A stretch of 35,401 nt of DNA, taken from positions 1-35,401 of the forward strand of contig JAUSDC010000113.1 in NCBI GenBank assembly GCA_030650845.1. The letters are read 5' to 3'. The DNA is from Candidatus Methanoperedens sp. (GTDB lineage: Archaea > Halobacteriota > Methanosarcinia > Methanosarcinales > Methanoperedenaceae). Numbering within the stretch: the stretch's first letter is position 1; each line of letters begins with the position of its first letter. Shown here piece by piece: positions 1 to 35,401 of this stretch. The position numbers and the translations under genes were made by a program. The notes beneath the pieces are model-generated. The model ran no database searches, was not told where the DNA came from, and saw nothing but the letters and a program-made list of their open reading frames with translations.

Positions 1-135
1 ATCAATGATTATGAACGTGTGACGAGGATTTCAGAGATTTTCAAGCCAGAGGATATTGCTTTTATTACAAATTTGAGTGTTTCCTTGGTTAATGAATATC
101 TTGATCTGAAGAAAGATTTCCAAATCGGAGGGTAA
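1..135 (+). CDS. 3' end of a DUF1670-like protein (partial)
   Basis: An open frame runs in from the left edge for 44 codons and stops with TAA. The segment has the pattern DYERV...EDIAFITNLSVSLVNEYLDL, which resembles the C-terminal helix-turn-helix-like end of DUF1670 proteins (typically RV...I.FLTGLS..LV.EYL.L). That family is common in methanogen and ANME genomes and is often treated as transposase-associated. The match is from memory of the family pattern only, and the rest of the gene is outside the window, so function is not established. Confidence 0.4.
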   Translation: MNDYERVTRISEIFKPEDIAFITNLSVSLVNEYLDLKKDFQIGG

Positions 136-140
136 GAGTT

Positions 141-281
141 ATGAATTATGTGAACATTTTAAATAATAGTCCAGAGGTCATTAGTCCTTATTTTAGTTCG
201 TTGTTTTTTTTCATGCTCATTTATGAACGAGGGGTTCATAGGCGACTTTGCGGTGAGATTTTTATATTACCCACCAAATAA
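141..281 (+). CDS. possible small ORF of 46 codons, doubtful
   Basis: ATG at 141 lies six bases after the preceding stop codon, with GGAGGGTAAGAG just upstream that could serve as a ribosome binding site. It encodes 46 residues with a hydrophobic centre (SSLFFFMLIYE) and no recognisable domain. The stretch from 141 to 362 is AT-rich and otherwise shows only the upstream region of the next gene. It may be a decayed remnant rather than a gene. Confidence 0.15.
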   Translation: MNYVNILNNSPEVISPYFSSLFFFMLIYERGVHRRLCGEIFILPTK

Positions 282-362
282 TTGGATGCTAACTTATTAA
301 TGCAAAACCCGTATAATGCATGAGATAAGCATGGCAAAAAGAATTATCCACAGGAGATCTGA

Positions 363-1073
363 ATGAAACTCGCATGGGGCATCACAGGCGCCGGGCATTT
401 CCTGCGTGAAAGTTTTAATGTATTCAAAAAACTCAAAAAAACAATCCCTGATCTGAAAGTTACAACGCTTGTATCAAAGGCAGGTGAAGAAGTGATAAGG
501 ATGTATGGCCTGGAGAACGACCTGAAATTTATCTCTGACGGCTCATACCTTGAAGAGATCTTTCTTGAGAGCGAGCAGGGAGCAAGCGTCCCAAAAACAG
601 GAAGGTTCCTTCTCGGAAGATATGATGCTCTTATAATATCTCCTGCAACTTCAAACTCTACTGCCAAGATCGCCTGCGGGATAGCTGATACACTTATTAC
701 AAATTCTGTAGCGCAGGCAGCGAAGGGTGACGTACCTGTATATATCGTTCCCGTAGACATTGCAGGAGAGATAGAATCCAGAATGCCATTTTTCATTGAC
801 AGGGAGATCTGCATGAAATGCGAAATCTGCCCACCGGCGGAAAGATGCCCGGAACATGCAATAACGGATCAGATCGACCTTCTAAAATGCAGCGGATGCG
901 GTATTTGTTTGAGCCTGTGCAGTTATGGGGCGATAAGAGGTGGGATGGTCAAACTCAAAGTCCGTGACATTGATGCGAAGAACGTAAGTCTTTTACGTGA
1001 GCTTGAAGGGATTACGGTAATTGAAAATCCTCAAATGATTTTCGATCTTACTTCAAAATCCATGCAAAAATAG
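363..1073 (+). CDS. dmrX: DmrX-like dihydromethanopterin reductase (archaeoflavoprotein, MJ0208 family)
   Basis: A 236-residue flavoprotein with a C-terminal ferredoxin domain. Residues 1-140 form a flavoprotein (DmrB/AfpA-like) fold with the FMN-type segments GITGAGHFL (7-14) and ISPATSNSTAKIACGIADTL (92-111). Residues 150-186 carry two [4Fe-4S] motifs: C150-x2-C153-x2-C156-x5-C162, and C176-x2-C179-x2-C182-x3-C186. The family member DmrX of Methanosarcina reduces dihydromethanopterin to tetrahydromethanopterin in the last step of cofactor synthesis, drawing electrons from a ferredoxin-type donor. A GGAG ribosome site seven bases before ATG supports the start. Other archaeoflavoproteins share the flavin fold, so the substrate is inferred from the domain arrangement. 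Confidence 0.75.
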   Translation: MKLAWGITGAGHFLRESFNVFKKLKKTIPDLKVTTLVSKAGEEVIRMYGLENDLKFISDGSYLEEIFLESEQGASVPKTGRFLLGRYDALIISPATSNSTAKIACGIADTLITNSVAQAAKGDVPVYIVPVDIAGEIESRMPFFIDREICMKCEICPPAERCPEHAITDQIDLLKCSGCGICLSLCSYGAIRGGMVKLKVRDIDAKNVSLLRELEGITVIENPQMIFDLTSKSMQK

Positions 1074-1117
1074 AAGTACTAAAGGATATAAAAGGGGACG
1101 AACATAGAGGTCATATC

Positions 1118-1342
1118 TTGTTTCCTAATAAAAAAGTCCAGACTTTAATTGGTTCACGCGTACAGGTTGAAATGAAAGGCGATAAAAATACACTTGAAGG
1201 AAAGCTTGAAAGTGTTGATGATAACCTGAATTTGCATCTTATTGATACTTTTGAGATCGCAAATGGTATTAAGGCACGTTCTCTTGGTTCCGTGGTTTTA
1301 AGAGGAAATAATATTATTCTGCTGTGCCCTGTAGGGGAATAG
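1118..1342 (+). CDS. LSm (Sm-like) RNA-binding protein
   Basis: A 74-residue archaeal LSm protein, expected to form a ring that binds U-rich RNA. The Sm1 motif (G-x-L-x3-D-x-x-L-N-L form: EGKLESVDDNLNLHL) and the Sm2 motif (GSVVLRGNNIILL) are both present and in order. The start is TTG at 1118, supported by GAGGT at 1107-1111; no ATG gives a full Sm1 region. It ends one base before the next gene, so the two are almost certainly co-translated. The very short length, with no extra domain, is normal for archaeal Lsm proteins. Confidence 0.85.
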   Translation: MFPNKKVQTLIGSRVQVEMKGDKNTLEGKLESVDDNLNLHLIDTFEIANGIKARSLGSVVLRGNNIILLCPVGE

Positions 1343-1343
1343 A

Positions 1344-1688
1344 ATGGAAATTGAAGAAAAAGTCCTTAAATTAATAAAATCCAGAAAAAAAGGCATCCTG
1401 CAGAACGAACTATGGAAAAAAGCTGAAATTGACCGCAGGAAATGCTCACGGATCGTTGATAAATTAGAAAAAGAAGGGAAAATAGTCAGAGAACAGGAAT
1501 CGACCAAGGGCACACGGACTTACCGCATTAGATTAGCCGAAATAAAGGAGAAAGAGAAGGCCAGAGATTTCAGGTTGTTGCTCGTCAAAGATATGTTCGC
1601 ACCATGCACCGGCTGCGCCATTGAATGTACGCCTGAACAATGCATACCGCTTTCTGAATGGGTTGTCCATCTTATTGAAGAACAGTAA
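1344..1688 (+). CDS. winged-helix DNA-binding protein with C-terminal Cys cluster
   Basis: A 114-residue protein. Residues 1-65 form a winged helix of the Lrp/MarR/B-block type: ILQNELWKKAEIDRRKCSRI as the helix-turn-helix, then a wing (KIVREQESTKGTRTYRI). The C-terminal tail has C88-x2-C91-x3-C95-x4-C100, four cysteines spaced to hold an Fe-S cluster or zinc, so a redox- or metal-sensing regulator is a reasonable guess. The start codon follows the LSm stop by one base. Similar archaeal proteins are annotated only as helix-turn-helix regulators; the target genes are unknown. Convergent with moaA, which ends 4 bases downstream. Confidence 0.65.
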   Translation: MEIEEKVLKLIKSRKKGILQNELWKKAEIDRRKCSRIVDKLEKEGKIVREQESTKGTRTYRIRLAEIKEKEKARDFRLLLVKDMFAPCTGCAIECTPEQCIPLSEWVVHLIEEQ

Positions 1689-1692
1689 GTAA

Positions 1693-2595
1693 TCATCCCT
1701 TATAAAAGGGCTCCCTGTTCAGGACTGCCTTTCTGAGCAGCTCTTTAATTTCCTCAGGCATTGCTCCATCTTTAATTTCTATTAAGTTATCATTTCTCAT
1801 TAGGCATGGTTTCAACATCCCGTTCGAAGTAACCCTCAACCGATTGCAGCTTGCACAAAAGCGTGAGTTGTCAATAGGTCTTACAAGTTCAACCTCAACC
1901 CCATCTATGAAATATTTTTTTCTCCTGTGCATTTCTCTTTCATTCACGTGTGATGCCCTTGATTCAAGCATTCTTTCCACGCTGTCGATATCTACCATGA
2001 ACCTGCTGATGTTCCTGAAATTCATAAGCTCGATAAGCTGGAGTATCACGCTGCCATCATACCTGCCTGTGAAATTGATGGCATCATCTATTTCGCTATG
2101 GTTGATGCCTTTAAGAAGGACCATATTGAGTTTGACCGGAGTCAATCCCGCATCTATCGCCGCATCAATGCCTTCTATTACTCTGGGGAGCATATTCGGA
2201 GAACCTGTAATGGCCCCATAATGTTCCTTATTTATCGAAGGAAGGCTCACGTTAACCCTGTCAAGACCGCTATCCGCAAGTGATGCTGCGCGATGTGAAA
2301 GCAGCACCCCGTTCGTGGTGGCTGATATGTTTTTTAGCGCTGGAAGCCGGGCCAGTATTTCCTCAAAATCCTCTCTCATGAGCGGCTCACCTCCTGAGAA
2401 CTTCACTTTATCCACGCCGAACACAGATGCAGCCGTGACAATTCTTGCGATGGTCTCAGGAGTCATTTCCTGTGCAGGCGCCTGGTTTTCCCCTTCCTGA
2501 TGGCAGTAAATGCATTTCAAATTGCACTTTTTCGTTATCGAGATTCGCAGACTTTTTATGACCCGACCGTAATTGTCCGTAAGCGTGTTATTCAT
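1693..2595 (-). CDS. moaA: GTP 3',8-cyclase MoaA
   Basis: A 300-residue radical-SAM enzyme that, with MoaC, converts GTP to cyclic pyranopterin phosphate in molybdopterin (tungstopterin) synthesis. The SAM cluster motif is C24-x3-C28-x2-C31 (CNLKCIYC) and the second, GTP-binding cluster motif is C247-x2-C250-x13-C264 near the C-terminus; both are hallmarks of MoaA. FSGGEPLMR is the conserved SAM-binding GGEP loop. Length is slightly short of bacterial MoaA, as usual in archaea. It lies 40 bases downstream of rtcA on the same strand and may be co-transcribed with it. The product suggests molybdenum- or tungsten-dependent enzymes such as formylmethanofuran dehydrogenase elsewhere in the genome. 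Confidence 0.93.
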   Translation of the reverse strand: MNNTLTDNYGRVIKSLRISITKKCNLKCIYCHQEGENQAPAQEMTPETIARIVTAASVFGVDKVKFSGGEPLMREDFEEILARLPALKNISATTNGVLLSHRAASLADSGLDRVNVSLPSINKEHYGAITGSPNMLPRVIEGIDAAIDAGLTPVKLNMVLLKGINHSEIDDAINFTGRYDGSVILQLIELMNFRNISRFMVDIDSVERMLESRASHVNEREMHRRKKYFIDGVEVELVRPIDNSRFCASCNRLRVTSNGMLKPCLMRNDNLIEIKDGAMPEEIKELLRKAVLNREPFYKG

Positions 2596-2635
2596 GAATG
2601 TTTTTTTCCCAACATATTGATATCACGTTCCAATA

Positions 2636-3643
2636 TTAACTTTTTCTCAGGGCTGACACGCGGAATAATCCGGTTTTCAATTCCTGTATGTTGAATTTAA
2701 CATCCAGGAATTGTTCAGTGACCCAAATGTTGGTCCTGGTGTGAAGAGAAATTATCCTTGTCGTAAAATAACCGCCACCTGCTAACGCTAAATAAGGAAT
2801 TAACTGGTCTGCAAGATATTCATCAACTCCTGCTTGTGACTTTAATTCAGAAAGTATCACATCTGCAGCCAGATTTCCAACCTTTTCAGCGGAAAACCCT
2901 GGTTTTCCAAGTGCACTTGCCCCCATATATCCGCACCAGAGTGTCAGCCCGCTTCCCGTTGAGGGTTCATCTTTTGTCTCAATTGTTATACTGGTATCAA
3001 ATCCCTCCTGCTGCAGGAGCTTCCGGGCAGAATCCGCCTGTCTTTGCGCGACATGCGCTGGAAGACGTGATGAGTGTGATATCCCCTGGATAACAGAACA
3101 TGTGTTGGTTTCAAACTCCATCCGTTTTAATTTTGCAGGGGCGAAAACAGCTTCCACACAGCCTTCACCGCGAGGATAATATCCCCTTCTAACAAGGTTG
3201 ATGCTTCCGTCGTATCCTATCCTTGAAAGCGCGAAAAGGGTGACAAAGCGTATGTAATCTATTGTAGGCGACCAGGAAACGTCAGTTCCGCCTGATATCT
3301 TCAGCCTGACCGTGTCCGGGGAATGCATGGCTATCGGCATAAGGCACTGGAGAATAAGTGTGATGCTTCCTGCTGTGCCGATATCGATATTATATGTACC
3401 GCCTTTTATTTTTCCGGGTATGAATGTCATGTCCATAGAATGAAGCGAACATCCTCTGACCTCCCCGTCGCAAAGGGAAGCGGCGCTCTCCACCCCTTTG
3501 ACATGTTGAGCTGAAAGCCCTGGTTTCGGTCTATTCTTCCGGATATTATTAATTTCAACAGGTTCTCCTGTTACTGCAGAAAGCGCCACAGCAGTCCTTA
3601 ATATCTGCCCTCCGCCTTCACCGTATGATCCGTCAAGCTTCAT
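2636..3643 (-). CDS. rtcA: RNA 3'-terminal phosphate cyclase RtcA
   Basis: A 335-residue RtcA that converts RNA 3'-phosphate ends to 2',3'-cyclic phosphates with ATP, through a covalent enzyme-AMP intermediate. The N-terminus (DGSYGEGGGQILRTAVALS) is the family signature, followed by the PGLSAQH segment. His301, in SLHTRTNIWVTEQFL, aligns with the adenylated histidine of the bacterial enzyme. Length is typical. The gene starts at ATG 3643 with a 150-base upstream region shared with the divergent RCK-DHH gene. RtcB is not in this window. Confidence 0.93.
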   Translation of the reverse strand: MKLDGSYGEGGGQILRTAVALSAVTGEPVEINNIRKNRPKPGLSAQHVKGVESAASLCDGEVRGCSLHSMDMTFIPGKIKGGTYNIDIGTAGSITLILQCLMPIAMHSPDTVRLKISGGTDVSWSPTIDYIRFVTLFALSRIGYDGSINLVRRGYYPRGEGCVEAVFAPAKLKRMEFETNTCSVIQGISHSSRLPAHVAQRQADSARKLLQQEGFDTSITIETKDEPSTGSGLTLWCGYMGASALGKPGFSAEKVGNLAADVILSELKSQAGVDEYLADQLIPYLALAGGGYFTTRIISLHTRTNIWVTEQFLDVKFNIQELKTGLFRVSALRKS

Positions 3644-3689
3644 AAATGACCATATAGTCGGGATGATTATTGAGGTTTTGTGAAAATTA

Positions 3690-3750
3690 AACGAGCGGGT
3701 CGGGGAGTGGGAGTGGGGGTTAGTTAAAAAAGTTTGCCTGCCCGCTCGTT
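3690..3750. repeat. 10-base inverted repeat in the rtcA upstream region
   Basis: AACGAGCGGG at 3690-3699 is perfectly complementary to CCCGCTCGTT at 3741-3750, separated by 41 bases that are G-rich on the + strand. On the minus strand it would lie in or near the 5' leader of rtcA. It is immediately followed by the 12-base perfect palindrome TTATCATGATAA (3749-3760). It could be an RNA stem-loop or a protein-binding site. Confidence 0.5.
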
Positions 3751-3794
3751 ATCATGATAATGATCATAATAACATATATAGTTTTCTATGGCCA

Positions 3795-5309
3795 ATGTAT
3801 TTTAAATACATAGTACCTAATATAAGGGATAAAGGAGGCTTTGCCATAGAGGAAAAATCATCTGAACTTAAACCCATAAAGGCAGCTTATGCAGTACTGG
3901 GTAGCGGTGGCATAGGCCTTGCTCTTGCCAATGAACTCCAAACAAGAGATAAGAATATCATTCTTATAGATAAGGATGCAACAAAGGTAGATACATTAAA
4001 AGAGCAGAACCTCAATGCGCTGCAGGGCGATATAGGGGATACTGATATTTTTGGTAAATTCGACCTGAAATACCTCAAGGCTGTTTTTATCATGAGTTCT
4101 GATATCAAAGCGAATAAAAGTGCTATTAATTATATAAAGAAAACAGCTCCAGATATTCAGGTTGTTACAAGGGCAAATGATAACCAGCAAAAAGAAGAGC
4201 TGGAAGCAGAAGGAGCCGATCTTGTAGTCCTCCCGTCAAAACTCCCGCTAAAGTCTATTGCCCTGGCAATAGTCCAATATATAGAGAAAAACACATCGGT
4301 AAAAATGGCAAAGGATCTGAAAAAATTGATCGCCTCGGTGGGGGAAGGGAAGTTCGCTATCGTAGTCCACAACAATCCTGACCCGGATGCTATCTCAAGT
4401 GCAATGGGCCTGAAAGAGATCGCAGCAAGCGTTGGGGTGAAAGCAGAGATCCATTATAAAGGAAGCATAGGTCATCATGAGAATAAGGCTTTCGTCAATC
4501 TGCTGGATATCGAATTAGATCAATCTACAGATTTTAAGGTCTCTGATTATAAGAAAATTGCCATGATCGAATGCTCGACGCCTGGTACGAACAATATGCT
4601 ACCACCTGACACACAGGTCAGCATAGTAATAGACCACCATCAGGCAGAAATCGAAGATATAAGGGCTGAGTATGTTGATATAAGGCCCAATATCGGTGCG
4701 ACAGCAACCATTATGACAAAGTATCTTCAGGACCTCGATATATTGATCGATACAGAACTTGCCACAGCTCTTTTATACGGGATCAAGGTGGATACTGACG
4801 ATTTCCGCAGGAACACAGACCCGGCAGACCTGATAGCTGCGGCGTATCTTTCCCCACTTGCGAACCACGACATTCTAAGCAGGATAGAAACACCCACCAG
4901 GTCGATAGAGGAAATTGAGATCCTTGGGGATGCCATCAAGAACAGGGAAATAAATGGCAGCTACCTGCTCTCGAACGTAGGACCAATACACAATAGAGAT
5001 GCTCTGGCGCAGGCGGCGGATTATCTGCTCACCCTGGAAGGGATCACAACGACCATCGTTTTTGGGCTGGGAGAGGACCACATTTACATATCTGGAAGAA
5101 GCCGGGATGTCCGTATCAACATTGGTAAGGTGATGCAGGATGCTTTCGGCGCAGAAAAGGGCGGAGGTCATGCAATGCTCGCAGGTGCTCAGATACCGCT
5201 GGGGGTGCTTGGTGGAACAAAGGACAAGCAGACGCTCATGAAACTTGCAGAAGAGGTCGTAGTAAAGCGGCTGCTTTCTGTCATAGGCATACAGAAAGAG
5301 CCTGAGTAA
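3795..5309 (+). CDS. RCK (TrkA-N)-DHH phosphoesterase fusion protein
   Basis: The N-terminal part is a Rossmann-fold TrkA-N/RCK nucleotide-binding domain (YAVLGSGGIGLALANELQT, about residues 32-50, with acidic IDKD at the second strand end). The C-terminal part is a DHH-DHHA1 phosphoesterase: NPDPDAISSA near residue 195, DHHQAE near 280, and GGGHAMLAGA near 456. Metal-binding Asp/His residues appear intact. DHH-DHHA1 enzymes include nanoRNases and cyclic-dinucleotide phosphodiesterases; the RCK part may sense NAD(H) or another nucleotide. No membrane segment is visible. The open frame begins at ATG 3795, but the real start is doubtful: a strong AAAGGAGG at 3831-3838 precedes an in-frame ATA at 3846, which would give a 487-residue protein whose N-terminus fits homologues I recall. 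The Rossmann segment has no canonical start codon between 3798 and it. Confidence 0.85.
   Translation: MYFKYIVPNIRDKGGFAIEEKSSELKPIKAAYAVLGSGGIGLALANELQTRDKNIILIDKDATKVDTLKEQNLNALQGDIGDTDIFGKFDLKYLKAVFIMSSDIKANKSAINYIKKTAPDIQVVTRANDNQQKEELEAEGADLVVLPSKLPLKSIALAIVQYIEKNTSVKMAKDLKKLIASVGEGKFAIVVHNNPDPDAISSAMGLKEIAASVGVKAEIHYKGSIGHHENKAFVNLLDIELDQSTDFKVSDYKKIAMIECSTPGTNNMLPPDTQVSIVIDHHQAEIEDIRAEYVDIRPNIGATATIMTKYLQDLDILIDTELATALLYGIKVDTDDFRRNTDPADLIAAAYLSPLANHDILSRIETPTRSIEEIEILGDAIKNREINGSYLLSNVGPIHNRDALAQAADYLLTLEGITTTIVFGLGEDHIYISGRSRDVRINIGKVMQDAFGAEKGGGHAMLAGAQIPLGVLGGTKDKQTLMKLAEEVVVKRLLSVIGIQKEPE
3801..3808 (+). promoter_or_regulatory. TATA-like box for the RCK-DHH gene
   Basis: TTTAAATA matches the archaeal TATA consensus. 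With the usual spacing, transcription would begin near 3828-3832, just before the AAAGGAGG ribosome site at 3831-3838. A second candidate, ACATATATAG at 3772-3781, would start transcription near 3803. Either placement puts the only upstream ATG (3795) outside the transcript. Confidence 0.4.
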
Positions 5310-5312
5310 GAC

Positions 5313-5327
5313 TCTGGATTTTCCAGA
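5313..5327. repeat. short hairpin after the RCK-DHH gene
   Basis: TCTGGA-TTT-TCCAGA is a perfect 6-base inverted repeat with a 3-base loop, four bases after the stop codon and 36 bases before alaS. There is no T-run after it, so a terminator role is uncertain; it may stabilise the upstream mRNA end or act in the alaS leader. Confidence 0.35.
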
Positions 5328-5362
5328 ATAATTATGTATTACCTTTACAATTAGTATCCCAC

Positions 5363-8107
5363 ATGCAGGACGAGTATCAACTTGATTATTTCAAAGAGAA
5401 TGGCTTCGTACGAAAAACGTGCCCGAAGTGCAAAACGAACTTCTGGACAAGAGATGCAGATACAGAGTTCTGCGGAGACCCGCCCTGTGTTTCTTACTCA
5501 TTCATAGGTGCGCCTGTTTTCAAGAAGGAATACGACATATCATCCATGCGCGAGGCTTATCTCTCCTTTTTCGAGAAGCATGGGCATACAAGGGTGGATC
5601 GATATCCAGTTATCGCACGCTGGCGCGACGACATTTACCTGACCATTGCTTCGATCGCGGATTTTCAGCCATTTGTTACATCAGGGCTTGTTCCCCCTCC
5701 TGCAAATCCTCTCACTATCTCACAGCCATGCATACGGCTTGATGACCTTGACGCAGTTGGAAGAAGCGGCAGGCATCTTACCACATTCGAGATGATGGCT
5801 CACCACTGTTTTAATTCGCGAGGGAATGAGATATACTGGAAGGACAGGACTGTGGAACTATGCGATACTCTTCTTGCTGACCTCGGATGCGATCTTAAAG
5901 CTGTTACCTATAAGGAAAATCCATGGGCAGGCGGAGGCAACGCAGGTCCAAGCGTCGAAGTTATGGTTGGAGGTCTTGAGCTTGCTACCCTTGTGTTCAT
6001 GGACTTAAAGCAGGTAAAAGGCGGCTCAATAGAGATCAAGGGTGAGACATACGAGAAGATGGATAATTACATTGTTGATACAGGCTACGGTCTTGAGAGG
6101 TTCGTGTGGGCATCAAAGGGGTCACCCACGATATATGATGCAGTATTTCCGAAGATCGTGAGCGAATTGATGGACCTTGCAGGTATCGAGCACTCGATAG
6201 ACAATCCAGAATATGCCAGGATGTTCTCGCAGAATGCGCGCTTTGCAGGGGTGATGGATATCAGCGGGCAGGCAAACCTGCTCCAGTTGAGGAAAAAAGT
6301 CGCTGATACCATTGGTACAACTGTTGAGAAACTCCAGAAGCTCATGGTGCCTGTAGAGTCAGTGTACGCCATCACCGATCATTCCAGATGTCTTGCCTTC
6401 ATGCTCGGGGACGGCATCATACCCTCCAATGTGAAAGCGGGATATCTGGCAAGGCTTGTGCTTCGCCGGACGCTTCGATTGATGAAAGAATTGGATATAA
6501 GGGAACCTCTTATCGAGATAATCGAGATGCAGATAAAGAACTTCCCCGAATATCCCGAGTTCAGGGAGCGACTTGATACGATAAGGGAGATCGTGGCACT
6601 TGAAGAGGAAAAGTATGCTGACACCATAGAACGCGGTACAAAACTTGTGAAAAAGACGGCGCTTCATTTTAAGGATAAAAAGGAAAAAATGCCACTTGGT
6701 GAATTGATCCAGCTTTACGACACGCACGGCATCCCGCCTGAGATCACGCGCGAGGTCGCAAAAGAAGCTGGTGTTGAGGTTGAGCTTCCTGATACATTCT
6801 ACTCTCTTGTGGCAAAGAAGCACAGCAAGGCGCAAGAGGAGGAGACCGAAGGGCTAACACTTGACCTTCCACTCACGCGCAAGCTGTATTATGAAGATTC
6901 TGAACAGACAGAATTTTCAGCGAAAGTGCTTGAAGTCATTGAGAACAAGATCATCCTCGACAGGACATTATTTTATCCTGAAGGCGGAGGTCAGCCTGCA
7001 GACCATGGTACTCTATCAATGGAGGATTACGTTGCGAATGTTGCTGATGTCCAGAATATGAATGGTGTCATCGTCCATGAGACTGATTCAGACATTGGAT
7101 TTAAGAAAGGGGATGCAGTTAAAGGAAAAATAGATTGGGAGCGACGCCTTGCTCACATGAGGCATCACACTGCCACGCATATCGTGAACGAATCAGCAAA
7201 AGCAGTGCTTGGAAAACACATCTGGCAGACCGGCGCACAAAAGTCCACTGACAGGGCAAGGCTTGACCTGACGCATTTTAAGCGAATAACCGACGAGGAG
7301 TTCAGGGAAATAGAACTTCTTGCAAACAGAGCAGTTATGAAAAACCAGCCCGTGTATATTGACTGGATGGACAGGATCGAGGCTGAAAAGAAGTACGGGT
7401 TCGTGCTGTACCAGGGGGGTGTGCCTCCTGGGAAAGAAATACGCATCCTGCGCGTGGGAAGCGACGTTGAAGCCTGCGGAGGTACACATGTTTCTAATAC
7501 AGGGCTTATAGGACCGATCAAGCTCATAAAGACAGAGAGGATTCAGGACGGTGTGGAGCGCATTGAATTCTCGGCTGGTGAGGCGGCGGTGAAAAGAATG
7601 CAAGAGAGGGATGAACTACTGAACAAGGCCTCGGATGCGTTGCGAGTTTCGCCGGAGCACTTACCTGACACCGTCAACCGTTTCTTCGATGAATGGAAGG
7701 AATTTAAGAAAGAGAACGAGCGGCTGAAGGCTGAGCTTGCGGAAGTCAGGGTGAAGGCGATGATGGGTGATGCCGTTGAAATAAATGGCTTGAAGGTGCT
7801 TTCAAAGAAAATACAGCATGCAGATGTAGAGGAGCTTATCAAGGCTGCCACTGAGTTCAGCAAGAACGATGATGTAGTTGCAATTCTTGCAAGCGAATCT
7901 GGCGGCGTGAAAATAGTCGTTGCAGCAGGAGCACGCGCTCAGAAGTTGGGTGTGAATGCCGGGGCGATCGTTCGCGAGATGTCAAAGCTTGTGGGCGGCG
8001 GCGGTGGAGGGAAGCCCGGGATAGCGCAGGGCGGAGGGACGGATGCGGCGAGGATAGAGGAGGCGCTGGAGAGAGGAGTGGAGATGGTGAGTGAGAAAAT
8101 GAAGTAA
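5363..8107 (+). CDS. alaS: alanyl-tRNA synthetase, archaeal type
   Basis: A full-length (914 residues) class II AlaRS that charges tRNA-Ala and edits mischarged Ser/Gly. The N-terminus carries the archaeal Cys-rich extension (CPKCKTNFWTRDADTEFC). The aminoacylation core follows, with the class II segment RHLTTFEMMAHHCFN around residues 133-147 and GGGNAGPSVEV after it. The editing domain has the zinc motifs HHTATH near residue 600 and C-x3-H (CGGTH) near 704. The C-Ala domain ends in a run of glycines (GGGGGGKPGIAQGGG). The start at 5363 gives the expected archaeal N-terminus; no strong ribosome site precedes it, so the mRNA may be nearly leaderless. The 227 bases after the gene (8108-8334) contain no gene I can support. 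Confidence 0.96.
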   Translation: MQDEYQLDYFKENGFVRKTCPKCKTNFWTRDADTEFCGDPPCVSYSFIGAPVFKKEYDISSMREAYLSFFEKHGHTRVDRYPVIARWRDDIYLTIASIADFQPFVTSGLVPPPANPLTISQPCIRLDDLDAVGRSGRHLTTFEMMAHHCFNSRGNEIYWKDRTVELCDTLLADLGCDLKAVTYKENPWAGGGNAGPSVEVMVGGLELATLVFMDLKQVKGGSIEIKGETYEKMDNYIVDTGYGLERFVWASKGSPTIYDAVFPKIVSELMDLAGIEHSIDNPEYARMFSQNARFAGVMDISGQANLLQLRKKVADTIGTTVEKLQKLMVPVESVYAITDHSRCLAFMLGDGIIPSNVKAGYLARLVLRRTLRLMKELDIREPLIEIIEMQIKNFPEYPEFRERLDTIREIVALEEEKYADTIERGTKLVKKTALHFKDKKEKMPLGELIQLYDTHGIPPEITREVAKEAGVEVELPDTFYSLVAKKHSKAQEEETEGLTLDLPLTRKLYYEDSEQTEFSAKVLEVIENKIILDRTLFYPEGGGQPADHGTLSMEDYVANVADVQNMNGVIVHETDSDIGFKKGDAVKGKIDWERRLAHMRHHTATHIVNESAKAVLGKHIWQTGAQKSTDRARLDLTHFKRITDEEFREIELLANRAVMKNQPVYIDWMDRIEAEKKYGFVLYQGGVPPGKEIRILRVGSDVEACGGTHVSNTGLIGPIKLIKTERIQDGVERIEFSAGEAAVKRMQERDELLNKASDALRVSPEHLPDTVNRFFDEWKEFKKENERLKAELAEVRVKAMMGDAVEINGLKVLSKKIQHADVEELIKAATEFSKNDDVVAILASESGGVKIVVAAGARAQKLGVNAGAIVREMSKLVGGGGGGKPGIAQGGGTDAARIEEALERGVEMVSEKMK

Positions 8108-8334
8108 CTTAACGGCATAAGGTATTCTTAACGCATCTAATTCGAATCCAATCCCATGCCCCCTCCCCTCCGCGCGCCTCCGCTGGCGCAGCCCCGATAC
8201 TTTCATTGAAGAATCATCCAATGTATAAATCGTAAACTTGCCGGAAGATAATTGTAAAGAATCTTCTCACAACTCCCCCTTAAAGGCCCTATCCAGCACA
8301 GCCGGCATCAGCGCATCCAGTTCTGCACCATTCT

Positions 8335-8784
8335 CTAACCACTATTTTTACCAACGTTTTTCAAAAATCCCATCCATCTTTTTGCATCATCTATCTTCCG
8401 TCTTGTTTCGATATCCGGCCCTTTCAATTTGACATTTCCGGCTTCGCATTCCCTTAAATCCATGATCGCGCGTATGAGGGCTGCTGATTCATGGTATAAT
8501 CTAATAGCATCTTCCCTGGTAAGCGAAGCCTTCTCGAGCGACTGCTCATCGAGCTTTTCTTTAGCCTCAAGCAACCTGACAAGGTCCATGAAATGTTGTT
8601 TTTCCTGTTCTGAGAAATTTTTCTTATGAATGCAGCGCCATATCAGATCATTTATCTCTATGTCTTTTCCATCCACCTCCACTTTTTCCGGGAGTTTTTC
8701 TCCCACCCATGTCAGGAACCTGTGCAGCCCAAAGAGCAGGTGCTCCCTCTCTTCAGTGGTGATCAGATCATCGAGCCCGTTCAT
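8335..8784 (-). CDS. DUF5788 family protein
   Basis: A 149-residue, charged, mostly helical protein with no signal peptide or membrane segment. The pattern HRFLTWVGEKLPEKVEVDG, then DLIWRCIHKK, and the C-terminal segment ALIRAIMDLRE...IDDAKRWMGFLK match my recollection of the DUF5788 family found across Methanosarcinales. Function unknown. It is divergent from the slipin gene, 62 bases away; a TATA-like sequence at 8809-8816 reads TATATAAA on this strand and would place transcription start about four bases before the ATG, so a leaderless mRNA is possible. Confidence 0.7.
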   Translation of the reverse strand: MNGLDDLITTEEREHLLFGLHRFLTWVGEKLPEKVEVDGKDIEINDLIWRCIHKKNFSEQEKQHFMDLVRLLEAKEKLDEQSLEKASLTREDAIRLYHESAALIRAIMDLRECEAGNVKLKGPDIETRRKIDDAKRWMGFLKNVGKNSG

Positions 8785-8808
8785 AAATATTTAAATCATG
8801 GTAAGGTC

Positions 8809-8816
8809 TTTATATA
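8809..8816 (+). promoter_or_regulatory. TATA box for the slipin-NfeD operon
   Basis: TTTATATA lies 31-38 bases upstream of the slipin ATG at 8847, predicting a start of transcription near 8838-8840. GGGTGA just before the start codon matches the 3' end of archaeal 16S rRNA. The same TATA core can be read on the other strand for the DUF5788 gene. Confidence 0.55.
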
Positions 8817-8846
8817 CCCTTGTACTATTAAAAACAGGGTGACATA

Positions 8847-9626
8847 ATGGCATTTGAATTACCAATAATAATTGCTGCTGTAGTGATCATTTTGATACTT
8901 GCACAGTCGGTAAAGGTTGTAAGGGAATATGAAAGAGTAGTGATATTCAGGATGGGGAGACTGGAGGGGGCAAAAGGACCGGGGATATTCCTCATAATCC
9001 CGATTGTGGATAGCATCGTAAAAGTGGACCTGAGGATAGTCACAATAGATGTACCTAAGCAGACTATAATAACAAGGGACAATGTAACCGTTGATGTTGA
9101 TGCAGTCATTTATTATCGCGTGGTAGAGCCCCAAAATGCGATCACGAAGGTAGAAAACTTCTGGGTGGCTACAAGCATGCTCGGACAGACGACACTGAGA
9201 GATATTCTCGGGCAAATCGATCTTGATGACCTGCTCTCAAAGAGAGACGAACTTAACAAGAAACTGCAGGTAGTTCTTGATGATGCAACCGAGCCCTGGG
9301 GTATCAAGATATCTGCTGTTACGATACGTGATGTAAGCCTTCCTGAGTCCATGATGCGAGCCATTGCAAAGCAGGCTGAGGCAGAAAGAGAACGAAGGTC
9401 AAGGATCATCCTTGCTGAGGGTGAGTTCCAGGCAAGCCAGAAGATGATCGAAGCAGCAGAGCTCTATACCAAGTTTCCCATTTCTTTGAAGCTCAGGGAG
9501 CTACAGACCCTTGCCGAGATAGCGCGCGAGAAGAACATGATCGTTGTAACTACCGGTGCCCCTGGCGGAGATATTAGCAACATCGCAGGACTGACTGGAG
9601 CCTTCACGAAAGCCGAAAAGAAATGA
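8847..9626 (+). CDS. slipin / stomatin-like SPFH membrane protein
   Basis: A 259-residue prohibitin-superfamily protein. One N-terminal membrane segment (about residues 4-22, PIIIAAVVIILILAQSV) is followed by the SPFH domain: REYERVVIFRMGRLEGAKGPG, then DNVTVDVDAVIYYRV and the coiled-coil-prone stretch KQAEAERERRSRIILAEGE. Slipins assemble into membrane cages, and archaeal members are cleaved by the partner protease encoded next to them. The downstream NfeD gene overlaps by the ATGA at 9623-9626, the classic slipin-NfeD (STOPP) pair. Confidence 0.92.
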   Translation: MAFELPIIIAAVVIILILAQSVKVVREYERVVIFRMGRLEGAKGPGIFLIIPIVDSIVKVDLRIVTIDVPKQTIITRDNVTVDVDAVIYYRVVEPQNAITKVENFWVATSMLGQTTLRDILGQIDLDDLLSKRDELNKKLQVVLDDATEPWGIKISAVTIRDVSLPESMMRAIAKQAEAERERRSRIILAEGEFQASQKMIEAAELYTKFPISLKLRELQTLAEIAREKNMIVVTTGAPGGDISNIAGLTGAFTKAEKK

Positions 9627-10900
9627 AGGTTTTTTTTCTTTTTTTTCTTTTTCTCAGTCTTGTGCAAGCTGCCGGAGCACAGGTCATCGTGGTTGAGTTG
9701 AACGATGCCATAACACCAGCCAGCGATGATATAATAAGCGAGGCTCTTGAAAGCGCCAGGCAGTCTGATGCGCAGGCGCTTGTTATAACCATGAATACTC
9801 CTGGCGGGGGTCTTGATGAGACCAAAAAAATACTTGACCACATACAGAATTCACCCATCCCTGTTATAGCGTATGTTTATCCCAATGGTGCTACAGCGTG
9901 GTCAGCCGGAACTATAATACTCCTTGCCGCTGACGTGGCTGCCATGGCACCGAACACGATAATCGGATCTGCCCAGCCTGTTGAGATGACAGGGGAAGGA
10001 ATAAAACCCATCACGGAAGCAAAGATCGTGAACGCTGTAGTGGCGCTGGCACAGGAGAAGGCAAAACAACATGGAAGAAATGAAACTGCAGCAGGCCAGT
10101 TTATTACCGCCAACTTGAACCTTGATGCAGAAAAGGCAAAGGAGGCAAATGTGATCGAAGTGGAAGCGACAAGCATAGAAGATCTCCTGGTAAAGGTGGA
10201 TGGAATGACGGTCAAGGGTAAAGTGTTAAAGACATCAGGAGTTGAATATACATATCACTCACCGTCCCTGAGATTGAATCTCATGGGCATTCTTTCAAAT
10301 CCCATCCTCGCATCGCTGTTTTTGTTCATAGGGATATATTCGCTCATATTCGGGCTGACAAGCCCTGGTTATGGCGCTGAGATATTCGGTGTGATATCCA
10401 TCAGCCTTGGGTTGATCGGACTTGGCTTCTCAATAAATGTTGCAGGTCTTTTCCTGATAGCTTTCGGGATAGGATTGCTGCTGTTCGAATTGCATGTGTC
10501 CACTTTCGGGATAATTGGGATGGCTGGAATAGCGTGTGTAGCCCTGGGAAGCATACTGCTCGTACCGACCGGCTATCCGAACATGTATGGTTCTGAATTC
10601 CAGACCGGTCTTCTCATCAGCCTCCTTGTTCCTGCTATTGTTTTTGGGGTATTCCTTGCATTTGCGATATATAAAGTGATGGAGATACGCAGAAAAAAAC
10701 CGGTGATAGGGGACATCATAGGGGATATTGCACGGACGATAGACGAGATAACGCCTGAGGGAAAGGGTTTTGTGAGATATCAGGGAGAGATGTGGCGCGC
10801 GAAGTCTCAGGAGATTATTGAGCCCGATAGGGAAGTAGTTATCAAAAAGAAGGATGGGGTTGTGCTTGTGGTTGAGCCAATTCAACCGCAAAAAGGATAA
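9623..10900 (+). CDS. NfeD-family membrane serine protease (ClpP-class, STOPP)
   Basis: A 425-residue protein with a signal peptide (residues 1-19, very Phe-rich), a ClpP-like protease domain, four to five membrane helices (about 225-355) and a C-terminal OB-fold NfeD domain (about 365-422). The Ser-Lys dyad is visible as S94 in GATAWSAGTI and K134 in TEAKIVNAV, matching the well-studied Pyrococcus enzyme that cuts its slipin partner. MNTPGGGLDETKKIL is the conserved substrate-groove segment. It overlaps the slipin stop codon. The poly-T run at 9629-9650 encodes the signal peptide and is not a terminator. Convergent with the ABC permease gene six bases downstream. Confidence 0.92.
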   Translation: MKVFFLFFLFLSLVQAAGAQVIVVELNDAITPASDDIISEALESARQSDAQALVITMNTPGGGLDETKKILDHIQNSPIPVIAYVYPNGATAWSAGTIILLAADVAAMAPNTIIGSAQPVEMTGEGIKPITEAKIVNAVVALAQEKAKQHGRNETAAGQFITANLNLDAEKAKEANVIEVEATSIEDLLVKVDGMTVKGKVLKTSGVEYTYHSPSLRLNLMGILSNPILASLFLFIGIYSLIFGLTSPGYGAEIFGVISISLGLIGLGFSINVAGLFLIAFGIGLLLFELHVSTFGIIGMAGIACVALGSILLVPTGYPNMYGSEFQTGLLISLLVPAIVFGVFLAFAIYKVMEIRRKKPVIGDIIGDIARTIDEITPEGKGFVRYQGEMWRAKSQEIIEPDREVVIKKKDGVVLVVEPIQPQKG

Positions 10901-10906
10901 AAAATA

Positions 10907-12118
10907 TCACTCAGCCCTCAGCGCCTCCACAGGGTCAAGCCTTGCAGCCTTATTCGCCGGATATACCCCGGCAATAGTAGTAGTAAGCATCCCGAAGACG
11001 AGGCCTATCGCAAGCGATGTCCACTTTATCGCCATCGGGAAAGCACCAAGCGATGAGATCAGCATCGCTATCCCGGCGCCTATGGTCACGCCGATCAACC
11101 CGCTCACTAACCCCAGAAGCCCGGACTCAAGCATGAATATCAATTGTATATCCTGCTTCGTGGCGCCAACTGCTTTCATTACCCCTATCTCTTTTACCCG
11201 CTCCGTGACTGTGAGCATCATTACGTTCACAATTCCTACGCCCCCCACGACAAGGGCTATTGCGCCTATGCCCCCGAGGGCATATTTTATCATGGTCAGC
11301 ACCTGAGCTATTCCTTCGAGCATTGATTTCATCATAAAGACTGTATATGCTTCATCTTTATGCAGCTTTCTTAAGGTTTCATCCACCCTGGTTGAAGTTG
11401 CCTCTATATCATCCTGGGATTCCACGGTCACAAGTATCTGTGAATAGGAATAGGTTTTTGAATCAAGCAAGTCTTTCAAAGCCTCATGCGTGGTGATTAT
11501 CTCCATATTAGAATTTCCCCCGAATGCAGAGGTCTGCTCTTTTTCCCCGAGTATCCCCACGATCGTAAAATCCCTGCTCACATCATTATTTTTATTCTTA
11601 ATAGATAGGCGCATGCCTGGATTCAGGGGCATCTTGAACATATTATCTGCTATGTCACTGCCTATCACAACTGCGCTTCTGTCAGAATCCATGAGAAATC
11701 GCCCCCTATCGATCAGGTCTGAAACGGCCTGTTCTTTTCCCGGGGCTACAGCCGTTAATGAGATGGAGCGTTCCTCATCCCTGAAATTTACTGACATCCC
11801 CGCCCCGTTGCGGGGCGATACCGTTTTCACACCGACCGTATTCTCGATCGCATGCACGTCCTTATCATCGAATTCAGCGGGCTTCATATTAACTGACCCC
11901 GGGGGCCCAAAGTTAGCACCTCCCGGAAAAACGGTTATAACGTCAAGGTCCATTCCTTGAAATGCCATGCCAACCCCTTCTTGAAGACCTTCACCCACAG
12001 AGAGCATGACAACGATGGCAATAACCCCGATTATTATTCCCAGACTTGACATCAGGGTCTTGAATTTATTGCTTCGAAAGCTGAGTGAGACCTGTTCTAA
12101 GGCATCGATCAGATTCAT
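10907..12118 (-). CDS. ABC transporter permease, FtsX/MacB type
   Basis: A 403-residue permease. The N-terminal membrane helix (SSLGIIIGVIAIVVMLSV) is followed by a MacB-type extracytoplasmic domain (about residues 45-265) and three C-terminal helices in the FtsX domain, with the conserved cytoplasmic loop TERVKEIGVMKAVGATKQDI. MacB-type permeases drive extracytoplasmic events or export substrates rather than moving them through a channel. Its ATPase partner is most likely the LolD/MacB-type protein encoded at 15324-16007. The start overlaps the stop of the preceding secreted-protein gene (12115-12118, ATGA). It is the last gene of the minus-strand cluster. Confidence 0.9.
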   Translation of the reverse strand: MNLIDALEQVSLSFRSNKFKTLMSSLGIIIGVIAIVVMLSVGEGLQEGVGMAFQGMDLDVITVFPGGANFGPPGSVNMKPAEFDDKDVHAIENTVGVKTVSPRNGAGMSVNFRDEERSISLTAVAPGKEQAVSDLIDRGRFLMDSDRSAVVIGSDIADNMFKMPLNPGMRLSIKNKNNDVSRDFTIVGILGEKEQTSAFGGNSNMEIITTHEALKDLLDSKTYSYSQILVTVESQDDIEATSTRVDETLRKLHKDEAYTVFMMKSMLEGIAQVLTMIKYALGGIGAIALVVGGVGIVNVMMLTVTERVKEIGVMKAVGATKQDIQLIFMLESGLLGLVSGLIGVTIGAGIAMLISSLGAFPMAIKWTSLAIGLVFGMLTTTIAGVYPANKAARLDPVEALRAE

Positions 12119-13176
12119 CCTGATCTTGCTCTCCTTCGCCTCATGTAAACAAAGAATCCGACTAGAATGATAAGTGCGGCGCCAAGTATTCCTAGAACGA
12201 TCAGGATAGAGGAGCTACTGCTTTTTGATCCTGTATCTTTAGATCCATCAAGCGCAACAGACATCGCCTCACTTTCATGCCAGTTGTTCCCGTTCTTGAA
12301 CCTGAGCCTGAAGCTGAGGTTGTCAGGATTTCCAGACTTCAGGTCGAACTTGACCGTGAAAAGCTCATCTGGTTCCATCGTTCCGATGAAATACATGGCA
12401 GGCTCGAAAGTGACATTTCCTGAGGGAATGACGGTCACAGCAGAAAGAGTGTTCGCTCTGGTGTTCGCTATGTTGAGGATGACCTTTCCCGCATTTGCTA
12501 TTGGCTTCTCGGAAATTGCTGTCTCAATAGATGATGAGTCCACCCTTATCGGTATCTTCAGGTTCAGGCTGTAGAGGCGCGCGCTTCCCATAAGAGCGAA
12601 ATCCAGGAAATAGGTGCCGTCAGGTGTATTATCCCTGACCTTTATTGTATATTGAAGCTCCAGGGAGTCCCCGGGCCCAATGATGCCCGGATTATAGTAA
12701 GGTTCACTTGTTACGTCTATGAATTCATTTCCCAGAAGTTGCGCAGACTGTACCTGCGCGTTCATGCTGTAATCCTTGCCGTCTATTTTTATCGTATATG
12801 CAGTGGCGCTGTTCTTCAATGTCAGCGCAACTGTGCCTGTATCTCCTGCCATGAATACCTCTGGGCTAAGTGAATATTTATCCATTCTCACTGTTCCTTT
12901 GGCGTCCACCACGTCGCTGCCTACTTCAATATCAAATTCTTTCTTAGTGAATGAACCATCCACCCTGTAACCAATCTCGATCTTATTCGTGCCAACAAAT
13001 GCGTTCTTATCAGCATGGACAGAAAATTTATAGATGATCTTATCATTTTTTCTTATTGTACCTGGATATTTAACGGTGGTATCCCCTGGTTTTATCGAGA
13101 AAGGATATTTCGGGACAAACTCGATGGACACTGCACTTATGTCGTTATCCCCAACATTCTCCAGCTGGACCCACAC
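12115..13176 (-). CDS. secreted COG1361-like (S-layer/CARDB) protein, main frame of a frameshifted gene
   Basis: The 353-residue frame holds repeated beta-sandwich domains of COG1361/CARDB type (VQLENVGDNDISAVSIEF; a second unit with VALTLKNSATAYTIKIDG; a third with ILNIANTRANTLSAVTVIPS) and a C-terminal membrane anchor (ILIVLGILGAALIILVGFFV) followed by RRRRAR. So the body faces outside and the tail inside. It starts at GTG 13176 with no ribosome site and no signal peptide. The missing signal peptide and first strand are encoded just upstream in another frame (13177-13312), so the real gene spans 12115-13312 with a one-base frameshift near 13177-13212. Such proteins accompany ABC permeases in archaea. 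It overlaps the permease gene by 4 bases. Confidence 0.75.
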   Translation of the reverse strand: MWVQLENVGDNDISAVSIEFVPKYPFSIKPGDTTVKYPGTIRKNDKIIYKFSVHADKNAFVGTNKIEIGYRVDGSFTKKEFDIEVGSDVVDAKGTVRMDKYSLSPEVFMAGDTGTVALTLKNSATAYTIKIDGKDYSMNAQVQSAQLLGNEFIDVTSEPYYNPGIIGPGDSLELQYTIKVRDNTPDGTYFLDFALMGSARLYSLNLKIPIRVDSSSIETAISEKPIANAGKVILNIANTRANTLSAVTVIPSGNVTFEPAMYFIGTMEPDELFTVKFDLKSGNPDNLSFRLRFKNGNNWHESEAMSVALDGSKDTGSKSSSSSILIVLGILGAALIILVGFFVYMRRRRARSG

Positions 13177-13312
13177 AATCAGAATCCGGGCTGACTGGAT
13201 AGGGGTCGTATTTTATAAGACTTATCTTCAATGAGTTCTCATTAAGCGCGGCTTGTGATGCTCCTGATAAAAATAATATTATGAAAAGCCCTGCCAATAA
13301 TTTACCGTACAT
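13177..13312 (-). pseudogene. detached 5' end (signal peptide) of the COG1361-like gene
   Basis: Starting at ATG 13312, the minus strand encodes a signal peptide (KLLAGLFIILFLSGASQAA) and the start of the mature domain (LKISLIKYDPYPVSPDSD), then runs into nonsense and a stop within about ten codons. KYDPYP followed by an ...VxVxLENVGD strand is the normal beginning of COG1361 domains, and the second part continues one base out of phase at 13176. GGAG lies about a dozen bases before ATG, and the ATG lies inside the end of the preceding permease gene (overlap 11 bases), consistent with coupled translation. Confidence 0.7.
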
Positions 13313-14465
13313 ATTTTATCAACTCCGAGATCGTTGGTTTTTTTCCGTACATCAACAGGCTTGCCCTGAATATCCTGACTACCAATTCCAGGATAACAAG
13401 AATGGAAACGGTCAAAATAATGAGGCTCAGAACCACTTCGTAATACTTCACATTTCCTGTTGATATACGCATTATCATCGTAATTGGAGACGTCAGCGGG
13501 AAATAACTGAAAATCATGCTTATAATTGAGTCAGGTTTTGAGAGTATGAGTTGGGATATTATAAGCGGCATCGCTCCGATCATTGTAAATATTCCCGCTA
13601 TCTGCTGACCCTCTCGCGAAGTTGTTGCTACTGCTCCGACCCCTGCCATTATGCATGCAAAGACCAGATATCCCAGAATGAAATAGCCTGATGCAAATAT
13701 CAACAGGGGGATAGAAATATTGATGCCTGCCAGAAGTAATGCCGCTGGACCAGAGGATAGAACTGCAATACCCATTGCCTGCCAAATAAACACCTGGGTC
13801 AGCCCAACAGCACCCAGCCCGAATACCTTGCCTGTGAGCAATTCGCGGTGGGAAACCGAGGAAAGAAGAATTTCGATCACCCGGTTCTCTTTTTCCTCAA
13901 CAACGCCCTGCAAGAGAAAATTCGATGATGTGAAGATGGTAAGCATGAAAAAGAATGCAAATGCGATTGAAATAAGAAAACCGGATAGGTCATCCTTACT
14001 ACTTTCCCCTTTTTCGTTCAACGTGAAATATTCGCTCTTAATGGGGTTTTTTACCCTTTCCACTATGTCCTTATTCTCACCTTTTAGAAGATTGTCAAGC
14101 AAGAAGCCTCTTATTTCCCCTTCAATTGTTCCTTGCATTCTACTTTTTCTAGAATATATTTCTATCTTGCCTGTGGATCTATAATCCGCAGGTATAACAA
14201 AGAAATGGGTAATATTTCCATCAATGATATCATTTTTTGCAGACGTTTCATTGGTGTATTGTGTGAAATTCCCTCCGAACGTGCCTGTATTATCCACATA
14301 TCCTATCGAAAATTTTTCAGGGCCTGTGGTGCTGGCAGCCAGAAAAACAGGAAGACCAATTAATGCGAACATGAGCAGTGGAAGCCCGAATGTTACGAAC
14401 AGGAATTCCTTCCTTCGAACATTGTATGCAAATTCGTGTTTTGCAATAGTGATCCACTTTGTCAT
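13302..14465 (-). CDS. ABC-2 type permease, NatB-like
   Basis: A 387-residue permease with one N-terminal membrane helix (FVTFGLPLLMFALIGLPVFLA, about 24-44), a large extracytoplasmic segment to about residue 165, and five to six helices in the C-terminal half (ISIAFAFFFMLTIFTSSNFLL onward). The segment VVEEKENRVIEILLSSVS is the conserved coupling region of the NatB/ABC2_membrane_3 family. It pairs with the NatA-type ATPase just upstream (overlap of 4 bases). Relatives export Na+, antibiotics or peptides; the substrate here is unknown. Confidence 0.9.
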   Translation of the reverse strand: MTKWITIAKHEFAYNVRRKEFLFVTFGLPLLMFALIGLPVFLAASTTGPEKFSIGYVDNTGTFGGNFTQYTNETSAKNDIIDGNITHFFVIPADYRSTGKIEIYSRKSRMQGTIEGEIRGFLLDNLLKGENKDIVERVKNPIKSEYFTLNEKGESSKDDLSGFLISIAFAFFFMLTIFTSSNFLLQGVVEEKENRVIEILLSSVSHRELLTGKVFGLGAVGLTQVFIWQAMGIAVLSSGPAALLLAGINISIPLLIFASGYFILGYLVFACIMAGVGAVATTSREGQQIAGIFTMIGAMPLIISQLILSKPDSIISMIFSYFPLTSPITMIMRISTGNVKYYEVVLSLIILTVSILVILELVVRIFRASLLMYGKKPTISELIKYVR

Positions 14466-15340
14466 TCTTCCACCACCTTTATGAATATCTCGTTCAGGGA
14501 TGGGGATGAAACCTCAAACCTCCCAACCCTTACATCTCTTGCTATGGCTTTTAACACATCCTGTGTATCTGCCCCGTCTTCAAGTATCAATTCTGCATAA
14601 TTTCCCGAAAGATTTGATTTCTTAACACCAGGAATATTTTTAAACTCACCTTCGAATTCAAGGAAAACTGTGTTTTTACCGAACCTGGATTTTATCTCAG
14701 CAACGCTGCCATACAATACGCCACCGCCCCTGTGCATCATGAATATCCTGCCGCACATTCTTTCCACCTGGTCCATCATGTGAGTGCTTATGAGTATGGT
14801 CTTTCCTTCTTTTCCAAGATCAAGTATCATCTCTTTTACGAGTTTCATGTTAACCGGATCAAGACCAGAGAAAGGCTCATCAAGTATTATGAGCTGAGGA
14901 TCGTGGCAAATAGCGGCGATCAGCTGTATCTTCTGCTGCATACCCTTGCTCAACTCGGAGAGTTTTTTATCCTTATGCTGTAGCATCTCCATCTTCTCAA
15001 GAAGCTCAAGCGCCCTCTTTTTGCCCTGGTAGTTTTTCAGTGCGCCAAGGTAAATAAGAGAATTAATGACTGTAAGCCTGCGATACAAACCGCGTTCTTC
15101 AGGAAGATAGCCTATCATATCTTTTGTTTCTTCCGGCTGCCCGCTACCCAATATCTTAATCTGGCCAGAATCCGGTCTAATAATATCAAGAAGCATGCGA
15201 ATGATCGTGGTCTTTCCTGCCCCGTTGGGGCCAATGAGACCAAAAATTTCACCTGGTGAAATGTCAAAAGAAATGTCCTTTACTATAGATTGACCGTTAA
15301 ATGATTTTGAAACGTGAGAAACTTCAACTGTTTTTTCCAT
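14462..15340 (-). CDS. ABC transporter ATP-binding protein, NatA-like
   Basis: Walker A is GPNGAGKTT, the signature is LSKGMQQKIQL (a degenerate signature usual for NatA/CcmA-type ATPases) and Walker B is LIILDEPFSG, with the H-loop in ISTHMMDQ. The C-terminal extension (about 75 residues) is the DUF4162-type domain common in this group. The frame opens at ATG 15355, but ATG 15340 has GGAAGGAT seven bases upstream and gives the usual MEKTVEVSHVSKSF start, so I prefer 15340 (292 residues). It partners the NatB-like permease, whose start overlaps its stop. Confidence 0.9.
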   Translation of the reverse strand: MEKTVEVSHVSKSFNGQSIVKDISFDISPGEIFGLIGPNGAGKTTIIRMLLDIIRPDSGQIKILGSGQPEETKDMIGYLPEERGLYRRLTVINSLIYLGALKNYQGKKRALELLEKMEMLQHKDKKLSELSKGMQQKIQLIAAICHDPQLIILDEPFSGLDPVNMKLVKEMILDLGKEGKTILISTHMMDQVERMCGRIFMMHRGGGVLYGSVAEIKSRFGKNTVFLEFEGEFKNIPGVKKSNLSGNYAELILEDGADTQDVLKAIARDVRVGRFEVSSPSLNEIFIKVVEE

Positions 15341-16007
15341 CTTCGATCCTTCCATCCTTAAGTCTGATTATCCTTCCGCAGTTCTGCGCAAGTCCCTGGT
15401 CGTGTGTTACCATCAGAATAGTTCTTCCTTCACTATGAAGTTTGTTGAATATTTCCATGATCTCATGCCCAGTCTTTGAATCAAGGTTCCCGGTGGGCTC
15501 ATCCGCGAGCAGGATCTCGGGGTCGTTCACGAGCGCGCGCGCGATGGCGACGCGCTGGCGCTGTCCTCCTGAAAGCTCAGTTGGTCTATGGTCAGCCCGG
15601 TCGCCAAGACCGAGCAGCTCCAGCAGCTCTATTGCTCTTTTGATCCTCTGCTGCCTGGGAATGTCCTGGTATATCATCGGCATCTCTACGTTCTTTTGCG
15701 CAGTCAGGCGGGATATCAGGTTAAAGGTCTGGAATATGAAACCGAGTTTTTTTCCGCGGATGCGCGCAAGTTCAATGTCTGAGAGAAGAGATGTGTCTCT
15801 GTCGCCTAAGATTACTTTACCGGTTGAGGGGCGGTCAAGGCAGCCGATGAGGTTCATGAGTGTGCTTTTGCCGCTTCCTGATGGTCCCATTACTGCTGCA
15901 AATTCGCCTTCCTTGACATCGAGATTGATATCGTACAATACGGGCACTTCGAGTTTACCAAGATGGTATGACTTGGATACATTTTCGATCTTCAGTACGG
16001 TTCTCAT
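15324..16007 (-). CDS. ABC transporter ATP-binding protein, LolD/MacB type
   Basis: A 227-residue ATPase: Walker A GPSGSGKST, Q-loop FIFQTFNLI, signature LSGGQRQRVAIARAL, Walker B EILLADEPTGNLDS and the H-loop MVTHDQ. DEPTGNLDS marks the MacB/LolD/FtsE subfamily, which works with FtsX-type permeases; the matching permease is the last gene of the cluster (10907-12118), four genes away. The open frame extends upstream to 16145, but ATG 16007 begins the normal MRTVLKIENVSKSYHLG sequence and overlaps the YIP1 stop as ATGA. Its stop lies 14 bases inside the NatA-like gene. Confidence 0.92.
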   Translation of the reverse strand: MRTVLKIENVSKSYHLGKLEVPVLYDINLDVKEGEFAAVMGPSGSGKSTLMNLIGCLDRPSTGKVILGDRDTSLLSDIELARIRGKKLGFIFQTFNLISRLTAQKNVEMPMIYQDIPRQQRIKRAIELLELLGLGDRADHRPTELSGGQRQRVAIARALVNDPEILLADEPTGNLDSKTGHEIMEIFNKLHSEGRTILMVTHDQGLAQNCGRIIRLKDGRIEDGKNS

Positions 16008-16657
16008 ATGATGCCCGTGCTCTTGAAACCCCATATCATGAATAATACGCTGATCGCTAGAGGGATAATAGCTATAACTGCTGATTTTTCGGGCGTGAAC
16101 TTTTGTGCATTTTTTAAACCGAAGAAGAGTAGCACTGTGAACCATATCTGAAAGAGCAATCCAACAATCATTGAGATAAGAAAATTGGATGAATTATTGA
16201 GGTCATTTGCTGCCATTGGGTTTGTCCTGGATATTGTTATGGTCATAGGGTCTGAGGAAAAAACCAATAGTAGCGAGATTATGCCTCCAAATATCAGGGG
16301 GAACATACTGTAACCTATGATGGTCGTCATCTGTGGATGGAATTTACCCTCTCCCCCCAGAGCCATTGAGATCAAATGAATTACCCCTGTTCCGATGAGC
16401 CAAAAAATAAAAGCGCCTAATAGCCCTCCTACAACAGCTGATATCGTCATTATCGACTGCATTGATGTGGGCATGTTATCAAATCCCTCATAAATATACG
16501 TCACCTTGTTTAGCTGAACGTAACCTAAGAGTGCGCTCAAGACTGCGTATATCCCTACGATCATTACAGCCTCTTCTATATGGGGTTCTTGCGCTATGTT
16601 CTTCATCGTTTCTTTCGGGTTGGTTATTATTCCTGTTATTTTTTCTGCAAAACTCAT
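16004..16657 (-). CDS. YIP1 family membrane protein
   Basis: A 217-residue protein with about five membrane helices (from about residue 32) and the short N-terminal cytoplasmic segment ITGIITNPKETMKNIAQEPH typical of prokaryotic Yip1-domain proteins (a Pro-containing NPKET near residue 13). In archaea such genes often sit next to ABC exporter genes, but their role is not known. An AGGTGGATC ribosome site lies directly before ATG 16657. It overlaps the LolD-like ATPase by 4 bases and lies only 32 bases after the XRE regulator gene, so it is likely part of the same operon. Confidence 0.8.
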   Translation of the reverse strand: MSFAEKITGIITNPKETMKNIAQEPHIEEAVMIVGIYAVLSALLGYVQLNKVTYIYEGFDNMPTSMQSIMTISAVVGGLLGAFIFWLIGTGVIHLISMALGGEGKFHPQMTTIIGYSMFPLIFGGIISLLLVFSSDPMTITISRTNPMAANDLNNSSNFLISMIVGLLFQIWFTVLLFFGLKNAQKFTPEKSAVIAIIPLAISVLFMIWGFKSTGII

Positions 16658-16689
16658 GATCCACCTCTTTAGTACTTATTTCACCACAC

Positions 16690-16881
16690 TCAATCGAATA
16701 AGAAGACCTCCTCTATTCTGGAGTGTAATATCTTAGATATATCGTATGCAAGTTTTAATGAGGGATTATACTTTCCTTTTTCCAGGAAAACGATTGTTTC
16801 CCTTCTTACACCTACCTTTTTAGCAAGTTCTTCCTGGGTTAAATCGTATCTTGCCCTGAATTCTTTAATTCTCGTCCTCAT
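16690..16881 (-). CDS. XRE-family transcriptional regulator
   Basis: A 63-residue protein that is almost entirely one helix-turn-helix domain ([20 protein letters not shown] with recognition helix to about residue 30, then [20 protein letters not shown]). This compact type is common in archaea beside DUF2178 membrane proteins. A longer frame begins at 16938, but ATG 16881 has GAAGGGGG four bases upstream and gives the standard N-terminus. It overlaps the end of the DUF2178 gene by 17 bases. The repeated half-sites upstream of the operon (17355-17423) are candidate operators for it. Confidence 0.88.
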
Positions 16882-17293
16882 TAACCCCCTTCTCGTACCT
16901 GTAAAATAACAGGACGTATAAGAAAGAGGCGACAACAATAACAGGGCCCATCAACGCCGTGAATATTATTTCGTTTATCAGCCTTAAACCGAGCAATGTG
17001 CCCAGGACACCTATTGATAAGTAAAGGAATATGAAACCTGCCCTTGACGCTTTGAGCATGTTCAACTCATAGCGCTCGTCGGTAAGAGCCTCGTCGGTAT
17101 GGATATCTGAATCCTTCCATTTCTTCCACTTACTGTAGCTTTTAATCGAGATAAAAATCCCAAGAATTATGAAATACCCGCTGAGCGCTTTACCAAAAGC
17201 GTCATCATAATTCAATGCAAGCCAGAGGATGCCCCCCAGGACGAAAAATATGCCTACGAGATACTGGCGAAGTAATATATCTCTTGTTTTCAT
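16865..17293 (-). CDS. DUF2178 family membrane protein
   Basis: A 142-residue protein with four predicted membrane helices (about 11-29, 35-51, 86-104, 110-131) and a charged loop in the middle ([20 protein letters not shown]). The TDERY segment and the pairing with a small XRE regulator are typical of DUF2178. Function is unknown. It is the first gene after the promoter with the GTTAK half-site array and is translationally overlapped by the XRE gene. Confidence 0.78.
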
Positions 17294-17354
17294 TATGCTT
17301 CACCTCTTTTCGATCTTATTTTCCATGCTTTTTCACCCTATATGTTTGTTTTTT

Positions 17355-17423
17355 ATAACATTATGTTATGTATATCTAACATCAGGGTATATAAAACTTT
17401 CTTTTTTGTTAGAAATACATAAC
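17355..17423. promoter_or_regulatory. array of GTTAK half-sites around a TATA box (candidate XRE operator)
   Basis: ATAACATTATGTTAT (17355-17369) is a perfect 15-base palindrome. GTTATGTATATCTAAC (17365-17380) recurs in reverse orientation at 17408-17423 as GTTAGAAATACATAAC, differing at one position. Together they give five GTTAK/MTAAC half-sites. The minus-strand TATA box TTTTATATA (17388-17396) sits between the two copies, and the expected transcription start (about 17365) falls in the palindrome. Binding here would block the DUF2178-XRE promoter. Confidence 0.6.
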
Positions 17424-17437
17424 TTTAAGAGAAAAGA

Positions 17438-17512
17438 TTAACTATTCGAAAACACCACAAAAACAAACACAAGAACAAAGAGAATCAAGATTATCTCACT
17501 TATGCCTATCAT
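17438..17512 (-). CDS. 24-residue single-helix membrane peptide, TatA-like N-terminus
   Basis: The ATG overlaps the stop codon of the ArsR-type regulator gene as ATGA (17509-17512) and the frame ends with TAA at 17438. The peptide begins MIGISEIILILFVLVFVFV, close in pattern to the N-terminal membrane helix of TatA proteins (MIG..E.I.IL), but it lacks the FG hinge and the amphipathic helix. The tight coupling to the upstream gene is the main reason to take it seriously. It could be a small membrane partner of the regulator, or chance. Confidence 0.35.
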   Translation of the reverse strand: MIGISEIILILFVLVFVFVVFSNS

Positions 17513-18288
17513 TTTTTATTCCTCTTATGATAATCCCATACAGCAAGCAGAAAGATCACAAAAATACACCCGAGAAGGAACGTCAGACCCGGATGCGCCG
17601 AAACTGTGTCTGCGATATTGGCGAACATATCCGCCGCCATCTGGCTGACAGCCCCGCTCTTTTCAATTAAAGGGGCTGGCACGGGAGACGGTGTTGCAGT
17701 GGCACCGGATTGTGTAATGGTGGGTATTGTCTGGTTCATCTCTCTGAGATCGCCTATGACGCCTCTTGCAGATGCGTTAGCCTCTTCCGACACGGCGGCA
17801 ATGTTCTGCGAATTAGCAGCATCTTTAATATCATTACTATAAGCTGTCATAGTCCAAGGCGACGCTCCTGCCCTGAACAATAAGAACTCGATTATGCTCG
17901 AGGCAAAAACCGCAACCAGCACAACTCCAACATATTTCCTGAGAATATCAGTAATGGACTTCCTGTCAGTCTTTTCTGGCACGACTACAATGAGCTTCCG
18001 GACTGGCGCGTATATCTTGACCTCCCTGCCCTTCTCGCTGTATTTTATCTTTTCTATCTTGATGAGCCCCACGCCCTCCAGGTTCTCAAGATTGTAAACG
18101 ATGGTGGTAAGAGGGGTCTGCAGACGCTCTGCAATGTCTGAGGCAGAGAGCGGGGCATCAGCAAGCAGTTCGATAATTTTTCGCGCGGTGTCGTTGGAGA
18201 TGACTTGAGTTAATTTCTTGGATTCCTCACCCAGAGGCACTATGAGGAGCTTTTCGTTGCCCTGCGGCGCTTCATTTTCTGGCATCAC
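17509..18288 (-). CDS. membrane-anchored ArsR-type winged-helix regulator
   Basis: A 259-residue protein. Residues 28-100 form an ArsR-like winged helix (SNDTARKIIELLADAPLSAS, then DIAERLQTPLTTIVYNLENL). One membrane helix lies at about 119-139, a Ser/Thr/Pro-containing linker of about 90 residues follows, presumably outside the cell, and a second helix at about 234-252 ends with a basic tail (YHKRNKK). Both ends are therefore predicted inside. This layout occurs in several archaeal lineages; signal and targets are unknown. It is divergent from the lipoprotein-larE operon and could regulate it, or the export operon downstream. Confidence 0.75.
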   Translation of the reverse strand: MMPENEAPQGNEKLLIVPLGEESKKLTQVISNDTARKIIELLADAPLSASDIAERLQTPLTTIVYNLENLEGVGLIKIEKIKYSEKGREVKIYAPVRKLIVVVPEKTDRKSITDILRKYVGVVLVAVFASSIIEFLLFRAGASPWTMTAYSNDIKDAANSQNIAAVSEEANASARGVIGDLREMNQTIPTITQSGATATPSPVPAPLIEKSGAVSQMAADMFANIADTVSAHPGLTFLLGCIFVIFLLAVWDYHKRNKK

Positions 18289-18394
18289 AATATTAATAGG
18301 CGGGGATGTTAAAAGAGATTGTGTAAACTACGAATGGGTTCGAAGTATCGGAAAAAGTTTTATGGAAATACATCGAAAGTTATGATAGGTAATT

Positions 18395-18763
18395 ATGAAA
18401 AGTAAGGGCATGTTGATCACAGGAATCTTGCTGATATGGTTTGTAATAATCAGTGGATGTATAAAAGAGAATAAAGAGACCCCGTCTGAAACACCTGTTA
18501 CTGAAATTCCAACTTCTACTCCTCCTGTGGAGAAAATTTCTGAAATCAACGGAACAGGTACTGTTAAATTCCTGGATTTCGAGGGAGGATTTTATGGCAT
18601 AATCAGTGATAATGGGGAAAATTATGATCCGATCAATCTGAGCAAGGAGTTCCAGGTCGATGGTTTGAGAGTACGATTTGATGCAAAAAAACAAGAGAAT
18701 GTGGCCAGTTTCCATATGTGGGGAACCATAATTGAAATAATCAATATCGAACGGATTCAATGA
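18395..18763 (+). CDS. small lipoprotein with a beta-barrel-like domain
   Basis: A 122-residue predicted lipoprotein: basic N-terminus, hydrophobic core and lipobox IISGC with Cys22, then a Thr/Pro/Glu-rich linker to about residue 50. The mature domain (GTVKFLDFEGGFYGIISDNG, then PINLSKEFQVDGLRVRF and SFHMWGTIIEI) resembles small secreted proteins of unknown function found in bacteria and archaea, with a compact, OB-like strand pattern. Its stop codon overlaps the start of larE (ATGA at 18760-18763), so the two are probably co-translated. Function unknown. Confidence 0.7.
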   Translation: MKSKGMLITGILLIWFVIISGCIKENKETPSETPVTEIPTSTPPVEKISEINGTGTVKFLDFEGGFYGIISDNGENYDPINLSKEFQVDGLRVRFDAKKQENVASFHMWGTIIEIINIERIQ

Positions 18764-19566
18764 CCATTGATAACAAGATGCACTCAATCATAGAAGCCCT
18801 GAAAGAAAGAGATAGCGCCCTTGTTGCATTCTCTGGCGGAGTGGACAGCTCGGTGCTTGCCGCGCTCGCAGTCAGGGCGTTGGGGGATAGAGCGCTTGCA
18901 GTCACTGCGGATGCCCCGACACTTGCGCCTGGTGAGCTTGAAGGGGCAAAAAGGATCGCGAAGGAGATAAGGATCAAGCACATGGTTATTTTTTATGATG
19001 AGCTTTCAGAACCTGAGTTCGCAAAGAACCCGGTTGATAGATGCTATTACTGCAAGAAAGGATTGATCAGGGAGTTGAAGAAAATAGCGCAGAAGCAAGG
19101 CATCAATACTATTATCGAGGGAACGAATTACTCTGACATGAAAGGCCACAGACCCGGGCACAGGGCAGTCACCGAGGAGGATATATACAATCCTTACATC
19201 GAGTTTAGCGTGACAAAAGAAGAGATACGCGCAATGGCTCACAAGCTCAATCTCTCGGTCGCTGACAAGCCCTCGATGGCTTGCCTTTCATCTCGTTTCC
19301 CATACGGGCAGGCGATAACTCATGAAGCTCTCAAGAGGGTGGGCGATGCCGAGGTTTATCTTCGAAATATGGGATTTGAAGTCGTACGTGTGCGAGATCA
19401 TGAAGGGATCGCGCGCATCGAGATAATGCCAGATGAAATGCCGCGATTACTGGAAATGCGCGATGAAGTGGCTGTTGAGTTAAAAAAGCTGGGTTTTTCC
19501 TATGTCACCCTGGATATCCTGGGTTTCAGGAGCGGGAGCATGGATGAGGTGTTATATAATTTGTAG
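18760..19566 (+). CDS. larE: LarE-type ATP-dependent sulfur transferase
   Basis: A 268-residue PP-loop ATPase. The ATP loop is FSGGVDSSVLA (24-34), followed by DAPTLAPGEL and GTNYSDMKGHRPG, characteristic of LarE, which supplies sulfur to the nickel-pincer nucleotide cofactor of lactate racemase-like enzymes. Only three cysteines occur: C95 and C98 (CYYC) and C175 (ACLSSRFPYG). The last is where LarE of Lactiplantibacillus has its sacrificial cysteine. The three-cysteine set matches the LarE group reported to hold a [4Fe-4S] cluster and act catalytically. larB, larC and larA are not in the window, so the cofactor's user is unknown here. Confidence 0.88.
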   Translation: MTIDNKMHSIIEALKERDSALVAFSGGVDSSVLAALAVRALGDRALAVTADAPTLAPGELEGAKRIAKEIRIKHMVIFYDELSEPEFAKNPVDRCYYCKKGLIRELKKIAQKQGINTIIEGTNYSDMKGHRPGHRAVTEEDIYNPYIEFSVTKEEIRAMAHKLNLSVADKPSMACLSSRFPYGQAITHEALKRVGDAEVYLRNMGFEVVRVRDHEGIARIEIMPDEMPRLLEMRDEVAVELKKLGFSYVTLDILGFRSGSMDEVLYNL

Positions 19567-19601
19567 TCTTTTTATGGCATAGTTCGATATTGTAGCTATC
19601 A

Positions 19602-19892
19602 CTATGCTCGAAGCATTGTCAGAAGCATTTTGAACCTTTTATCTGCTTTAACAGCATGAGGCACGTTCGCAGGCATTATTATCATTTGCCCCTCCATGAG
19701 TTCATGATCCTCTCCCCCGATCACGAAATGCCCATTCCCCTCAATGACCTGCACCACAGCATCAAAAGGTGCCGAATGCTCGCTCAGTCCCTGACCTGCA
19801 TCAAAAGCAAACAGTGTTATTGTGCCTGCAGGATTCTGTTTCAATGTCTTGCTTACCACTGAACCGAAGCTGTATTCGATATGGTCTTTCAA
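19602..19892 (-). CDS. small cupin-domain protein
   Basis: A single cupin barrel. The first metal-binding motif is partly visible (GQGLSEHSAPFDAVVQVIEG) and the second as MPANVPHAVKA, giving two His and a Glu/Asp set. Close relatives with FAFDAGQGLSEH and KMLLTMLRA are widespread small cupins of unknown substrate. The frame is open to 20033, but starts at 20033 or ATG 19982 would overlap nifB by 80 bases or more. Homologues begin near residue 43 of the open frame, where no canonical start exists; the next is TTG 19892, which I use (96 residues). It directly follows nifB and is probably co-transcribed. Confidence 0.75.
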   Translation of the reverse strand: MKDHIEYSFGSVVSKTLKQNPAGTITLFAFDAGQGLSEHSAPFDAVVQVIEGNGHFVIGGEDHELMEGQMIIMPANVPHAVKADKRFKMLLTMLRA

Positions 19893-19902
19893 AACGATAG
19901 GT

Positions 19903-20793
19903 TCAAGCGTGATAATATTCCCCGGTCGCTTTTTGCTGAGTTGGCGATCCGCAGGGCTCCATTCCAGGAACTCCAATCGCATCTGCACGGCACTGCCTGC
20001 ACAATCTGAACTGGGGCAGGAATTCTTCTGCAATTGTTCTTGCCATTGTGAGTTCGTCGCATTCAGGCGCTCTCTCCTTCTCGAACTTTTGAAGAGGTAT
20101 CAGCGGAATAATGTTCATTAATATGGCGCCGTTCTCTGCTGCTCTCTTAGCGATATCCTTTACCTGCTCAAAGTTGATTTCAGGGATAAGCACAGTATTC
20201 ACCTTGACATTTAACCCTGCTTCACTTGCTTTCTTCACTCCCATGAACTGGTTATCGATCAGCAGCTTTGCTCCCTCAACGCCTTTATAGGTCTTATCAT
20301 GATATCGAACGAAAGAATATATCTTTGCTCCTACCTCAGGATCAACTGCATTTATGGTCACAGTGACGCTCGTCACTCCAACTTCCACTAGCCGTTCCAC
20401 ATTTTCAGCAAGTACAAGACCATTTGAAGCAACACACTTTATTAGTTCTGGATATTTTTCATGCACAAGACGAAGGGTCTCGAAAGTCTCCTCGTTCGCA
20501 AGCGATTCCCCGGGTCCAGCTATCCCCACAACGCGCAGGTTGGGCATATCCTTAATGTATTTATCAACCCTGACAAGCGCCTCCTGCGGATTAAGTATTA
20601 CGCCAGACACGCCGGGCCTGTGCTCGCATTTATCTAGTTTCCTTATGCAGTAATTGCACTGGATATTGCAGCGTGGAGCCACAGGTAAGTGTATCCTTGC
20701 AGTTGTGAAATGAGCTTTTTCATTGTAACACGGATGTACGCTTGTAAGATGCGCAAATTTAGAGCCTATGTCGCCCCAGCGTTCCTGTTTCAT
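19903..20793 (-). CDS. nifB: NifB, nitrogenase cofactor radical-SAM protein
   Basis: A 296-residue radical-SAM enzyme of the short archaeal NifB type, without the C-terminal NifX-like domain. NifB builds NifB-co, the 8Fe-9S-C core of nitrogenase cofactors, from two [4Fe-4S] units. SAM motif: CNIQCNYC (C42, C46, C49 counted from Met 20793). Nearby conserved NifB residues are HPCYNEKAHF (C22), DKCEHRPGV (C56) and KCVASNG, and the C-terminal CRQCRADAIGVPG is a family hallmark. The frame opens at 20862, but ATG 20793 begins the normal KQERWGDIGSKFAHL sequence. No nifHDK genes are in the window. The SAM motif alone is common, but the surrounding signature is specific. Confidence 0.92.
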   Translation of the reverse strand: MKQERWGDIGSKFAHLTSVHPCYNEKAHFTTARIHLPVAPRCNIQCNYCIRKLDKCEHRPGVSGVILNPQEALVRVDKYIKDMPNLRVVGIAGPGESLANEETFETLRLVHEKYPELIKCVASNGLVLAENVERLVEVGVTSVTVTINAVDPEVGAKIYSFVRYHDKTYKGVEGAKLLIDNQFMGVKKASEAGLNVKVNTVLIPEINFEQVKDIAKRAAENGAILMNIIPLIPLQKFEKERAPECDELTMARTIAEEFLPQFRLCRQCRADAIGVPGMEPCGSPTQQKATGEYYHA

Positions 20794-20862
20794 ATTATCA
20801 CCCTTTTGTTCGTAACTATACGAAGTATTATTGGAGTTAATACTATAAAGGTATTTTCCCAA

Positions 20863-21018
20863 TTAAACTTTTTCAAACATTTCCTTCCCTACACCACACT
20901 GGGGGCAAACCCAATCGTCTGGAAGGTCTTCAAAAGCAGTTCCAGGTTTGATTCTCGGTGTATCTCCTATTTCAGGGTCATATATGTATCCGCAGACTGT
21001 GCATCGGTATTTGTCCAT
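20863..21018 (-). CDS. rubredoxin
   Basis: A 51-residue rubredoxin: one Fe bound by C6-x2-C9 and C38-x2-C41 ([10 protein letters not shown] and VCPQCGVGK). The aromatic core and the acidic middle ([20 protein letters not shown]) are typical, and the length is normal. GGAGGT lies six bases before ATG 21018. It is divergent from fprA with 81 bases between. Rubredoxins donate electrons to flavodiiron proteins and rubrerythrins, both encoded nearby, so an oxygen- or peroxide-reducing chain is likely. Confidence 0.95.
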
Positions 21019-21099
21019 TTCTACCTCCGTGACTTTTAGATCTATCCTGCCGAAAAGTATTATTTCAATAAGGTAAATATCTATCGCTAGAGGTTTTGA

Positions 21100-22296
21100 A
21101 TGACAAAGATCGAATTAGTACCCGGAGTTTACTGGGTAGGGGTTGTGGACTGGAACTTACGGGATTTCCATGGTTATACCACACCACGCGGCGGAACATA
21201 CAACGCATACCTTATAGTGGATGATAAAATTGCACTTGTGGATACTGTGAAACATGGATTCAACAACGAGATGATAGATCGAATAAAGCAGATAATTGAC
21301 CCTGCAAGGATCGATTATGTTATCTCGAACCATGTTGAAATGGACCATTCTGGCTCACTTCCCGAAATAATGAAACTCGCAGAAAGAGCTGAGCTTATCT
21401 GTACTGAAAAAGGAAAGGAAGGATTGCTGCGGTATTACAGGAGTGCCTGGAACTTCAGGACCGTACGGACTGGGGATGAACTGCAGCTTGGAAAAAAGAC
21501 ACTTTATTTCATTACCGCACCCATGCTCCACTGGCCTGACAGTATGTTCACTTACATAAAAGAGGATAAGATCCTCCTATCGAATGACGGCTTCGGGCAG
21601 CATCTTGCATCTTCGTTCAGGTTCTACGAGGACGTTTGTAGTCTTATCGGATACGATTGCGATACTGTGATGGACGAAGCTGCAAAGTATTATGCCAATA
21701 TCCTGATGCCGTTCGGTGGTGTAATTCTTAAAAAAATAGAAGAACTGCAGAAACTTCATATCGAGATAAAGATGATCGCCCCCTCTCATGGTATGATATG
21801 GAAAGACCCGGGTAAGATAATAGACGCGTATCTCAAATGGGCAAGCGGTAAATCAAAACAGAAAGTGCTCGTGATCTACGATACAATGTGGAACAGCACA
21901 GAGAACATGGCACAGGAAATAGTAAGAGGCGTGTCTGATCTCGGAGTTGAAGTTTCACTTTTCCATCTTCGAAAAACTGAATGGAGCGAGATAGTAAAGG
22001 AAGCTCTGGAAGCCAGAGCGATCATGATAGGCACTCCGACGCTGAATAACGGTATGTTCCCGACAGTCGGGGGATTTCTGACATATCTCACAGGACTGCA
22101 TCCTATCGAAAAGATCTGGGTAACCTTTGGCTCATACGGCTGGGGTGGAGGAGGAGTCAGGACGGTCAATGAGAAACTAAAATCCGCAGGATATGAGCCT
22201 ATTGAGTCTCTGGAAGTGAAATTCAAACCTGATGAGCAGGATCTGGTAAAGTGCTACGCTCTTGGTCAGAAAATAGCTTCACTAGTTAAAGTTTAG
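21100..22296 (+). CDS. fprA: FprA-type flavodiiron protein (F420H2 oxidase)
   Basis: A 398-residue A-type flavoprotein. The N-terminal beta-lactamase-like domain has the diiron ligands H78-x-E80-x-D82-H83 (HVEMDH), His in APMLHWPDS near 147, Asp in LSNDGFGQH near 165 and His in APSHGMIW near 229. A C-terminal flavodoxin domain starts near 254 ([19 protein letters not shown]) and binds FMN. In methanogens this enzyme reduces O2 to water with F420H2, protecting oxygen-sensitive enzymes. GAGGT lies five bases before ATG. The divergent rubredoxin may be an alternative electron donor. Its stop overlaps the tail of a small Cys-rich gene on the other strand. Confidence 0.94.
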
Positions 22297-22439
22297 CGAA
22301 GCTGCATGAGCTGCGGCTTCAAGAAATAAAGACGGTAGCGCAGGCATTCCTTGAAATTATCCCCCTGAAAGTCACACTGTTCTAGATCTGCTGCGACACA
22401 TTTTTCATCCGTGCAGAAACCGCATTTTTCAGATGCCAT
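22293..22439 (-). CDS. small Cys-rich protein (48 residues)
   Basis: A 48-residue protein with five cysteines: C6-x2-C9-x4-C14, then C22 and C32 (KCGFCTDEKCVAADLEQC, then FKECLRYR). The spacing could hold zinc or an Fe-S cluster. A good ribosome site (GAGGT, about nine bases before ATG 22439) and the conservative-looking composition support a real gene. Its stop overlaps that of fprA by four bases, tail to tail. I do not recognise the family with certainty; methanogens have many such small Cys-rich proteins. Confidence 0.6.
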   Translation of the reverse strand: MASEKCGFCTDEKCVAADLEQCDFQGDNFKECLRYRLYFLKPQLMQLR

Positions 22440-22531
22440 TTTTCGAACCTCATCTATAGAATATTAGATGAGCGTATTATTTGTTTCGGTTAACAAAAAA
22501 TTTAATGCCTGTTGAGGAAGTATAAGTTAAT

Positions 22532-22551
22532 CAAGGTTCGCAATAACCTTG
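22532..22551. promoter_or_regulatory. perfect 7-base inverted repeat before the 22568 gene
   Basis: CAAGGTT-CGCAAT-AACCTTG has perfect 7-base arms and a 6-base loop, and ends two bases before the GGAGGT ribosome site of the next gene. It could be an RNA hairpin in the leader that affects ribosome access, or an operator. Confidence 0.5.
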
Positions 22552-22567
22552 TCGGAGGTATTAAAAA

Positions 22568-22975
22568 ATGACTGAGACTGAATCCCCAAAAGGGCAAGAT
22601 CTTGACCTTAAACTCAAAGCCAATATGACGCATTTGGGAGAGTTGAACTACACACTTCAGGTTCTACCAGCTAATTTAGATTGGAAATATTCAGAGGCTG
22701 ATGCCGAATATCGAATAGATCAATATGTAATAAAAAGCGAATTGATCAGACAGACACTTCGAAATATATTATTTAAGAACAAAGAGCTTCTGGTCGATTC
22801 AATAAAAGTGGGTTCAAAAGACTATCTATTTGAGGTTCAGGTACCCAAAAGGATCGATAAGGAGAGACTCAAACAAGTTCTCATTCAAATTGCCAATGAG
22901 ATAAAAAATGAAGTTGTCAAAAGCAAAACTGAACTGGAGTCATTCAAGAAATTCCTTGATGATAATGTATTTTAA
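22568..22975 (+). CDS. hypothetical protein (135 residues)
   Basis: Not recognised. A soluble, charged alpha/beta-looking protein without signal peptide, membrane helix or cysteine motif. The middle (QYVIKSELIRQTLRNILFKN) and the C-terminal KRIDKERLKQVLIQIANEIK are strongly helical. GGAGGT eight to nine bases before ATG 22568 and the hairpin at 22532-22551 support expression. Its last 32 bases overlap the end of mfnF on the other strand, which is long for a tail-to-tail overlap. Confidence 0.65.
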   Translation: MTETESPKGQDLDLKLKANMTHLGELNYTLQVLPANLDWKYSEADAEYRIDQYVIKSELIRQTLRNILFKNKELLVDSIKVGSKDYLFEVQVPKRIDKERLKQVLIQIANEIKNEVVKSKTELESFKKFLDDNVF

Positions 22976-23927
22976 ACTCCTCTACAAGCCGCGAAACTGC
23001 ATAAGCCGGAAATACTGTTGAGAGTTCTTTACCATATTTTTCTGACATCAGAATAATATCAAATCCAAGCTCATCCGCGGCTTTTTTGAGCAGGAACTCC
23101 CCCAGACCGCACGCAACTATCGTTTCCAGCTCATGCTTCGTTGCAACTTCATTTATCGCATCCGCAATATCCATTACCTGCTTTTCCATTACCTGGTGCG
23201 CTATCGAAACAATATCCTCCTCTTTTAACTCTGTCAGGTCAGCACACACCAAACGCGCAAGCCGCCGCCTTGCATCAAGAACTGTTTTTCCCGCCCCGTC
23301 TGGTGTATCGCAGGTGTAATTTTCCTGTGATATCATTCCCAGAACAATGTACGCATCTGCGGTTATGGCAAAAAGTTCGGATGAAGTGCGATAGCTTGCG
23401 CCGCTCAACTCCACAATATGGAGGAGTGCCGCGATATTAGTGCGAAGAGCGCCCGAATAAACAAGCTCGCTCTTCCTGAGGCGCTGAAAATCTGTAACTG
23501 CGGCCAGAGGCTTTCCGTTCTTTATCGGGATTATGTCCGTCGTGGTCGAACCTGTGTCCACGAAGATGCTATCCCCGAAATCCCTTCCCACAATGAGGGA
23601 AGATGCCATCCAGTTGGCTGCTGCAATGCTGCGCCTTTTCTCTTTTGTGAAGGTTCCGCTGCTGTCCAGGAACCATGCGTCATCAAAAGCCTTGTTCACA
23701 ACGTCGATGATATAAGATAGCCCCGCGTCCTTATCTGGAAAACAATCTGCAAGCTCTCCAGTTATCACAACTCCCACTTTTTCAGGCACAAGACGCGATG
23801 AGATATCAAGAAGCGACTCTTGAAGCTTTGATTTATTCCATAATGGAAGGTAGTGAAGTTCAACTAGCTTTCCGTCAGAAGATGCTATCTTGGTGTTCGC
23901 GCCTCCGATGTCAATGCCCAGGATCAT
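22944..23927 (-). CDS. mfnF: MfnF-like methanofuran biosynthesis enzyme (hydantoinase/oxoprolinase family)
   Basis: A 327-residue protein of the ASKHA-type hydantoinase/oxoprolinase group (COG1548). The N-terminal phosphate-binding loop is ILGIDIGGANTKIASSDG; FVDTGSTTTDIIPI is the second, and the C-terminal VACGLGEFLLKKAA the adenosine segment. The methanogen member MJ0815 (MfnF) joins the furan phosphate and the tyramine-glutamate part of methanofuran. Methanofuran is the C1 carrier of the first methanogenesis step, so the gene fits the organism. It lies 42 bases after the YkgJ-like gene and may belong to that operon. Confidence 0.85.
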   Translation of the reverse strand: MILGIDIGGANTKIASSDGKLVELHYLPLWNKSKLQESLLDISSRLVPEKVGVVITGELADCFPDKDAGLSYIIDVVNKAFDDAWFLDSSGTFTKEKRRSIAAANWMASSLIVGRDFGDSIFVDTGSTTTDIIPIKNGKPLAAVTDFQRLRKSELVYSGALRTNIAALLHIVELSGASYRTSSELFAITADAYIVLGMISQENYTCDTPDGAGKTVLDARRRLARLVCADLTELKEEDIVSIAHQVMEKQVMDIADAINEVATKHELETIVACGLGEFLLKKAADELGFDIILMSEKYGKELSTVFPAYAVSRLVEEFKIHYHQGIS

Positions 23928-23969
23928 GGGATTGGATTGGGCGGGAAAGTTAAAAAGGTATTGATTTTG

Positions 23970-24386
23970 TCAAATAAAATTAAATGTTTGTTCCTTTTTT
24001 ATCCTCTCATCAATCTCATCAGCATAACGCTTCTTCAGCATATCCAGTATCTCCTTTGAGATCTTGTTTTTCGCAACATCGGGGCAGCGAGTATCAACCA
24101 TATCAACATCGATTACGGGATACAGCTCGCAAAGCTTGGGACGGCACCTGTATATGCGGCATCTTTTTTCCTTATTAAGAAAGATGCATTGCCCTTTTAT
24201 CATCTTTACAGCATAATAGAGCCCGTATTCCCCTTCTGCTTTCCTGAAATATTTTTTCAGTTCAAGTAGAAGTCCATATTCCTTTTTGACTTTCTTTATT
24301 AACGTGAGAGCCTCTTCTTCTGTCAGAACAGGGCAGTTCCTGCAGCAGAGGGAGTCACACAGTTTTATATCGCAATCAAAACCCAT
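23970..24386 (-). CDS. YkgJ-family cysteine-cluster protein
   Basis: A 138-residue protein with the YkgJ/FliB-type cluster: CDIKLCDSLCCRNC at residues 5-18, then C in GQCIFLNKEKRC, and CRIYRCRPKLCELYP around 76-91. The arrangement is expected to bind metal, probably zinc or an Fe-S cluster. No enzyme activity is established for the family. It starts 4 bases after the rubrerythrin stop, so the two are co-expressed, which suggests a role in redox or metal stress. Confidence 0.88.
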   Translation of the reverse strand: MGFDCDIKLCDSLCCRNCPVLTEEEALTLIKKVKKEYGLLLELKKYFRKAEGEYGLYYAVKMIKGQCIFLNKEKRCRIYRCRPKLCELYPVIDVDMVDTRCPDVAKNKISKEILDMLKKRYADEIDERIKKEQTFNFI

Positions 24387-24389
24387 GAC

Positions 24390-24962
24390 CTACCAGTTCT
24401 GGGCAAGCTCCTCGAAATAAGATTGCGCGTGCTGACAAGCAGGGCATGTTTTTGGCGCTTCGATTCCCTCATGGATATATCCGCAGTTCCTGCAGTGCCA
24501 TTTTATGCTGGTTTTCTTTTTGAACACAGAGGCCTCTTTCATGTTCTTTAACAAAGCCCTGTATCGCCCCTCATGGAATCGCTCCACCTCAGCTACTTCT
24601 GTAAACGATTCCGCGACCTTCGGGAACCCTTCTTCTTCCGCTATTTTAGCAGAACCCGGATAGAGCGTACCCCACTCAAGCTTTTCCCCTTCAGCAGCAG
24701 CAAGCAGGTTATCCACTGTCTTTCCTATTACCCCTGCCGGATACTTCGCTGTTATTTCAGCATCGCCGCCCTGGAGGTGCTTGAAGAATATCTTTGCGTG
24801 TTCTTTCTCATTGTCCGCCGTCTCAAGGAAAATTGCGGATATCTGTTCCAATCCCTCGTTCTTTGCGGCGCTGGCAAAGTAAGTATATCGGTTCCTTGCC
24901 TGGGATTCCCCGGCAAAAGCTGCCAGGAGGTTTTTTTCGGTTTTGCTGCCTTTAAAGTTCAT
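24390..24962 (-). CDS. rubrerythrin
   Basis: A 190-residue rubrerythrin that reduces hydrogen peroxide. The four-helix domain carries the diiron ligands in [12 protein letters not shown] (Glu), [11 protein letters not shown] (Glu/His) and [13 protein letters not shown] (Glu/His). The C-terminal rubredoxin-like domain has [10 protein letters not shown] and [10 protein letters not shown]. Length and order match the classical enzyme. Start ATG 24962 lies three bases after a small membrane-protein gene, and the YkgJ-like gene follows at once. The rubredoxin 3.4 kb away is a plausible electron donor. Confidence 0.96.
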
Positions 24963-24965
24963 GGA

Positions 24966-25118
24966 TTATTTGTCAAGCAAATATGCGCCGACCACTATTA
25001 CAACAAGAGCCACCACACTTATTGTTGTTCCTGTAGTTCCTCGCACCGTTGCACCTTCAACTCCTCCAATGATTCCTATTGCATACAATACATATCCTGC
25101 TATTTTTTTAGTATTCAT
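24966..25118 (-). CDS. small membrane protein (50 residues)
   Basis: ATG 25118 to TAA 24966. The protein has two hydrophobic segments (IAGYVLYAIGIIGGVEG and ISVVALVVIVVGAYLL) joined by a Gly/Thr-rich loop (RGTTGTT). The amphipathic Gly spacing suggests helix packing in the membrane. It ends three bases before rubrerythrin, so it is the first gene of that operon. Similar tiny two-helix proteins occur in methanogens without assigned function. Confidence 0.6.
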   Translation of the reverse strand: MNTKKIAGYVLYAIGIIGGVEGATVRGTTGTTISVVALVVIVVGAYLLDK

Positions 25119-25215
25119 ATTCGACACCTGTACCAGTTATATTTGTATTATAATGTTTAATACTTATAGTTTTCCTCTCTAAGCATTTTTGTACTATAAG
25201 GGAAAAGATAGCCGC

Positions 25216-26109
25216 ATGCAAATAAGGACCTGGTTCGGTATTTTCACAATTGATAAAGACATAATAGCAAATGTCGAATTATTCCAGAAAGACATTGATG
25301 CCATACTTGACCGAGTGCTTTGTGAACCTTTGATGCTTCGTGGAAAGATCATTGGCAGCGACCTTCGGGAACTTGCAGTAAAATACAACTTCGCAAGCTC
25401 TTATGAAGAATACGATACCATGCTTCATGATCTAAATATCAGGATAGTAAAAAAACAGGTTGAGACGGCAGTAACACCTGAGAGTCAGATCATCGCCTCG
25501 GTGGAAGCGATAGACGATATCGATGAAACCTCAAATATCCTTGCCGAGCGGCTCAGAGAATGGTATTTATTGAGTCTAGGTGAAACGAACCTGAAAGGAA
25601 AAGAGCTAGCATCCCATATTGCAGGAACAAACGAGCAGGAATTTGATCCGATAGAGAGCCTTGCATCATCCATCCTTGGTCTGTATGAGTCGCGCTCCTG
25701 TATCGAAGAAGAACTCAAGAGAAGAATGCAAGAGACTGCGCCAAATCTCACGAATGTTGCAGGATACCTGCTCGGAGCACGCCTCCTCAGCATAGCAGGA
25801 AGCCTTCCTAAACTTGCTTCCATGCCATCAAGCACAGTACAGGTAATTGGAGCAAACAATGCTCTCTTCAAGCACCTGAAAGGAAAAGCCCCTTCCCCGA
25901 AGCATGGTGTGATCTTCAGGCATCCGCTTGTTAATTCTGCCCCCAGAAAGCTGCGTGGAAAGATCGCAAGGGCGGTCGCCTCGAAAATATCCTTAGCTTC
26001 ACGCTATGACTGCTATTCAGGTGAAGTAGCAGGAAACTTGCTAAAAGATCTTGAAAAAAAGGTCACATATATAAAGAAACATGCGAAGAAGCCGATAAGT
26101 TTTTTATAG
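25216..26109 (+). CDS. nop5: Nop5/NOP56-like C/D box RNP protein
   Basis: A core protein of the box C/D RNP that, with fibrillarin and L7Ae, 2'-O-methylates rRNA and tRNA. The N-terminal domain is followed by the coiled-coil entry NILAERLREWYLLS (about 103-116), and the Nop domain from about 180: APNLTNVAGYLLGARLLSIA, then STVQVIGANNALFKHLKG and RHPLVNSAPRKLRGKIARAV. The frame opens at TTG 25189, but ATG 25216 begins the usual QIRTWFGIFTID N-terminus (297 residues). It is shorter than the usual 370-400 residues because the long Lys-rich C-terminal tail is absent. The fibrillarin gene, often directly downstream, is missing here: a convergent sppA follows. Confidence 0.88.
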   Translation: MQIRTWFGIFTIDKDIIANVELFQKDIDAILDRVLCEPLMLRGKIIGSDLRELAVKYNFASSYEEYDTMLHDLNIRIVKKQVETAVTPESQIIASVEAIDDIDETSNILAERLREWYLLSLGETNLKGKELASHIAGTNEQEFDPIESLASSILGLYESRSCIEEELKRRMQETAPNLTNVAGYLLGARLLSIAGSLPKLASMPSSTVQVIGANNALFKHLKGKAPSPKHGVIFRHPLVNSAPRKLRGKIARAVASKISLASRYDCYSGEVAGNLLKDLEKKVTYIKKHAKKPISFL

Positions 26110-26192
26110 AAGACTTCTTGAGGAAAAATTTGAAAAACTCGAAATGATATCCAGATAATTAAATTAGCGCTGGTAAAAGCAGGAATAGAAGT

Positions 26193-27110
26193 TTAATTGC
26201 CATCAAATGGAATCATCGAGACCAGTCTTCCAAACTGATTATTATCAAAATATTGGGTGAACTGGGATCCATCGATCTTTTCTCCGCCGAACAGTAACCT
26301 GGAAATTGATGGTTTGTTCGCGTATGTGACTGTGGGTTTTCCTTCAATTCCGCCAAGCTTTGCAGCAACGTCAATTGCATCATCAAGGCTTCCGAACTCA
26401 TCCACAAGACCAAGCTCCTTTGCTTTTGCACCGGTATAGACCCTGCCATCCGCAAGGTCTTTTACTTTACTTAAGGTAAGGTTCCTCCCCTGCGCAACCT
26501 CGCTCACAAAGCGGTTGAATGCCTCGGTAATGACCTGGTCAACGTACCTTTTTTCATCATCAGACAGGCCTCTCCAGTCCCCGCCCATGTCCTTCATTTC
26601 ACCTGATTTTGAGATGTAGAATGAAGTACCGTCTTTCTCATAGAACTTAGACCTGTTCTGGAACTCCCATATTACTCCAATGCTCCCTGTAATAGTATCA
26701 GGATTCGCGATTATCCTGTCAGCTGGCACGCTTATATAATAAGCGGCGCTCGCTGCCACATCACCCATTGAGATCACGATGGGCTTTTTGATCTTTTTCA
26801 TGGCTGAAATTATCTCTTCTGCAGCTGCCGGTGAGCCTCCCGGGCTGTTGATCCGCATTACGATCGCTTTTACCCCTCCATCCTCTGAAGCATCATTCAG
26901 GCTCTTTGTGATATCTTCAGAAGTAGCTACCCCGAATCCTGTTGGTACACTTCCTGTTAGCATCACTCCCTGGACGTATATCACTTCTACCCTTTCTGTC
27001 GAGATTCCAAAATCTCCGCCGCCAAGGATCAGAAATAAACTGCCCCCAATGAGTAACAAAAGTAGAGTTAATACAAAAAAATATATTCCAAGCTTCCTTG
27101 AATTACTCAT
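26193..27110 (-). CDS. sppA: signal peptide peptidase SppA
   Basis: A 305-residue membrane-anchored S49 protease that degrades cleaved signal peptides. One N-terminal helix (about 8-30) anchors it, with the catalytic part outside. RINSPGGSPAAAEEI is the conserved substrate-groove segment, Ser121 in GDVAASAAYYIS is the expected nucleophile, and Lys168 in FYISKSGEMKD is the expected general base. YTGAKAKELGLVDEFGSLDDA is the typical C-terminal oligomer segment. The gene starts 38 bases after atwA and is probably co-transcribed with it. Confidence 0.94.
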   Translation of the reverse strand: MSNSRKLGIYFFVLTLLLLLIGGSLFLILGGGDFGISTERVEVIYVQGVMLTGSVPTGFGVATSEDITKSLNDASEDGGVKAIVMRINSPGGSPAAAEEIISAMKKIKKPIVISMGDVAASAAYYISVPADRIIANPDTITGSIGVIWEFQNRSKFYEKDGTSFYISKSGEMKDMGGDWRGLSDDEKRYVDQVITEAFNRFVSEVAQGRNLTLSKVKDLADGRVYTGAKAKELGLVDEFGSLDDAIDVAAKLGGIEGKPTVTYANKPSISRLLFGGEKIDGSQFTQYFDNNQFGRLVSMIPFDGN

Positions 27111-27148
27111 TATTCAAATAATGCAATTATATTACTAATATTTACCTA

Positions 27149-28861
27149 CTAATAGTCCTCTATACAGACATTCAGGTATTTTGCATTGCTTGCTTTAATA
27201 AATTCTTTGCAAACTTCCCTCGGGTCTCCATCCATTACAATGTGCCCTTTGTCAATAAGTACTGCCCTCTGTGCTACTTCTCTTATGAAATCCACATGAT
27301 GGCTCACGAATATGATAGTGGTATTAAATGTCTTATTGATGTTCTTCAATGAATTGGCAACATCTCTAAGTGTGATAGGGTCAAGGTCGCCGAATGGTTC
27401 ATCCAGCAAAAGGATCGAAGGCTTTGATGCAAGCGCCATAGCAAGAGCTGACCTCACGTTCTCGCCTCCGCTCATCTGGTACGGCTTGGCATCAAGAACA
27501 GATAATGGCAGATCTACAGCTTCAAAGACTGGTTTTGTATAATTCAGCACCTCTGTTAGCGGGTAGCTTGGAAAGAGCACTCCCAGGATGGCTGGTGTGA
27601 ATCCCATTTTGGCAAGCCTTTCCTTTGCATTTTCCTCAGGCATGTCAGTCATCCTGTACAGTTCGTCAAGGTCTTTATCAGATATGCCAAGTTCCTTTGA
27701 GCGTTTCCTGGATTCTTCAACCACATTCTGGCCCTTTACACCCAGTTTGTAGGCAATCTGCTGTTTTATAGTAGAATGAGGTGAGAGCGCAAACTCCTGG
27801 TACATTATACTGGTAATCCTTCGCACTTCCATTCTCTTAGGAGAATACGTGGACATCTCAATCCAATCATTATCAACCAGGAACTCAATTTCTCCTTCAT
27901 CAGGATAAACAAGCCCATCCATAGCATGGAGAAGCGTTGTCTTTCCTGCCCCGCTTGGTCCTATGAGCGCGACTATCTCGCCTTCTTTGAATTCAAGATT
28001 AATATTATCAAGATCAAGCACTTCACCCTGCCTGAAAAGCCAGTATCTCTTTGAAAGCCCGGTAACCTTTATCAGTGTTTTTTCTGATTTTCGCTGCGGC
28101 ATGGGTAGAGCGGGTTTCATTTTTTTAATGAATTTCTTTAATACATACTCGGGTTCGCCTTCTTCTATTATCTTTCCATTTTCAAGCCACAAAACACGGT
28201 GTGCCAGATAGGAATGGACTTCAGGAAGATGGGAAACTACCAGGGTTTTTACTCCGGTCTTCTCGTTCACGTTCTTTATAGTATCAAGAACTTCCTGCTT
28301 GGTCGCTGGGCATGTCATGGTGGCCGGTTCATCAAGAAGAAGAAGTTGGGGCTTCGCAGCAAGCTGACGTGCTATTAAAAGCCTCTGCTTTTCCCCGCCG
28401 CTGAGCACAGCAGAAAAATGCTCTGCTTTCTTCTCAAGATTGACAAGCTTTAGATATTCCATGCTTTGTTCATATAATTCATCATAGTAAGGCGAGTCTT
28501 TCTCGGGTAACTGCTCAAATCCGCATTTTTCGGCATAAAGACGCCTCATTACACTCTCGTAAGCAGCGCCTGGCCACAGACCGAAATTTCTCTGAAGATG
28601 TATGGCGGTCATTTTATGAAGTCTGGTATTATCTTCGTGACTTGCTCCAGGTCTGATCGTAAATCCATCAAGTTCAAAACTGCCTCCACTGAATGGCTCC
28701 ATACCGCGAAGGACCTTCAGTATCGTGGATTTGCCGCCACCGCTTCTTCCAATAATACCCAGTATCTCACCGTCTTTAATATCAAAACTCACATCTTTCA
28801 GGACTCTGACTGTATCAGAATCGATTACATAGTCCTTAACCAGATTATTTACTTTCAACAT
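27149..28861 (-). CDS. atwA: AtwA, component A2 of the methyl-CoM reductase activation system
   Basis: A 570-residue protein with two ABC ATPase halves. First half: Walker A GRSGGGKST, signature LSGGEKQRLL, Walker B LLLLDEPATMTCPATKQ. Second half: Walker A GPSGAGKTT, signature MSGGENVRSALA, Walker B ILLLDEPFGDLDP. The DEPATMTCPA form and the LHKMTAIHLQRNFGLWPGAA stretch are specific to component A2, the ATP-binding protein needed to activate methyl-coenzyme M reductase by reducing Ni(I). No membrane segments. It marks the organism as a methane-cycling archaeon. SppA follows 38 bases downstream. Confidence 0.95.
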   Translation of the reverse strand: MLKVNNLVKDYVIDSDTVRVLKDVSFDIKDGEILGIIGRSGGGKSTILKVLRGMEPFSGGSFELDGFTIRPGASHEDNTRLHKMTAIHLQRNFGLWPGAAYESVMRRLYAEKCGFEQLPEKDSPYYDELYEQSMEYLKLVNLEKKAEHFSAVLSGGEKQRLLIARQLAAKPQLLLLDEPATMTCPATKQEVLDTIKNVNEKTGVKTLVVSHLPEVHSYLAHRVLWLENGKIIEEGEPEYVLKKFIKKMKPALPMPQRKSEKTLIKVTGLSKRYWLFRQGEVLDLDNINLEFKEGEIVALIGPSGAGKTTLLHAMDGLVYPDEGEIEFLVDNDWIEMSTYSPKRMEVRRITSIMYQEFALSPHSTIKQQIAYKLGVKGQNVVEESRKRSKELGISDKDLDELYRMTDMPEENAKERLAKMGFTPAILGVLFPSYPLTEVLNYTKPVFEAVDLPLSVLDAKPYQMSGGENVRSALAMALASKPSILLLDEPFGDLDPITLRDVANSLKNINKTFNTTIIFVSHHVDFIREVAQRAVLIDKGHIVMDGDPREVCKEFIKASNAKYLNVCIEDY

Positions 28862-29004
28862 AGAACATTCTCCAGAATATGCAGCAATTGATGACTACAA
28901 ATAATGCAGATTTCGTAATGTTTGACCGTCTATATATTGTTATTGCTTGAACATTTCATTTCTGGGCCGCCAAAATGCAGATAAATGCTTTTAAAACATA
29001 GAAA

Positions 29005-29013
29005 GATATATAC
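29005..29013 (+). promoter_or_regulatory. TATA box for the TPR gene
   Basis: GATATATAC in AT-rich DNA predicts transcription starting about 29034-29038, giving a leader of about 37 bases with GAGGT (29062-29066) six bases before ATG 29073. A further TATATA at 28931-28936 reads on the other strand toward atwA. The rest of the 28862-29072 spacer shows nothing else I can name. Confidence 0.5.
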
Positions 29014-29072
29014 TGTTAAAAATAGTAAAAAATAGAATAATAAAAGGTATTTATTGAGATTGAGGTAATATA

Positions 29073-30098
29073 ATGAAATTTGGCGATTTTTTTAAAAAAC
29101 AAGAAATCAAAGACCCTATTAAAGAGGCGGAAGACTTCAAGCGCGCAGGTAAATTCGATAAAGCACTTGAAGCTTACAGGAATATTCTTAATAACGATCC
29201 TTCAAATTTGAAAGCCTGGTATGATAAAGCATCTATCCATCTTGCCCTTGAGCAATATGGTCCTGCTTTTGAGGCTTATGAGAAAGTGCTCGAACTTGAA
29301 CCCAATAATAGAAAAGCCATGCACGAGATGGGGTTCATACTGGTGAACCTTGGCAGGTTAGAAGAAGCACTGGAAATTTACAATAAGGTTTTGAAGTTCG
29401 AACCTGACAATCTAAAGCTTTTATCAGAAAAGGCAATGATACTTAAGGAGCTGAAGAAGGATCCTGAGGTTTTAAAGATCTATGAAAAGCTGCTAGAAAA
29501 TGACCCGGATAATATAAAAATCCTGTTTGATAGAGGCATGATACTCTCAAATATGGGTAAAGATGCAGATGCATCGATCGCTTTTTCTAAGGTGCTTGAG
29601 ATAGATCCTGAACATTCAGGAGCTATGGCGCAAAAAGGTCTGAATCTGGGAATGCAAAGGCAATATGCACAGAGTTTTGCCCTGCTTGATAAAGCGCTTG
29701 AAAAGGATCCTTCGAACTGGTTCTCATTGTACGCAAAAGGACTTGTGTGGAAACTTAAGGGTAATGACCTTAAATCTCTTGACAGACGCTCCGAGGCTAT
29801 AAAAAGTTTTAATAATGCTCTCCAGGCTTTTGAAAAAGCAACATCATTGAATCAAAATAATGCGAAGCTGTGGCTTGAAAAGGGTCTTATTTTTAAGGAT
29901 CTTGAGCGCGGAAATGAGGCGATCAGGGCACTAAATAAATCCATTGATCTTGACCCGATGAACGCAAAAGCATGGTATGAAAAGGGAGTAACTCTAAAAG
30001 TTCTCGGAAACGAAGGAGAAGCTTCAAAGTGTTTTGAAAAGGTGCTTGAGATAGAGCCGACGCATACACTGGCGCGCCATAAGTTGAAAAAGATGTAG
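29073..30098 (+). CDS. tetratricopeptide-repeat protein
   Basis: A 341-residue protein built of about nine TPR units of 34 residues (AFEAYEKVLELEPNNRKAMH; AIRALNKSIDLDPMNAKAWY and similar), with a short N-terminal lead MKFGDFFKKQEIKD and no signal peptide. TPR arrays mediate protein contacts; partner and role are unknown. One inserted stretch (KLKGNDLKSLDRRSEAIKSF) lengthens the sixth repeat. It stands alone with its own promoter. The T-run at 30133-30139 may end its transcript. Confidence 0.9.
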   Translation: MKFGDFFKKQEIKDPIKEAEDFKRAGKFDKALEAYRNILNNDPSNLKAWYDKASIHLALEQYGPAFEAYEKVLELEPNNRKAMHEMGFILVNLGRLEEALEIYNKVLKFEPDNLKLLSEKAMILKELKKDPEVLKIYEKLLENDPDNIKILFDRGMILSNMGKDADASIAFSKVLEIDPEHSGAMAQKGLNLGMQRQYAQSFALLDKALEKDPSNWFSLYAKGLVWKLKGNDLKSLDRRSEAIKSFNNALQAFEKATSLNQNNAKLWLEKGLIFKDLERGNEAIRALNKSIDLDPMNAKAWYEKGVTLKVLGNEGEASKCFEKVLEIEPTHTLARHKLKKM

Positions 30099-30132
30099 GG
30101 AGAAATCAAGTATTATTTTGACCGGGTGAAGA

Positions 30133-30139
30133 TTTTTTT
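30133..30139 (+). terminator. T-run terminator candidate after the TPR gene
   Basis: Seven Ts, 35 bases after the TPR stop. Archaeal termination commonly needs only a T-run. It overlaps the end of the convergent cofE gene. Confidence 0.3.
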
Positions 30140-30890
30140 AACACCTGAAGCATCCAAAATATAAACACCCTTCGCGCGAGATCACTGGTATCTCCTCGCT
30201 GCCTTCAATGAATCTCACCGGCGCATCCCTGATGAGCACGGCAGGTGTGCTTTCATCTGCCTCGCCCATTATCAATTGCGCCGCAGATACTAGGTTGTCA
30301 GCAGTGGCTCGCCTTGTTATCATAAGAGGCTTACCAAAAAGGTCTTTATGTCCTCTCATGTCTTCAACAGGCTCAATTCCCGCACAGCCAAGCGCTATTC
30401 CCACACAACCGAGGCGCAAAGGCTGAGTCCTGCTATCACCTACTATCACCGCAAGATTGCAGCCGAAATTTTCCATCAGCTTTTTCCTTATCTCGATGGC
30501 GCTGCGCTTTGGGTCTTCGGGTAAAAGTACCACGTGTCCTTCAGGTGCATTGGAGTTATCGATACCTGCGCTTGGTGAGAGTACGCCTTTTGTAATGGTG
30601 ACTACCACGCCAGGGATACCGCCTAGAATTTCATCTGATTCACGAATTATCAGTTCCATCTTTCGAGGGTCGTTTTCAAACTGTTTCGAGAGCTCTAGAG
30701 CCTTCTTTGAGGGCTTGACACTATCAAGAGCTACCACCCGTCCTTCGGCTGTGGCTACAGCAGATTCTGCCAGCACTACGATGTCGTCATCCTGCGGTCG
30801 AATGCCATTCGCTTTTAAAGCTTTGATCAACACTTCCGAGAAATCATCACCTGGTCTTATAAGCGGTGTTTTTATTCCGAATAACTGCAT
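30138..30890 (-). CDS. cofE: CofE, coenzyme F420-0:L-glutamate ligase
   Basis: A 250-residue GTP-dependent enzyme that adds glutamates to F420-0. Segments DDIVVLAESAVATAEGRVV (about 33-51), then VGDSRTQPLRLGCVGIALG and RRATADNLVSAAQLIMGEAD are those of CofE. The frame opens at 30905, but ATG 30890 gives the usual MQLFGIKTPLIRPGDD start. It overlaps thiC by 44 bases and is the last gene of the minus-strand cofactor operon. Coenzyme F420 is the hydride carrier of methanogenesis and serves FprA as well. Confidence 0.93.
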   Translation of the reverse strand: MQLFGIKTPLIRPGDDFSEVLIKALKANGIRPQDDDIVVLAESAVATAEGRVVALDSVKPSKKALELSKQFENDPRKMELIIRESDEILGGIPGVVVTITKGVLSPSAGIDNSNAPEGHVVLLPEDPKRSAIEIRKKLMENFGCNLAVIVGDSRTQPLRLGCVGIALGCAGIEPVEDMRGHKDLFGKPLMITRRATADNLVSAAQLIMGEADESTPAVLIRDAPVRFIEGSEEIPVISREGCLYFGCFRC

Positions 30891-32163
30891 TACTGATTCC
30901 TCCATTTTTTACTTCCTTTTCATTAATATTCACACACCCAAATTCCTTCATTATCTTTATCGCACAGAAATCCCCGCACATGGTGCACGGTCCCTCATGC
31001 GGTGCAAGTTCTCTTGCTCTCTCACTATCGATCGCAAATCCCATCTGTCCCTCCCAGTCTAGCTCTGCTCGTTTCATGGCAAGTCCCCTATCGCTCTCGC
31101 TGGCTCCGTATTTCATGGAATCCCCTATATGCGCTGCTATCCTGAAGGCTATAAGTCCCTCCCTCACCTGCTCTGTGCCTGGAAGACCAAGATGCTCAGA
31201 TGGCGTGATGTAGCAAAGGTAATCCGCTCCGGCGCCACTTGCCATGCTTGCACCTACTGCTCCGGCTATATGGTCGTACCCCACAGCAACATCAGTGGGA
31301 AGAGGTCCTGCCACGAAAAGCGGGAATTGAGAACTTTTCTTGTGGAACCGGACGTATTCTGATATCCTGTCTGCCCGGACATGCCCTCCTGTTCCCTCGA
31401 TTATCACCTGCACGCCAGCATCGCTTGCGCGTTTTGCAAGCTCAACGTTCTTTCTTATCTCCTCAAGCTGAGCTCTGTCCCTCTCGTCATGGATGCAGCC
31501 GCTTCTCATTGTGTTCCCAAGGGAGAGCACTATGTCGTGTTTTTTTAAAATTTCAAGTATCTTATCAAAATTCTCCACAAATGGATTTTCACATCTATTG
31601 ATGGTCATATAAGCGCATGTGATGGAGCCACCCTTTGAAACCACACCCAATATTCTCTTTTTGTCTTTAAGCATATTCAGGGTGGCGCTGTCAGTGCAGT
31701 GGAGCACAAATGAGCTAACACCATCCTCTGCCTGCAGAGTGAGGTTTCTAAGCAGATCATTTTCAGTCATATTCTCAAGACCTATCTGGGCTGCGGTCTG
31801 ATAAATGGGAACCGTGGTCAGGGGGATGGTGGTGTTCCTCAATATCTTCTTACGTATATTGTTTATGTCCCCTCCCATTGATAGATCTGAAAGCGTATCT
31901 GCGCCGTATTTCTGTGCAATTATTGCTTTTCGTACCTCTTCCTCTGGATCGATCTTCAGTGAGGAAGTGCCTATATTCACGTTCACCTTTGTTCTAAGTC
32001 CCTTTCCAATACCAGCAGGTTTCCCATCCCTGCACATAATGATTGCACTCCCTTCTGCTACACTTGAAAGTAAAGAGCGGACATCAACCCCTTCACTTTT
32101 TGCCACCCCTTCCATCTGTGCCGTAATAGTTCCATTCCGTGCATATTCAACCTGTGTTGTCAT
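30847..32163 (-). CDS. thiC: ThiC, phosphomethylpyrimidine synthase
   Basis: A 438-residue radical-SAM enzyme that turns 5-aminoimidazole ribotide into the pyrimidine part of thiamine. TTQVEYARNGTITAQMEGVA at the N-terminus, and GADTLSDLSMGGDI and the C-terminal GPCTMCGDFCAIK, are ThiC segments. The cluster motif is C-x2-C-x3-C (from residue 393), one residue shorter between the last two cysteines than the CX2CX4C of bacterial ThiC; the archaeal type may differ. The start overlaps the metF stop by 4 bases (ATGA 32160-32163). A related hydroxybenzimidazole synthase (BzaF) cannot be excluded from sequence alone. Confidence 0.88.
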   Translation of the reverse strand: MTTQVEYARNGTITAQMEGVAKSEGVDVRSLLSSVAEGSAIIMCRDGKPAGIGKGLRTKVNVNIGTSSLKIDPEEEVRKAIIAQKYGADTLSDLSMGGDINNIRKKILRNTTIPLTTVPIYQTAAQIGLENMTENDLLRNLTLQAEDGVSSFVLHCTDSATLNMLKDKKRILGVVSKGGSITCAYMTINRCENPFVENFDKILEILKKHDIVLSLGNTMRSGCIHDERDRAQLEEIRKNVELAKRASDAGVQVIIEGTGGHVRADRISEYVRFHKKSSQFPLFVAGPLPTDVAVGYDHIAGAVGASMASGAGADYLCYITPSEHLGLPGTEQVREGLIAFRIAAHIGDSMKYGASESDRGLAMKRAELDWEGQMGFAIDSERARELAPHEGPCTMCGDFCAIKIMKEFGCVNINEKEVKNGGISNAVIRNKNTAYKTR

Positions 32164-33026
32164 AATCCTGCCATTTCCAGTATCTTTCTTGTATTTTCAT
32201 GAGTTCCAACCGGCATGATATGTACACCATCGCATATCTCCCGCAGTTCTTTGATCATATCGGCTGCCATTTCGATGCCAAGAGCTCCCGGATCGCTCGA
32301 TGATGATAATCTTTTGATCACATTATCAGGCACTTTTACACCTGCTATATTTCTGTTCAGAAAATCCGCTGTCTTTCTTGATCTCAGCGGGATGATGCCT
32401 GCGATTATTTTTATTTTCTTCCCCCCTGCATCGTGGACCTGATCCAGGAACTCTGAAAACTTTCCAGGATCAAACACTGCCTGGGTGATAATGAAATGTG
32501 CACCTGCCTTTATCTTTTTCTCAAGTTTCATTAGAGCGACTTCAGTCAATTCCGTGTTTGAGACAGCTCCGGCAAAAAACTCTGTTTTTCCCTCAAGCCG
32601 GTTTCCCGAAAGATCGACTCCCTTATTGAGGCGTGATATCATGTCCAGAAGCTGAACTGAATCCAGGTCATACACTGGCTTTGCTCCCGGATGGTCGCCC
32701 TTTGTTGGATAATCGCCTGACATAACAAGGATGTTCTTTATCCCAAGACCTGCCGCGCCAAGGAGCTCGGACTGGAGCGCAAGTCTGTTCCTGTCTCTGC
32801 ATGTAAGATGCATAATTGTCTCATAGCCATGCTGTAAAAGTGCGCTACATGCTGCAATTGGGCTCATCCTCATGATCGCACGCTGGTTATCAGTAACACA
32901 TAATGCATCCACCGCGTTTTTTATCATCCCTGCTTCCTTCATCATCCAATTGACATCAGTCCCTTTTGGAGGGCTTATCTCAGCTGTTATTGTGAATTTC
33001 CCTGAGAGCAGCTTTTCTCTGATCAT
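32160..33026 (-). CDS. metF: methylenetetrahydrofolate (or -methanopterin) reductase, MetF type
   Basis: A 288-residue TIM-barrel flavoprotein. FTITAEISPPKGTDVNWM is the N-terminal family segment; NILVMSGDYPTKGDHPGAKPVYD is the flavin/substrate loop, and AHFIITQAVFDPGKFSEFLD is the conserved C-terminal strand. MetF-type enzymes reduce methylene-H4F to methyl-H4F, whereas Mer is unrelated. It is coupled to metV upstream (ATGA overlap 33023-33026), so they probably form the MetFV complex. Use of H4F in Methanosarcina barkeri is known, and MetF is thought to replace Mer in some ANME archaea. The carrier used here cannot be read from the sequence. Confidence 0.9.
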   Translation of the reverse strand: MIREKLLSGKFTITAEISPPKGTDVNWMMKEAGMIKNAVDALCVTDNQRAIMRMSPIAACSALLQHGYETIMHLTCRDRNRLALQSELLGAAGLGIKNILVMSGDYPTKGDHPGAKPVYDLDSVQLLDMISRLNKGVDLSGNRLEGKTEFFAGAVSNTELTEVALMKLEKKIKAGAHFIITQAVFDPGKFSEFLDQVHDAGGKKIKIIAGIIPLRSRKTADFLNRNIAGVKVPDNVIKRLSSSSDPGALGIEMAADMIKELREICDGVHIMPVGTHENTRKILEMAGL

Positions 33027-33643
33027 TTCCTTCCCCTTCTTTTTGAATGGTCTTTTGGAGGATGGATATCCTTAAGACCTTCAAGCCTTCCGAGCGATTT
33101 TAGCTTTGTATGGATCTCATCCCATACGCATTTTCTTTCATCTACCTCGCATTTTCCGTCCAACGAGCCTCCGCATGGACCATTGCGCATGCTTTTTGGG
33201 CACTGACCGACTGGGCATAATCCGCCAAAAAGCCAGATATCGCAATCGTCGCACATACCGCACTGCTCTAAAACAATCGTGTCCCCGCATACACCGCCCA
33301 GGGATTCAGTATCAAGTGCAGGATATACAGCTTTATCTGCCACCGATGAGATGATGGAAACACCTCCTCCGCATGACATAACAAGGAAAGCCTCTGCCTT
33401 TTTGATATCTGGATTCTGGGTGAGAACGTCATCCCATGAGGCGATATTGCACGCTGAACTCAAGACGGTACACCCGACCACGTTCTTACCGGATATGCCA
33501 AGTTTTTTTTTCATTTCCAGTACTTCAGGCTCACCGCCAAGATGCTGTTTTGCGGCGCATTTCCCGCAGCCGATTATGAAAATATTCCGCTGTTGAACTG
33601 TTTTAAGTATATCCTTGAATTCTTTCGATCTTGAGATTATCAT
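33023..33643 (-). CDS. metV: MetV-like zinc/iron-sulfur subunit of MetF
   Basis: A 206-residue protein of the methylenetetrahydrofolate-reductase C-terminal family (MTHFR_C type). It has many cysteines: GCGKCAAKQHLGG near 26, GCTVLSSAC near 57, CGMCDDCDIWLFGGLCPVGQ near 128-147 and CPKSMRNGPCGG near 148-159. MetV binds Fe-S clusters and passes electrons to MetF in acetogens. It overlaps DHPS at its start (33640-33643) and MetF at its end (33023-33026). This pairing in acetogens is of MetF with MetV as an Fe-S-dependent complex. Confidence 0.85.
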   Translation of the reverse strand: MIISRSKEFKDILKTVQQRNIFIIGCGKCAAKQHLGGEPEVLEMKKKLGISGKNVVGCTVLSSACNIASWDDVLTQNPDIKKAEAFLVMSCGGGVSIISSVADKAVYPALDTESLGGVCGDTIVLEQCGMCDDCDIWLFGGLCPVGQCPKSMRNGPCGGSLDGKCEVDERKCVWDEIHTKLKSLGRLEGLKDIHPPKDHSKRRGRK

Positions 33644-34857
33644 GAGTACCTGTGAACAGTATCGTTGTTATTTTTGATCAATTCATCAAGCTGAGCAGCT
33701 ATCTGCGGAAGCCCTCTTGCCTGGTTTTTTATTTTATGTATCAAGCGCTCCATCTGGAGAGCTGTGCCTGATATTATGATGGAAACATTTTCAGCTTCGT
33801 GGGATACAGCCTCTTTAGGCAGCGCTGCGTCACCGCCACGCGCCAGCATCTCCTGTTTTATTATCAGCGCTTCTGTTGTTGTGACATTCTTAAGAATTAT
33901 GTTGTACAGCACCGTCTTTTTTTTCATGACCTGACTTCCTTCAACGGTTGTGCCTATTGATATCATTGCTTTTGCGCCATCGTCCTGCGCCATTATTTCA
34001 ATCAATTCTGCTTCAACTGCGCCTTGGTGAATTTCCTGCTTTTTTCCCCTTATGCGCTCTGCCATACGAACTGCATCCACTGTGGGTGCAACATCGTGCG
34101 TGCGTATGATATGCGCGCCGTTTCGCACTGCTATAGCTGTAGCTGCAAGGCTCCCGTATAACCTCTCATCTGCGGGCTTATCGAGCGTCTCTCCGATAAA
34201 GGATTTTCTTGAGATCGCAGCAAGGATAGGCTTCCCGAATATACGAAGTCTTCCAAGAGTGTCAATGGTCTCATAATCATATATGGGGTATTTCTCTCTT
34301 GTCCATCTTCCTATCGCCGGGTCTATAATGATACTATCAGGATCCAGTCCCTTTTCCTCTGCCTGCGATATTATTCTTCCAAGCGAGGAGATCACGGCAT
34401 CCATGCCAACAGGGTCGCCCGGGACGTTATTGCTTGCCATCAGTATGATAGGGCAGCTGTGTTCCCTGGCAGTTTCCACCATACCCGGATCATTTGTAAA
34501 TCCACTCACATCATTGATAATATCTGCTCCTGCAACAAGCGCCTCGTCTGCAATATCAGAGAACATAGTATCAATTGAGAGTGGTACTGAAATATCCTGA
34601 AGCTGTTTTATCGCCGGGATGAGGCGTGAAAGTTCGTCTTCTTTTGATATCTTTTGAGCCAGAGGCCATGTTGAGCGCGCTCCTACATCAATGAGGTCTG
34701 CACCTTCATCTATCATTTTAAGTGCTGCATCAAGAACATAATCTATTTTAACCACAGAACCCGAATAAAATGATTCTATACTAAGATTAATAACTCCCAT
34801 TACTCGAACAGGTTGATTGTCCCCAACTTTCAATCCTGCTATGGTTTTATCTATCAC
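33640..34857 (-). CDS. folP: dihydropteroate synthase with C-terminal extra domain
   Basis: A 405-residue protein. The DHPS barrel (about 15-270) shows MGVINLSIESFYSG, LIDVGARSTWP, INDVSGF, AISRKSFIGET and IRTHDV in the right order, so this is a genuine DHPS that joins the pterin and p-aminobenzoate parts of folate (or a methanopterin analogue). A C-terminal region from about 313 (LYNIILKN...IIKQEMLARGGDAAL, then GTALQMERLIHKIK and ARGLPQIAAQL) resembles the extra domain found at the N-terminus of many clostridial and deltaproteobacterial FolP proteins. Start GTG 34857 has no ribosome site, but a TATA box 25-33 bases upstream suggests a leaderless mRNA. Confidence 0.85.
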   Translation of the reverse strand: MIDKTIAGLKVGDNQPVRVMGVINLSIESFYSGSVVKIDYVLDAALKMIDEGADLIDVGARSTWPLAQKISKEDELSRLIPAIKQLQDISVPLSIDTMFSDIADEALVAGADIINDVSGFTNDPGMVETAREHSCPIILMASNNVPGDPVGMDAVISSLGRIISQAEEKGLDPDSIIIDPAIGRWTREKYPIYDYETIDTLGRLRIFGKPILAAISRKSFIGETLDKPADERLYGSLAATAIAVRNGAHIIRTHDVAPTVDAVRMAERIRGKKQEIHQGAVEAELIEIMAQDDGAKAMISIGTTVEGSQVMKKKTVLYNIILKNVTTTEALIIKQEMLARGGDAALPKEAVSHEAENVSIIISGTALQMERLIHKIKNQARGLPQIAAQLDELIKNNNDTVHRYS

Positions 34858-34881
34858 GTTTTACTCTAATACCTTTTACGG

Positions 34882-34890
34882 TTATAAAAA
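34882..34890 (-). promoter_or_regulatory. TATA box for the DHPS operon
   Basis: The minus strand reads TTTTTATAA here. With usual spacing, transcription starts close to GTG 34857, giving a leaderless or nearly leaderless mRNA. Confidence 0.5.
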
Positions 34891-34894
34891 TGTA

Positions 34895-34903
34895 ACTATA
34901 AAT
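34895..34903 (+). promoter_or_regulatory. TATA box for the 34927 gene
   Basis: ACTATAAAT predicts transcription starting near 34925, at or next to ATG 34927, again suggesting a leaderless mRNA. It is almost back to back with the DHPS promoter. Confidence 0.5.
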
Positions 34904-34926
34904 ACTGAAAGCCTCTTCTTAGCATT

Positions 34927-35157
34927 ATGCTTATTGATCTGAAAGATATGGAAATTAGGAATCTCTCTGAAATCTATGACGTTGAGAGCAGAGATTCGTA
35001 CGTTAGCCTTTATATGAACATGGAGAAAACGAATGAGAGATTTGTTGAAAAACGAAAAATGGCATGCAGATCCGTGTTAAAAGGAACCAGGAATTTGATG
35101 GAGAATTTCGATAAGACAATGCTAAATATCAAGAAAGCCCCTATCGGGGCAATTTAG
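34927..35157 (+). CDS. short protein like the N-terminus of archaeal Vms1/release-factor-like proteins
   Basis: A 76-residue protein. RNLSEIYDVESRDSYVSLYM, followed by FVEKRKMACRSVLKG and LMENFDKTMLNI, matches my recollection of the N-terminal part of archaeal VLRF1/Vms1-like peptidyl-tRNA hydrolases of the eRF1 superfamily, which are normally around 350 residues. The sequence then ends in KKAPIGAI and a stop. The next gene on the other strand begins 14 bases later, so no remainder follows. It is either a truncated remnant or a stand-alone module. A good TATA box suggests expression. Confidence 0.55.
   Translation: MLIDLKDMEIRNLSEIYDVESRDSYVSLYMNMEKTNERFVEKRKMACRSVLKGTRNLMENFDKTMLNIKKAPIGAI
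35137..35150. repeat. GC-rich hairpin at the end of the 34927 gene
   Basis: GCCCC-TATC-GGGGC forms a 5-base GC stem that spans the last codons of the gene and lies 21 bases before the end of the convergent gene. It may be a shared transcription end structure; the C-terminal residues APIGA are a product of this hairpin. Confidence 0.35.
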
Positions 35158-35170
35158 CGTTTGAAAGTCC

Positions 35171-35401
35171 TTAAAATACATATCTTATCTCACCTGATTT
35201 AGGCTCATATACATTTCCTTGCATCTTCAGATGTTGAAAATCGTAAAGTATCTGTTCTTGATCAATTCCTCTCTTTTCAGCCTCTGACACCACTTTTTCG
35301 ATACTTGCCCCACTTCCATTCTGATTTTTTACAATAAGAGCAATGATCAATTGCATCCTTTCCTGTTGACTGAACTTTATATTGGGTGGTGGTTCAACTG
35401 G
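35171..35401 (-). CDS. C-terminal winged helix, probably MCM helicase (partial)
   Basis: The frame runs in from the right edge and ends at 35171 (76 codons). A Pro-rich linker (PVEPPPN) precedes a winged helix: QQERMQLIIALIVKNQNGSG, then VVSEAEKRGIDQEQILYDFQHLKMQGNVYEPKSGEIRYV. The last part (EAEKRGID...LK.QG.VYEPK.G) is the usual end of archaeal MCM replicative helicases. Other winged-helix ends cannot be excluded because the AAA+ part lies outside the window. Confidence 0.5.
   Translation of the reverse strand, partial: PVEPPPNIKFSQQERMQLIIALIVKNQNGSGASIEKVVSEAEKRGIDQEQILYDFQHLKMQGNVYEPKSGEIRYVF

Follow-up and report, generated by a model that had tools for sequence, protein, structure and literature searches.

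The RCK-DHH-DHHA1 gene of the window (the whole 35,401-nucleotide stretch of DNA analysed here, which comes from a methane-oxidising archaeon) is very probably translated from an AUA codon at position 3846, driven by a strong Shine-Dalgarno (SD) site. A rare AUA start had been one of the explanations offered by a sequence-only reading of this DNA, and it is supported by the presence of an AUH codon (ATA, ATC or ATT), or of UUG or CUG, at the same spacing past GGAGG in most of the genomes that were read from the order, which we take to be the Methanosarcinales, including Methanoperedens. Judged from this comparison, the non-canonical start appears to be retained rather than erroneous.

Start region and encoded protein

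In the window, AAAGGAGG at 3831–3838 is followed by CTTTGCC (7 nt) and then by ATA at 3846–3848, in frame with the gene, which is the arrangement that had been described. Canonical codons (ATG, GTG and TTG) are absent in frame from the 25 codons past this ATA, a stretch that includes the Rossmann motif, and from the upstream stop to the end of that stretch the frame contains a single canonical codon, the ATG at 3795–3797. The earlier statement that no canonical codon lies in frame from 3798 to the Rossmann motif is thus confirmed. The features discussed below are collected in Table 1.

Table 1. Positions of the features discussed; entries without a prefix are window coordinates, and G000 is the window's own genome.
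Feature	Position	Strand	Remarks
RCK(TrkA_N)-DHH-DHHA1 gene	3846..5309	+	487 codons plus stop; Pfam matches
Shine-Dalgarno site AGGAGG	3833..3838	+	conserved in family alignment
Proposed AUA initiation codon	3846..3848	+	AUH here in most of the order's genomes that were read
TATA-like promoter element TTTTAAATA	3800..3808	+	16 of 31 family members have a match 44–48 nt above the start codon
Rejected in-frame ATG, directly upstream of TATA-like element	3795..3797	+	frame not kept in relatives
alaS, control gene, ATG start	5363..8107	+	Pfam tRNA-synt_2c 4.6e-135
beta-CASP RNase gene, ATT start past GAGG	G000:C7:7491-8726		L097, L252
Csl4-like exosome gene (ECR1_N), ATT start	G000:C13:1417-2235	-	L103, L312
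MazE/AbrB-PhoU regulator, ATA 7 nt past GAGG	L192:9218-10213	-	G063

All three domains of the encoded protein score above their Pfam cut-offs: TrkA_N (6.4e-21; 75.3 bits, cut-off 23.8), DHHA1 (2e-12; 47.9 bits, cut-off 25.9) and DHH (8.7e-12; 45.8 bits, cut-off 28.1). The translation contains DHH and GGGH stretches, which we take to be motifs of a predicted phosphodiesterase-like enzyme. Related solved structures include 3llv, labelled as an exopolyphosphatase-related protein, as well as 9r7o, 5xt3 and 9n0l, and cyclic-dinucleotide phosphodiesterases are also found among the related structures. The likeness of these solved RCK and DHH-DHHA1 proteins to the encoded protein is one of domains, namely its TrkA_N, DHH and DHHA1.

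Codons at the aligned start site and alternative starts

The closest named relatives of the window gene are found in Candidatus Methanoperedens MAGs, with 96 and 95% protein identity. When position 3846 was aligned with its homologues, a check that the sequence-only reading had proposed, 14 of 17 named relatives were found to carry ATA and three ATG (L003, L004, L011); an 18th, distant bacterial match (L018) was left out of this set. The ATA loci comprise the two closest relatives and 12 of the 15 other named Methanoperedenaceae loci, which excludes the sequencing error at 3846 that had also been considered. Many of these named relatives are the same assemblies as members of the larger set described next, so the two counts are not summed. 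In one relative (G026:C43; L017, L051), the RCK-DHH match is spread over two reading frames, and the gene is probably frameshifted there.

We also read the SD-defined site in 109 genomes of the order, made up of 85 of 119 matched genomes and 24 from another search (110 loci were taken, of which L047 was unusable). With only codons close to AUG accepted for assignment, the site holds ATA in 33 genomes, ATC in 22, ATT in 19, TTG in 17, CTG in one and ATG in seven, and is unassigned in 10. AUH codons are therefore present in 74 of the 109 genomes, belonging to families f1, f2, f3 and f5. The unassigned rows are G006 (ATG with a weak SD), G033 (ATA without GGAGG or another clear SD), four f4 genomes, three f3/g5 genomes with canonical codons, and G086. 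ATG at the site was found in G011, G023, G006 and the five genomes that were read from genera g13 and g25, while the four f4 genomes read contain ATG codons and lack GGAGG. As ATG serves some relatives, and the f4 genomes have ATG without GGAGG, an AUH start is not obligatory for this gene.

When any codon is allowed exactly 7 nt past GGAGG and in frame, 82 of the 109 genomes match, with ATA in 32, ATC in 22, ATT in 13, TTG in 12, ATG in two, CTG in one and no other codon. With the SD defined as GGAGG or AGGAG, the spacer in the AUH cases is 7 nt in 67 of 74, 8 nt in four and 9 nt in three. Of the 75 AUH or CTG cases, 50 have no canonical in-frame codon upstream of the site, and 29 have none in the whole frame from the upstream stop to the Rossmann motif, so that in these 29 a canonical start cannot yield the whole domain. 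An isoleucine or leucine inside the protein could produce some of this codon pattern, but neither the in-frame stops upstream of the site nor the absence of other Ile, Leu or Val codons past GGAGG.

Outside the order, GGAGG at a spacing of 5–9 nt with an in-frame AUH codon was found in none of 19 readable genomes (20 fetched), and in 16 of the 19 an in-frame ATG precedes the motif. There are weaker hints in L164 (f12), where the only candidate is a TTG four codons before the motif, in two f28 genomes with GGTG followed by ATA or ATC, and in L172 (f18), where a G-rich stretch precedes an ATC that lies beside an ATG. In family f6 of the same class, no gene match at 1e-40 was obtained in the 18 genomes listed, and 12 genomes beyond that list likewise gave none. 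Within the order, a tree of the N-terminal region, which has few columns and weak deep forks and for which the codons of G006 and G033 were labelled by hand, requires at least 17 codon changes and six changes between ATG and non-ATG codons, with AUH kept in four of five families.

This tree bears on the suggestion that the window codon reflects a recent ATG-to-ATA change in one lineage, merely weakening the start and without function. The small clade of the window adjoins G011 and G023, which have ATG with the same SD at a spacing of 7 nt, and an ATG-to-ATA change as such is therefore possible, as the sequence-only reading had allowed. But ATA, ATC and ATT dominate the rest of the family and recur in three other families, and the SD and its spacing are kept, which makes a functionless recent change very unlikely as the explanation.

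Slightly less probable again is recoding, in which a frameshift, or termination and reinitiation from a short overlapping upstream frame, would bring ribosomes to the gene, and the AUH codon would not be a free-standing start. A frame ending in TAG does overlap the window's ATA as ATAG, and the upstream frame that ends at ATAG is at least 37 codons long in L008 and L009 and 7 codons long in L012. In the window, however, the TAG frame has just one canonical codon, a TTG that precedes the TAG by two codons; moreover, the overlap is not kept in the AUC and AUU relatives, and the leaders of the beta-CASP and Csl4 genes (discussed below) are unrelated. As a side observation upstream of position 3001 in L008 and L009, with the frame read by eye in L009, the ATAG overlap suggests possible translational coupling in that clade.

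Least probable of all is a start at the ATG of 3795 with a longer leader, which would give a 504-residue protein. In its favor, the window offers no other canonical codon upstream in this frame, and in-frame ATGs upstream of the site occur in the close relatives L001, L002 and L003 as well. But this ATG directly precedes the TATA-like box (the sequence-only reading had placed it upstream of, or at, the expected transcription start), its frame is not maintained, and many relatives have an in-frame stop 5–15 codons above the AUH codon. An ATG beside the TATA-like element is present in 13 of 31 family members, with a frame offset of 0 in six, 2 in six and 1 in one. In the family alignment, the segment 3795–3845 is conserved as promoter and SD sequence, and the ATG behaves as part of the promoter; as a start codon, it is rejected. 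Archaeal transcription is expected to start about 25 nt downstream of the TATA element, and by this usual distance the transcript would begin near 3830.

Controls and other candidate genes

The neighboring alaS gene, 53 bp downstream of RCK-DHH, keeps ATG at the aligned start, or adjacent to it, in all 14 readable relatives (of 17 loci). In all 30 genomes compared within the order, aIF1 starts with ATG, which rules out an infC-like AUH start for this factor. Read by eye, nearly all 30 aIF1 loci (L392–L421) begin with ATG-AG(T/C)-TC-GA-ATG, and GGAGG often precedes the ATG by about 12 nt, which is long for such a spacer and unusual.

Chance matches were gauged in a sample of 439 ORFs from G000 (the window together with 40 contigs, each sampled over at most 20 kb) and in 363 ORFs from G063. 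GGAGG at a spacing of 6–8 nt precedes ATG 16 times, GTG three times and TTG twice in G000, and ATG 20 times, TTG three times and GTG twice in G063. Beyond the window's ATA, the G000 sample contains two AUH matches: the first has canonical codons above it, and the second stands immediately before a canonical codon. In G063, RCK-DHH (ATT) is the one AUH case without a canonical codon upstream or in the next 24 codons, and two non-AUH matches (AAA and ACG) likewise have no canonical codon nearby. A scan with 5-mer SDs revealed no convincing excess of AUH before the first canonical codon in either sample (eight AUH in the 439 G000 ORFs, with a mean of 1.37 for each other codon, and five in the 363 G063 ORFs, with 0.94 each). 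Among 296 reciprocal pairs of G063 and G072, AUH gave five raw hits and nine three-codon control sets gave 0–12, with two clear cases at the frame start, RCK-DHH and AbrB-PhoU. Because control codons match as often, raw counts are uninformative and conservation must carry the argument; it is conservation that raises the window's ATA clearly above chance.

Further candidates were taken from frames without a canonical start near the N-terminus, yielding three more families. One encodes a beta-CASP RNase, for which we compared the best 30 loci from 55 matching genomes among 59. The start in these 30 is ATT in 15, ATA in 10, ATC in three and CTG in two, with a GAGG spacing of 7 nt in 21 and 8 nt in seven. 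No canonical codon lies upstream in 29 of the 30, and six, including G000, have none at all before the HxHxDH motif; in G000, the next canonical codon is 59 codons past the ATT, beyond the HGHLDH motif. The aIF1 gene lies about 1 kb upstream of the beta-CASP gene on the same G000 contig.

The second family encodes a Csl4-like exosome protein and, as do the beta-CASP genes, resembles RCK-DHH in design, with ATT in all 26 loci that aligned (of 30) and a GAGG spacing of 7 nt in 24 of these. Past the ATT, there is a recurrent basic N-terminal stretch followed by an acidic linker of variable length, with the frame open to the domain. Only L327 lacks a canonical codon before the domain, and in L329 and L337 a TTG precedes the AUU, so in loci other than L327 an internal or upstream canonical start is possible.

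The third family, an AbrB/PhoU-type regulator, appears to resemble the RCK-DHH arrangement in part: its 30 loci have ATA in 16, ATC in four, ATG in eight and GCA in two, the last probably being paralogues, and the GAGG spacing is 7 nt in 15. Three other frames on G063:C1 also have no canonical codon near the N-terminus, at about 1163009–1163668 on the plus strand (L186), 1215350–1215802 on the plus strand (L188) and 1242692–1244257 on the minus strand (L190). Two of them have signal-peptide-like N-termini, and one resembles methanogenesis marker 3.

By annotation, two of the four families belong to RNA turnover, and RCK-DHH is phosphodiesterase-like; we regard this shared theme as a lead only. 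The E. coli gene pcnB acts in RNA turnover.

Possible mechanism and known counterparts

Based on the arrangement in the window, a short leader, as predicted from the TATA-like box, would carry AGGAGG exactly 7 nt before the AUA, and strong pairing with the 3' end of 16S rRNA would place the AUA in the P site. In the simplest reading, the initiator Met-tRNA would then accept AUA despite the third-position mismatch, presumably giving an N-terminal methionine. An unusual initiator tRNA with an Ile anticodon was also considered: ARAGORN, applied to 30 of 44 tRNA loci found, returned ordinary Met (cat) and Ile (gat) anticodons, and a single locus (L381) received no anticodon. Editing of the AUA in the transcript to an AUG-like codon is unlikely, since AUU and AUC occur at the same site.

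Initiation from such a codon is predicted to be of low efficiency, and the AUH start probably keeps expression low, possibly under selection for low or tunable output of the phosphodiesterase-like enzyme. By analogy with the bacterial cases below, we infer that AUH throttles or tunes these archaeal genes. The weak SD of G006 and the spacing of 8–9 nt in the five ATG genomes of g13 and g25 would fit such output tuning, although these genomes are few and related to one another, the same 8–9 nt spacing occurs in seven AUH cases, and G011 and G023 combine ATG with a spacing of 7 nt.

According to the portions of two papers available (PMC4245954, PMC9410913), E. coli infC and pcnB start at AUU, infC is regulated by its own product IF3, and the pcnB start is termed inefficient and limiting in the title of a paper cited there. 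These genes share with RCK-DHH an AUH-type start confined to specific genes, but they depend on bacterial initiation with IF3, whereas RCK-DHH is archaeal and the fidelity factor aIF1 itself starts at ATG. Excerpts of a third paper (PMC13009471) describe non-canonical starts behind strong, extended SDs in ccpN of Staphylococcus and Bacillus (AUA) and in S. aureus cvfC1 (AUU) and infC (AUA), with those of cvfC1 and ccpN conserved among relatives; in poor medium, Staphylococcus AUA and AUU reporters gave about 10% of the AUG output, and in rich medium ccpN reached up to 30%. Like RCK-DHH, ccpN and cvfC1 thus combine AUA or AUU with a strong SD and conservation among relatives; unlike it, they and infC are bacterial and unrelated, and the archaeal site varies among AUA, AUC, AUU, UUG and CUG across the order.

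A literature search, with most subscription journals outside its scope, found no archaeal gene with an AUH start. Ribo-seq of M. mazei, in the part of the report available (PMC11456600), identified ATG, TTG, GTG and CTG starts for unannotated small ORFs, and the accessible portion of a review of start codons (PMC6412873) does not mention AUU, UUG or GUG.

More tentatively, and with somewhat less than an even chance of being correct, the order may use a class of genes with conserved AUH starts at an almost constant 7 nt past GAGG or GGAGG, including those for the beta-CASP RNase, Csl4 and RCK-DHH, whose output would be set by start-codon stringency. Such a class would be a separately evolved archaeal counterpart of the infC, pcnB and ccpN logic. 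If AUH starts are kept across the order, gene finders limited to ATG, GTG and TTG would misplace or miss such N-termini, and, if this reading is true, the AUH genes would provide ready tests of start-codon fidelity in cultivable members of the order.
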